Below, piece by piece: positions 1 to 64,000 of a stretch of DNA of 64,000 nt. A program made the translations under genes and the position numbers. Numbering within the stretch: the first letter of the stretch is position 1; each line of letters opens with the position of its first letter. This DNA is from Myrmaecium sp. VS I D KN 1 (lineage: Eukaryota > Ascomycota > Dothideomycetes > Valsariales > Valsariaceae): NCBI GenBank assembly GCA_019775845.1, contig JADQAV010000009.1, positions 1,364,001-1,428,000 on the forward strand, in the 5' to 3' direction. The notes beneath the pieces were generated by a model that saw only the letters and a program-made list of their open reading frames with translations, ran no database searches and was not told the origin of the DNA.

Positions 1-3000
1 TCGGTCTGCACATTACTTGGACACAAGACCGCCAGCTGGAGAGATATTCTGGCGATCGTCAGGCGTGATGATTTCATTGCAAGCATTGTGAACTACGATA
101 ACGAGAGGCAAATGACCAGAAACCATAGGATCAAGATGAGGAATGAATTCCTTTCCAAGGAGGATTTCTCCTTCGAGAAGGTCAACCGCGCCTCCAAGGC
201 ATGTGGTCCTCTGGTGCAATGGGTTGAAGCGCAAGTCAACTATTCTGAAATCCTGGACCGTGTCGGGCCCCTTCGGGAAGAGGTCGCGCAGCTTGAGGAA
301 GCGGCTCTACAGACCAAGGCGGAGGCTCAAGCTACAGAGAACCAGATCAAGGCCCTCGAGGACAGCATTGCTCGATACAAGACGGAGTATGCGGCGCTCA
401 TCAGCGAAACTCAGGCTATCAAATCCGAGATGAGTCGCGTGCAGTTCAAGGTAGAGCGCAGTGTCCGACTTCTCGATAGCCTTTCTTCCGAACGCTCTAG
501 ATGGGAGGAGAGCAGTAAATCTTTCGAGACTCAAATCGACACCATCGTAGGCGATGTCCTTGTTGCCGCTGCCTTTATCGCTTATGGCGGTTACTATGAC
601 CAGCTCTACCGCAAGACAATGATCGAAGACTGGTTCCATCATCTGGCTCTTTCCGGCATCAGCTATAAGACCCCGAACCCGGTAACAGAGTATTTGTCCA
701 CGGCTGATGAGCGATTGACATGGCAAGAGAATTCGCTCCCGGTTGATGACCTTTGCACGGAGAATGCTATCATCTTGAAGAGGTTCAACCGGTACCCGTT
801 GATCATCGATCCATCTGGTCGTGTCACAGAGTTTTTGCAGAACGAATGCAAAGACCGTAGACTTACCGTCACCAGTTTCCTTGATGATTCTTTCACCAAA
901 CAGCTGGAGAGCTCGCTCAGATTCGGTAACCCCATCCTTATACAAGACGCCGAGCACCTGGATCCGATTCTCAATCATGTCCTCAACAAGGAATACCAGA
1001 AGACCGGCGGGCGTGTTCTCATCCAACTTGGCAAGCAGGAAATCGATTTCTCTCCGTCCTTTAGGCTTTACCTGTCCACGCGCGACCCTTCTGCCGTCTT
1101 CGCCCCGGACATCTGCAGCCGGACAACATTTGTCAACTTCACGGTCACGCAAAGCAGTCTTCAAACTCAGTCATTGAGCAATGTCCTCAAGTCGGAGCGT
1201 CCCGACGTCGATGAGCGGCGTTCCAATCTTATCAAGATGCAGGGAGAGTTCAGCGTCCACCTTCGCCGTCTTGAAAAGAGTCTACTACAAGCCCTTAACG
1301 AATCTCGGGGCAATATCCTTGATGATGATCGGGTCATTGAGACGTTGGAGACCCTTAAGAAGGAGGCTGCAGAAATCAGCGCCAAGGTTGCAGAGACTGA
1401 TGGTGTTATGGCTGAAGTTGATAATATCACCGCCGAGTACGGCAACGTCGCTCGCTCGTGCTCTGCTATCTTTGCGGTGCTGGAACAACTGCATCACATC
1501 AACCATTTCTATCAGTTCTCCCTGCAATTCTTCGTCGATATCTTCGAGAAGGTACTAGAAAACGTCAAGAAAACGCACGCGAGTGCCAACCATGCTGCCC
1601 GCATCGACTATATCATCCGGGAGTTGTTTGTGGAGACTTTCAGACGCACATCGCTTGCATTGCTACAGAAGGATCGGGTCACGTTCGCTATGCTGTTAGC
1701 ACAGGCTGCACCTTACAAGATGGATAAGAACATCATCGATGTGATTCTTGACGATGATATCGTTCCGGTCGACGTATCCACCGAAGCTGGCCGTAAGGAA
1801 GAGGCGATGATTCGTGCCATGAAGCTACCATTGTTCAAGAACGAACTAGAGCAGGTGGATCCCGCTGCCTGGGAGACGTTTTTCGCCGAAGAGACTGCCG
1901 AACGCCATGTACCTCACGCTTGGTCGCTCGAGCTACCGTCTCTCGATCAACAGCTTCGAGCTCTGGTTTTGGTTAAACTCTTCCGTGTTGACCGCTTCGT
2001 CCCCGCCGCCGAGAGCTTCGTTACGGAAGTGTTCGGCAAAGGTCTGCTCGATGCTTCCGGCGATCTCGGTGAGGTCGTTAAACAGACGACCGGTACCACT
2101 CCAATTGCACTTAGCTCAAGTCCCGGCTTCGACGCCAGTTACAAGGTTGACAACCTTGTCGAACGCACCGGTGCTAAATGTACCAATATCGCTATGGGCT
2201 CCAACGAAGGTCTTGCGAGTGCGGACAAAGCCATCAGCAACGCTGCTGCTACCGGCAACTGGGTCCTTGTCAAGAACGTACACCTGACTCCGACATGGCT
2301 GCAGAGCTTGGAGAAGCGTATCGATTCTCTCAAACCTCATCCCGACTTCCGCTTGTTCCTGTCAATGGAAACAAGCCCCAGAATTCCTGTTAATCTTCTG
2401 CGTGCGTCGAGAGTGCTCATGTACGAACAGCCTGCTGGCATCAGAGCAAACATGAAGGACTCTATCTCCTCTCTCGCCACTAGGGCGACCAGGCAACCGG
2501 TCGAACGTGCCAGAGTTTACTTGCTCCTTCTGTTCCTTCACGCCGTCGTGCAGGAACGTCTACGTTACGCACCTAACCTTGGATGGAAGGGCTTCTGGGA
2601 ATTCAACGACAGCGACTATGAGTGCTGCAGCTACATTATCGACACATGGATCGACCAGGTTGCTCATGGTCGCACCAACATTGCACCGAAGAACATCCCC
2701 TGGCCAATACTTCGTGCTCTAATCACTGAGATGTACGGAGGCAAGATTGACGACGAAGAGGACTTCCGCACCCTCGCTTTGCTCGTTCGCCATGTGCTGG
2801 ACCCCGCCGCGTTTGAAGAAAACTTCCAACTAGTCAAGGATGCCGAAGGTGCGAAGGGCCTTGTTGTGCCCAGCGGCACCGGGCTACGCGAGTTCACTGA
2901 CTGGATCAATGCCCTACCTGAGCGGGAACCGCCTACTTACTTAGGCCTGCCGGCGAATGCCGAGAAGTTACTGCTGGTCGGACATGCGAAGCAGATGGTC

Positions 3001-3069
3001 GACAATCTGAAAATGGTGATGGACATGCTCGATGAAGGGGAGCACGTGATGGCAGACGCAGAGGCATAG
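1..3069 (+). CDS. nudA: Cytoplasmic dynein heavy chain, C-terminal part (5' truncated by window)
   Basis: The frame is open from base 1 to the TAG at 3067-3069, giving the last 1022 or so residues of a protein that is normally over 4000 residues. It begins inside the microtubule-binding domain ([15 protein letters not shown], then [16 protein letters not shown]). A heptad-rich stretch follows, which is the returning half of the stalk coiled coil (about residues 85-200 here). After that come AAA5 and AAA6, with typical dynein text such as [10 protein letters not shown] and [13 protein letters not shown]. The protein ends soon after the [10 protein letters not shown] motif. This fits the reduced C-terminal domain of fungal dyneins and argues that the stop is real. 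Dynein drives minus-end transport of nuclei and endosomes on microtubules. No intron is seen in this part. Family assignment is certain; the Aspergillus symbol is used by analogy. Confidence 0.97.
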
Positions 3070-3858
3070 GGTGGCTAAGTCATGTTCAAGCCGACAGCAC
3101 AACTTTGATTCACTTCCCTTTGTATTCCGAGACTGTATTTTTCTTCACTTCTGCTAGCGAGGTCAGTAGGGGTCTTTGTGTGAATTTGCGGCGCAGAGAT
3201 CGGGAGTATTCTGCTGGAGACATGGGGTTCAAGGCTGCATTGGCTGGGTGGCTTTTTGTTCACATTCAGCTTGTTTGGAGGGCATTTGGCTGCGGAGCGG
3301 GCATATACCCTCTGGAGTAGAATGGTTGTACGGCGCGCACTTTGTATGCTTATTGTCTAGTTGTAAAGAGGGTACTCTAGATTTTGCAGATTATCTGCGT
3401 AATTTGCTATAGAATGTTCCTCTGGATTGTGCGCTGTTGAGTGGAGAGACATTGATTTTGGTGGTTCGAAACGGGTGACATAGCTTACTCTGGCCTCATA
3501 GTATGCTTTCAATCAGCCATAGATTATATTAGAGACGCTTCATGTGACGGAGATAGAGCATGAGGTTGAGGTTGGAGCAATTCTGCCGCTGATCCGCAGC
3601 GAACACTCCAGTACGTCATGGTTTTCCCAGGGTCCAAGCTATCTTTCGATCGAACGCATCACCACCACCTTTATTTACCCCTCCAATCCTTCAACATCCC
3701 CTGCGATTCCTCTGCAAAAATAGCACCTTTGAAAACAGCAACCCCAGCGATCTCTAGACAATCCCGCAACCATTCCGCTCTCCAAGTTCACCAGCACCAG
3801 CGCTCGCCGCCTCGCCCGGCTCCTCCCCGCCTTCAGCACTACCACCAGCAGCATCGCC
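3070..3858. other. Intergenic: dynein 3' flank and 5' flank of the next gene
   Basis: No supportable gene. The small open frames here lack coding character. The stretch just before 3859 is rich in C and CA, like a fungal 5' leader (repeated cagcac/caccac around 3790-3870). Confidence 0.6.
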
Positions 3859-4885
3859 ATGTCCACCACCACCCACCTCCCCTCCAGCGCCGCGCCGGCC
3901 CCATGGCGCCAGTCCTTCCTCCAGCACCTCTCCAAGATGCCAACGCCGCAATTCGTGCTCAGCACCGTCGCGCCGGCCCCGCCCGGCTCGGCCGTGCCGT
4001 TCGTGCCGCGGGCCCGCTACTGCATCTTCCGCGGGCTGTGGGCGGAGCTGCCGGCGGACGAACGCAACCAGGCGCCGCGCAACCCGGCTGTGTTCGCCTC
4101 GGACCTGCCTTGCTTTACGACCGACGTGCGGATGGACAAGGTGGGCGAGCTGTTCGCGACGGGGCCGGGCCACGGGCAGGAGGCGGAGGGTCAGACGGGA
4201 GGGTCTGGCGGTGGCGGTCCGGTCGAGGCGGTGTGGTGGGCGGAGGAGGTGGGTTCTCAGTGGCGGGTGAAGGGGCGGGCGTATGTGGTTTGCGAGGCGG
4301 ATGTGGAGGCGGAGGGGAAGGAGGAGCGGAGCGGGGTGCGGACGGTGAAGGGCGTGGTCGGTGGGCGGATGAGGGTGGTGGAGGGCGCGGAGGGAAGGGT
4401 GGGGGAGTGGAGCTGGAAGAGGGAGGTGGTAGGGCATTTTGGGAATATGAGTCCTGGGATGAGAGGTAAGTCGCTGTTCTTGTCCGCTTTTCCGTCAGCC
4501 TACGAAATACCAGGCGTTCTGCATGGTCATGAGGAGGCTCATCCTGTTCTCCTCTTCCAACCTCTTTCCTCTCTCTCTATCGAAGTCTCCTTATCAGACA
4601 GCAATGCCTCTCTACATAGCTGACATGCCTCGTCCAGGATCTTTTCGCGGCCCCCCACCCGGCCGGCCCGTCTCGGAAAACCCGAACCCGTCGGAATTGC
4701 AGGTCGGCACGCAGGTGGAAACGCTCGACGACCCGATCGCCCGGAGCCAGTTCCGCGTCGTGGTCATCGTGCCGGACGAGGTCGAGCAGACGGACCTGAG
4801 CGACCCGAGCAAAGCCAGGCGGCGGAGATGGAGCTGGGACGAGCAGGCACGAGAGTGGAGGGATGAGGGGGAGAGGTGGCCCTAG
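3859..4885 (+). CDS. FMN-binding pyridoxamine-5'-phosphate oxidase-like protein, Alr4036 family
   Basis: Two exons, 3859-4465 and 4638-4885, with a 172-nt intron (GTAAGT donor, CGTCCAG acceptor), give 284 residues. The join completes the family motif NMSPGMRG followed by SFRGPPPGRPV. The N-terminal PWRQSFLQHLSKMP, the ARYCIFRGLWAELP segment and the C-terminal FRVVVIVPDEVEQTDL are hallmarks of the Alr4036-type split-barrel FMN-binding domain. A Gly-rich loop lies near residues 108-120 and an acidic, low-complexity insertion near residues 145-185. The family is related to PNP oxidases by fold, but its substrate in fungi is not established, so no reaction is assigned. The ATG at 3859 is preferred because the conserved PWRQ block follows 15 residues later. 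Confidence 0.9.
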
Positions 4886-7445
4886 AGCTTGCGATGAAGG
4901 AGAGCATCAGCAGGAGTGAAGCAGTGAATTGGTCCTCTCCGTCGCCGGTTTCTCTGCCTCTTTGGGCGTTCTTCCTCTGCGGTGACACCCGACGCCTGTC
5001 ACGCTAAGGAACCACTCTGATCTACTACCTACCCCGGATATCGGAAAGAGAAAAGAAAAAATAGAGCATGATCTTTTCGCCCTCCCCTTTTGCCGCTGCA
5101 AGGGGAACGCTTGGTATCTCTCTTCCTTGGTGACGACGCCCACACCCCCTCTCTCTTCCTTTATGTTTGGTCATACACCAGCGCCACCTTTTGGAAATTG
5201 AACGATGCACGTCGGGTAACATTCCTCTTTCGACTCGTTTTACTGCCGCCCCCCTTTTTTTCACTTTGCCTGGTTTTTCTTTTCTTTCTTCGCTGCCTCG
5301 TCGTCCCCGCTGCTGCAGGAGTATGTACTCTTGTACGACGCCTTCTTCTTTCTTTGCTTTTCTCGGCGGGGTTTCTATTTTTGGAGGCATTTTACATATG
5401 CTCGCTCGTGTGGTTATGTTTGTCTGTCTGTCTGGATGTACAGTATGTCCGGTTTGTAAGGCGGTGGGTGGGATGGGATGGGATGGAAGTGGAGGAGGGG
5501 CGTTTTGATGGCTGGGTTTGGTGGAACAGTATGTACTGTTTTACTATGAGTGCTATGGAGATGGGAGAACTCCTCCTCTGCCTTTTCTCTTCCAACCTCG
5601 CTAGCCCTCATTCTTGCTCTTTCTCTCGTTTCCTACCTCTTTTCTAAGCGGCTTTTATCGAACTGCTCCGGTTTCCCATTCCCCTCTGAATGAGGAAGTC
5701 GTGCAACGCTTGCATTTCAGACGCCGCGATAGGAGTATGTGTGCATGAGCAGTGCCACGCGCATGCCCACAGCACCGCACCGCACAGGGAGAGTTGACCG
5801 TCGACGTTGTTGTGAAGATTACCAGCCAAAGGGCGGAATATGAGGCAGGCTAAGCAAGGGCGAGGGCGAGCCGCGCTTGAACACGCCGGGCGGCAAGCAC
5901 TGCAGCAGCGGCTGTGGCAGCGGCAGCGGCAGCGCATGGCAGGTAGGCGGGCAGGCACGCATGCATCTCTCGTCGCTATCGCCGTGGGGTGGTAAGGAGT
6001 ACAGTGTCTCTTCTTCTTCTTTTTCTTCGTCCTTGGCTATCTTCTTTTACCTATCTTCGCTTGATATGGGTTTGAGAAACGTTTCGACTCTTTCTTCCCC
6101 CCTTTCTCTCTTTAACTGGCAGACGCAACGAGTGCCTCGATCCAAGGTTTCCCAGTTTTTCATTCCGTCTTGAATTGTGGCGTGGAGTGAGTCTTCGACT
6201 TGAGCACCTAATTACATATATGTATGTAGTGGGCTGGTTTATGGTATTCCATGGTCCTTTTTTCCACATTGATCCATTCAGTTTTCTGCTCTTCCCTAAC
6301 GTTCCGTTCCCTTACCTCTACAAAATATACAAAAACCAAGTCGCGGGGAGATAATTGAGGCAAAGCAAGGGAGACTGCCTCCTCCTTTACGCAAGGGGGA
6401 CCGTCAACCACGCCTTACTTTCACAGCCTCCCCGCCCGATAACGCATACCATGCCGCCAGCATTGTTCGTCTTCAACCCCGGCAACCAAGTAAAGCAAAG
6501 CGAAGTATGATCTCTCAACCAAATTTGCTTATCGTATACCACCACCTCACCCCAGGGTCAATCCACCCTTCGGCAAGAGCCATGACTCGACAGCCCATTA
6601 ATGAGCCTTGTCTTCCCCTTCCTTCCCCCCACTTCCTTCTACCTTTCTTCGCATACGGGGAAGCATGAACGGCGACCAAAGGGGGCCGGGGGAGGGGCAG
6701 GTAAGAATGAGGCGGGACGGGAGAGCGGCGTGGGCGGGCAAGGACAGGGGGATCCTGTCTTGTTTTCTTCGACGGGGAAGGGGCGGTGCGATGGAGAGCG
6801 GGGGGGAGTAAGAGTGGGAGGAATTGGTGGTGGAAGCAGCTGATGATATACTTTAAGTACTTATGTAAGGTTGCTGAGGTGGGTTAGAGTGTTTGCTAGG
6901 TACTGTGAATTGTCTACAGTACGATTGAATGTGTACGGAGTACAATCGAAATGATTCACCCAGTCACTCGCTTGACACCGGAACTAGTCTCCTGGTCCAA
7001 GGCTGCGAGGGAAAGAGTAGAAAGAAGAAAAGCAGGTACAGTCCATCAGCACTTACCTTGCTTGAAGCATCGTACTTCCTCCTGCCGCAACACTCCAATC
7101 TACTGTATCTTTCCCCTCTCGTCTTACCTTCAGCGCCCTCTCCCATCCACGTTCCTTCGGAAACCATCCTCACTCGATAGGTAGAGTAGGAACAGAAAAA
7201 CCCGAGATGAATCAAACAATAAGTAACGATCATACTATCATCTCCTTTAGATTGGCTGGTTGGGTTCGAGAGCATTTGGGAAAAGAAAAACAGCAGATCG
7301 ACCTTGCTCACACGCCTGAGGCCAGGCGAGGCGCCCGTCCCGTGTATGATCGGTTGGTGGACCGAGAAAGAAGAAGAGGAGGAGGATGAGGAGAAACGGC
7401 ACGCGCGAAGATGCGTCAACGTAAGCTACATAACCTCTACTGCGA

Positions 7446-7475
7446 GGCGATGCGATGCGATGCGATGTGATGCGA
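7446..7475. repeat. Short tandem repeat, unit GCGAT
   Basis: About five consecutive copies of a GCGAT/GTGAT pentamer, slightly degenerate at the right end. Simple microsatellite; no function inferred. Confidence 0.8.
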
Positions 7476-8320
7476 CGACATGGGATGGGGAGCGGTGGGA
7501 GCGGTGAATGGTGAGTAGTATGGGAACCTGGACGTATCAGATCGGAGCAGAATAGAAAGAAGGGAGGGGGGAGGGGGAGGTTTGGCTTGCTTTGCCTACA
7601 GGTTGTTGCAGTGCAGGTTCCTTCCACAATCCCCGCCTATGGCAGGCCCGTTATAGACCGGGATCCGCGATGGTAACCGGTTGACGGTTGCCTGAAAGGG
7701 GGAAGCTTTGGCGAGAGAAAGGAAAGCTGGCTGGGAGGTCGGGCTGCTTGCTGACATAGCGACAGTACGGATACAGTGGGAGGTTCTTGACCCGTGACGA
7801 GGACAGATACGGTATCTGAGGTAGCGATTGGGAGATGTGCGTATAGGTAACGGCCATTCTACTGCTGAATCCTTCTTTCGTAGGTACGTACATCTGTACA
7901 TACAAGATGAAACGAGGACGCCAGGTGTCAACGAGCAATCGAAGCGGTATGTATCAAGTCATCCCCAATCTTTTTATCACAGCCGCCGCCACCGCCGCCG
8001 CCGCATCAGTTGGCACTGCGTGCGAGAAACGGCGGTCTATCTACTCTGCCGGGTAGTAACTCGCATGCGTCATGTAGAGTTGAAGGAGTCTCCGACGTGG
8101 AGAAGGGAGCGGAAAGGAGGGGTCAAGAGGTAAGGACGGCCCCGGTTTTTTCTGTCTTCTCCTCTCTCTCACACACACAATCTCTCTCTTCCTTCCTTCC
8201 TTTCTTCTCTTTTCCTGCTGCTGCATGCAAGAGGAGAAGTTCGTGGGAGCGGCGCAGCGCTTTCACGGTCCGGTCGATCGGGTACCAACATGAGAGCTTT
8301 GGGGGGCTTGTGAGACGTGT

Positions 8321-8360
8321 GAGGCATGTGAAGCATGAGGCATGAGGCATGTAGCATGAG
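8321..8360. repeat. Imperfect GCATGAG/GCATGTG repeat
   Basis: Five or six imperfect copies of a 7-8 nt unit built on GCATG, followed by a CAGCAG-like stretch to about 8390. It contains recurrent GCATG cores, but too degenerate to call a regulatory array. Confidence 0.6.
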
Positions 8361-11300
8361 CTGCTAGCAGCAGCGACAGCAGCAGCAGGTATCCGTATGT
8401 ATATACTCACATACATATGGAAATACGCAAACCGAGTCTCTGGAAATACTTACACTCGGAGATCCGAAGGGGGAGTAGCGATTTTTACCTGTTCCCTCCG
8501 TCTGCCTCCTATCCAAGGCAGAGAGACAAGGACAGCGCGGAGATCCGCGTCTCGAGGGCGGGATCGACTGTCGTCGTCGTTGGTGTCGCTTACCCCAGCA
8601 GGGGCGTTGCGTGGTTGGTTCGTTGCTGCTTGCTGCGTTTACGAGCATTGATCTCCACCACCCCCTCCCTTCTGGCGAGGGGGAGGAAAGGAGGAAGAGA
8701 GGACGGGGGGTAAGGGAAAGGCGATGGTATTTCTGTTTGCCAGCGTGCGTTAATTGGTAGCTCATTGGTAGCATTTCCCTACATAGTGTTCAATACATGA
8801 CCTTTTGTTGGAAGAAAGGGAAGCAAATATGAAGATTGAGGCACAGCACATCCCTTCCCCGCCCGGTTCGTTAAACGGCGGTTGAGCTCTTCGCCCGTTG
8901 CTTTCTTTATTGAAGCGCGCACATGCAGAGGAAGAGAAAAGAGAGAATCCTCCCTCTCGGTATATACAATGATCTGCATTGCTGGTATTTAATCCGCTTC
9001 AACTACTGAGGAAAACAGGGTCAGTTTTCTTCAAAAACATTTGTATACTTATAAGTCAGGTCTTCTTTGTTTTTCTCGCGGCAAAATCGCGCAGGACAGT
9101 TGGGCTGTTTTTGCGGACAGATGTCTGTATATGTACGGAGATTCACGTTAGGAGATGGCAAACGAAGGGGCTTTACCAACCTCGGTAGATGGGGGGCATG
9201 GGGGGTAAGGGACCGGAGATGGGCGGCGGCCCGGGCGGCGCGGCAGGGAAAGCGGAAGTGAAGCCCCCCGTTCCGCCCGTCAGCCCGTCAGCCACTAAGA
9301 GCACCTGCCCCCCACACGAGCCTTTCCGTTTCGGGGGAGGGTTAGCGGCGTTGCGGTTCTTCCTCTCCCCCTCGCCCCTCCCCCCCTGTCCTCGAAAAAG
9401 ACCGGGTGAAGGCGCTCTTCTGACAGGTTCGACAGGGCCTGCGCGAAAGGTCACACACACATCAGTATCCTCTGCGGTGGCGGGGGGTTGTGCTGTTGGC
9501 TTTCCATCCTGCTTCATGACGCACTGGAGGCGTCTCCGGCTGCTGCGGATACGTCGCGAATGGGATCGAAATACATCTTCTTCCCCTGTTTTCTTGTCTG
9601 CCTGACCATGTTGCTTGGATAGATGGATTTCTCCAGCCTGCGCTGTTGTGCTTTGGTCTGTCTCTCGCGATCAACCAGTCTGGGCGTCCTTCGGACGTTG
9701 TGGGCCTGTGAGCGGAGATGCGCATCGATGGCGATGGGGGCAGCGATGATCGGTGGCTGGGCTGTATGTGAGTGCTCGCGACAAGCCTGCCCGTTACGGC
9801 TGTTCGCCGACTCGTAACCCCCCGTCCACATCGTTCAGATGTTCCATCGCAATATCTTCATCGCTGCAGCCATCCGTTACTCGGTCGTCACGAGCAAGGG
9901 GAACAAGCCAGATGATGATGGTTTCGGGCAGATGCTTCTCTCGATCGTATCCGTCGGCATCCTGCGGCATCGACGTCGCAGACCTGGGAGGGGGTTTCCG
10001 TTCTTACTACATAACCTCAAGTTTTTGTGGGTGACCTGAGGATACTGTTGCAGTCACCTAGCCGCTGCCGCTCAGTTTCATCCCACGTGCGATCTCTCCA
10101 CAAAGCTCCCGCTGCTAACGGCCCCCCCTCTCCAGCCCTTTTCGCGCTTCCGCGGTGGGTCAACGACAATTGTGGGACGGCATGGCGTGTGTGTGTGCGA
10201 TGATACTCCTCCTTCGTTAGGTTCACCATGGGCGCATCGTTATTGACATTTTGCACGACCTTCTCTCGGGGGAAGGAGACTTGCTGCGGCGCCGGTGAGG
10301 CGATTTGGAATACATAGACAAATCGGATGGATCCTCGCTGTCCATCCCCCGGAGAGGTCACCTTACGAATGCCGACCGTCCCTCCCAGCGAACTGGTTCA
10401 TCCGCATCGAACCAGCAGACTTTCGGCTTTCCATCCAACCTCTGGCTCGCCGACCGGCGCTTCCGATTCGAAGCATGTCGTGCACCCCTCATCGAACACG
10501 GTAGACGTCGTGAAGATACCATCTCCTTCTCATCCATCCCGGTTTTCAAACTGTCCACGCAGGCACGATCACCTCACCGGCCTCACCTGCTTCTCTGTAA
10601 GAGTGAGGTCCAGCGGGGCGGGGAGGGGGCCTTCTTACCCTCTCCTTCTTCGCTGCTTTCTATGTGATTCCTGTGCAGCGTGAGCCGCAAGCCTCGGTGC
10701 GGTGCGGTGTGGTGCGGAAATTTAGGGGCTGACGGCGGCTCTTAGGGGCTTTTTGGGGCAGCCCGCCGTGCCCGCTTCGGCGACGTTGACCCTTGGCGGG
10801 AGGGGGGGCCGAGCGGGCTTGGTCGCCATTCTTGCATGAGGCGCCGCCCGAACAAGTCAAGAGTAAGGGAGAGGGAAGGGAGAACCCCCCCCCCCTGGTT
10901 GCTTGCTGGCAGCAAACAGTGCATGCATGCTTGGGGTCGCCCACCTTTCTTCTCCTCTCCTCACCGTCACCAACCCCAACCATCACTACTACTTGCACTC
11001 CCACCCTCCCCTCATCCACCGTACACCGACCGATTCCTCCACGACTTTCATCTCAAAACACTCCGCTTGCGTGTCGTTCCAATTCCCCCATCGAGGCAAG
11101 AAGCTTGCAGGTGTCCAGACACCCTTGACCCGGTCTCGCTGATCATTACACTCGTGCTCTCTCGCACAGAAGAGACACCCCGGCCGCCCCTTCGATTGCC
11201 AGGATCAGGCCAAAACAACGCATTTCGACGACCGGACCATTCCCCGAGCGTCTCGACGCGAGCTCGGCGAGGTCCGTTCACTTGCTCATTGCGCAACTCC

Positions 11301-11505
11301 ACCCTCCACCTTCATTTACACACCACACCCTCCGCCGAAACTCCTTTCCCTTCTGCTATCCGCTTTCCACACAACCATAACGTTACCACACCTTCGGCCT
11401 TGAAGGATCCCTCACCGCGTCGGTTGGTTACGCCTCCACCCCCGCTACCGTCGTCTCGACCCCTCACATCCCACACACGACATCCGGCTCATCGACCATT
11501 CGAAC

Positions 11506-12492
11506 ATGTCGGATGCCCACAAAGCATTTTCATATCTGCAAGAGAACATCTCGTCCTGGGTGAAGCAGCTCGACGAGATCGGCCAGAGAATTCAGGACCA
11601 GCAGGAGGAGATCGCCAAGGCACCCGTACAGCATACCAAGCAGCTAAGGAGGAAGACGGGCTCTACGGAATCTCTTCGTCCCGGAAAGGACGATGAGCTT
11701 GCGCCCAACGCAGAGGGCGACAACGCCACGCCGGCCCCCTTGTCAAAGGAGCAGCAAGCCATTCAAGCCAAGCGGAAGCGGAAGACCGCATCCGTATTGT
11801 CCGGCCATGCGTCCGGGCCTGCGAAATATAGAACCCGTACAATGATCGTTGTGTACTACGACAGCGAGGTTCAGGACTCGTTCGAGAAACTGGTCCGCAA
11901 CATCGGCACGGGAAGGAACTTGCTCCGGAAAGGCAAGATGGCCGCCAGAATGGAGGCATTGGAGGCAGCCAACACCGACGAAAGCAATGACGACGACATT
12001 GACGGCGATGATAATGATGCGGTGCTCTCCAAGATTGGCTACCGCCCGAAACTGGGGCTGACCGGCTTCCGCTCCACCCGAACCAGATCTGGCTTCGCTG
12101 GCCTTGCGGATACTTCAGCCGGAGAATGCTTTGATGAAACCGACAAAGAACTGGAAACCGCCCAAAGCTTATGCGAGCGTGGTGCACATCAATTCCTTCG
12201 CGATGGGGACTGTCGAACAGAAATCAATGGCTGTAAGGAAGCATTCCAAAAGGTCCTGGCCATCGCCAATCGGGAGTTAGAAAAGCTCAAGGCGAAGGAG
12301 GAAAAGGTTCGGGTCAAGCAGGAGGAGAACGCCGAGCGGCTGCAGTCCCAGGTGCAAGCGAAGTCGACGAACCCCAACCCAACCTCCCTGGAGATCGATG
12401 TAGACGACGAAGACGACGACGGAGGCCTGGATTTTCTGAAGAACCCAACGCTTACTTCCCTGGGGCCCATCCGATTAACCAGCCGATGCTGA
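11506..12492 (+). CDS. Uncharacterised nuclear-type coiled-coil protein
   Basis: A single uninterrupted frame of 328 residues from an ATG that follows a C-rich leader. Visible parts in order: an N-terminal helical region (residues 5-45, KAFSYLQENISSWVKQLDEI); a basic nuclear-localisation-like patch KRKRKTASVLSG near 88; a compact region around 105-150 (RTRTMIVVYYDSEVQDSF, then IGTGRNLLRKGKMAARM); an acidic stretch DESNDDDIDGDDND; a Lys/Glu-rich coiled coil at about 245-285; and an acidic VDDEDDD patch before the C terminus. I do not recognise the family well enough to name it. Its ordered middle block looks like a conserved fungal domain. The layout suggests a nuclear protein with a helical interaction surface. 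No intron is needed. Confidence 0.8.
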   Translation: MSDAHKAFSYLQENISSWVKQLDEIGQRIQDQQEEIAKAPVQHTKQLRRKTGSTESLRPGKDDELAPNAEGDNATPAPLSKEQQAIQAKRKRKTASVLSGHASGPAKYRTRTMIVVYYDSEVQDSFEKLVRNIGTGRNLLRKGKMAARMEALEAANTDESNDDDIDGDDNDAVLSKIGYRPKLGLTGFRSTRTRSGFAGLADTSAGECFDETDKELETAQSLCERGAHQFLRDGDCRTEINGCKEAFQKVLAIANRELEKLKAKEEKVRVKQEENAERLQSQVQAKSTNPNPTSLEIDVDDEDDDGGLDFLKNPTLTSLGPIRLTSRC

Positions 12493-13821
12493 TGATCGGG
12501 GCCGCCATCCCCTTGATCTTATTTATTCTAATCCGCGTTCTAGCGCCGGGATACCTTTGGGATATACCTTTTTCCTTCACATTTGGCGTTTATGTTTGAC
12601 TTGATCTCAATCAAGCGGGGTGGCTCTCAGCATCTTTTCCTTTCCTCTTTTTTAAGCTCCTTTGTCGACGGCCAAGGCAAAAGGACCGATCATGACCATG
12701 AATCCACATCGCATATCATCATCTACTTTCCACATGTTTGTCATTCTCTTGACATATCTCCGCGTGTTTTCAAGATGCATCTCATCATCAGCTTTCATTT
12801 TTCTCCCTATCCATACAAGGATACTATAACCGGGTGGGATGGAGGACTGCTTGTCAGAGCTTCCTAACGTGCTCATTCAGTTTCAACTGGCCATCTGATA
12901 CCATGGACAATCGTTCTTTCTCTGTTCACATATTCGTCATCTCGCTGCGAGTGTGCATGATACAATTCTCTTGTCTTTCCCACTTCCCTTTTCGACCGAG
13001 ACGTTCTTGCAAGAGCTATCGCTGTCAATTGCCATTCGGTATGCACGCGAAGGACGTTTGAGAACTCTAACAAGCCGCACGGCGATGTAGGAGACAGTAA
13101 AGCGATGTAATCTAATTCAAATAGGTCGAAACCAGTTCCATTCACGAGGGGAGTACTAGTACTGAAGTTCTGCAAGTGGCTGGTAGAAAGGTGATTGCGG
13201 CTATGGAAGAAGGCAAACGTTATGTCCCACTCGGAAATGGAAGGCGCGGGTGGGTGGGATGTCTTCGAAGATTTGACAGTTATCCATAGTCGGTAGGTAC
13301 TGCCCAGTAGGTAAGGCAGTGGCAGCTCGACTTGACTTCGACCCTGCAAGCCACGACGTCCTTCCTTCCATCCTCCTTTCGACTTCCACGCTCCACGACC
13401 GTTCTTCTTGCTTTCTTCCTGTCAATCGACCCATTCCACGACTACTTCGTTAAGCTTGAGCTTGACTTTGTACGTCGTCTTGGGGTCTCTTTTACTAAGG
13501 TCTTCCTCAAGCTTCTTTTCCAGCCGAATACTTCGTGGGTGATCTTGTCCGGACGCTCTCGAACGATCGCTCGCAGGTTTGTCACCACGTGCCGGTCATT
13601 GCGGTCAGTTCGAGACTCGTCACTGCGTGCGGTCCATTTCGTGCCGTGTCTAGGGCTAAGGGAGTCGAAGTGGGGGTCTTCAGCTTGACAACTACCTCCG
13701 CGTTCACTCTTTTCACGTCCGACCAAGGCAACTCACTCTGTCCTCACCGATCTACATCTGTCCCCGCAACTGGAGAGCATCGTGCTGATCTTGTTCCGTC
13801 AGCTTCCGCTAGCCTCTGTCG
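12493..13821. other. Intergenic: 3' flank of the coiled-coil gene and leader of the next gene
   Basis: No supportable gene. The longest minus-strand frame (12873-13349) has no ATG at its start and no family features. The right part is T/C-rich and probably holds promoter and 5' leader of the gene at 13822. Confidence 0.55.
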
Positions 13822-15399
13822 ATGGTGCGGGAGGTTCCCACTCTACATCCCAGTCAACACGTGGAGCTGCCTGCACCTCCGTCGATCATCACCGCGGAAA
13901 CTTCCCAGAACAACATCATCGGCGACATGCTCGACAAGCACGTTACGCGAGGGGTCATACGCGGCCGTTCGACCGCGGTATACGACATGCGGTACCTTCC
14001 TATGGACGACGTGCTTAGGCCCAAGCGCGCTGCGAGTCTCCGGCAAGAAGAGGACGTGGGTGAAGGTGTAGCTGACATATCCACCTCGGATGGCACGCTG
14101 GAGATCTCGCCTGATGGTAAACACAAGAGTTATAGAGACATTGACTCCGGTTATGTGCACCTTCCGCGCCGGTGCTCCTGGCGATTGAGAAGGCTTAGGC
14201 GCAAATATCTCGAGAAAATACACCTCCAGGACGAAGAGCATTCGAAGGCTGAAGTTTCCACGTCGAACCGATACGAGGTCTCTGTTAATGGGTCTTCCAA
14301 ATTCGAGCACACGGTTTGTCACGGCCTCGGGAAGCTGTCAGAAGCGGAGGAAGACAGGGGTGCGGTCAATACCACTGCGCAGGCTGATACCAAGCGGAAA
14401 ACTGTGTTCCAGTATGGGTCCTCGAAGGCCTCAGTGCGGCAACAGGGTGATACTCAACCCCCGAGGCTTAGTGAAAGTACTGTTGTAGCCACGAACAATA
14501 GCTATGTCATGGATAAGGCGGCCGACAGAGGGATGACCGGACGCGCCTCGGAGAGAGTAGGTCTTCGAATATCTTATAGGCAGAAAGCACGCAACACTGA
14601 CACATACGGATAGCGTTCGGGCACAGCCTTCAGGAACATATCGGCTCTGAAACATGATTTAGTCTGTTCTCCCTCTTCGTCTCCATTTGAAATGCTCCCG
14701 CCAATAGCTCAGTTTGCAGCCAATCTTCGAGGCGAGCATCCCAAGTTCACAAGTCCTTCCCAACGCATTCGTTCGGTGAAACAAGACTGTCTACGTACTC
14801 CCACTCCAACTCAGGCCCCGGCGCCTTTGGATGTTCCCGCCACTCGTGGGCGGAAAAGGTCCTTCAGGGAATATAGCAACGTTTTCAACATTCCTTATCG
14901 AGGTCCGTTGCGAAAGATGCTATTGCATGACACCTTGCCGCATGAGGCGCAGAATCGCCCCTGGAAACTGGCGTGTCAAGACCCAGGCTTTACAATATTC
15001 GAAGACGGATGGCTCAAACGGGATGGCGTGAAGCCTGCAGCCTATCAAGCGGACGAAGAAGGGGCCGGCGAGGCGCAAGGTGAGACTTCCGATTTCGAAG
15101 ATGAGGTAGACGAAAACATTCCGCCTGATACCGACGACGAGGACGGTATCAGCACTGTTGAAGAGCAAGAGCATCAAAGTACCCCTACCCCACCCTACCG
15201 GCTTCACCCTACCATCGTCACGACTCCTGACAGTGGTGAGCAAGACGTTGATCTCGACATCACTTCACTTTCCCGGGACTGGGAGATGGAAAGCGGTATT
15301 CCCGGAAGTTCCTCCTCGGCTACTCTGGATGGGGGAACAGTCGTAGAGAATGGGGAGGCCGAGTACTTTCCGCTTCCTCGGATTCCATGGCACCAATGA
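13822..15399 (+). CDS. Uncharacterised two-exon protein, probably fungus-specific
   Basis: Exons 13822-14556 and 14713-15399 join in phase 0 through a 156-nt intron (GTAGGT donor, GCTCAG acceptor, with a CACTGACAC branch-like site inside), giving 473 residues. The two halves share one frame and are separated only by the stop at 14611-14613, which lies within the proposed intron. Visible features: a YDMRYLPMDDVLRPKRA block near residues 54-71; a basic cluster RRCSWRLRRLRRKYL near 113-127; a conserved-looking block RKRSFREYSNVFNIPY then RGPLRKMLLHD in exon 2; and an acidic tail (DEVDENIPPDTDDEDG). No enzymatic motif is seen and no function is proposed. The true start could lie in an additional 5' exon. 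An alternative reading is two separate single-exon genes, less likely because the second has no well-placed ATG upstream of its conserved block. Confidence 0.55.
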
Positions 15400-16812
15400 T
15401 CAATTTCGTCACAGGGTCGAGGACATGTGCTATTCGTGAGCTGACCCTCAATTAAGACAGTCTACCGATGAGGATCTACCGATGAGGAGGATATTATTTA
15501 CTTGCACCATTAGCTTTACAGCATGTTCAGCAGCCGGGTATGCCAAAACTCTGGCAGCAGGGTGCGATGCAATCGCCGTCCATGTCTCCATCCTTATTGT
15601 TGCTACTACAACAGCTTCTCTCTGTCTTGGGCAATGGGCATATTGACCTTTGCACGCGAGCTACATATCTGAACCTGAAAAAAAGGGAACGTCTTGCTGG
15701 AGATTCAAGGTGGATGGTCGTCATATCATCGGTGGAGCTTGCAATTTACATACAATTCTTGTCTATGCATATCATGCGGTATAATGCTCAGAATTCTACT
15801 AGCTGGCTTGCGTTCGCACTGTCACCCTGAATTATTTTTCCCGTCATTTGAGTTTTGAGTTCGCGTCTTCACTGCCCAGTGGAGATTGAGATGGGGTGGA
15901 CGAAGTCGGACGGATGGTGCGGTTTTTTGCTTCCCTCTCCTTTTCTTTGCGCCTAGGTGGATTTATTATTGCTATGTGTCATGGCAATTTTGTTAGCGTG
16001 GCGAGGGAGCGTCCCAAAGAAGCAGCGTACTGCGTGAGAGATGTGCACGCGATATGAGCGATACCGTGCTTTTGCTCTTTTTCTTTGCTAAGTGAGAACG
16101 GAAAAGGGCCGAACGAGCAGATTAGAACACAGCGAAGAGAGAGCGGAAGTAGCAGGGAAGGATGAGAACAAGGATGTGAGGTCCTTTCTTCTTCATTCAC
16201 TCAATCAATCCTTTATCTTTGTATGCCATCCGCAGCGTGGTCATCTACTCTGGGACAATGTGTGGATTGGAATCCCCTCTTATGCTTTCTCCTTCCTCCC
16301 TTCTTAAAGAAGGGAAAAGTCTTGCACGTATAGCTAGCTCTGCCTGCGATGTTCAGGATGCTGCAGCAAAACACGTTCCGCCTTTCCTGTCTCCGTTACC
16401 CGTCCTCCATTTTCGATTTTACAATCCGTGCTGGCTGGCTGGCTGGTTGGCTGGCTGGCGGCTGCTACTGTCGTATCGAAGACCTCGAGCGTTACTACAT
16501 GAGGAGATGATGAGAAGGCTATTTGACGCAGTGCAAGGAAGGGAAAGGGGTCGATCGGAGCAACCCATCGAAAAGCTTTCCGTTTTCTCCCTCGGGGTTT
16601 GCTGCAGATGTTTGTTCCAGTCCGCTGGTGTGATGGCTGGAAGAAGAACGAAGGTAGTGGGTTCGCAGGTTAGGTGGCTAACTTGTCTTCTGGTTGGTTA
16701 TAGTGCGCGTGGGCGATGGGAGCACGCGAAAGGGACCTCAAAGATATAAACCGGATATCGTGAGTCGAATGGGTGGTGGTACACTAGGAAAGAAAGATAG
16801 GTCCTCGCTCGT
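15400..16812. other. Intergenic between convergent genes
   Basis: No supportable gene. It holds the 3' flank of the gene ending at 15399 and, on the other strand, the 3' flank of the H4 variant. Frames such as 16219-16749 start at non-ATG codons and translate to low-complexity peptide. Confidence 0.55.
16431..16460. repeat. (GGCT)n microsatellite
   Basis: About seven copies of a CTGG/GGCT tetramer with one substitution (GGTT). Confidence 0.8.
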
Positions 16813-17812
16813 TCAACGACTCGGGTCGCCAAAACCGTAGATCGGTCGACCAAGCTAAAAACGAAGAGAAGACTGTTACTAGACTGCACTGGATAACCAC
16901 GCCCCAGGGAAGGCGGAGGAAACTCACCCGATTTAAGACGAAGACGACATCGCTCACCATCACGGTCTTCCGGCCGGAGGACTCGAGGACGAAGACGATC
17001 TCACGGAGGATCTGGCGTGTTGGGTTGGGTTAGCTTTTTTTTCGCGCTCCAGGCGAGATAGGCGAGAATGGCAGGTGAAAAAGGATGTGAGGGGTTGTAA
17101 TTACCGTTTCGAGACGCTTTTTCAGCTGCGCCCGGGTTTCTTCGTAGATGGTGGCGGAGATGCGCTTGACGCCGCCGCGGCGGGCTAGACGGCTGTGAGA
17201 AAGGAGATGTGTTATTAGTTGGTCTGCACTATTGTAGAGGGAATGTGTAGAATGAACGGATAGAGAGAATGCGAACTGCCAATAGTGCTGTTCCTGGCGA
17301 AGGCAGAGAATACATGAATGACCTTGTTTCCAAGGGATGGAGGAACGGTATAAGGTGAAGAACATCTCCACCCCACTGAAAAACAGAAAAACACGAGGCG
17401 CAGCAGGGAAAGGGAAGAATAGAGGGCTTGCGACTGCAGCCACTGTGGAGGAGCAAAAAAGAAAGGAAGCAAGAAACCTACCGAATATCCGGCTTCGTCA
17501 CGCCACGAATATTGTCGCGCAAGATCTTCCTATAAAAGAGGGAAACAATCCACAATCAGCAATCTTTTCTAAACCCCGTAGTGTCGGGAGGAAGGCGTAT
17601 ATGCACTGTACTCACCGATGCCGCCTCATCGCCACCCCCTTCATCCCCAACCCTTTACCGCCCGTACCTACACCCGCAGCCGCACCCGCACCGCTCGCAC
17701 GAGCACCGGAACTGAACCGAGAAGTGGAACTGGGACCGGGCAGGCTGTAGAACTGGCGATACCGACTCGCGCTGCTGGGCCTGGCGGCGCTGGGGGGTTG
17801 GAGTCGTGCCAT
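16813..17812 (-). CDS. H4v: Histone H4 variant (H4v-like) with extended N-terminal tail
   Basis: Five exons on the minus strand: 17616-17812, 17482-17529, 17105-17192, 16928-17011 and 16813-16854, total 459 nt, 152 residues. Every junction keeps the H4 fold in frame: [20 protein letters not shown], then [20 protein letters not shown], then [18 protein letters not shown], then [16 protein letters not shown], then [13 protein letters not shown]. Canonical H4 is 103 residues and almost invariant. Here the first 66 residues are a Ser/Ala/Gly-rich extension ending in a remnant of the H4 tail, and the alpha2-alpha3 region is heavily substituted. This matches the divergent H4 variants known from filamentous ascomycetes rather than a canonical hhf gene. 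It is solitary, with no divergent H3 partner within several kb. Expected location is the nucleus; whether it forms nucleosomes is not shown by sequence. Confidence 0.9.
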
Positions 17813-18705
17813 CTTCTTCTTTGGTTTCTCTTTCTGGCGATCTTGCGATCTTGGGGGTTTTTTGTTTGGTGGAAGGGGATGTGCTGGTGTTGTCGATGTG
17901 GACGCAGCAGCAACAGAAGACGGCGTCTACTCGCTCTGCAGCGACGAGTGTGTTTTCGCACCTCCGGTCGTTTCGCGCGCCGCGCGTTCGTCGATACGGC
18001 GTATCGAGCACCACGAGAAGAAAGAAGAGAAGACAAAATAAGAGCAGGACGACAGAGAAGGGGACTTAAAGAGAGAAACTATGGGGATGCAGAGTTCGAG
18101 ATACGGAGAAAGACAAGAAAAGAGAAGTTCCGTCGCTTTTTTCCCGCGCTTTGTTATACGGTTCCTTTGCAGTCGTCGTATGGTTGCAGTGCGCGGACGA
18201 CGCAGTAGATGGGGTGAGTGGAAGAAGCTTAGGATGGCGGTGGTCGTTCAAAGATTCAAAGATGCATGGAACGTCAACTTCAAGTTGGTTGGGAGTTGCG
18301 AGGCGCATCACGTGCCGACGCGCGCGCGGGGGGAGGGGAACGGGAGGAGGGGAACTTTTGTCTGACATGGATGGTTTGGGAATGAATTGGACGAGCGTGT
18401 GACAGGCAGGCAGGCTATATAAACAGATGGATAGCATAGATAGTGAGTTTTTTTTGATTACGAATAAAATATACTGGTATGTATATAGAAAGATATATGA
18501 TATGATAAGATTTCATTAGTGCACGACAACGACAACCAGGCCGGGGTGCGAGGATTTCTAGTGGTAAGAGTAGGACAGTGTGGTTGTACTCATGAGCGAG
18601 TGTGATTACAAGAAGATGTACCAAAAAAAAGAAGAAGACGCCGATGAGGACGAAGAAGAGTGATGGAGATGCGGATTCTCCGATGCGGAAAGCCGTCATG
18701 TCAAT
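17813..18705. other. Promoter region of the H4 variant and 3' flank of svf1
   Basis: Both flanking genes are on the minus strand, so this 893-bp stretch should carry the H4-variant promoter at its left end and the svf1 terminator at its right end (AT-rich around 18415-18520). No gene seen. Confidence 0.55.
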
Positions 18706-20006
18706 TTACGAGATGAAAGTGGCTTCGGTGAAGAGCGTGCCCTCTTCCTTCTTCACTTCCTCGCCGGCTTTGACGGTCAGCTCGAGTTTCGGGGCGTACT
18801 GAATACTACCGTTAGTGACCAATCCTCATCTATTCGTAACGATAAAACTTACCTGGTAGATGTACGGCTTCGTGCCAGCAGCAGAAGCGACGATCGCCTT
18901 GACAAAACCAGGCACCTCGGCCATGACATCGACACGATCCAATCGGGTGCCGAGTTTGCCAGCCAGATCGACCTCGACATCCTTGCCATCAGCGGTTTTA
19001 CCCGACCAATGGTACGAGGCCGCCGCCGGCTCCGGCCACTCGTTGTCGCGGTCCTGGTGGATCTCGGTGTGCTTGGCCGTGCAGGAAGATCCGGCGAAGA
19101 GGATCTTGTCGTCGGCAATCACGCCTCCGACGCTGACGACAGTCGAACCGTAGGACGGCGGGGTAACGTACTCCATCATGACGGCTGAGTATGTGGGAGA
19201 CTGGAAGTTCACGAAGTTCCAGCGCGCCGCCGCGTGGTGCGGCTTCATGCCCTGCAGGGCGTGGACGAACATGCCCCGTCCCTTGAAGTCGACCTCGCCC
19301 TCCTTGGTGATGATCACTCCCTCGACTTTGCAGCGGGGCCAAAACGCGTGCCTCATTGAGCCCCACGGGTTCTTCGGGTCGGTGCCGAAGTAGCTGGTGC
19401 CGTTCTTTCCCACGACAAAACCGGGAGCCGTCTTCTCGAATTTCAGGTTGACCAAGCTCGCTTCGTTGGTGGCAGACTTGATGGTATAGGAATTCCCGTC
19501 TGCAGAGAGCTCCACCGAGACGTTGTCCGCGTAGAAGGAGTCCTTGTCGGTGTTGAAGCCGTAGTTGTTAAGAGGGTCCGACGACCAGAGGGGTTTCCGT
19601 CCATCGGGGTAGAATATCTTCGCGTTGAACTGGCAGGTGATCCTAATGCCTCTGCATGCAGAGTGTCGTCAGCCATGGACACGGGGCTGTCAGAGCGGCT
19701 TGACTTACGCGACGTTGCTGTAGATGACCTGTGCCATACCGATGTGCCCATTGTCGGCGATGACGTAGAACGTCTGCGTCTCGACGCAGGTCGAGTCCAT
19801 GGTGATCCATTTCAGGTCATCCTTCTTGAGCTCGGTGTAGGGGACCTCCTTAGCCTGTTCAGTCACCGACTGAATGGCGGAGGGTCCATAGATGGGTTCT
19901 TGGGTGCCGGCGACGTTGGCCAACCTAGAGAACGTGTTACCGGCATGCTTAGCAAGGGAGGTCGTGTCGCAGCGGAGACTGACTGTTGCTTGGCCCAGTT
20001 GAACAT
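18706..20006 (-). CDS. svf1: Survival factor 1 (Svf1-like)
   Basis: Four exons: 19984-20006 (23 nt), 19709-19924, 18853-19651 and 18706-18798, total 1131 nt, 376 residues. The tiny first exon encodes MFNWAKQ, and with exon 2 restores the conserved start [20 protein letters not shown]. Further family blocks are [20 protein letters not shown]-like text in exon 3 and the C-terminal [13 protein letters not shown]. Introns are 59, 57 and 54 nt; the first has a GTCAGT donor. Svf1 proteins have a double lipocalin-like fold. In yeast they act at ER-Golgi membranes, protect against oxidative and cold stress, and have been linked to ceramide transfer. Length agrees with the family. The gene stands 892 bp upstream of the H4 variant on the same strand, with no sign of functional coupling. 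Confidence 0.95.
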
Positions 20007-21729
20007 GGTGAGGGAGTGTAGTAGGGAGCGGGTGCTGTAAAGCTGGACGGGAGAGCTCCAAATAAGGAATGGCGGTGGGCGCGAGGGTTGCTGTCGGTCG
20101 GTGGCTCGGGGATAGGCTGATTAAAAAAAACAACGGGGGATAAGGAGAGAATGCGTTCAGGTATGAGGTGTTTTTCAGCTCACGAGCATAGGAGAGGAAA
20201 TGATAAAAAAAAGGTTCGGGATAAGGCTTTCTCGGCAACGGGGGAGTTGTACCCTGCTAAATTGCGGACGGGTCAGTCGAGGATGGGTGAACGGTGCTCG
20301 GCCCTGTCTGTGCTGGGTGAAGGGCGGACGGGGTGGGGTTTGGTGTGAGGTTCAAGTTGTTGGCAAGGCAGTGGAGCGTGGCAGCAGGGCCATTGTAAGG
20401 TAGGGCCATAGGGCGAGGGCGGTCGGCGGGCGGGCGGGCAGCGGGCCAGTGGGTTGTCGAGGTACCGGAGGGATGGCGTCTGGGCCTTGTGCCTGTCCTT
20501 GTCCTTTGCTCACCACTGGCATCTTGCTCACCTTGATCTTGACCCCTCAATCAACCTTCAACCTTGTCAAGACCTTGTCCTCGTCTGTGCCTGTGCCTGT
20601 GCCTAGGTATGCCTGTCCGTCCTTACTAAATTATCCGTACCTGTGAGTTCTGCCTGAGGTTTACCTCTGCTGAAAGAGGAAGTCCCGATGGCCCAGTAAG
20701 CTACAGACCTCGGGCGACCAATCACTCGCTGTCCTGCTCTTGATATGATGGTTGCGCTGCATAAGGAAGGTAAATAGTGAACGTCAGTAGGTGATCCTTA
20801 GGTAATTTTTACTTAGATCCCCCCCCTCATTGAACGCCTACCTACGCACCTCTGGACAGTGACTCTTTGTAATCCTTTACTTCCCTAAGGTAGGGTTCTA
20901 TCTATGTGCCTATTTAATGCGTTAGCAACGTGGTCTGCGGTGGGGAGCAGCAAGCTATCCGTTCCTATTTCTTCCTCAGCCCTCCTACGTAGGAGTACCA
21001 CTATAATAGCCGCATGCGTTCCGGAGGGAGCATCAAAAGAGCGCGCCATCACCCATCACTTTTTTGACTTATAAAGTTCTTATATACATCTAGTCAATAG
21101 TATCTTTATGCCAGAAGATCATCCGTCGGAAGCGCAGCGCACTTGCTGCACACTTCCATCCATTCCGTCCTCCCGTCACGGCCCCGGGGCGGTCCAGTTC
21201 CGCCGGCCGGTTCCAGTGCGCCGCCTCTTCCGTCTATCACGATCCGCGTTCGGTTTGATCTCGGCCCATTCCATTTCGTGCCCATGACGCCAACCTAAAC
21301 CTCGGTGCGAGACCATCACCGTCAAAGAACCTCTCTCGTCCCGTCAGATCTTCCCTCCACACTTCCACCCGCCCTGCCCCAGCTCCCTCGGTGCCCTGCC
21401 TGCCATTGATCCACGGTGCTCGCACTCCCTGCGCCCTTATCGGCCCTCACAAACAACAGCTGCAGTGGAAGCCGGCGCGCCCTCTTGGCTTCGATGGTCG
21501 GATGCGTCAGGTCCTGCCTCAAACACCACAATTAAACGCTCCGGTTAGTGCCTACATGCCTCGCCAGACGACATCATTCTCCGGCTTCCCCTCCCCCGCA
21601 TCCGCATCCACTCTCGCATATCGCCCTTCCCCATCCACACCTCCCATGCTCTTTATCGCCCATCCTTTTGCATCTCCATCTCCTCTCTTCCGCCCAATCC
21701 GCTCGCTGACGTAGCCAGTCAGAATCACC
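20007..21729. other. Divergent promoter region between svf1 and the Hal4-type kinase
   Basis: A 1.7-kb stretch upstream of two divergently transcribed genes. It contains a G-rich zone (20400-20460), CCTGTG tandem units near 20585-20605 and a more AT-rich zone at about 20750-21120. No supportable gene. The right third (21290-21720) is CT-rich leader-like DNA for the kinase. Confidence 0.55.
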
Positions 21730-24230
21730 ATGAGTTCCGGGGACGATCCGAAGGCTTCGCACCCGTCGGTGCGGTTCAGCTCCCACAATGAAGAGATATC
21801 ACCGGACCAGTCGCTACAGATGGCCGAATCCTCTTCGCCCGTCTCAAACGAAGATCTCAGCCCCGAGGCCCACGCGGAATTGCGGAATCTGACTCAAAGC
21901 CTGCAAAGTTCGCGTTTGCAGTCCAAGCGACTGGAGCATTTCTCCTACGAGCCGGTATCCTTACCGGTATCCCGCGTAAGTCCGCTCGCATCTGATGCTA
22001 CTACTAATAGCTAAAGATCGCATAGGCAGCTTCCCCAGCATCCGCGTCCGGCGCTCAAACTCCCTCCAGCGCATACCACCATGCCATATCCCCTCGACCG
22101 TCACCTCCTTCCTCCGCAATGCACTCGCCTCCGTTGACCCCCGCCGGCACATATTCCATAGAGGGGAAACCGAGTCCCCGGGGTAGCTTGAGGAAGCATC
22201 AGGATCCGGCCTTGATGACCCCTCAGGTCTCCCCACCGCACGAACCGCCACCAACATCCATTGATAGCGCAAGCACGGAGAAGAAAATCCCTTCGTCTAT
22301 CCAAACACATTCTCCGAGACAATCCGGTGACCGCCAGAAGCCTATTGTAGACGCTCCGGTCTCGCCTCATCCGCGTCAACCTCCAAACTTTACCATCGGG
22401 CCACAGGGTGATTCTCTACCTCCTTCGAGAGAGCACAGCCCGACTCGCACGTCTGGCGCCCCTTCCGGAACTACTACCCCAGGAACACAGACTCCCGTGT
22501 ACAGCAGGCCTTTCACACCAGCTGGTGAGAAGGACGATCCTTACGCCCGGTCCAGACGGGCACCTCCATCCCGACATCTTGATGCGTTGGACGCCAGGTT
22601 CATATTTGCCGGAAAGGACCCTCGGAGAAGCTATCACCGGTCTCCATCTCGCTCGACCTCCGGGGCCTTGCCTCGGTCAAGCGGCAACTTTTCGGATCGC
22701 GAAGAGAAGAGCCGCCACGGCCTGTTCGGAAGCAAAAAACACGACAAGCATCATGATAGTGATAGCAGTAGTACAAAGGCGAACCTCGGCAAGCCACACG
22801 GATCCATGTCGGAATTGAAAAGGTTCTTCAAGATTGGTGGCCATAAGCACGGGAAGGAGAAGCGATCGCAATCACCGGCGCCGTCAGTCAAAAGCACTAC
22901 GCCGGGCACGGCGACGCCGCCCTCCCGCCCTGGTTCTATGAGTGTCCCCTTCGCAGACGATCACGGACTGGAGAGCAAGTACGGCAAGTTTGGGAAGGTG
23001 TTGGGGTCTGGCGCCGGTGGATCGGTGCGCTTGATGAAGAGAAGCAGTGACGGAGTCACTTTCGCGGTCAAGCAATTCCGCGCAAGGCATTCTTACGAGA
23101 GCGAGCGCGAATATAACAAAAAGGTGACGGCGGAGTTTTGTGTCGGTTCAACGCTCCACCACGGAAACATCATCGAAACCATGGATCTGGTACACGAAAA
23201 GGGGAATTGGTACGTTGTCATGGAGTATGCCCCCTACGATCTTTTTGCTATTGTCATGACGGGCAAGATGACGCGCGAGGAGATCAGTTGCGCGACACTG
23301 CAGATATTGAGCGGAGTCACGTATTTACACAGCATGGGTCTGGCGCATCGAGACTTGAAGTTGGACAACGTCGTGGTGAACGAGCACGGGATCATGAAGA
23401 TTATCGACTTTGGGAGCGCCGCTGTCTTCCGGTATCCGTTTGAGAACGATCTTGTGCTGGCTAGTGGTGAGTAGAATTTTGCTTTGCGCGATTAAAACAA
23501 TCACCTGACCATCCGTGCAGGCATCGTCGGATCCGATCCTTATCTCGCGCCCGAGGTCTACGACCTGGCCAAGTACGACCCGCAGCCGACCGACATATGG
23601 TCCTTGGCCATCATCTTCTGTTGCATGACGCTGCGGCGATTTCCGTGGAAGGCGCCAAGGTTGTCGGACACCTCATATAAGCTGTTCGTGGCACAAGACA
23701 ACACCGGGACGCTGGCACCCAAGAAGTCAGCCGACGGCCCGTCAAAATCAGCGGTCGACCTCACCAGCGTCGCGAAAGAAGAACAGCGCAAGAACGTCGG
23801 ACCGCGCTCCGAACCTGCCTCTCGCGAGCCGTCGCATGCAGGGGAGGGCCATCACCACCATCACCACCGTCATGAGAAGGAGGAAAAGGGCGCGGAGGCC
23901 AAAGCTGGAGACCGACCGGCGGCCTCCACTACGAATGTCGCAACCGAGGCGAACGGTGCGACGCAGCACAAACAGCAGCAGGAAGTGATCAAGGGTCCTT
24001 GGCGGTTGCTCCGACTGCTCCCCCGCGAGAGCCGTCACATCATCGGACGGATGCTGGACGTAAACCCGAAGACACGAGCGACGATGCCGGAGATTCTGGC
24101 GGACAAGTGGGTTGCAACCACGCCTGTGTGCCGACAGGAGGAAGGGGGTGTGGTTATCAAGGCGGGGAACCACGAGCACACCCTGGAGCCCGGAAGCGGG
24201 GCGCCTCCGCCGCCCGCGAACCGAAAGTAA
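21730..24230 (+). CDS. sat4: Serine/threonine protein kinase, Hal4/Sat4 (Npr1) family
   Basis: Three exons, 21730-21975, 22026-23466 and 23521-24230, give 798 residues. The 50-nt first intron contains CTACTAATAG, close to the consensus branch site. Residues 1-395 or so are a Ser/Pro-rich, presumably disordered region. The kinase domain follows: Gly loop [16 protein letters not shown], catalytic Lys of FAVKQF (about residue 431), HRDLKLDN (Asp about 525), DFG (Asp about 543), and [20 protein letters not shown] spanning exon 2 to 3. The text [13 protein letters not shown] and [12 protein letters not shown] is typical of the fungal Hal4/Sat4/Npr1 group, which controls potassium and nutrient transporters at the plasma membrane. 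A long low-complexity insertion (about 660-745), with a run of six histidines, interrupts the C-lobe before the conserved [13 protein letters not shown]. Confidence 0.93.
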
Positions 24231-26329
24231 CGGAATTTAGAGCGGATATATCTTACTATTTTCTCTCATATATGGGAGCATGGAGTGGTCACTAGAGGAT
24301 TTGGAGCGGGTGGTGAGTATCGGATGGCTCCTTTCATTCCTTTCCAATGGCATAATCTCCGATCCGGGAGGGTGGTGGTGTTTTTGGAGGCCAGCGGCGT
24401 TTAGTCTTCCTCTTCTGTCCTTTTTTCTCTTGTCTTCCGTTCTTGCTCGCACCGCACGCATTTGCACGTATCGGCTCTGTTTCATCAAATACGTTCTGTT
24501 CTCTCCTTTTTGGCTTCATACAGGAGCTTGGCAGATGGATGACTTGACCCTCTTTCTTCTCCACTCACACATGTACACCCTCTCTGACTCTCACTCCCTT
24601 CCCCTCCTTCCTCCCAATATATCTCCTCATTCATTTTCCTTTTCTGATAAAGCAAGCGCCGTCCTTTCTTCCTTTTTAGTCGCCCGTCATTCCGTTGTTT
24701 ATTGTTGGCCCTGTGATTCTTGGACGAAAAATACAGAGAGAAAGGAAGGCCCGAAGGCACGCCCCCGTGGGGCATATGTAACCCCACAACGGCCCGGCGG
24801 GTTATTGTTGTTTTCTTGATGGAGGCGGGAAAGTCGATGGTGGATGCGTGCATGGCGATGGCATACGGAAGAGAGGAGAATGAAGATGAGGGGATCTCTA
24901 GCGGCGCGAGGGCAGAGGTTGTGGGGTTGTCTTTCTGTGGTTTCTGTTCTCGTTCTTGGTTCTTCTTTATGTATACATGCACACATATACGTTGGATTTA
25001 GATTGGAATGGGCATTTTGAATTGATTGATACAACCTCTCTCTCGATGACTGAGTGGATATGGTGACTTCGATGGCTGGTTCTATGCAGTGCGAGGCTGG
25101 TCGGTACCGTACTCCGTCGTTTTAGGACGGCATGCACTAGGTTGAGTTGGCGGAGTATCCATGTCCAGTAGGAAGGAGGTGGAGGAGTGTGGGATGGTAT
25201 TGAGTATCGATGAATGGTTAGCTAGATGGATGGGATAGTGGTGGGATGGAAGTTGGTATGCGGCATATGCCTTTCCTCTCTTCCTCTCTATCTCCATCTC
25301 TATCTTCTCTCCCTATCTTCTCTTAGTCTATCAGTCTCTCTCTCTCCCATCCTCACTTGGTGTTTTTCATCTTCCGCTTCCCCTTCTGCTTCCTCCCTCT
25401 CGTCTTCATCTGGGCATGCCGATGCTAGGCCGCCGACGGTGTTCATCATACAAGCCATGCCCGTTGTTTTCATGTTCATATCTCTCTTTCCTTCCCACTC
25501 CGCGGTCCCCCGAGTGCGGCGGCTGGATCGATCAGTCAGTACGACTGTTGTTGAATCCTTCCGTCGTACATACCTGTCGCTAGCCGCGCGAGAGTCTCGA
25601 GATTAAGGTAGAGCAAGATAAGATCCCGGTTCGGGGGGGTCGGAAAGCGAGTCGAACCAATCACAGGCCGCGACCCGACAACGTTCCGATATCACTGGCA
25701 TCCGGGGCATGATATGGGATATAGGTGGTAGCCCGCCCAGGTCGCCCACTACTCCCGGACCTTGACCTTCAGCTTTACCTTTTTGCTCTTGCTCTTGTTC
25801 GTTCGTCGTGCTTTTCGATTTTAAGACAGCTTGCTAGCTACCTTAGTGGCTCCACGGACGGCTGTTCTTATGATAATACCTTCCCGGGCTAATTACGAGG
25901 ATTCGTTACCAACTGTTGTTTTTCTTTCATCAATTTTCTTTTCCCGCTTCTTTCGTCTCCGTTTTCCAAAGGCGGGATTGGCTGGACCCCGTCCGTCTGG
26001 CCCCTCCTCCGTCTTCCCAAGTCCCCTCCTTCCGTCCCCACGGGTCCCCACCTTTCCCCCATCCGGAGAAGAGCGCACCTGGTTTTGTATGCGTAACCAT
26101 AACTTTTGTCTCGAATCTTTGGTTCTTCTCACACACCACGCCTACTTTACCGATCAGGTAAATAACAGCAGTCCCTGCAGAGAGGGACAGCAACAGCAGC
26201 CGGGGCACCGCCACCAGGACCATCCATCATCCTGGTAGTTCGGTCCGGCTGGGGAAGGGAAGAGAAGCTAGGAAGAAGGGAAAAAATAGTTTTAATATAA
26301 AAAGGGGAGAGCCCGGCTTTCCTTCCAGG
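24231..26329. other. Intergenic, 2.1 kb
   Basis: No supportable gene. It contains CT-rich stretches (24400-24660, 25265-25400) that probably represent the kinase 3' flank and the leader of the GNAT gene. The frame at 24280-24819 is low in coding character and overlaps the expected 3' untranslated region. Confidence 0.55.
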
Positions 26330-27645
26330 ATGCCCAGGAGACTTCCACCGCATCTGCTCGTGCATTATCAACAGCAGCAGCAATTGCAACAGCAGCAGCA
26401 GCAGCAACAGCAACATCGACGAAACGTCTCCTCGGTTTCTTCGACGTCGTCCGCGCGGAGTTGTCATTCGGCTTCGTCTTCTTCGTCCTCCGCTTGCTCG
26501 TGTCCGTCTTGCGCTGCGTCTTCGGCGACGACTTCGCCTTCGTCGGTTTACTCGGCTTCTTCTTTTTCCTCTCCTCTCTCTTCTCCCTCCTCTTCTTCGT
26601 CCGCTTCGTCCATTGTCAAGGAGACCATTGGCGACGGTGTAGGGAAGATTCCTGGGTTCAGGACGAGTGCTGGTAAACTTCCTCTTCTCCTCTTCTCCAA
26701 TCCCCCCTTCCACATAACCAGTTCAAGTCTGGAAAAGAGGGGAGACATCCAATCGAGAAAGTCAAGAACCCCCGCTAACGTGCCCCCCTCCGGCGCTCAC
26801 AGCATTCCTCAGCTCCCTCTCCGCAAACCTGCGACTAGACGACGATTTCCTCCCCACGCCCACCGGCACGCCGAACTCGATGCGCGGCGTTTCCACCGTG
26901 ACCACCTCCACCACCACCCTCCTCCTAGACCCCAGCATCCGCGCCCCCTCCCCCCTCACCGTCTCTGACGCCTCGTCAACCACCATGACCACCCACAGCA
27001 ACCTCTCCAACAACCCAGCACCAGCCGCCCAAGAAGCCGAAGACGAAGAAGCCCTCCCCACCCTCCTCACCCACCCCGCCACGACCCCCACCACCCGCCT
27101 CCACGCCCTGCGCCTGCTCGCCGACGCCGCCGCCGAAGAGCGCGTCCTCGCCTCGCGCGCCCTCCTCTCCGCACCCCTCCACTGGGCCCTCCTCGCCGCC
27201 CTCCTCGCCCTCATCGTCCGCTGGCGCTACCGCGGCCCCGCCGACGCGCCCGTGCTGCTCACCACGCTCGCCGGCGTTGTGCTCGCGGCGCTGGTCGCGG
27301 TGCGCGGGGCGACGGCGGGCTGGCTGCGGGCGGCGGAGGAGCGGGTGGGGTGGGCGGTGTTGGATGGTGCGGATGCGGATGAGCAGCGGTGCTGCTGGGT
27401 GAGCGTGTGGCGCGGGGAGGTGGTTGGGGTGTGTGTTGTGGGGGTTGTGAACGGGGAGGGGTCCGAGGGCGGTGGGAGTCGGAAGAGGAAGGTGGAGCGC
27501 TGTGGGGTGCTGCGGGCGTGGGCGGTAAGGCGCAGGTACCGTGGTCGTGGCGTGGGAAGGGGGTTGTTGGAGGAGGCGCTGCGTTGGGTGGAGAGTCAGG
27601 GGGGACGGGGGCTGGAGGTGAGGTTTGAGGGGGATGGGATTTGTA

Positions 27646-27676
<31 letters not shown>

Positions 27677-27890
27677 CTCCCACTGCTTCCTTTTGCTTTT
27701 TTTTTTGGCATGTCGACCGGTGTGCAGTGGCTGACGCGACCCAGTTTCGAAACGGTTCCCCTATCAGATGTACAACGGCCCGTTTGACCGGCGGGACGCG
27801 CGGGTGCGTCGGGCGGTCGAGCGGGTGGTGGCGGAGGTGGGCGGGAAAGGGAGTGGGAGTGGGAGTGGAAGGAGGCGGAGTCATGGTTGA
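26330..27890 (+). CDS. GNAT-family N-acetyltransferase with membrane anchor and poly-Gln tract
   Basis: Three exons, 26330-26672, 26803-27642 and 27745-27890, give 442 residues. Exon 1 encodes a Gln tract broken by one Leu (residues 14-28) and a Ser-rich region. Exon 2 carries two hydrophobic segments at about 240-255 (LHWALLAALLALIVRW) and 265-281, then a GNAT fold. The acetyl-CoA loop is RRRYRGRGVGRGLLEEAL at about 357-374. Exon 3 begins FSKRFPYQMYNGPFDRRDAR, which completes the last GNAT strand. The acceptor at 27744 was chosen over an earlier CAG at 27727 because only it keeps this conserved ending in frame. The last intron contains 29 consecutive T. The substrate is unknown. Membrane-anchored fungal GNATs of this layout are common, and the hydrophobic hairpin suggests an organelle membrane. 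Confidence 0.85.
27648..27676 (+). repeat. Poly-T run of 29 in the last intron of the GNAT gene
   Basis: Uninterrupted T homopolymer starting five bases after the GT donor. It may be length-variable or a sequencing artefact in length; it does not affect the reading frame because it is intronic. Confidence 0.9.
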
Positions 27891-28213
27891 TATGTATCCC
27901 AGAAAGAGATTGGAAGGGGAGTGAGAAGGAGAAGGGGAGGAGCTCGGTGTCCCTCTTCACGGCCTTTTTCTTTTGTTCCATGTTCACGGTTGATTTGAGA
28001 CGGGAAATAGTGATACCGTAGATCTCCCTTTGCGACGGCCAGAATCTCATGCACACTTCCTTCCATTCTCCATTTTGGTTTTCCCAATTCGCGAGGTTAT
28101 ACTGGCTCTGAAGATGCGAGGCATTGACTCGGAAGTCCCCCCAGGGTGGGAGATGGAACATAAATGGTTCCAACACATATAATACACCATACCAATTATG
28201 ACATGCCGTCCTC
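27891..28213. other. Short convergent intergenic region
   Basis: 323 bp between the stop of the GNAT gene and the stop of pol32 on the opposite strand. It must contain both 3' ends. No gene seen. Confidence 0.6.
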
Positions 28214-29875
28214 CTACCTCTTCGAAAAAAAACTCATAATACTCCCCTGTCCCGCGGGAGGTTTCTTCTTCCCCGCCGCCACCGCGCTGCTGGGGGCCTT
28301 CGCCTTCTTCGCCGGCGGCAAGCTGGGCCGCTCGTCCTCGGAGAAGCTCTCCCACACCGCCTCCTCCTTCGTGACCAGGTAGCCCTCGTCGTCCCTGACC
28401 GTCTTCTTCTTCATCACGCGTCGGCGGCCGCGGCGGCGGCCGGTGCCGGAGGGCGGCACGACCGCGGGTTCTTCATTGGCTTCTTCTTTTGATGCTGCTT
28501 CTGCTTCTGCGTCTTCTGCTGGTAGTGCTTCGGTGGCGGGAGAGGCTTGTTCGCTCGCGTCGCCGTCCTCCCCTTCTGCGTGCGCGGGACCGTCGGCCAT
28601 GGGTTCATCTGAGACAGATCAGGTTAGCTAGTGACCAGGTGATGTGGTGGCAGATCCGTCCTGCAAGGGTTGCCCTTCGACTCACCCTCGTCGTCCTCCA
28701 TCATCTCGCGCAACTTCCTCTCGCGCTCCGCGCGGAGATTGCGCGTCGAGTTCTCGGACGGCTGCGGCATCGGCACTTCTTCCACGCCGTCGTCGGCTTC
28801 GTCGTCGGAGGACATCATCGGTACTGCGGGGGCGGGATGCGTGTTAGTGTGCGGTTCCGATTGCGTGGCTTGTTGGCAGCAAATCTCACCATCTTCCGGC
28901 TCCGGTTGTGGCTCCGGCTTTTTCTTCGGCGGTTTCGCTTTGGCGAAGGAAGAGAAGATGTCGGATTTTTCCTTCTTGAGTGCTGGCTTCGTCGTTGTTG
29001 TCGTCGTCGTCTTCTTGGGTGGAAGCGCCTTTGCATCGACTTGCGGGGTAGCGTCGCGGGAGGCTTGTTTGCTGGCAGCTCCGCCTTTGGCTTGAGATGG
29101 CTTTTCGTCCTTTGCTGTCGTCGCTGCGCTGCTGGGCCGAGGCGCGACCTTTGCGGCGGCGGTCGTGGCTACGGGTGCTGCTGCCGGCGGTCCACCTTTC
29201 CTTGTCCTCCGCTTGACGTTGGGGTTGTGGATCGTGCCGTATGTCTTCCATCCCTCCAACGGATCCTCCGCGGCTGTGAGCTTGGCGACGTCATATGTAT
29301 AAGCCGATAGCTCTTGGAGGTTCAGCAGGGGGTTTGGTTGCACGCTGTAGACGTGGATGGAGAAGATCTCGTCGAATTGCTCCTTCGTTTCCTCGAGTGC
29401 TTCCTGCTTGACTAATGATATCGTTGTGACCGGTACACTGTCGTCGTGGGCTTCTTCCTCTCGGTCGGACTCCGCTCGGTCGGGCAGTGAGCTGGGAGGA
29501 GGGCTGCTCCGCATGACCGTGTCCTCTCCATCTTTCTCGTGGTCGTCGTTTGATGCATGTTGTGGGCGCTTCTTGCCGATGATCAGGTAGGTCGCATTGA
29601 CAGAGCCGGCTTTCTTGTTGTTTTCTCTTTGGTGGAAGTCGTAGAGCATGCTGGGATACTGTCAGGGCTGCAAACTGCTACTCGTAGTCCACCAATGCCC
29701 ATACCGTTTCGCGGAATCGACATGCACCTTGAGCGCCCTGCTCAATACACGATAGGTGACCTAATCGGATGTCAGCCCAATGGACGAGAGTTGATTGGGG
29801 CATTTGGGAGGAGGTTACCGTCTTGCCCTCGCTGAGGACATGCGCAGCAAGATACTCCTTGTATTTGTCCGCCAT
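28214..29875 (-). CDS. pol32: DNA polymerase delta subunit 3 (Pol32/POLD3/Cdc27)
   Basis: Five exons on the minus strand: 29819-29875, 29705-29760, 28890-29650, 28686-28823 and 28214-28608, total 1407 nt, 468 residues. Exons 1-3 join to give EYLAAHVLSEGKTVTYRVLS then LKVHVDSAKRMLYDFHQREN, the N-terminal winged-helix region that binds the catalytic polymerase B subunit. The middle is Lys/Pro/Glu-rich and disordered. The extreme C terminus QGSIMSFFSKR is a textbook PCNA-interacting PIP box (Q-x-x-I-x-x-F-F). This is the accessory subunit that gives polymerase delta processivity and supports break-induced replication. The 66-nt intron at 28824-28889 has CACTAACAC as branch site, but is a multiple of three and free of stops. 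Start is ATG at 29875, 221 bp from the divergent tubulin cofactor D gene. Confidence 0.93.
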
Positions 29876-30096
29876 CGTTGCTATCCGGAGAGAAAGATCG
29901 TCTGGAGATTGAAGAAGCCGAGGAAGTGTTTCCTGAGGCTTTCACAAGCTTGCGGGAGCGGACCAGGAAACGCGTCGCTAAACCAACACCGCGTCGTGCC
30001 AAGAAACCACTTCTCCAGCCGCTTTGGGAGGCCGCGGGGGTGAGGCTTCCCCGCCGATTCACTAAATAACTCCACCTCGCTCGCCAATTCTACAGC
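29876..30096. promoter_or_regulatory. Shared divergent promoter, pol32 / tubulin cofactor D
   Basis: Only 221 bp separate two ATG codons facing away from each other, so both promoters and both 5' leaders must be packed here. No TATA-like element is obvious. The boundary is defined by the start codons, not by mapped transcription starts. Confidence 0.6.
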
Positions 30097-33000
30097 ATGA
30101 ATGAGGGAGAGGATGATGACATTCGGCTTCTCCGAGCCGCTCCGGGATTGCTCTCGGAGGCTCAGAAACTGCTCGCGAAGAATGTATGGAAGCCGGCCAC
30201 CGACGACGGCGGTCCCCGTAGAGTCCGCCGTGCAGTCAAGCAACGTAATGTGGACCGGATAATTGCAATGGTGAGCACGATCGGCATGATGTATACAGCT
30301 GTTTCTCTGATTGACTGAAGCTCGAACCTTTCCAAGAAGACCCCCAATTACTGGATGCTCAGTTGAAGCACTTGATCCCTCCGCTGGTAGAAGCCTTTCT
30401 GGAATACCTTCAGATCCATGAAGAGCGTCCTCTGAAACAAGGCAGTGTGACATTATCCAGCGCCTTGAGTCAGATTCTTAACACGCTGTGCAAGATCCGA
30501 GGGCAGAAGATCGTCAAGGGCTTCCTCAACAATGAACCCCAGTACCTGGAGCTTGTTCTCACTGCGCTCGAGGAGCGTACCCGCACCGCGCAGGAGTCAG
30601 AGAGCTCTTCGCGGTGGGAAGAGACGTACATTTTATTACTTTGGCTGTCTCATCTGATGTTGGCTCCGTTCGATTTGTCTACTATTTCTTCGAAAACCCC
30701 TCCGCTAGACCGCGTTAAGGAAACTGGAATTGTCCCGCCTGCCGCTCTTCCTGGCATTGCTATCAGAGTGATCCCTCTCTCCGCAAGGTACCTGGATTCA
30801 GCGACCAAGGAACGCGACGCAGCAAGCGCGCTCTTGGTCAGACTGTGCCTCAGACCCGACATGCAAAAGGCCGGACTGTTAGATTCTGTCATCGCGTGGG
30901 TTCTGGACTTCTTCAAGACGCTGTCAGATGCCGCATCCGAGATACATCGTTCACTGGGCAGGCTCTCGTTCCTGAGCGGACTGGTGGCTTCCGCAAACAA
31001 TCAAGAACTTTCCATATTCGCTTCAAGCATCTATAAGTCTTGCTATCAGATCATTAGTCCAGAGAGTGCATCGTACATCAAGACCTCCGCGGTGGCGCGG
31101 AAGCTCCTCATCAAGACCCTGCGCAACATCGTTGTTCATTGTCTGCAAGCTGGGAATCCTTTCTTGGACACCACCGCCGTGCTCGAGGATGTCATTGATC
31201 TCCTGCTTCAGTCCGTCGCGGACGGCGACACTCCCGTACGAATGGCCACGAGCAAAGCGTTGAGCGTGATCTGCATGAAGCTCGAACAGCCTTTTGCGGA
31301 AGAAGTGGTCGAAGCTGTCTTAGGATGCCTGAACGAAGACGTCCTATGGGAAGGGCACAAGCGCAATCTAAGTGCCGTCAACTCATTACGCTGGCATGGC
31401 CTTGTCCTGACCTTAGCCCATCTGCTTTACCGAAAGGCCATATCCTCATCCCAGCTGCCCGACATCCTGAATGCCCTCCTGCTGGCATTGACCTTCGAAC
31501 AGCGGTCGACCACTGGAAGCTCAGTGGGTTCCAACGTCCGGGACGCCGCTTGCTTCGGCATCTGGGCCTTCTCCCGACGGTACCGCACCGAAGAGTTGCT
31601 TTCCATCCAAACGACATCCATCCGAGCGGCCACGACGCACGACCAATCCCTCTCCATCCCACAGGTGTTGGCCATCGAGTTGCTCGGTGCTGCAACGCTC
31701 GATCCGGCCGGAAACATCCGTCGCGGCTCCTCGGCGGCCCTTCAGGAGCTCATCGGTCGCCATCCGAATACCGTGCTAGAGGGCATCCCGCTCGTGCAGA
31801 CGGTGGACTTTCATGCGGTGGGCCTTCGCGACCGGGCGATATGCGACGTTGCGACTAAGGCATCCCAACTGGGACAGATATACTGGGATGCGCTGTTTGA
31901 CAGGCTGCTGGGTTGGAGAGGCGTCGCGGCGGTGGATTCGGCTTCGCGCGCCTCGACGGCACGGGCAATTGGCCTGCTGAGCTGCTTGCAGGGCTCTGAG
32001 AAGGTTGACTGGATGCTCTCCTCCTTGTTATCCAGGCTGGAAGAACTGTCGCCCCGGGAGGTGGAAGAGCGCCACGGACTTATGCTGTCCGTCGCTGCAC
32101 TGATCATGCAATGTGCTCAGTCGCTGCTAGATTCCTCGGACCGGAAGGCAGGAGATGTGTCGATGCACAATCAAAAGAGACTTGAAAAAGCTTGGGGACT
32201 ATTGGAACGTCTCCATTTCAAGGAAGCCGACTTTACTTCGACTACACTACGACCGGAGCTCACTGCAATTGCTACGTGTACATACATCACGGCGACCACC
32301 ACCCTCGGACTCGCCATCTCTGAACAATCTACTGATGCCCCAAGCTCAACCTCTTTGGCGGAGGCCCGTCGTCTTCTGGAGCTATGCTTCAAGAGAGACG
32401 ACGACAGCGTCCTCGATCTGATACCGCAAGCGTCGAAGCAGGTCCTTCTCAGCATGCAAGAAAAAGAACGGACGGACGTTGTTCAGGCGTGGCTGGACTC
32501 ATACCTTCACGCTTCCAGTCATCTCACGGCGCGGACAGCGGGCTGGCTCATGGCACTGGGTGCGGCATACCCTGCGCTCCCGCCCAACCATGCTCAACAG
32601 GCCACCATCGTTTCCGAGCTGACGAGGGCGATCACACCGGCCTTTGAGATCAATGTCAGAGTGGTTGCGTTACGGAGCTTACAATGGACTTTCCACATTG
32701 CTCAAGATGAGCGACGCACTCTGGATGCGGAGACGAGGACGAAAATCACGACGGCGCTGGAGACATCGTTGAATGACTATACGATCAACGAGCGCGGCGA
32801 TGTGGGCTCGCTGCTGCGTCTCGAGGCTCTGAACGCGGTAGAAGAGTCTTGGAGGCTGGATATGGGGTGCATCACGGATGATGTGCACGCGGCGGTGGTA
32901 AGGCTGTCGGTGGAGAAGCTCGACAAGGTGCGAGCGCGAGCGACTCGGTTCCTCGAAGTGAGCGGGGATAGCAAAGGGTACGTGCAAAATCACGGGCTAA

Positions 33001-33805
33001 GGGTGAATGTCGCTGACATAGTGAATACGACAGTGCGGCCATCACCAGCACCAGCGGGATCTCGAGCTTCGCATACTTTCAACACAAGCTTTCCACACTC
33101 ACCTCTCCTACCGCTTCGGAGCTTGTCAAACTCGCCCTCATCCAAGGCTACTCTACCTCCGCCGGCATGGGCTCCGAGTCGGTCGTGCGGGCGGCGCGGC
33201 TGGCGCTGGTCGAGGTTCTCGACTCGTTACCCACCTACCCGGACACCGCGGCGGGAGAGCCTCGCTATAGCCTCCTCGACTTCGGCAACGCGTATATCCA
33301 CCTCCTCCGAATCCACCTGACGACCGACCGCGTCCTGCTGCCGCTGCTGGAGACGCTGGCCTTCCTGTTCGACGCGCGGGTGTTGCAGCGGCTGCACACG
33401 AGTAGCAGCGATGGATCATCGTCCGGAGGGCAGATGGCGTTCAAGTAAGTCGAGTCTCGATGCCTGATATACGATACAGCACAGGGCTAACGCGACCTCA
33501 CCACCAGATGGCGCACGCTGCTCTCGCTGGTGCAGAAGGCGCACTTCAAGTCCACGAACTTCCAGAAACTGCACCTGGCCTTGGACGCGTACCGGGGTCT
33601 GGCGCAGGTGGACGCGGTCCGCCGCGAGGTGCTGCGGAAGCTGGCTAGCATGCTCGCTTTCATTTACCCGACTATCCGTGTCGCGGCGGCGGAGACGCTG
33701 TTTATGGCTACGGGCGATGCGGCGTTGAAGGAGATTGATCTGGGAGGGTCGACGGCGGATTTGCGGCCGGTGGTCGAGGAGATGGTGGGGAGGTGGGGGA
33801 GCTGA
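30097..33805 (+). CDS. cin1: Tubulin-specific chaperone D (tubulin folding cofactor D)
   Basis: Four exons, 30097-30270, 30321-32977, 33034-33444 and 33508-33805, give 1179 residues. The introns are 50, 56 and 63 nt, and all three joins keep frame. The protein is an all-helical HEAT/ARM-repeat solenoid. Recognisable blocks are YILLLWLSHLMLAPFDLSTI near 180, DTPVRMATSKALSVI near 380, RDAACFGIWAFSRRY near 470, and the C-terminal cofactor D region after 900 (LLSLVQKAHFKSTNFQKLH and MLAFIYPTIRVAAAETLF). Cofactor D captures beta-tubulin, and with cofactors C and E forms the supercomplex that releases polymerisable alpha/beta-tubulin. Length is normal for the family. Its divergent partner pol32 is unrelated in function. 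Confidence 0.95.
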
Positions 33806-35254
33806 TGTTGGGAGGGAGGGTAGGGTCGTTGTAGCTGTGGATGTTGGGTTGTAGGTATATGCGTCTGTGTACCTTATGTTGTGGGGATGAAATGTGCATG
33901 CGGAGAGACGTGGGTGAATAGGATCAATCCATCTATCCCTCCATCCGTAAGCCATTCACAGACAGTCCTGCACTTTTACATTGCCGTCGGCGGCGATCAG
34001 GAAGCAGAGAGATAAGAGCATACCTAGGGAAAGTAAGCATCGCAAGCCACACACTCACAGTAGGAGTAGTACACAGAATCGATCCGATCCCCCGTTATCG
34101 GAGGAGGGAAACCATCTGCCCTGCGTGCCAGCCTGGGCGTGACTTCCGTCAATCGGAGTAGTAATCGTGGATGTTCTGTGTGGCTGACCCTTCTTATCTC
34201 CCCGTCTGACACCGCAGTGATAAGCGTTCCGCCCGTGCTTATCTCTGGGCGCTCCCTTCCTCTCGCTTCCACCCTTCCCCGGGGGGATGGATCGGGCTTT
34301 GGTGGCTTGTGGGTAGCGTGGGGAGCATCAGGCTGAGCGGAGGAGGATGGTGCTTATCTACTGTATCTGTCTGTCAGTGCTGTACACATGAAGATGTGAA
34401 CAACGTGAAGTTTGTTGTTGCTAGATGGGGTTTTGCCATTCTTTTGGTGAGGTCGTTGAAGAAGAATACATTCTATGATATGGAAATATATAAGTGAACC
34501 TGTATAGTATGGTACTACAACATGTACTGTACCACTGACTGTACCACTTGGTTGAATATCCGCCAAGTCATCATCACAACTGAACCCATGGAAATCGCTT
34601 ATCTTTCCTCCCTCCCTTCGTTCCAGTCCCTCCCCATCACCAAACTCCATCCATCTCCCCAACTCTCCCTCCCCACCACCCACTACCCGCCCAGAAGCCC
34701 GGAAAACACGAAGCTAAGAAGGGCTAAGAAAAGGCCAAGACCCGCTCCGGTCTGTTTTCTGGGCTGATGGGATTCCCTTCCTCTCCATCTCTTGATGGGT
34801 TGGCAGGCGCCGCCGGCGCCTGGGCGGGCATCATGGCATGGGGGTTGCTGCCTTTCCTCCTCCGGGGAAGAGAAAGAAGGTTGATTGACTGTCGGCTTCC
34901 GTTCCGGTCCTTCCTCTAACTTACCCGTATCCGCGGGATGGATGGTGGGTGGGATAACTGTAGATAGTAGTACTGTACTGTATCTATGAGGATTTGACGT
35001 TTATATCCCATCTCCCTCCCCCTTTTCAACCTTTTCGCTATCCTCCCCTTCTTCTTCTTCTTCTTCTTCTTCTTCACCTCGTCCCAGCTTCTTTTCCTTC
35101 GGTGTCGTGTCTTGCGCCGATTTGCGATTCTCTTTCGCTTCGTGATCCAATCACTTCGATCCTTCATACGTACAGGGGTGACTGGGATCTTGGGAGAGCT
35201 GAAGCGCGCTGCGGAACACGCTTTGAAGGAAGAAAAGAGGGCATTTAAGTCAAT
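33806..35254. other. Intergenic between cofactor D and the ammonium transporter
   Basis: 1.45 kb with no supportable gene. The right part is the pyrimidine-rich promoter and leader of the ammonium transporter and includes a (CTT)n run. GATA-type core motifs occur, as expected by chance and as expected for a nitrogen-regulated gene, so I make no claim. Confidence 0.55.
35048..35076. repeat. (CTT)n microsatellite in the leader of the ammonium transporter
   Basis: About nine CTT units, 180 bp upstream of the start codon, within a pyrimidine-rich leader. Confidence 0.85.
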
Positions 35255-37000
35255 ATGTCGACGGTATGTCTTGTTCTCGCCCTCATCATACCTCTGAATC
35301 AATCAGCTGATTCTTTTCTTTTCCCCCTCCCGCCAGCCCGTATACAACGCCTCCGAACCCAACGGCGGAGACCCGCTCTCCGTCGACGTGAACGCGCAAT
35401 ATGCCGGCAACGAGTGGCAGTACATCTACCAGGTCGTCTGCGCCTTTCTCGTCTGGCTCATCATCCCGGGCATCGGCCTGCTCTACGGCGGTCTCGCCCG
35501 GCGCAAGTCCTCCCTCGCCCTCATCTTCCAGTCGCTGATGGTGTGCGGCATGTACGTTCGCCTTTTCCCCAATCCACTTCAGAGGAGCATACCCGACTGA
35601 CATCCTCTTCTCCCTTCTTCACAGCGTCACCTTCCAATGGATGTTCTGGGGCTACTCGCTCGCCTACTCCCGCACGGGCGGACCGTTCATCGGCGACCTG
35701 AAGAACTTCGGCATGATCAACGTGCTCGTCGCGCCGTCGCCGGGGAGTGCGCTGATCCCCGAGATCGTCTTCTGCCTCTACCAGATGCTCTTCTGCGCCT
35801 GCACCGTCCAGATCGTCATCGGCGGCTCCTTCGAGCGCGGCCGGATCCTGCCCTCCATCGTCTTCGCCTTCTGCTGGGCCACCATCGTCTACTGCCCCAT
35901 CGCCAACTGGACCTGGAACAGCAACGGCTGGCTCTACCAGCTCCCCTCGCTCGACTTCGCCGGCGGCGGGCCCGTCCACCAGGCCTCCGGCTGGGCCGCC
36001 CTGGCGTACGCCCTCGTCCTCGGCAAGCGCAAGCACGCCGGCGAGCACCTCCACCACAAGCCCCACAACACCACCCTTGTCTTCCTCGGCACCGTCCTGA
36101 TCTGGTTCGGGTGGTTCGGGTTCAACGGCGGGAGCGCCCTGAACGGCTCCCTCCGCTCCATGATGGCCGTCTTCAACACCAACACCGCCGCCTCCTTCGG
36201 CGTCCTCGGCTGGGTCCTCGTCGACTACGTCCGCACCCGCGGCCGCTTCTCCGTCGTCGGCGCCTGCGAGGGCGCCATCGCGGGCCTGGTCGGCATCACC
36301 CCCGCCGCCGGCTTCGTCAGCGTCTGGCTCGCCGGCCTCATCGGCTTCCTCACCGCCGTCGTCTGCGCCCTTTGCCAGGACGTCAACAAGTGGCTTCGCA
36401 TCGACGACGGGATGGAGGTCTTCAAGCTGCACGGCATTGGCGGAATGGTACGTTCCTTTCTTCCCTCACTCCTGCGTCCCACCCAGCTAACAAAAAAAAA
36501 AAAAACAGGTTGGTTCCTTCCTCACCGGCATCTTCACGCAAGCCTGGGTGTCCGCCCTGGACGGCTCCTCCGCCGTGCCCGGCGGGCTCGACGGCGTCGG
36601 CGTCCAGGTCGGCAAGCAGCTCGCCGAGATCTGCGCCATCGGCGCCTACAGCTTCACCGTCACGTGCGCCCTGCTCCTCATCCTCAAGTTCATCCCCGGC
36701 ATGCACCTCCGCGTCAGCGAGGAGGCCGAGATCCTCGGCCTCGACCGCGATCAGTTCTTCGACGAGCAGATCGGCGACTGGGGCGTCCTCGAGGAACTCC
36801 GCCTCGTGAGCGATTCGCGCACGCATCTTGAGGGCCGGAGTGAGGCGCGTGCGGCGGGTGCGAGTGCGGCGGCGGCGGAGGCGAGTGGACCTGTTAGTGC
36901 GGCGCCGAGCACGCATAAGGGCGTGCTGATGGCTGGGGAGGGCGTGCCGGTGCTGTCGTCGTCGACGTCGTCGCCGGATTTGCGGGAGAAGGATGCTTGA
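35255..37000 (+). CDS. Ammonium transporter (Mep/Amt/Rh family)
   Basis: Four exons, 35255-35263 (9 nt, MST), 35337-35551, 35625-36447 and 36509-37000, give 512 residues. The hydrophobic profile fits the 11 membrane helices of the family. Signature parts: GLLYGGLARRKSSL in helix 1-2, the Asp of LDFAGG at residue 185, the pore His of GPVHQASG at 193, and the second pore His of FKLHGIGGM at 344. Together these are the twin-His dyad of Amt channels. A cytosolic tail of about 70 residues follows IGDWGVLEELRL, with Ala/Ser-rich sequence. Plasma-membrane uptake of ammonium is expected. Fungal members are usually repressed by ammonium through GATA factors, which the sequence does not prove. I cannot tell which paralogue (meaA, mepA or mepB type) this is. 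Confidence 0.95.
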
Positions 37001-38192
37001 GATGGGGATGAGAAGATGAGATTGTTTCTGTTGTAGAGGATTTCGTTTGCTTTTTTGTTTGATTTGTTCGTTGTCTTTTGAGCCTCGAGGTTCTTTTTTC
37101 AGCTTTCTGCATTTTGCTGGGGACGTACTTTATACCATACTTACCTTACTGTACCTTGCTATGCGATACCATGTTGAGATGAAAATTCATCCATCGAGTT
37201 CACCAATTTTCCTTCCTTTTTTCTCCTTGTCATTGTCGTCATCATTGTTGCCGTCGTGGTCGTCGTCGCTGTCCAGAAGACATCCTCTCACATCCATCAA
37301 TCAATCACAAAAGCAAGAAGAGGACGACAGCACACTGCAGAAATGAAATAACATATGGGAAACGAAAATCTCCCTCTTTGCATTCGCTAGTAAGAAGAGA
37401 AAAACAAATAAAAAAGAAAAGGCCTACCTGCCTGTTTACCAGTACATCCCGTCTGTGATCGAAAGAGGGATTTCCTCGTCTTTCTATTCCTCTCTTGCCT
37501 CATCTTATCTTATCCCGTCTTCCCGTCCAGAAACCTGTACGTCCACAAAACGCGTGTGCGCGCGATGATCTTCTCATCCCATCCCATTCCCACACTCGGA
37601 AGATACAAAGAAAAACGAGGACGGGGACGAGGAGGCTGACCGGAAGTGTGAGGGCAGGTAGGGGAAATATGGAGCAGACAGAGAGAGAGATGCAAAGACA
37701 TAAGGTAGAATCCTTGCGGACGGCCTCCCGGTAGGCCAACGTTGCAGTGGTTGGAGGAAGGCGGACGGTTTGTTCCGCCGTTTCTAAGCTCGCGCCGGCG
37801 TGTCCATGGTGAACAAGTGAAGAAGAAGGAAAAGATAGGGAAAAGAAGAGAAGAGAGGAAAAGGCGCGCAACATGCGTCTGACTAAGGCAGCAGGACTCC
37901 CAGTGTTCTACGACCGAACGCCGTTCATGTTGTACGGAAAGACAAGGAAAAGGAGGAGAGAGATGTAGAGTGAAAGGAAAGGCCGCTTTCTCTCGTTAAC
38001 AACAAAGTCGCCGGAGACATCGCTGGGCAGGATGCGAGATTGATCGAAACATCGGCTGAGGCTACGGTAGTAGTTGGCGTCGACAGCGGCGTGGGAGGTG
38101 GAGAAACAACACAGCGGGAAATCGGGCGACGAGGAAGGATGCGTCGCGTCGCGATATGCGGGGATTCAGGATGCTCGTTTTCATCTTCCTCC
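37001..38192. other. Convergent intergenic region
   Basis: 1.2 kb between the stop of the ammonium transporter and the stop of the SNF2 gene. It should hold both 3' untranslated regions. No gene seen. Confidence 0.6.
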
Positions 38193-41100
38193 CTAGAAAT
38201 CGTCCAGCTTAGGCGGGACGACGAATCCCCTCATCCTCTTCGCGGGCCTGCCATTATCAGCGACATCGTTCAGGGGACGTTTCTTGAGAACATCCTGCTC
38301 CACATAGGACGAGGTGTCGCTGATGCTAGGCTGGCTCGGGGGTTTCGAGTACGGCGTGCTCCTGCCCGAGCTACCCACCGCGGACGACGGCGCGCTGTCA
38401 TCGACGACGAGAGGGAATGCCTGCTCACCAAGCAGGGCCTTATTCTCACGAGCCCGCGTGCTGGCGTTCGAGGCACGCTGGGCTTCCTTCCGGCGCTCGA
38501 TCTCCGCCTGTTGTCGCTCGAGCGCCGCTTCACGAGCGGCTTCCTCTTCGTCCTCCGCAGACTGATTCTTCAGGAACGCCTCGTACTCTTTCTGGTACAG
38601 CGCCTCCTGCGCTTCGAGGAAGCGTCGCGTCTCGTTATCCTCAGCCATGCCGTCGTTGCACGACGGGCAGACGATGTAGAAGGCCTGCGGCTGCTCGGGG
38701 AAGCCGAGCATCTCGTACTCGATCAGCTGGTCGCCGACCAAGGTGGTCTTGTCCCAGCGCAGACAATCCTCGCAGTATCCGCGCGGGCACCAGCGGCAGC
38801 GGAAGATGAGGCCGCCGGCGTCGGTCGTCTTCTTCTGGCAGTCGAAGCACTCGTGCTGCGGGCAGTAGAAGTTCCGCCAGCCCTGCACGTCCACGTCGAA
38901 GTCGTCCTTCAGACAGGCGCGGTGGTAGCTGCGCGGACAGCTCGAGCACAGGACGATCTGCCCGCCGTCGTAGCAGATGTGGCACGTCTCCTGGTTCTCG
39001 ATCTCCGGTTTCTTCTCGCGTTTCGGGCTGGCGAGGCGCGGGTCCTTGCCCGCGAAGGTGGGGACGGCTTCCCAGTCGCCGCAGTTCGTGCTTTCTTTGG
39101 TCACGGCGTAGCCATCCACCATCACGGTCGTGTTCTTGCCGACTCGTCGGTCCGCTCGAGTGACCCCGTCGCTCAGGACAGAATTTCCATTGTCCTCGCC
39201 GCGTTTGTAATGCTTTCCGTCGAAGACGGCTATCTCGACGCGTTCCATGGCTGAAAGCCAACTTTCTTCGTCGACCTCGGCGGCAGACGACTGCTCAACC
39301 TGAAGATCACTGGGCTTGTCGCGACACTTCTCCAGTACGGTGTTCAAGTCCCATGTCAGCATCTCGGTCACGTCAATCTCTTGGTGGGATAAGGTCTGGG
39401 CACCGCGGCGGATCAAGGTCTTCAGTTGATTGGTGCTCATCTGCGGCATGTCATCGTTCACGCTCGGCCTTCCGGTCTTCTTGGTACCAGTTCGCGAATG
39501 GACGCTGCTCATGCTCTCTGTGACCTTGGCAGAGAGATAGAGCTTCTTGCGGATGCGCCCCAACATCTGTTCCTCCACGGTCCCCTGAGTGCAGAGCTTG
39601 TAGATGGTACATGGCTTCGTCTGGCCAATCCGGTGGACTCGAGCTTCAGCCTGTAGGGTGATCTGCGGGTTCCAGTCTTCATCCATGAAGATCACATCGC
39701 TAGACGAAGTCAAGTTGATGCCGAGACCACCGGCTCTCGTAGAGATAAGCATCACTTTGTATTGGGAAGAGTGCTCGTTGAAGACACGAATGCCCAAGTT
39801 ACGGCGAGCTCGAACCGTACTGCCATCCAAGCGAAGATATCTGAACTTCTCACCTCCACCGCCGAGAAGATATAGGAGATCCTCGCAGTAATCCAAAGTT
39901 TTGGTGAATCCAGAAAAGATAAGGACCTTCTTTCCTTTATTCAGAATCAAATCTTCGAGTAATTTCTTGAGGACGATGAACTTTCCAGAGGCCTGGATGA
40001 TGTGATCGCCAAGGTAGTAGGGGTCAGGCGAGGCGTTGGCAAGGAGGTAAGGATGGCTGCAGCACTTGCGCAATTGCATCAGGAGGTTCATCAGACGTCG
40101 CCATGCGTTCTGAGCCGTAGAGTCGTGCTTCTCATGCTCCAACGCCTGTTGCATAATCTCGCGACTTTCCTGCCACTTGTCCGATGCAACACCGTGCTTC
40201 TGCTCAACGTCTTCAAGCTTCAGCCACTTCTCATCCTCAATTTCTGCTTTAATCGCTACCCTCTCTTTATTAGAAGCATCCTTGAACAGTTCTTGGAGGA
40301 GGCTATCGCCGGCTCGAGTAAGCAAACGAGTGTACCAGAACCTTTGCATCGGTGTAAGCGGCACGTAGAGGAAGACCTCCTCCTTTGGTGGGAGACCGAG
40401 ATCCACGCCGGGACTATCTTTCATACGCCGCAGCATGACAAGCTCTAGCAGTCGACGGGCATCGTCGATAACGGAGGTGCTGACTTTGCCGCGAGTCAGG
40501 TCAAAAGATTCGCGGAATAAAGCCTGGGTGTTGGCAGTGAAAACGTCTGGATAGAGCCAGTGTAGCAGACCCCACATCTCTTGGAGATTGTTTTGGAGGG
40601 GAGTGCCGGTAAGAATGAGGCGGTATTCGGCTTTCAGTCCTTGCAAGGCAGCGGAAACTTGTGTCAGGTCATTTTTGATCCGATGACCTTCGTCAAGCAC
40701 AATATAACGCCAAACGAAGGAAGTCTTGAAGAAAGACTTTTCCGCAGCGAAAGTCTCGTACGTTGTGATGACGATGTTGAATCCTTGGGCCTGCAAGCCT
40801 TGACCAGCGTTGGCCGTCTGACGACCCCTCTTCTTGAACCTCACCGTTGCGTTGCCGTACCTATCCTCCAGTCCAAGCGCAACTCTCTTCAGATGAGCGC
40901 GAGCACTGACAGGTCCATGAAATCGCAAAACTTTGAGATCCGGCGTCCAGCGCTCAGCTTCAGCGACCCAGGAGCTGATAACACTCAGCGGACATACAAC
41001 CAGGTATGGGCGAATTTCCTCTGTAGGTAGGTTTTTCGCTGCTTCCTGCTCTTCGATATACTGAAATAAGGCCAAGGTCTGTAGCGTCTTCCCGAGGCCC

Positions 41101-41888
41101 ATTTCGTCACCCAATAAACCAGACATTCCATTCTCGTACAGATGTACAAGGAAAGAAAGGCCTTCGAGCTGGTATGGCTTGAGTGTTGCCCGGATACCTT
41201 GAGGCTGAGATTTCAAGGATCTATACTCGATGATCTCGCCCGTCGAGCGCTCCGCAAGCCTCGAGATGTAATTGTTCTCAGGCAACAAGGGCAAGAAATA
41301 ATCCTTCTTAGCCACAAAGTAGTTGTTAGCCTTAACCTTGGTGCTGGCAGCGATGTCGGAGCGAATGCGATTGCGGACGGACTGTTGCTTGAGCTTGGCT
41401 GAGATTGCAGTTTGCGGCTCATTTGACGGCAAAGCATCCGACCTGAGTATGATTTTAGATGCCCTCCCACTACGACGTTCTGATCGAGTACTGCAGGAAG
41501 ATTGGTTCGCGAGATCCTCAGTATTTGGTTTCGGTGCTACCCTGGCTGAGCGTCGGGAGGATGTGCAACGCTCGAGCGCTTTTGGTGTCTTGTCGGATTC
41601 GGGCTCCATGATGTCTTCCGCAGGGTGCGAGGTTTTTGGCGTACCTGAGTCTGAAGGACTGTCTTGGCCTAGTGACGGAGGCGACGGAGATACACTGGGT
41701 GTCGCCAGGGAAACAACAGGACTGGAGGCCGACATGGACTGTCGAAGCGAGCCTGTACGCTCCCTCGTTACGGACGAGAGAGATCTCCGTGCCTGGAATG
41801 ATTGCAGCAAGTCCTCCACGGTAGGTCGGCGACGCTTCGAAGGGGTCACAGGGAGCGGTGAACCCACTCTTATGATTGGACGCTCCAT
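38193..41888 (-). CDS. SNF2-family chromatin remodelling ATPase with C-terminal PHD-type zinc finger
   Basis: An intronless gene of 1231 residues. A GTG lies two codons upstream in frame; the ATG at 41888 is taken as start. Residues 1-185 are Ser/Arg-rich and disordered. The SNF2 N-lobe has DEMGLGKT (Lys about 267) and DEGHRIKN (about 399-406), followed by LTGTPLQNN. The C-lobe includes KVLIFSGFTKTLDY, RLDGSTV, LISTRAGGLGINLT and RVHRIGQTKP. After about residue 965 come paired Cys-rich zinc modules: CHICYDGGQIVLCSSCPRSY (PHD), then a second set CFDCQKK, CRWCPRGYCEDC and CPSC. The C terminus is a charged coiled coil. The PHD lies after the helicase, unlike CHD/Mi-2 enzymes. It starts 772 bp from the divergent clr2 gene. 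The exact SNF2 subfamily is not determined. Confidence 0.92.
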   Translation of the reverse strand: MERPIIRVGSPLPVTPSKRRRPTVEDLLQSFQARRSLSSVTRERTGSLRQSMSASSPVVSLATPSVSPSPPSLGQDSPSDSGTPKTSHPAEDIMEPESDKTPKALERCTSSRRSARVAPKPNTEDLANQSSCSTRSERRSGRASKIILRSDALPSNEPQTAISAKLKQQSVRNRIRSDIAASTKVKANNYFVAKKDYFLPLLPENNYISRLAERSTGEIIEYRSLKSQPQGIRATLKPYQLEGLSFLVHLYENGMSGLLGDEMGLGKTLQTLALFQYIEEQEAAKNLPTEEIRPYLVVCPLSVISSWVAEAERWTPDLKVLRFHGPVSARAHLKRVALGLEDRYGNATVRFKKRGRQTANAGQGLQAQGFNIVITTYETFAAEKSFFKTSFVWRYIVLDEGHRIKNDLTQVSAALQGLKAEYRLILTGTPLQNNLQEMWGLLHWLYPDVFTANTQALFRESFDLTRGKVSTSVIDDARRLLELVMLRRMKDSPGVDLGLPPKEEVFLYVPLTPMQRFWYTRLLTRAGDSLLQELFKDASNKERVAIKAEIEDEKWLKLEDVEQKHGVASDKWQESREIMQQALEHEKHDSTAQNAWRRLMNLLMQLRKCCSHPYLLANASPDPYYLGDHIIQASGKFIVLKKLLEDLILNKGKKVLIFSGFTKTLDYCEDLLYLLGGGGEKFRYLRLDGSTVRARRNLGIRVFNEHSSQYKVMLISTRAGGLGINLTSSSDVIFMDEDWNPQITLQAEARVHRIGQTKPCTIYKLCTQGTVEEQMLGRIRKKLYLSAKVTESMSSVHSRTGTKKTGRPSVNDDMPQMSTNQLKTLIRRGAQTLSHQEIDVTEMLTWDLNTVLEKCRDKPSDLQVEQSSAAEVDEESWLSAMERVEIAVFDGKHYKRGEDNGNSVLSDGVTRADRRVGKNTTVMVDGYAVTKESTNCGDWEAVPTFAGKDPRLASPKREKKPEIENQETCHICYDGGQIVLCSSCPRSYHRACLKDDFDVDVQGWRNFYCPQHECFDCQKKTTDAGGLIFRCRWCPRGYCEDCLRWDKTTLVGDQLIEYEMLGFPEQPQAFYIVCPSCNDGMAEDNETRRFLEAQEALYQKEYEAFLKNQSAEDEEEAAREAALERQQAEIERRKEAQRASNASTRARENKALLGEQAFPLVVDDSAPSSAVGSSGRSTPYSKPPSQPSISDTSSYVEQDVLKKRPLNDVADNGRPAKRMRGFVVPPKLDDF

Positions 41889-42278
41889 GTTCACCGTATG
41901 AGATGACGGTCCAAGGTAACGGCGAAGAGCAGACTACGAACAAGCAGGTGACAGAATGTAAGGCTGAGTGAAGGGATATGGAATAGATAGGAGAAGATCA
42001 ACGTGAGACATCGCAATCGGCATGTGAAGATCTTGAGATGACTTTGAAGAGTAGAAGAGGCAAGAAAGATAGTTCCCCTGAAACTATGGGAAAAACACCC
42101 TCTGCAAGCAGAATCACGAGTACAATCGTGGAGAGAAAAGCCTTGGAAAAATCGCGTAGGGGTGGCAATGACCAAGGCACCTTCTGAAGCCCCAAGCCAA
42201 AACCTTTTGCCTGAACGAAACCAAGAGGAAAAGTAAACAGAAATTTCGTGGATCTAGACTGGCATCTCAAAACCAANN

Positions 42279-42300
42279 NNNNNNNNNNNNNNNNNNNNNN
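42279..42300. other. Assembly gap (22 N)
   Basis: Run of N directly abutting a poly-C homopolymer, a typical place for an assembly to break. Confidence 0.99.

Positions 42301-42329
<29 letters not shown>
42301..42329. repeat. Poly-C run of 29
   Basis: Uninterrupted C homopolymer at the right edge of the N run. Its length is unlikely to be exact. Confidence 0.95.
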
Positions 42330-42333
<4 letters not shown>

Positions 42334-42660
42334 ATGCCTTCTAGAGGGGAGAAGAGAGGTAGTTATCATATAAGTATAGAGGTAGTATGTATTATGGAGA
42401 CGCACCAAGGCACGCAGGAGGTGATTACACAGCTCGACGCCTCGAGTCGCGTCCTTCGGTCCCGTCGCGCGCTTCTGGTGGACCTCGAGGCCCTGGTGAG
42501 TGGCCCCTGCTTTCACACGGACCGGAACATCTCACCCACCGACCATCCCAGCAGCAGCCTGTCAGCCTGGGCTGCTGGTACTGTAGGTGCTTGTAGGTAC
42601 AATAGCTGGACTGCTTCATAGCTAGTATATTGTGAGCGCGCAGACGATGCTTCTTCACCC

Positions 42661-44768
42661 ATGACGCGATTTTACCCGCTATACATCCGCCGCTCGGATG
42701 GCAAGCGTGAAGTCGCGACGAGAAAGGGCAAGGAGAAAAACGAACCCTCCCCGGAGCAGCTCGACCGCACGCCAAACGCCAAAGGCGTATGCGACTATTA
42801 CCGCGAGATCGGCTACGATGAGGTCAAGCACCTTGACTGGAGGAGGAAGTTGGCTGGCATGTTGGTGCGGGAGATAGGTGGCAAAGAGTATGAAGGTAAA
42901 CCACTGCTTTCACGGTCGCGGATAAGAAAGAACGCCTACTGACAAGGCGCAATGTAGACCGCGCAAATGTCTGCATCCTGCAGGATATTCCGGAGAATTA
43001 TCGCCTATATGAACACATCAAATCCCGGGTCATGGACAGCGAAGGCAAGCCCGTGAAGTCCACCAAGAACCATGCGGGAGGAGGTCACGATCGCCAGGAC
43101 GCATATCTATACGGACATCCGATGGGACCTAAGAAACGATACAGAAGTCCGGCCGACTTCTTCCCTCACTTGCTTTGGCTAGCCACAGACGAAACAGGCA
43201 ACCCAGACAATTGCGCGTGCAAAATCTGCTGTCCGGAAGAGTTGGACGACAAAGCAACCACCAAAGCTGAGGCGAAGCCTACTGTTGCAATAAAGAAGGA
43301 GGAGTCGCAAACAAAGTCGCCGACGCCAAACGCAACACCATCCGTAATCCAGCGACAACCCCCAGCTGCTCAACCGCCCGTCCAGTCCGCGCCGAAGCCC
43401 CAAGCGCCCAAACCACTGGCTCCCACGCCACTCCCGCAACCTCGGTCCGTCGATCAGCAGATTGACGCACAATACAATAAGTTCCTCTACCGTCCGGGGG
43501 AGGTGGTGTGGTTTCAGCTGAACACGGGGGCTTGGGGCCTGGCGGTCGTGACGCGACGATATGTGCAGCACGACGTTCGCTCATATGTGGTGCAGCCCTT
43601 GTCGCACCCGCTTGAATACGAACAGCCAGTGACCATAACCGACAGCAGAGCCCTCCGGCCATGGCTTGCGTGGAGCGCCCCTTCTTACACATTCAAGTAT
43701 CTACGCGATCGTCAGATGTCCTACGACTCGGTCGACTGGCATGGCCTGTTGCTCGGAAGGTATCCAAACCCCCCTACCGATGCCGAAGGGCAGCCGTTAG
43801 GCCCTGGGGATGTCAAGGTAGATGCCAGTATTCTGGCAGCCAAGACCATCGATTCCACGTACACGACAATCGACTTCCTGAAGCAGATCGACGCCGGGAA
43901 CGGAAACATCGAGCGCCGCTGGAACGGGATATTCCTCGGCGGCGAGAAAGTGTGGGTTGGCGAAGTCGTCCGTCTCCGGACGAACGAACTCATCGTCGTC
44001 ACCGAGATCATTGAGAATATCTCCCCAGACAACCCTCGCGAACCCACCATCAAACTTGGTGGTGACATCTACACGACCGTCGCCATCGACCCCAGTCACC
44101 GCCAGCCACTCCCGGACGACCTACACATCCCCATCCGCATGCGCGAGGATCTTCGATGGCGCAACAACATCGCCCTGCGCTACAACCGAGCCCAGACCTA
44201 CTACAAGCTCAAAGAAGTCTCCAAACGCGTCAACATCGCCGAGGTCAAGGGCCGGTGGTGGGAGGCCAGCATCCTGTTTCCCATCATCTGCTCCACCGAG
44301 GAGCTCAACGAGAGCATCAAGAAGGGCGGCCTGACCGACACCACCTTCTCCCTCAACGGCCGCCACGACTGCAACCCCCACTTCCCCCGCAACGCCGGCA
44401 TCCGCAAGCAGGAGCGTCGCGACGCCTTCGGCAACTCCATCCCCCCCTCCACCCGCTTCGTGCCCGGCATCGACCCGCCCCGGCCGGAGGAGTCGGCTCC
44501 CCAGGCTCAGGCCCCGCGAACGCTTCCCGTCCAAGCGCCATCGTATCAGGGCGGCCATGCGCAACAGCAGCAGTCGCAACAACAACAATCGCAAACGCAG
44601 CAGCAGGGGCAGCAGACACAGCAGCAGCAGACGGGCTCGTTACTGCATGACCCGGCGCACGGCGCGCTGGAGGAGTTTATGAACTTGGATGGTATGGATC
44701 ACGATGCGATGCCGGGCTTTGGGCAGTCGTTTGCGGGGCCCGGTGGGGATGGGCATTATCAGTTTTGA
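42661..44768 (+). CDS. clr2: Clr2-type transcription-silencing protein (cryptic loci regulator 2)
   Basis: Two exons, 42661-42895 and 42958-44768, join through a 62-nt intron to give 681 residues. Across the join the frame reads REIGGKEYEDRANVCILQDI. The N-terminal block with LDRTPNAKGVCDYYREIGYD and the block DFFPHLLWLATDETGNPD, then CACKICCPEEL, are the fungal Clr2 N-terminal signature. Later parts are a beta-rich region with FLYRPGEVVWFQLNTGAWGL (about 175-195) and a C-terminal Gln-rich tail near 625-650. In fission yeast Clr2 belongs to SHREC, which combines a histone deacetylase and the SNF2 enzyme Mit1 for heterochromatic silencing. In this window it is divergently paired with a SNF2-PHD ATPase, which makes a functional link plausible but unproven. 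Confidence 0.9.
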
Positions 44769-46784
44769 GAGGTTCGGAGCATTTTTCTTTCTGAGTGAAA
44801 AAGAGAAGAGAAAGATTTTTGTTTATGTAACGGCGGGCGTCGTTTGCTCGAGGGAGTGGGGGAGAGGAAGGGTGTGCTATATGAAGATCATGTTTATTGC
44901 ATAGCGACTGGCGTTTTGTGTCTGTCTTCTTACTTTAGCCTCGGGTTTGCGTTGAGGATCTGGATAGGGTACACGCTGTATGGCTGTTCATGTCGGAGGA
45001 AGGAAGGCAGAGATATCATCGATATCGAAAGATGATGTGGGTAATGTATGTAGTAGCTACAAAAACAAACAGCGCTGGTAGCGGTTCACCGTGTGTGCTC
45101 GTGCCCTTGATGAGGTGGTGCTCTGTTCGGAGAAGAGAAGCGCAACGCGATGCAAAGTTCGTCTGATGTGGAAGGGTTGGTTTCAGGGGCAGTGTGGATG
45201 TGGAGGTATGAACGCTGGGGGTAATGGGGAGAAAGGTGAGCGGTGTATAGGGGTATGGTGGTCTCCTTCATCGTCCCCAACGAGGACAAAACAGCAAACG
45301 ATACTTACATACTACAAACTGCTTACTAGAGCCCTCGCAGCCCCTCGCCGCCTCCCATTGACACTGACGCCTCCTCTCCTCTGCTTCCATTCCCCACCCA
45401 GGACCCCATTTCCAGAACCAGGAGGTCACGGATGGCTCAACCCTCCCCTGACGAAGAAAATCAAAGGAAACAGGGTGTCTCCCTCCCGCCCCGGCTCCCC
45501 CAAAACATTTGGTCGGGGAGAGAGAGGGTGGATAGAAGATGCAGGTGTATGGACCAAGAGAGAAAAGAGAAGGCGGAAAGATAGGTGCGACGAGGTCCGG
45601 GGTGTTCGGTACCGCATCCAAACCGGACCAGATTAGACAGTAACACCTTGATTTGAATTGTCCGAGGTTTCTCGTGCGCAAGTAGGCGTCTCGTGGGTAC
45701 CGAGCGGTTACGACAGGCCGTGGTAAGGGGTGTCAGGGTTGGAAAAAGACAGCAACACATCACACCATCTCTGATTTTGCTTCCGAGGCTTCTTCACTCA
45801 TTTCCAAGAACATCGAACGGCTGCTTCCCCGTGTCTCTCTGTGTGTGTGACATGTACATGGATTAGGAAAGATGCCAAGCGACACGTCCAGATGCGGCTT
45901 CAGGATCCGGTTTGAGCATGCCTTCGGCCTGATCGAGGACGTTTCGTGATCCGTTATGGTGAAGCCGTCGGCGACTGGGATTCATTGTAACTATACGAGG
46001 GGAGCAGTGAGGACCGTGTATGAGAACATTCTTCGAACATTCCCAAAAGCTTGATCTTCCAGCGAAGAAAAAGTCTGTTTTGTCAGCGTACCAAATGATC
46101 ACATGCGGAGAACGAACCGGAAGTGCAGAGTAAAGGAAATACGGGATCTGATACTAGATGTATGGGAAAAAAGAATATACACATAGAATGACGGTGTCAT
46201 AAAAAAGATGAAGAAGAAGAAGAAGAAGAAGTTAAAGCAATATGCCAAGGGAATCAAGAGAGGATGGAAAAGAAAACCGCACACACAAAGACCAAACCAA
46301 TTTTCCCGAGCGGCAGCAAAAGATAGCGGAAACGTGACAAATAAAGAGTATCCATGAGTGTTAAAGAATAAAAGGTAAGAAAAAGAAAAAGAAATCCGGC
46401 TCATAGTACACCGACGGCAGAGCCCCCCCAACTGTATATCGAACCCGAACCAAGAGAAAGACGATGACCTGATGGATAGAAAGATGCGGAAAAGGTTGTA
46501 GTGCGGTGGCCGTGTCGCCGCGACAAGCCGCACACCGGTAGAGACGGGTAGTTAAACTGGAGAGTAATGGTAACGCAAACAAGAAGAGAAAAGACCCAAG
46601 CCCTTCTTTCCACTCGGCCAGTGTGGAATGGAAAGCCGGTCCGGGTATGCATGTCTCGACCGGGAATAATGGCCGGCACCCGAAGCAATGCCAGGAGAGA
46701 CGAACGGGGTGCGGCCTTCCCTTCCCTCCGAACGGTAGAACACAACGCCCCTTTTTTTGTTGTAGCCCCAGATCATGGAATCGC
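44769..46784. other. Convergent intergenic region, 2 kb
   Basis: It lies between the stop of clr2 and the stop of ras. No supportable gene on either strand; the 45091-45636 frame is low-complexity and starts with a non-ATG codon. Contains a (GAA)n run near 46210-46231. Confidence 0.55.
46210..46231. repeat. (GAA)n microsatellite
   Basis: About seven GAA units in the 3' flank of the ras gene. Confidence 0.8.
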
Positions 46785-47626
46785 CTACATCACCGTGCAG
46801 CCCCCACAGCAACCGCTCTCTTTTTGCTCGCCGTCCACCTCCATCTTTCCCATCTGGCCATTGCCGGACTGTTGGGGTGCGCCGCCGCCGTATGACGACA
46901 TCTCCTTGTTGTATCGCCTGATTTCTCTAACGATGTCGTAAAATGCGTTCTCGACGTTGATGCGCGATTTGGCCGATGTCTCGATGAATTTGCAACCGAA
47001 CTGCCGAGCCAGATTCTCACCCTCTGGAGAGACGGGATTAGCTGACGGAGAGAGCGACGAGGTCATATATGAGCCTACCTGCAGTAGAAACTTCCCGCTC
47101 AGCCTCCAAATCGCACTTGTTACCCACGACAATGATAGGGAAATAATCCTTGTCCTTCACTCGCAGGATTTGTTGTTGGAATGTCATGATCTCCTCGAAT
47201 GACTGGCGCGATGTTATGGAGTAAACAAGAAGAAAACCTTCTCCTGTGCGCATGTATTGCTCCCTCATCGCGGAGTACTCCTCCTGACCAGCTGTGTCCA
47301 ACACGTCGAGGAGAGCTACCTCATCGTCGATAACACACTGCTTACGGTAGGAGTCTATCAGTGCATTCCAAAGTCAGCTGATGCTCTCGCGGCGCGTTTG
47401 TAACGGTGTGGATCCTCAGTGAGGCAACATGATGACGGACCTTCGATAGTAGGATCGTACTCGTCCACGAAGTGGCTCTGGATGAGCTGGATGGTCAAGC
47501 AGGATTTACCGACTCCACCACCTCCGACGACCACCAGCTTGTATTCTCGTAGAAACTATCACCGGGACTCATCAGCGTCGATGTCTCTCAAGCTCCAGCG
47601 TGAGATCTCGTTACCTTGGAAGCCAT
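46785..47626 (-). CDS. rasA: Ras GTPase
   Basis: Four exons on the minus strand: 47615-47626 (12 nt, MASK), 47441-47555, 47079-47354 and 46785-47023, give 213 residues. The P-loop is [10 protein letters not shown] (15-22). Switch I is [16 protein letters not shown], restored exactly across the exon 2-3 join. Switch II is [16 protein letters not shown], and the guanine-specificity motifs are GNKCDLE and ETSAK. The C terminus CCGGCTVM has a CAAX box (CTVM) for farnesylation and upstream cysteines for palmitoylation, placing the protein at the plasma membrane. This is the main fungal Ras, which controls polarity, germination and cAMP/MAPK signalling. The second intron (47355-47440) uses an unusual GTCCGT donor; the others are consensus. 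The first exon carries only four codons. Confidence 0.97.
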
Positions 47627-49921
47627 TATGTCTAGGAAGGTAGAGGTTCGACTATGCACACAGAGTCGATTTCTGGCAGAGGTCCGGGCGTTCGATCCCT
47701 AAATGCCGAGCTGGGAGCAGCTCAGGGAGGCGGCAAAAGAAGAGAAGGAGGGAGGGGAGAGAGGGGACGGTTGAGAGCGATGCGACGCTATCGAGACGGT
47801 TCGTTGAAGGCTGCAAGGAAGAGAGAGAGGGAGGGAGGGGAGAAGGGAAGAAAGGGGTGGCGCAGAGATGGCGGTTCGAGCAATTGGAACGACTGCGGTT
47901 GGTGTGGTGGGTGGAAGTTGAGCAGGGCGTTTTGAGGGTTGAGGTAAAGGAGCGGGAGGGTGTGAAAGGTGGTTAGTCCCGTCCGGCTCGCTCGCTCGAG
48001 AGATGTTCCAACCCTTCTCTGCGTCGGGGTCGGCAAGAGGAAAATGGAGGCAGGCAGGGCAGGGCACGCAGCTCGATGATAGGGCGAATAACGGGGGGGC
48101 GGCGGATGGGGGGTGGGCGGACGGGTGCAAAACTCAAGGGCCTCCCGGGCGCTTTGCTCAAAACCAACAGCGAATTAGGTAGTTTGTTTGGCCAGTTAAC
48201 GGTATTTTACCGGGCACCACTGCCACCACCTCCACCACAAGCACCACCATCATAAGTCGTCACCGCCATCATCACCATCGAGACATCAAAGCTCTATACG
48301 GAGCCGTTCATCTAACTTATCCTCCTGTCGCTATGGCGTCTTTTGCGCTCTATTCACAACAACCGAGCGGCGGTCGTGATAGCGACAGAGGAAGAAAGGA
48401 GATTGGGCGGGTGGGCGAAGGCCCCATCCTCATATTGTACCCAAAGACACCATGATAATCTTCGCCGTTATTACTTTTTTGGCGTCCGGTTGCGGGAAGG
48501 GGCCACCCCCAAGGACCTCTTATGGGCCTCTTCACCCGGCTTTACCACGGAGAGCACCTGCAATCGTCGTCCATTCTCCCTTTCGGCAACGGTGGTCAGA
48601 AAGTCTCAAGTGCCCGAGGTCTCATCAGCGCTCAGAGAGGTCTCGGAGGCACCAGTCAACTCGTGGTCGCGTTGCTGGTGGACGGACGGGGTGGCACTGT
48701 GCTGCTCACGACGGTGTTATTGTTTTCTTTTCGGGAAAGGGCGGTGACATACCACAGCGACCCCATCGATGAGACTGGACCGTCGACCTTATCCGCAAGC
48801 AATCTGAGAATGGCGATAGCGTCCTCTGCTTGACACTTTTAAACGCCCATGAGGCTTGTCTTTTTTCCTTCCTTCCCGCTCGTGGTGTTGAAGAGCAGCC
48901 TCTTCTTCTCCGTCATCCGGGGGCACAATGCTAACGAATGAAACAACGCTCCGTGGAGGCCCAAAAGGGGGGAGGGGGTGCTCAGTTCACTCATTTATGT
49001 GATCGGCGTCATCAGAGAACCCGGCGCATTCCATTAAGGAGGGGAGGAAGAAGAGCTGGTGCCGCCCGCTCACTATCCAATCCCTCTTGCGCCCGAAGGC
49101 GCTTTCCGTCTTGTCGTCTGTCGCCCGCAACGCGTTGTCTGTAACGCTGCAAAATCACAAGACGGAAGCCGGCGCCCAATGTTGATTAGCTGGTGTGCGC
49201 ACTGTATTCCGTTCCGATAGCCGCCAGCGTCCTGCCTGGCCGTGCGGATTGGTGTTTTCCTCCGATCACGTTGACGGCGGTCCATGCATGTACGGCGGGT
49301 TCTCGCTGCACTTCGCAAGCCCAGGGTGACCCCGGAGCAGCCTCCATTCTCCGTTTTCGGGTCAGGGACCTCAGGGCAATCGCGCGAGGGCGAAGTGGGG
49401 TTCTGTGGACCTCGGGGCGGCTGGCTTCATTAACGACGACGCTCAGCCTGTGAGCAGAGCAAGATCCTGCGTGCCCTCTCCCTTGTTCTTCTTTTTCTTC
49501 ACGACCGCGGATAGGGATCGTGGTGTTGAGGTGCGCTCCTTGGAGGCCCCGTGGCCGCTGATCTGCCCTGCGCCATGCACACGCAACGTTTATTTATCGG
49601 TGTGGAGTCTGACCAGCGCAGCCACGAGCGCGGCGATGGAACGATGCTAGCCCTCGTTCAGGAACCCCTATCAACTGCCCCGATCTCGCCAAAGCAAGCC
49701 TCTTCCTCGCTTGTCGCTTCGCGAGCTCTGAGGCGGGCTTCGAGAATCTTGTATCTTTTAAATTAAACATGGCCAGGAAATTTGGGCCTTTTAGTCACAG
49801 AGCATTATCATCTGGAGATATTCTCCCACGGCCAACGCGGAATATTTCCATGCTATTACCGAGCAATTGCTCACCATCTCTATCGCTTTGTGACGGAATG
49901 TTGCAGCTCCAGTGCTTGATC
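47627..49921. other. 5' region of ras and 3' flank of the CinA-like gene
   Basis: About 2.3 kb. The first 500 bp are purine-rich on the plus strand (so pyrimidine-rich on the ras sense strand), as expected for a ras leader. The remainder shows no supportable gene; several short frames (for example 48522-48833) lack family features. Confidence 0.5.
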
Positions 49922-51027
49922 TCATCCCGCGGCGATTTTCTCTCCATCAGGACCGTCATCTTCCCCCTCAACAAGGACCCTCTTTCCTTCTATCGCTTGT
50001 TCCACCTCTGGAACCAGGCTTTCAATGTAATTGACGTCCCTGCCAACCAGAGTCACGGTGTTCTTTGCCTTCCCCCACCGCGGGTAGCTACCGACCTTGA
50101 TACCTTTAGGCTCGACCCTGGCGGCCAGGTTTGTAAGGTATTCGGCGATCGCGCTTTCGGGCAAAGGCGTAGATATCAAAATCCTGGCAACGCCCTTGCC
50201 CTCAGGATCGACCAGTCTGGGCAGGATATATGGCTTGAGCCCGTCCAACATCTGTTCGAACAGTCTAGGCACACCTGGAAGAATGTGGATGTTGCCATTG
50301 ACCACGCTCACCGGTACCCAGAGTTTGTCGTCGACGAAGATCGCCTGTTCCTCGATAGGCCGTGATCCATCGATGGGAAGCCGTACCATTCGCAATTTCG
50401 CGGTGAGAGTGGCGGAGGGTGTGTTCCAGTCGAAGTTCTTCTGCGATGGATGCGGCTTTGAGAGCCGCTTCATCCTTTCAAACGCTTCCTGGTGCAGAAC
50501 CAAAGGCAGGTTGAAAGCCTTGGCTATTGATTGGTAGGTTATATCATCGTGCCTGTAGATCGTCAGCTCGTTCCCTGGCCTGCACGGCTGCATTCATGTG
50601 CCTACGTAGGACCGATGCCTCCCGACGTTACTACGAAATCATAGTTCCGGGACATGCGCTGCACCGCTTCTACTATCTCGCCCTCATCGTCTGCTACGAC
50701 CTCTATCCGCTTGAGGCTGATGCTGAGCGAGAAACACCATTTGGCGAAATATGCGGAATTGGTATCTTTAGTCTGTGTCCATCAATGAGCACGACTCATG
50801 GAGCGCCAGGGGATTAAAACGCGTCTCACTTTTCCGCCGAGCACTTCATCCCCGATGATAAGGCATGCCGCCGTATGGATCAATGATTTGCCAGAGGCGC
50901 TTTGTGCCGCCGCCATGGTACTGTTCAGTAGGCCAGTTCTCCGGTTCCCCGTTGCCGCCGACGTATGCGCGTAGTTCGGGAGAGGTCGTGTGATATGCCT
51001 GGCAAGCTGGTTCAGTCTGCCAAACAT
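49922..51027 (-). CDS. MoCF/CinA-type molybdopterin-binding domain protein, probably mitochondrial
   Basis: Three exons, 50830-51027, 50606-50772 and 49922-50552, give 331 residues. Joins restore IIGDEVLGGKTKDTNSAYFA and then VVTSGGIGPTHDDITYQSIA. These are the GDE and GGIGPTHDD motifs of the MoaB/MogA-CinA fold, also found as the first domain of eukaryotic FAD synthases. The second half (IFVDDKLWVPVSVVNGNIHI, ILPGVPRLFEQML) is the usual continuation in fungal single-domain members. The first 37 residues have several Arg and no acidic residue, as in a mitochondrial presequence, with Met38 as an alternative start. No PAPS-reductase/FAD synthetase half is attached, so enzymatic activity is uncertain. 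It starts 371 bp from the divergent GMF gene. Confidence 0.9.
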
Positions 51028-51398
51028 GAAAACAACTTTGCGCCTGAAGTTCTATATGTAAACAGATCAACAATTTCGCAGCAGGAGCAACGAAGATGGT
51101 GCAGTGGACGAGGAATATCACGACATGATGTAGCTTCTGCGCCCGCGGGATTAACCGCCTAGCTCCGACCCCGCATGACATCTTCGCACGGCGGGATCCA
51201 TCTCCCATGGCTCCACAATCCGACCCCTCCACCTTCAAGCCCACGACTCCCGCACATACGTGGTATCCCGCAACGCGCAACCGCATCTTGAGCATCGGCA
51301 TCTCTCCTCTCGGCCCCACCATACCTTGCCATCTGCTGCTGGTCGACTTTCCCAGATAACTTATACCTCGGCCTTGTTCGCGACTCGCTTGATCGATC
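51028..51398. promoter_or_regulatory. Shared divergent promoter, CinA-like gene / GMF
   Basis: 371 bp between two outward-facing start codons. No independent gene is supported; the frame starting with the ATG near 51207 ends after about 50 codons and resembles nothing known. Confidence 0.5.
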
Positions 51399-52094
51399 AT
51401 GGTATGCAGAGGACAACCTCGCCTCAGATGGCAAGGGTTATGGATCGGCCCACTGACTCGGAATCTTCCCTAGGCATCCGAAGCTCGCCTGTATACCTTC
51501 TCGCAGGAAACGAAGGATAAGCTCCGAAAGTTCCGCCTCGGGACATCCCGAGCGAAGGATCCGCAAGCCGTCATCTGTACGCATGTTCGAATCTCTCCTA
51601 TCTGCCCCTGAAACGGGCACCTCTGCAAACACCGGTCGATGCTGCGCGGCCCCGGAATCGGGCTTCGAGACCACCGCAGGACTGACAATCGCTCCGCACG
51701 CCAGACGCCATCGACAAGAAGACGCTGGAGATCGTCCAGGACGGCGATGAAGTGTACACGAACATGCAGGACTTGGGTGACGAACTGCCCGACAATGCCC
51801 CTCGGTTTGTGTTGCTCAGCTACCCCTTGACATTGGTAGGTTATATATCCTCCATTCGGAGGTCCGGAGAACAACTCCTGTTTCGTTAACTCTTCCATTC
51901 AGCCATCCGGTCGCCTCTCCGTACCATACGTAATGCTATACTACCTCCCCGTAACGTGCAACAGCGAGACGCGAATGCTGTATGCTGGCGCGAAAGAGCT
52001 CATGAGGAACACGGCCGAGGTGGGGAAGATAATCGAGATCGATACTGCAGAGGATTTGGAGGGTATAGAGGAGAAGCTGAAGGGTGAGGCTTAG
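51399..52094 (+). CDS. aim7: Glia maturation factor-like ADF-homology protein (GMF/Aim7)
   Basis: Four exons: 51399-51401 (only the ATG), 51474-51576, 51705-51835 and 51903-52094, total 429 nt, 142 residues. The spliced protein starts MASEARLYTFSQETKDKLRK and continues FRLGTSRAKDPQAVIYAIDK, LEIVQDGDEVYTNMQDLGDE, PRFVLLSYPLTLPSGRLSVP and RMLYAGAKELMRNTAEVGKI, which is GMF end to end at normal length. GMF proteins bind Arp2/3 at actin branch points, promote debranching and inhibit nucleation. The first intron (GTATGC to CCCTAG, 72 nt) has a CACTGAC branch-like site. The ATG-only first exon is inferred: upstream of GCA (Ala2) the frame has no ATG, and this ATG directly abuts a GT donor. Confidence 0.92.
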
Positions 52095-52714
52095 AAGGTC
52101 AGAGGGAACCTGCCTCAGACGGCGTGATTGTGGAAGCCTCATCCAGGGACAAAAGGTTGGGTAGATGGCCGCCTTAAGTAGAGTAGACGGAGAGTCTTGG
52201 GATTTTGAGGGGACCCAACCCGCCTCGTAGTTTTGGTGCATATTGTGAATGATCTTGGAACCAGACTCAAGGTAAGATATCATGACATGGGCCTTACGAA
52301 GTGACCCGGCTGTTACTCTGCATACAACCATGTTCTCGCCTTAATTCGATAGACATCGCAATGTTGGTGAAGTCGCGAAGAGGCAATCACCGTCGAATGC
52401 CAAAAAAGAACCAAATTCTTACCTAGCACAGCAAACAAATTGTATGGGCAGAATTCGGGGAGAATATACTTGTGCTTTATGTAGCTTGGGAGGACTCCCC
52501 GAACCCTGACGTTATGTATCATCGCGGGTCTCGCCGGCGGGAGGCTTTTTGGACGTGGCGTCTATCGAGGCTATGCCCGCAAAATGACGAACCTCCAGTA
52601 AACCAAGCGTGCCTGCTCCGAAAACGCATTGCGCATTCACGGATATCTCTATGCATATAACGCCTCTCTCACCGACGAGTCCCTGTACGAGCTTTCAATA
52701 CCAGCCATAGCATC
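52095..52714. other. Intergenic between GMF and the bZIP gene
   Basis: 620 bp, no supportable gene. It should contain the GMF 3' end and the bZIP promoter. Confidence 0.55.
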
Positions 52715-53641
52715 ATGGCGGACGAAGGAGGCCTGGTGAGTCCACACTACTGCGTGAAGTGGTTCCTTCAAGCCTCCTGGAGAAAATCCCACTCACGATA
52801 GGAATTGCAGAAGAACAACAACCTGGCACGCGTTCGAGAAAACCAGCGACGCAGTCGCGCCCGTCGGAAAGAATACCTGCAGGACCTGGAGTGCAAGTTT
52901 CGGAACTGTGAACTACAGGGGGTGGAGGCTTCCGCCGAGATTCAGGCCGCGGCCCGCCGAGTCCTGGAGGAAAACAAGAAGCTACGAGCGCTGCTCCGGG
53001 AACGTGGAATGTTGGACGCTGAAATAGACGCGTGTGCGAGCCCCGGCGGAGACCAGACCTCACCTGCCAGCCCGGCAGCGCGTGTGCTGGAGGACATGCT
53101 GTCATCCAGAAAGCCCTGTACCGGCGAGAGACCAAGTGAGCTAGGTCAATGGAATGGGCAACCTCGACTGAGCAGCACACCCTCCGTATCGGTCTGTACT
53201 CCTCGGTCTTCGTCTGCGCCAATCGCACCTCGTCCCCCTCAGCTAGGCGTGGGTACTACTGAACAAGTACAAAGGGCTACCGCGTCGGTAAGCTCACAGA
53301 CACTTGCCATCCCCAGCATGCCTACCGCGGTTCCAGCCTATACGGAGCTGCCTATAAGCCCTGCGCAAACCGTTCCGAACCTTTCTCCCCACTTCGACGA
53401 ATATCACTACTTGATGCCACAATCAGACATATGGATCCGACCGCAGGAGGCGAACTACTCAACACCTGACACCGGATATACTGAGAGCAACTCTTCCTCT
53501 TGCATCTACGCAGCGCATATAGTGAGAAGCATGCGATCGGACGTTGGACCCGAATTAGAAGCCGAACTCGGGTGCCAACTGGTGGGCACTGATTGCGCGG
53601 TAGATAACATGACCGTTCTCGACGTTATCGACAGATATTAA
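52715..53641 (+). CDS. bZIP transcription factor
   Basis: Exon 1 is 52715-52735 (21 nt, MADEGGL) and exon 2 is 52802-53641, giving 286 residues. The basic region NLARVRENQRRSRARRKEYL lies right at the N terminus, followed by a short leucine-zipper-like helix (LQDLECKFRNCELQ, then AARRVLEENKKLRALL). The rest is Ser/Pro-rich and without known domains, ending VLDVIDRY. This arrangement, with the basic domain starting within 20 residues of the N terminus, is common among Pezizomycotina bZIP factors of unknown target. A second in-frame AG at 52809-52810 would remove three residues (ELQ), so the exact acceptor is ambiguous. The gene lies next to the orphan protease-like ORF on the same strand; no link is proposed. 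Confidence 0.85.
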
Positions 53642-54411
53642 GCTCCCCATGGTCCTATATGAGATGGCCGAGTGGGTACGTGTATCCGTAGCTTTCTACC
53701 TCGGTCTGGGCCCTCCAGATCATGTCCTCCCTTCCCCACGACGCTGCTACCTCGTGGAGCATCCACACCTACGCTCTTAGCGTCATGGGCCGGAGGACAA
53801 AGCAAGATCGATTGCTAAAGGCTCATCGCAAGCCCGAAGGATAGTATGAAAGAGAAGATCCCCGGACCTGAAGCCATCAAGGACCGCTCTTTGGCAAACA
53901 AAGAATTCGACTTGCAAATCACTTCACCGTAACGTTGATGGATGACTGCCCTTCTCAAGCCAGGCCCAGGACAGATCCAGTACGAGGAAGTCGCTCCTAA
54001 GTTCCGTCCTTTATCTGGGCCCTGGGTGCTTCGATCGCGCGGAGTTGCTTCAGCGTCACATACAATCAGTTCGTTTCGATATCTAGCTGCTACTGGCATT
54101 ATATGGATACATATGTGCTGGCTGTACTTTGCGACTCGGGCACGAACGATAGGTGTACCAAACGTTAAAAGTTGAGTGGTTATTCAACCATTATTTCTTT
54201 GAAATCAGTACCTGCGGACGTGAGATCTTTCAGATGGTTCGCAATTAACTGAGCGTGCCGCATCCGGCGCAGCTTGCTCGACTACATGAGGACAAAGAGC
54301 AATGCAATGAATATATCTGGCTTTACTTCGATACCATGTTTCCGGTTTCTCTCGTTACGTTATTTCTAATCGTGGTGAAAATATTCTTTCGAATTCCAAT
54401 TACAACTCGAC
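53642..54411. other. Intergenic, AT-richer towards the right
   Basis: 770 bp with no supportable gene. The part from about 54180 to 54411 is noticeably richer in A and T than most of the window. Confidence 0.55.
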
Positions 54412-57400
54412 ATGACGGAGCAAAGACAAGCCAATGAGAAGAAACGAGCTGCTGCGTCTGATCCTAGGCAAGGTGGGAGCAGCAAGAGACAGAGGAACCA
54501 GTCCGGTCCTACTTCTGAACCGCGACGAAGTCCAGGAGCCAGCGTAAGAGGAAACAGCATTTCCCAGCGCTTCGAAGATATACATCAAAATGTCCCGCCT
54601 GAGAGCATCCCCGCATTGGAGCCGTGTGACGTCCCCTCCCCGTTGATATATCAGCCTTACAGGGTAACTAAAGATAGAGGGGGAAAAGACCTTTGGGAAC
54701 CGACTTCCTCCCTCAAAGGCTATCAGAAATGGGCTGTTGCCGGACCCAACATCAAACCGGCAATCATGAGCATGAAGCCACGCATGCTTGATATCCACAT
54801 GGAATTAAATGCCCTTCAGCCCGACGAGGCACTGGTAGCATTCCCAGGAGAGGCAACTCGGCCGGCTCCACCGAAGAACCCCAGGACTCGACCTATCTGG
54901 TCTGAGAAGATCGGTGGAGAAAACGGTGGTCGAGTATTTAGTGTGACCGCGGAAGACGGGAGTTATCACGAGTCCAGCAGCACAGAAATCGCTCTCCGGA
55001 ATCAACCTGCGGAAGGATCTGGCGAAGTCATATGGTTGATTGAGGTCAGGATAGGCGCCCCAGAAGCCGTTCTTGTCAATGGACAGCGACTCCCCGAACC
55101 AGCGGCCGGGAGCAAGCGGGCCATCGGCTCTCTGAAAGGTTTCAACATCATCCACCTGCATGGGATCCCAATCTTCTTCTGGCAATCCGCAGGCGACATG
55201 CATCATTCGCCGAGCTCCCCAGGCGATCAGCAATACGGTATCCAGCATGCGCTCCCGTGGAACGATTTCCACATTTTTACGTCCTGGCTTGATCCCAACC
55301 AGAGCATTGCCAGGCAGTCGAGGACCCCGACCAGGCGTTCCACCGGGTCTCAGCCAGCTAGTGGAGGCGCAAGGGGCAGCGCAGCTGGGGCCCCGTCGCC
55401 GGCATCGAGGCGCTCGGGAAGGTCTTCTGGTGGTAGCGAGACTCGGTTGTCGGCAGTGAAGCCGGCTTGGGCTCCCTCGGGAACGGCCCCGGCTTCATGG
55501 CAGAGCTACCTGCACATAGTGACTCGCGAGAAGTGCAGCGCCATTGGGTACGGGACGATTCTACGCGGGATTGCCTGTGTGACCGAGGCTCTGGGCCCGG
55601 AGTTCGGGCTTGTTGATGAGCAGGGGTATCGTTTTGCGGTTCTCGAAAAGGAAGACGAAGGGGGCGAAGAGGAGGAGGAGGAAGAGGAAGAGAATGAGGA
55701 GGCGGAGGAAGATGGCGAGGATGGGGGAAACGAGGAGAGCGAGGGGGCGCTGTCGCGATCCAGTAATGAAGATGGAAAGGCTGAAGAGGGAGAGAATGAA
55801 GAAGGAAGTGAAGAACAGACAGGAGAACTGGAAGAGCAAGAGCATGAGGGGCATGGAGAACAAGAGGAGCAAGAGGATGATCAGGAGGAAGAAGGAGAGG
55901 AAGAGGATCAGGAAGAAGAAGGAGAGGAAGAGGGGGAAGAAAGTGGAAACGATGAAGATCGCTTTAAGCATACTGTGACACGACCGCAGCACCCCCTTCT
56001 ACTTCCTTATTATCCCCAGAGAGATACCGCTAAACCTCCATGCCTTTTGCATGTTATTGCAGAAGATGCCTTCCGATTATACGATCTGTCCGGCGTATGC
56101 ACCGAGGACGATCTTAGCGTTGCAAAGCAGGATGTGCCTCAGATACTTTCGAGGATGTTCTGGTGCGGGAGCGAAAGTTTGAACGGAGATCTGGTTTCCC
56201 TCAAAGTTTCTGGCGGTGAAGATTTCGCCAGCCTTCGTGCCATTGTAGTCGCCTGGAGTCTCGCCTTGGGTCTTGAGCCTATTCGCACGGTGATACCCCC
56301 GAGCACTTATTTCGAGGCTCATGAGGTGCTCGGCCAGGCTCTGGCAGGAGGAATGCCTCTGGATGCTGTACTTTCATTCTTGCTCTGCAGGAAGTTCTCC
56401 CGCAGAAGCAAGAGTTCCGAAAAGCGCAGCTTCCCAGGAGATACGATACGGCTGACCAGGCCGACGGAGCTCCGCAATCAATACATCGAAGCCTTTTTGA
56501 GCGCCTTTCCTTCAGAGCTTGCCCAAGGCCGAGGAGATGCCGTTTTATATTGCGGCATATTCAAACCAAAGCTGACGGCTATCATCGAGGATTTGCGTAC
56601 CAAGCAAGCGGAACCCATTTTCGAGACCAGAGTGAGGTTGGAAGATGATGAGCTGGTCTGGGCGTTGGTGTCTGTCACCGAGGCTCTGAAAGAAAAGGAT
56701 AAACGCAACCGTTTCAGCTTCGCTGCAGGATATCATATCACGTCAGCTAGAAATGCATACGGCATGAGCGATGAGATGACGCAGGAGGTTCTGCCACAAG
56801 ATTATATACCCATCGCACGGCCACGAGCAACCTGGCTGATGCCTTTCGTTTGGAACGAAGACCAGGTGGAGGCAGAACAATCCGGAGGCAATCTTACGGA
56901 AACGATAGACAACGGCCACACTATCCTTGTCGTTCTGGAGCATGGCGCTGGAAACAGAATTCACATGAAGTGGTTGGACAGCGCTCCCGGGGTATTGGAG
57001 GAAGAGCCCGCCCTCACGGAAGCGATCCGGCAGATCATATGCGCGATCATCAATCTCAGATGGCTCCGTCCCGGCGAGACCGTCAAATTCAGCATAGACG
57101 GACCGGAGCACGTTGCGACCGCTCGCCAGGTCAGCAACTGGGAATGCGGCTTTCACACCGTGCTGAACGGTTGGTGCGAGGCGCTCGAGCTGGAGGTCAA
57201 CCCGGAGTTCTCCTTCGGCGCCTTCGACGACGACTATCGACCCGAGATGACCGACCTGGTCACGGCTGCGGTGCATGGCAGGCTCGACTGGGCGACGCTG
57301 GTGGCGTATCTTACCGCCATCGAGTTCGTCAAGGAGGGCCAGACGGTGCCGCCGCACCTGCAGTTCGAGCGCACCGTGTTGGTCACCTGCGCGACGATGT

Positions 57401-57510
57401 TGGATGAGATGATCGAGTCGCTGAGTGACTTCCAATTCAACCGAGAGATTGGCCTCGTGACCCCGTCCCGGCAGTCTGATCCTATCAGGAGGAGTAGGAA
57501 GCATACTTGA
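54412..57510 (+). CDS. Large orphan protein with repeated Ulp1-like (C48) modules, last one with intact catalytic residues
   Basis: An intronless ORF of 1032 residues starting at ATG 54412. The C-terminal part (about 735-1000) reads as a Ulp1/SENP-like cysteine protease. It has a WLNDE-like entry DDELVWALVSV near 745, His836 in NGHTILVVLEH, Asp856 in KWLDSAP, and Gln906 and Cys912 in ARQVSNWECGFH. The spacing Q-x5-C-G is the same as in Ulp1 (QTNGYDCG-type). Two earlier stretches resemble its C-terminal half: 374-400 (CSAIGYGTILRGIACVTEAL) and 540-660 (AIVVAWSLALGLEP, then GMPLDAVLSFLL). The middle one has lost the Cys. A Glu-rich tract (about 412-516) separates the first two. The N terminus is basic and disordered. 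The substrate is unknown: deSUMOylation, another isopeptidase activity, or no activity are all possible. The repeat reading is by eye. Confidence 0.7.
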   Translation: MTEQRQANEKKRAAASDPRQGGSSKRQRNQSGPTSEPRRSPGASVRGNSISQRFEDIHQNVPPESIPALEPCDVPSPLIYQPYRVTKDRGGKDLWEPTSSLKGYQKWAVAGPNIKPAIMSMKPRMLDIHMELNALQPDEALVAFPGEATRPAPPKNPRTRPIWSEKIGGENGGRVFSVTAEDGSYHESSSTEIALRNQPAEGSGEVIWLIEVRIGAPEAVLVNGQRLPEPAAGSKRAIGSLKGFNIIHLHGIPIFFWQSAGDMHHSPSSPGDQQYGIQHALPWNDFHIFTSWLDPNQSIARQSRTPTRRSTGSQPASGGARGSAAGAPSPASRRSGRSSGGSETRLSAVKPAWAPSGTAPASWQSYLHIVTREKCSAIGYGTILRGIACVTEALGPEFGLVDEQGYRFAVLEKEDEGGEEEEEEEEENEEAEEDGEDGGNEESEGALSRSSNEDGKAEEGENEEGSEEQTGELEEQEHEGHGEQEEQEDDQEEEGEEEDQEEEGEEEGEESGNDEDRFKHTVTRPQHPLLLPYYPQRDTAKPPCLLHVIAEDAFRLYDLSGVCTEDDLSVAKQDVPQILSRMFWCGSESLNGDLVSLKVSGGEDFASLRAIVVAWSLALGLEPIRTVIPPSTYFEAHEVLGQALAGGMPLDAVLSFLLCRKFSRRSKSSEKRSFPGDTIRLTRPTELRNQYIEAFLSAFPSELAQGRGDAVLYCGIFKPKLTAIIEDLRTKQAEPIFETRVRLEDDELVWALVSVTEALKEKDKRNRFSFAAGYHITSARNAYGMSDEMTQEVLPQDYIPIARPRATWLMPFVWNEDQVEAEQSGGNLTETIDNGHTILVVLEHGAGNRIHMKWLDSAPGVLEEEPALTEAIRQIICAIINLRWLRPGETVKFSIDGPEHVATARQVSNWECGFHTVLNGWCEALELEVNPEFSFGAFDDDYRPEMTDLVTAAVHGRLDWATLVAYLTAIEFVKEGQTVPPHLQFERTVLVTCATMLDEMIESLSDFQFNREIGLVTPSRQSDPIRRSRKHT

Positions 57511-57971
57511 GGGGTTTTTGCGGAAAGGGCAAAGGTGGTTCGTTCCGCTTATTTTTTGATAGACTTGTTTTCACGTTGATGCTTGTTCTTTATATTAAAT
57601 TGCCCAAGAACCGTTTTTTCTCTACCGAACAGATATTGAGTTACCTTAATGTTTGCCTCTATCGATTATGTCCGTTGAGTAATGTATGGTTACGAAATAA
57701 TGAGCGAAGTTGCAATCCCCGTCAAAGGGAAGAAGAGCTCTGTAGCCCTGCATATTGCATGAGAATACCTAAATAATCTGTCGTCTTCATTGATCTGCAA
57801 GGCTACGATCCGGGGCACGGAGTTACCCGGAGTTTAGCGCAAAGCGGAAAAACCCTGGTGACGTCGGAGGTCCGGTCGCCAACCACCTCTCTCCTAGCAA
57901 TCAACATCCAGCCGTCCAACGCCTGCAGAATCCAATCAATTGAAAACACACACCTCCCAAAAAGAGGAACC
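57511..57971. other. AT-rich intergenic region
   Basis: 461 bp, AT-rich from about 57540 to 57780 and then GC-rich near the next start codon. No gene seen. Confidence 0.6.
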
Positions 57972-58645
57972 ATGATACTCCGACCGCTCCTCCGGCACTC
58001 CTCCAAAGCAGCCTTCCCCTCCTCCTGCTCCTCCTCCTCCCTCCGCGTCCACCTCCCCGCCCTTCCCGCTGCCGCCGCCGCCGCCCGCCCCTTCAGCGCC
58101 TCCGCCCCATCGGCGCAAAACCGCATCTACACCCCCGTCCGCACGCCAGAAGAACTAGACACGCTGCTGCTGCTCTCAAGCAGCAGCCGGACGCCGCTGA
58201 TCACGCTGTGGACGGCGAGCTGGTGCCCGAGCTGCCGGGTGGTGAAGCCGATGGTGCAGGGGTTGATTGAGGAGAAGGTTGGGGAAGGGGAACGAGAGGG
58301 CAGCAGTGGGGTGGGGTTTGTGGAGGTGGAGTTGGATAGCGTGCTTATTGGGGATTTGGGGGTGCGGTATATGGTTGGTGTTTCCTTTCTTCCTTGCTTC
58401 CTTCCCTTGTCTTGTTTGGGGGTTTGTGGCATGGTTGGCTGATGGGATACTACGGATAGATCACTTCGCTCCCGACGCTGCTGGCGTTTAGCCGCGGCGA
58501 GCCGCAGCTGGAGACTAAGGTCACCCGGCTGGAGCAGCTGAAGGACAAGCGTTTCCTGCGGGAGTGGATCGCGACGGAGGCGCGACGGGGTGGGGAGGGT
58601 GGTGCTGGCGGGAGTCTGTTCGGTGGCTGGTTTGGGAAGTCGTAA
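57972..58645 (+). CDS. Mitochondrial thioredoxin-like protein
   Basis: Two exons, 57972-58373 and 58460-58645, give 195 residues. The first 50 or so residues (MILRPLLRHSSKAAFPSS..., Arg/Ser/Ala-rich, no acidic residue until after RPFSASAP) look like a mitochondrial targeting sequence with a typical cleavage neighbourhood. The thioredoxin fold follows: LITLWTASWCPSCRVVKPMV with Cys85 and Cys88. The active site is WCPSC rather than the usual WCGPC. After the intron comes ITSLPTLLAFSRGEP, with the cis-proline motif. The ATG at 57972 was taken because it gives this presequence. Expected role is redox or thiol chemistry in the mitochondrial matrix. The altered dipeptide between the cysteines suggests a specialised thioredoxin, not the housekeeping one. 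Confidence 0.9.
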
Positions 58646-58824
58646 GGCTGGGTTTCTTTTTCTTCGAGGTGTTTAGACTTGGAATGGAGTTCTGAGATGA
58701 GCGGTTTTCTCGGGTATGATACACCTGTATGATGAATAGGGCTTTTGGACCTTCCACTCGCATTCGACATGCGACGAAGGAGCAGGATGTGGCAGTTATC
58801 AACCGTTGAAATCACTTTCCGAGC

Positions 58825-58911
58825 ACATACGGTCACAGGAGGCTGAGAACACGGAACCCCGTCCGCTCTTCCAAAGTTAAGCAGCCTANNGAATCCCTGC
58901 TGCTGTATGTT
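58825..58911 (+). rRNA. 5S rRNA gene, internal part missing at a 2-N gap
   Basis: The left part (58825-58888) starts ACATACGGTCAC and contains CCCCGTCCGCTC and AAGTTAAGC, matching the first half of fungal 5S rRNA. The right part (58891-58911) reads GAATCCCTGCTGCTGTATGT, the conserved 3' end. ACATAC at 58825-58830 pairs with GTATGT at 58905-58910 as helix I. A run of T follows, the usual RNA polymerase III terminator. Only about 85 nt are present against about 118 expected, so roughly 30 nt, including the internal control region downstream of box A, are missing at the NN. This most likely reflects assembly. Confidence 0.85.
58889..58890. other. Assembly ambiguity (NN) inside the 5S rRNA gene
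   Basis: Two N at the point where about 30 nt of 5S sequence are absent. The stated distance across it is therefore probably too short. Confidence 0.9.
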
Positions 58912-59323
58912 TTTGTTTTTTTCGTCTTTTGCCTTTGATTCTTGCTTGCATTCGTCTTCTCCCGCTTTTGAGGGGAGGTCTTGTTATGAAGTCCCTTTTG
59001 TTGGTTGTCGAGGGTTCGAAGGGTATTGCCCTGGAGACGTCCGCGTTGGAACGCGAAGAGATGGTCGAGATAATCATATATGTCGAATCAATGGTACCTA
59101 TTCAGGCTGCGACACCCCCATGAAATCGGCTCTTGCCATTCTCTGGAACCATCCCAGAAACTCGGCCAGCAAATCTCGAAATCAATCTTCCCTCCCCCAA
59201 AAGCAAGCCCACCAAAAAACGCCTGAAACCCATGCACCCAACACCCCCATCCAAAAGAGCAGACCGAATCCCAACCTCCAGCCCATCACCCTCGCCATTC
59301 CTCCCCATTCATCATTCCCCCCT

Positions 59324-59998
59324 TCACCCCTCCACCACCTCATGCATCGCACCCGCGAACCGCACCCACTCCTCCACACCCCGCACATACGGATCCTCGG
59401 TCGCATCGACGGCGGCGGCATCGTGGGTCCAGACGACGAGGTGGTCGAAGCGGGCGAGCTCTTGGGCTTCTTTGGTTTCGACCTCCTCTTCTTCTTCATC
59501 TGCCTCTTCGTCGTCTTCGTCTCCTGAGGCGTTGGCGTGGGTTCGTTGGAGGGAGGTGGATGTGGTGGATGTGTTGGTGGTGGTTGTGGTGGGGGAGGGG
59601 AGCTGGAGGATCGCGCCTGTGGTTTTTTCGTTTTAGTATCAGCACGCTTTCTTTCTTTCTTGATGCGGAAGCTGTGGAAGCATGTTCCCGCAGAGCGACG
59701 ACATACCTCGATACCCCCCCGGCACCCCAACCTTCCGTCCCTGCAGCTTGCGGCCGCGGAAGTAGGCCGTTTGCTGCTCTCCCGCCTTACTCGTCCCTTC
59801 TCCTGCTCCTGCTGCTCCTGCTCCTTCGGCAGCTGCTGATGTAACCGGCCTCCAATACCGCTCGTCTGCGCTGACGGGCCCGTCGTGGTGGATGTGACAG
59901 GGGAGCAGGTTGGGCGTGAGCGTGGGCGGCAGCGGTGATGGTGCTGGTTGGGATCCGTCGTCGGTGCGGGACGGCTGGCGGATGGAGAGTATCGCCAT
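59324..59998 (-). CDS. rnh203: Ribonuclease H2 subunit C (non-catalytic)
   Basis: Two exons, 59707-59998 and 59324-59616, with a 90-nt intron, give 194 residues. Family blocks are LLPCHIHHDGPVSADERYW in the N-terminal half, AYFRGRKLQGRKVGVPGGYR at the end of exon 1, and VWTHDAAAVDATEDPYVRGV then EWVRFAGAMHEVV at the C terminus. The middle carries an acidic linker (GDEDDEEADEEEEVE). RNase H2C, with subunits A and B, forms the nuclear enzyme that removes single ribonucleotides from DNA and cuts RNA-DNA hybrids. The first ATG giving the conserved LPCHIHHDGP at residue 33 is at 59998. An upstream in-frame extension to 60241 has no family similarity and is left out. Confidence 0.93.
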
Positions 59999-60500
59999 GC
60001 TTTCTTTTCTTTTCTTTGCTCTCTCGGCTGGAGGGAAGGCTGTGGGGATCTGGACGGCGCGACTTCTGTCCAAGGTGAGAATTCCTGATGCGAGAATGCG
60101 GGAATGGAGAAGCAGAACCGGGGGAGAATGGAGAACGCGTGCAAAACCGCGGGACGACGCGTTTCGGGAGGTCGTTATCTTATCATCGCGACGTACGAAA
60201 GTGCTACTCATGCCTGAGGCCGCTATATTCTCCGTACGCATGCCAAAAGACCCAGGCGAGAATGGCTACGTGGAGCAAAGATTATACATATATTTCTAAA
60301 CTGGTATCATGCTATGCTACAATGCCCTTTCCTCCTTGCAGATCGATGAAGAAACCCCAAAGAAACAAGTATAACGCCCGACAAAATGCTGATTTTGTAA
60401 GAGACCATGGTATGCTTTTTGAGAGGAAATCCCGCAATGAAGCAAAGACTCCTTCATTGGGATTGAAGTGGCCTTTGTCCTCCTTGCCTCAGCAAGCAAA
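59999..60500. other. Promoter region of RNase H2C and 3' flank of rex4
   Basis: 502 bp between two minus-strand genes. No gene supported. Confidence 0.55.
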
Positions 60501-61502
60501 TTACTTCCTCCCCTTCTTCTTCTTCTTCTTTTTCTTCTTCTTCGCCTCTCCGCTTCCTTCTCCCGCTTCACCCTCTCCATCAACCGCCGACGCCAGCGCC
60601 GACACCACCGGCATCTTCGGTCTCCCAAACGTCTTGAGATGCTCACGATCAAAGCCCTCCTTATCCTTCCGAAACAGGGCCATGGTGACCCGAGCATCCT
60701 CCACACTAGAATGGGCGGCGGTCTGAAACTCCACGCCGAGGACCTCCTTAGCCAGCTTCTTCAGGCTGGGCGTCTTGCCCATGCTCAGCTTGCGGAAGGC
60801 CGGGTGGCGCGCGGTGTCGCGGACATCCCGCTTCGGATGGCTGAGCAGAAGCACGCCGAGATCGTGCTTGAGCGCGTGACCGACGAGGATGCGGCCCTGC
60901 AGGAGATCAGCGACGGCGCGCTGGACCTCGCGGAAAGGGCGGGCGCTGGAGGGGTGCAGGTGGTGCGGCTTGATGCCGGAGACGTGGGTGCGGTAGTCGG
61001 TCACGGGCAGGACGGGCTGGACGTAGCTGTCGTACAGCTGGTGGCCGTGGTAGTTCACCACCGACACCCGCGCCAGCTGCGAGTCCTGGTCCGGGTCCGG
61101 GCCGATGCCGACCATCTCGCAGTCGAGCGCGATGTACTTGCCCGGCGCGGCGGTCGGGGAGAGGCCTTGGTTGGGGACGTCCGGGTGGGCGGGCGAGGGC
61201 GCGAGGATGGAGGCGGGGTTGGAGTCGTCCGTCGGAATGGTCGAGGGGATCACGGTCGGAGGCCTGGTTGTAGGCGGCTCTGTGGTCTTGCCATTCTCCA
61301 TCCTGCGGTGTTTGCTGGCTATTCCGCCCTTCTCCCCCGTCGTGGTCCGTTGTCTCTTGAACTCCGTCCGCGGCGGATGGGCATCGGAACTCTTGCGCTT
61401 CAGCGGGCCTGACGTCGCCGCGCCTTTCGCCGGTTTCGGTTGGTCCTTCTGAAGCCTCTGCTGGAGCTTTTTCCAATTGCTGGACAGCTCTTTCAACTCC
61501 AT
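60501..61502 (-). CDS. rex4: RNA exonuclease 4 (Rex4, DEDDh family)
   Basis: A single exon of 333 residues from ATG 61502 (the open frame extends upstream only from a GTG). Residues 1-120 are basic and disordered. The exonuclease domain has all DEDDh residues: Asp127 and Glu129 in ALDCEMVGIG, Asp214 in GHALKHDLGVLL, and His264 and Asp269 in AAHSSVEDAR. The C terminus ends in ten lysines and GRK, a strong nucleolar-type basic tail. In yeast Rex4 is a 3'-5' exonuclease involved in pre-rRNA processing (ITS1). The gene is divergent from esa1, with 293 bp between the start codons. Confidence 0.95.
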   Translation of the reverse strand: MELKELSSNWKKLQQRLQKDQPKPAKGAATSGPLKRKSSDAHPPRTEFKRQRTTTGEKGGIASKHRRMENGKTTEPPTTRPPTVIPSTIPTDDSNPASILAPSPAHPDVPNQGLSPTAAPGKYIALDCEMVGIGPDPDQDSQLARVSVVNYHGHQLYDSYVQPVLPVTDYRTHVSGIKPHHLHPSSARPFREVQRAVADLLQGRILVGHALKHDLGVLLLSHPKRDVRDTARHPAFRKLSMGKTPSLKKLAKEVLGVEFQTAAHSSVEDARVTMALFRKDKEGFDREHLKTFGRPKMPVVSALASAVDGEGEAGEGSGEAKKKKKKKKKKGRK

Positions 61503-61795
61503 CGTTTCCGGTCGGTTGGGGTTACCGTGGCATAGCGACTGCAGGGAGGACTGCGATGCTGGATAGGGCACTTCTTAGCGCATCGCAGAGAAAAAGTCGA
61601 AGGAGACCCAGGCGGATGTGGCCCGTGCATGGACCCCCCCCATGGCACCCTCAGGCCTCCAGATTCACGGGCGCAAATCCAGGCCGACCGGGACGAACGA
61701 ACATCGTGAACGACAAACTCCCACCCTCAACCCTCGAACTCCATCACTTTCTCATCTCCGGACTGGCGTAGGAGTAGAACAGAGTGATTATCATC
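61503..61795. promoter_or_regulatory. Shared divergent promoter, rex4 / esa1
   Basis: 293 bp between two outward-facing ATG codons. It must hold both promoters; no distinctive element recognised. Confidence 0.55.
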
Positions 61796-63723
<1,928 letters not shown>

Positions 63724-64000
63724 TCGTTTTTTGTCTCCCGTCTTTTTCTTCTTTTATTGTTCTTCTTTACTCAACGTTGGACATGGTATGGCATGGTATG
63801 GAGGTTCTCATGGGCGTTTTGGGGTTGGCTGGGTGGGTGCATCGTTCGGTTTTTGGGCTGCTTTTCTATATCTCTTTCCCTCTCTCTCCAACATGGCGTT
63901 TCATCTCCTCCTCCCTTCGGCTGCACCTGCTGCTGCCTATGTTCAGCGGGATGGAGAGAAGGCGGAACAGCTCTTGACCGCCCCCGGCGTTGTAGGATCA
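63724..64000. other. 3' flank of esa1
   Basis: Pyrimidine-rich DNA after the esa1 stop. No further gene can be recognised before the window ends. Confidence 0.6.

Follow-up and report, generated by a model that had tools for sequence, protein, structure and literature searches.

A question raised by the long open reading frame on the forward strand of the 64-kb stretch of DNA analysed here (the window) is "Does it encode a protease and, if so, in how many copies does the protease domain occur?" A preliminary description of this DNA had answered with one active Ulp1-like domain preceded by two degenerate copies. The part of that answer that stands as the best reading is the C-terminal C48-like module, for which catalytic activity is presumed; the middle copy is plausible, and the first is unsupported. 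The features on which these answers turn are collected in Table 1.

Table 1. Positions in the window of the frame, its proposed modules and the candidate catalytic residues.
Feature	Position	Strand	Basis
Open reading frame, 1032 aa	54412..57510	+	No intron needed; uninterrupted frame and codon-bias score
Residues 379-398, short stretch like the post-Cys helix of module 3	55546..55605	+	4/2000 shuffles for the stretch chosen beforehand; not significant for the region as a whole
Acidic linker, residues 414-503	55651..55920	+	58% Asp+Glu; minisatellite-like DNA
Module 2 (residues 527-668), which may be a degenerate C48-like half-domain	55990..56415	+	Predicted strands and helices; weak, register-conflicting sequence support
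Asp558 (in LYDLSG), suggested to correspond in position to Asp856	56083..56085	+	Position; predicted strand end
Module 3, C48-like protease domain (probable), residues 735-1000	56614..57411	+	Motif, Ulp1 alignments, low-confidence model
His836, candidate catalytic histidine	56917..56919	+	Motif; first residue of predicted strand (low-confidence model)
Asp856 (WLDS), candidate catalytic aspartate	56977..56979	+	Motif; two residues past predicted strand (low-confidence model)
Gln906, candidate oxyanion-hole glutamine	57127..57129	+	Motif, Ulp1 alignment; modelled within short helix 904-908
Cys912, candidate nucleophile	57145..57147	+	Motif, Ulp1 alignment; predicted helix starts two residues later

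The 1032-residue protein of the preliminary description is indeed encoded by an uninterrupted frame of 1032 codons, and the length of this frame argues for a real gene. With six conserved frames of the window as the training set, the codon-bias score of the gene's own frame is 0.145, compared with -0.094 and -0.209 for the two remaining forward frames and 0.072, -0.101 and -0.188 for the reverse frames. The signal peaks in module 3 (0.28 for residues 729-1012; the score of a REX4-like neighbor, itself part of the training set, is 0.34) and is near zero over residues 1-400 (-0.003), while in module 2 it amounts to 0.056 in frame vs. a higher value of 0.131 for one reverse frame. GC3 is 0.60 in the gene vs. 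0.82 in two conserved neighbors. A codon signal this weak fits a young or fast-evolving gene.

The C-terminal module and its candidate catalytic residues

Four residues of module 3, His836, Asp856, Gln906 and Cys912, stand in the order of a C48 (Ulp1/SENP) peptidase, exactly where the preliminary description had placed them and with its exact Q-x5-C-G spacing, to which Gly913 belongs; Q-x5-C-G occurs once in the whole 1032-aa protein. These residues, with their order and spacing, are read directly from the translated frame. The segment that follows the cysteine (913-933) and its proposed counterpart at 379-398 also read as described, but the one assigned to 609-624 does not: these positions read RAIVVAWSLALGLEPI, and the quoted core, AIVVAWSLALGLEP, corresponds to residues 610-623. 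A G-x3-LD-x3-L motif said to recur at 647-655 and 956-964 has no match anywhere in the protein, the motifs actually present being G-x3-LD-x2-L at position 646 and G-x-LD-x3-L at position 956.

How much weight can the catalytic motif bear? When residues 735-1032 or the whole protein were shuffled 5000 times, a loose-spacing H-D-Q-CG pattern, drawn after the site had been seen, appeared in 31 and 173 shuffles, respectively, and a looser one (D/N, Q/N and Cys without Gly) in 1396 and 3107. In the window, this gene is the sole carrier of the loose H-D-Q-CG pattern among 259 stop-to-stop frames of 100 aa or longer, but an E. coli K-12 control (100 kb, 114 six-frame ORFs of 120 aa or longer, not all of them real genes) contained three ORFs that carry it. 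Because it turns up both in shuffles and in E. coli control ORFs, the motif alone decides nothing. A stricter pattern used in the E. coli comparison was given no weight, having been drawn round the query and missing Ulp1 itself.

Unguided Smith-Waterman comparison of yeast Ulp1 with module 3 gave as its best match HLDCPQQPNGYDCGIYVCMN / HVATARQVSNWECGFHTVLN, which is the Gln/Cys loop of both proteins. With BLOSUM62 this match was equalled by 37 of 2000 shuffles of residues 800-930 and by 137 of 2000 shuffles of residues 735-1000, and with BLOSUM45 by 157 and 468 of 2000, respectively; in an E. coli control, 12 of 157 frame windows scored no worse than module 3 against Ulp1. The same Gln/Cys loop was chosen by hhalign from an alignment of Ulp1 and SENP1 that is not independent of Ulp1 (30 columns, E 0.16). 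A block score over five core elements, with limits set by the analyst, was reached for Ulp1 vs. module 3 by 19 of 5000 shuffles, mainly through the Cys helix.

Profile searches of the regions against peptidase family C48, put forward in the preliminary description, gave no Pfam match at E up to 10: with HMMER filters on, neither the whole protein nor trimmed pieces matched any Pfam family, including the PF02902 profile (Peptidase C48), and the whole protein and module 3 matched no NCBIfam family at E up to 10. Matches to PDB sequences were at chance level (0.078 at best for the whole protein, within the acidic stretch; 0.18 at best for residues 150-295, nothing usable), and a search of PHROGs with modules 2 and 3 gave a single match to module 2 (0.041, function unknown) that was judged to be chance. 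No homologs of module 3 were found in prokaryote genomes or, by tblastn at E up to 1, in plasmids and phages, and none of the whole protein or of module 3 in viral contigs. A viral-contig locus (L001, a 131-aa frame) was the sole match to a degenerate C-G-x-H-x2-L-N-x-W-x2-A-L DNA pattern and was judged by eye to be a chance one.

The single-sequence AlphaFold model of residues 729-1012 has a mean pLDDT of 44 and a pTM of 0.40 and, like that of module 2, was used for element order only. Its main elements before the cysteine are helix 745-762, strands 807-814, 836-843 and 848-854, helix 866-882 and strands 890-895 and 899-903, and after Cys912 come helices 914-924, 940-954, 960-974 and 981-1005; the extra short elements are strand 768-770 and helices 787-793, 828-834, 861-864 and 904-908, the last of which lies over Gln906. 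In this low-confidence model strand 836-843 opens at His836, strand 848-854 just precedes Asp856 and Cys912 is immediately ahead of helix 914-924. The order of the main elements in this low-confidence model is compatible with that of C48 enzymes, as in the Ulp1 structure.

The residue order, the Q-x5-CG spacing, the unguided Ulp1 alignment, the block test and the predicted elements around His and Cys make a very divergent C48-like (Ulp1/SENP-type) protease the best reading of module 3, and we consider it probable. Could module 3 instead be a non-peptidase, an unrelated domain in which H, D, Q, C and G have fallen into this arrangement by chance? The occurrence of the motif in the E. coli control frames speaks for this, as does an HMM made from the two sequences of Ulp1 and SENP1, on which module 3 scored -1.6 bits and 308 of 2000 shuffles (1079 reported) scored as high. 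Foldseek, run with the module 3 model, gave no match at E <=0.001 and no C48 chain among the best 50 of 334 matches, which also favors a non-peptidase, although a model of such low quality would yield that outcome anyway. Yet a chance arrangement would have to account for the coincidence of an exact Q-x5-CG, an LDS and a fitting strand/helix placement, as well as for unguided alignments that settle on the same site, and we regard it as unlikely.

The upstream regions and the question of copies

The claim of three tandem Ulp1-like modules is unsupported at its N-terminal end, where a single stretch of about 40 residues scores and no Asp/His framework is visible by inspection. With segments of 150-410 (module 1), 525-735 (module 2) and 735-1032 (module 3), the observed internal-repeat scores were equalled or exceeded by 737 of 1000 whole-segment shuffles for modules 1 and 2 and by 160 of 1000 for modules 1 and 3. 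The stretch itself, residues 368-407, gave 4 of 2000 shuffles against the Cys helix of module 3 when preselected, vs. 185 of 2000 for the whole region against module 3 in a second shuffle test; against module 2 it gave 1610 of 2000, and alignments of module 1 with Ulp1 gave 241 and 1007 of 2000.

Residues 368-407 come after a Ser/Gly/Arg-rich stretch.

The middle region had been described as a copy that lost its Cys and His and kept an Asp, and the region does lack the first two and contain the Asp, with Gln also lacking a counterpart; its status as a copy is plausible from its main predicted elements and from the spacing of the Asp. Support from sequence tests is marginal. From Asp558 to the Cys-equivalent, Ala606, there are 48 residues, compared with 49 in Ulp1 and 56 in module 3 (counted on sequences). 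The single-sequence model (residues 517-728) has a mean pLDDT of 42; 161 of 212 residues lie below 50, and values of 50 or more are confined to about 528-579, with block means of 61-78 for 527-576. It contains strands 529-533, 544-549 and 555-558, the last ending at Asp558, helix 565-584 and later helices 604-618, 630-645, 650-666, 685-697 and 720-727. If helices 828-834, 861-864 and 904-908 and strands 890-895 and 899-903 of module 3 are left aside, three strands, one helix and a further three helices of module 2 can be matched with its main elements, each set coming from a separate low-confidence model. In a whole-module comparison of modules 2 and 3, 11 of 1000 shuffles scored at or above the observed value, and the match joins stretches other than those named in the preliminary description. 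Foldseek with the module 2 model gave no C48 among the best 50 of 99 matches.

Is the middle region then a pseudoprotease? We see the evidence as evenly balanced for a protein with a single C48-like domain, in which the middle would be unrelated, whether alpha/beta or helical, or else akin to the C-terminal helices of the catalytic domain itself, and the copies would be chance likenesses between hydrophobic helices. MAFFT points in this direction, placing the middle region against the C-terminal extension of module 3, outside the proposed register, which neither its two-row nor its three-row alignments reproduced (the MAFFT alignments were left out of modelling). The best local alignments of modules 2 and 3 also adopt another register, DLV..FASL of module 2 on DLV..WATL of module 3 (6 of 2000 shuffles for the trimmed modules with BLOSUM62), and the collinear pairing ranks just 20th of 144 block permutations. 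In addition, Ulp1 scores against module 2 at background (blocks, 3386 of 5000 shuffles; local alignment, 1421 and 1269 of 2000), and the model of module 2 is without the strands that separate the Asp and Cys helices in module 3 and that a complete C48 core would require. What a single domain leaves unexplained is the agreement in main predicted elements, albeit between separate single-sequence predictions, and a spacing behind Asp558 so near that of Ulp1. An active C-terminal C48 domain behind one inactive, substrate-binding or regulatory copy would suit those comparable elements, the retained Asp558, a within-block score for modules 2 and 3 reached by 171 of 5000 shuffles and a PAM250 alignment that does fall in the register first proposed, though with 94 of 2000 shuffles; we nevertheless find such a pairing somewhat unlikely, given that the methods disagree on register, that so many residues of the module 2 model lie below a pLDDT of 50 and that the element match leaves out part of module 3, namely two strands and three short helices. 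As for the N-terminal part, residues about 170-262 might be a degenerate FHA-like domain instead of a C48 copy, as LVNGQRLP followed by a hydrophobic hairpin suggests by eye, but alignment to Rad53 FHA1, the one FHA domain tried, was at background (798 and 451 of 2000 shuffles) and no Pfam match was obtained, which makes this very unlikely.

A possible mechanism, relatives and surroundings

From the frame, the catalytic residues and the low-confidence predicted elements we infer a protein that is, with reasonable probability, a cysteine isopeptidase of the Ulp1 kind (C48, clan CE) acting in the nucleus or cytosol, its catalytic domain C-terminal at about residues 735-1000. In the proposed reaction a ubiquitin-like modifier would be attacked at its C-terminal glycine bond by Cys912, which His836, paired with Asp856, would activate; Gln906 would stabilize the oxyanion. 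The long N-terminal part with its acidic linker may tether or target the protease, and residues 527-668 might be a C48-like half-domain without activity of its own, packing against the active domain or gating it.

With Ulp1/SENP enzymes (C48, PF02902) the protein shares the His-Asp-Gln-Cys order, Q-x5-C-G and hydrophobic-D-S, as well as, in the low-confidence model, a His at the start of a strand and a Cys just ahead of a helix. In those enzymes a Trp after the catalytic His and a WLND near the N-terminal helix form the diglycine clamp. Whereas Ulp1 and SENP1 have HW and WLND, the gene described here has HT (GHTILVV) and DELVWALVS, with no WLND; since these clamp residues differ, the substrate may not be SUMO. 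The His-Asp hairpin spans 20 residues here vs. 17 in Ulp1/SENP (counted on sequences), additional C-terminal helices are predicted, the N-terminal part with the acidic linker is long and, unlike members of the Ulp1/SENP family, the protein has no family-level sequence match. Because the profile gave no match and the clamp residues are different, we do not claim formal membership of C48, and regard the gene as likely to be a divergent member of a known protease kind by working likeness. We consider improbable the scenario of a fungal family whose members carry one or perhaps two dead copies of the isopeptidase domain, substrate-binding or autoregulatory, followed by an active SENP-like domain that has an altered diglycine clamp and acts on a non-SUMO ubiquitin-like modifier.

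Fungal databases hold many poorly characterized proteins with a ubiquitin-like-protease domain and a Cys helix of the DCG-x-H/F-x2-LN-x-W type, and the gene may simply be one of these. No description of a fungal protein with tandem Ulp1 and pseudo-Ulp1 domains appeared in the titles and abstract beginnings of the literature matches listed. In the excerpts of the studies considered here, Aspergillus niger has three C48 enzymes with a cysteine motif QXXXXXC (PMC7804941), accessory chromosome AC23 of Parastagonospora nodorum carries the ULP1-domain genes SNOG_16274 and SNOG_16214 (PMC8146201), and ULP1, which occurs in three genes unique to Fusarium zanthoxyli, is among the most enriched domains of the 59 unique genes of that species (PMC11110190). 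Going by these excerpts, the P. nodorum and F. zanthoxyli genes resemble ours, by description only, as fungal Ulp1-type domains outside the core set.

Should our reading be correct, the gene would encode a C48-like enzyme too divergent for family profiles and would be an example of a kind of gene reported as accessory or species-unique in two fungal genome papers, as excerpted (PMC8146201, PMC11110190). A dead copy beside a live one, if real, would offer a natural system for the regulation of isopeptidases; should the middle module prove unrelated, what remains is an ordinary protease gene, albeit a divergent one.

In oomycetes, some Crypton transposons carry C48 peptidases, according to the excerpt of the report that describes them (PMC3212892). 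In contrast to the mobile context of those peptidases, the 10 frames scanned in the window gave no Pfam match to a recombinase or transposase. Seven of these 10 frames have Pfam matches, the domains of the neighbors being dynein heavy chain, tubulin chaperone D, SNF2 helicase with PHD, Clr2, an FAD-synthase-like domain, RNase_T exonuclease and MYST acetyltransferase, and by this Pfam content the surroundings of the gene are eukaryotic and fungal-looking.

Repetitive DNA of the acidic linker

The stretch that encodes the acidic linker of the 1032-residue candidate C48-like protease is minisatellite-like and rich in purines, with periods of 15, 21 and 27, and it is translated into 90 residues (414-503) of which 58% are Asp or Glu. 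Long homopolymer-coded runs were also seen at two other places, as poly-Lys at the end of the REX4-like frame and as poly-Phe/poly-Lys in overlapping frames.

Neighboring frames and a 5S rRNA-like element

Features in the window
Feature	Position	Strand	Source
Poly-Phe/poly-Lys runs	26880-27884		
SNF2 helicase with PHD finger	38193-41894	-	Pfam
Clr2 silencing protein	43032-44768	+	Pfam
Frame upstream of the candidate protease gene	52805-53641	+	
Minisatellite-like DNA	55651-55941		TRF
5S rRNA match	58825-58911	+	Rfam
Poly-Lys run	60501-60560	-	

The upstream frame gave no Pfam match at E 0.001, and its start, NNLARVRENQRRSRARRKEYLQDLE, resembles a basic leucine zipper. Because its first codon is TTG, this frame may lack a 5′ exon.

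The 5S rRNA match (45.2 bits vs. a gathering threshold of 38) has only 87 bases yet spans all 120 model positions, and it is probably a degenerate, dispersed copy that was shortened internally.

The SNF2/PHD and Clr2 frames form a divergent pair about 1.1 kb apart; Clr2 and an SNF2-type protein are both components of silencing complexes in fission yeast.
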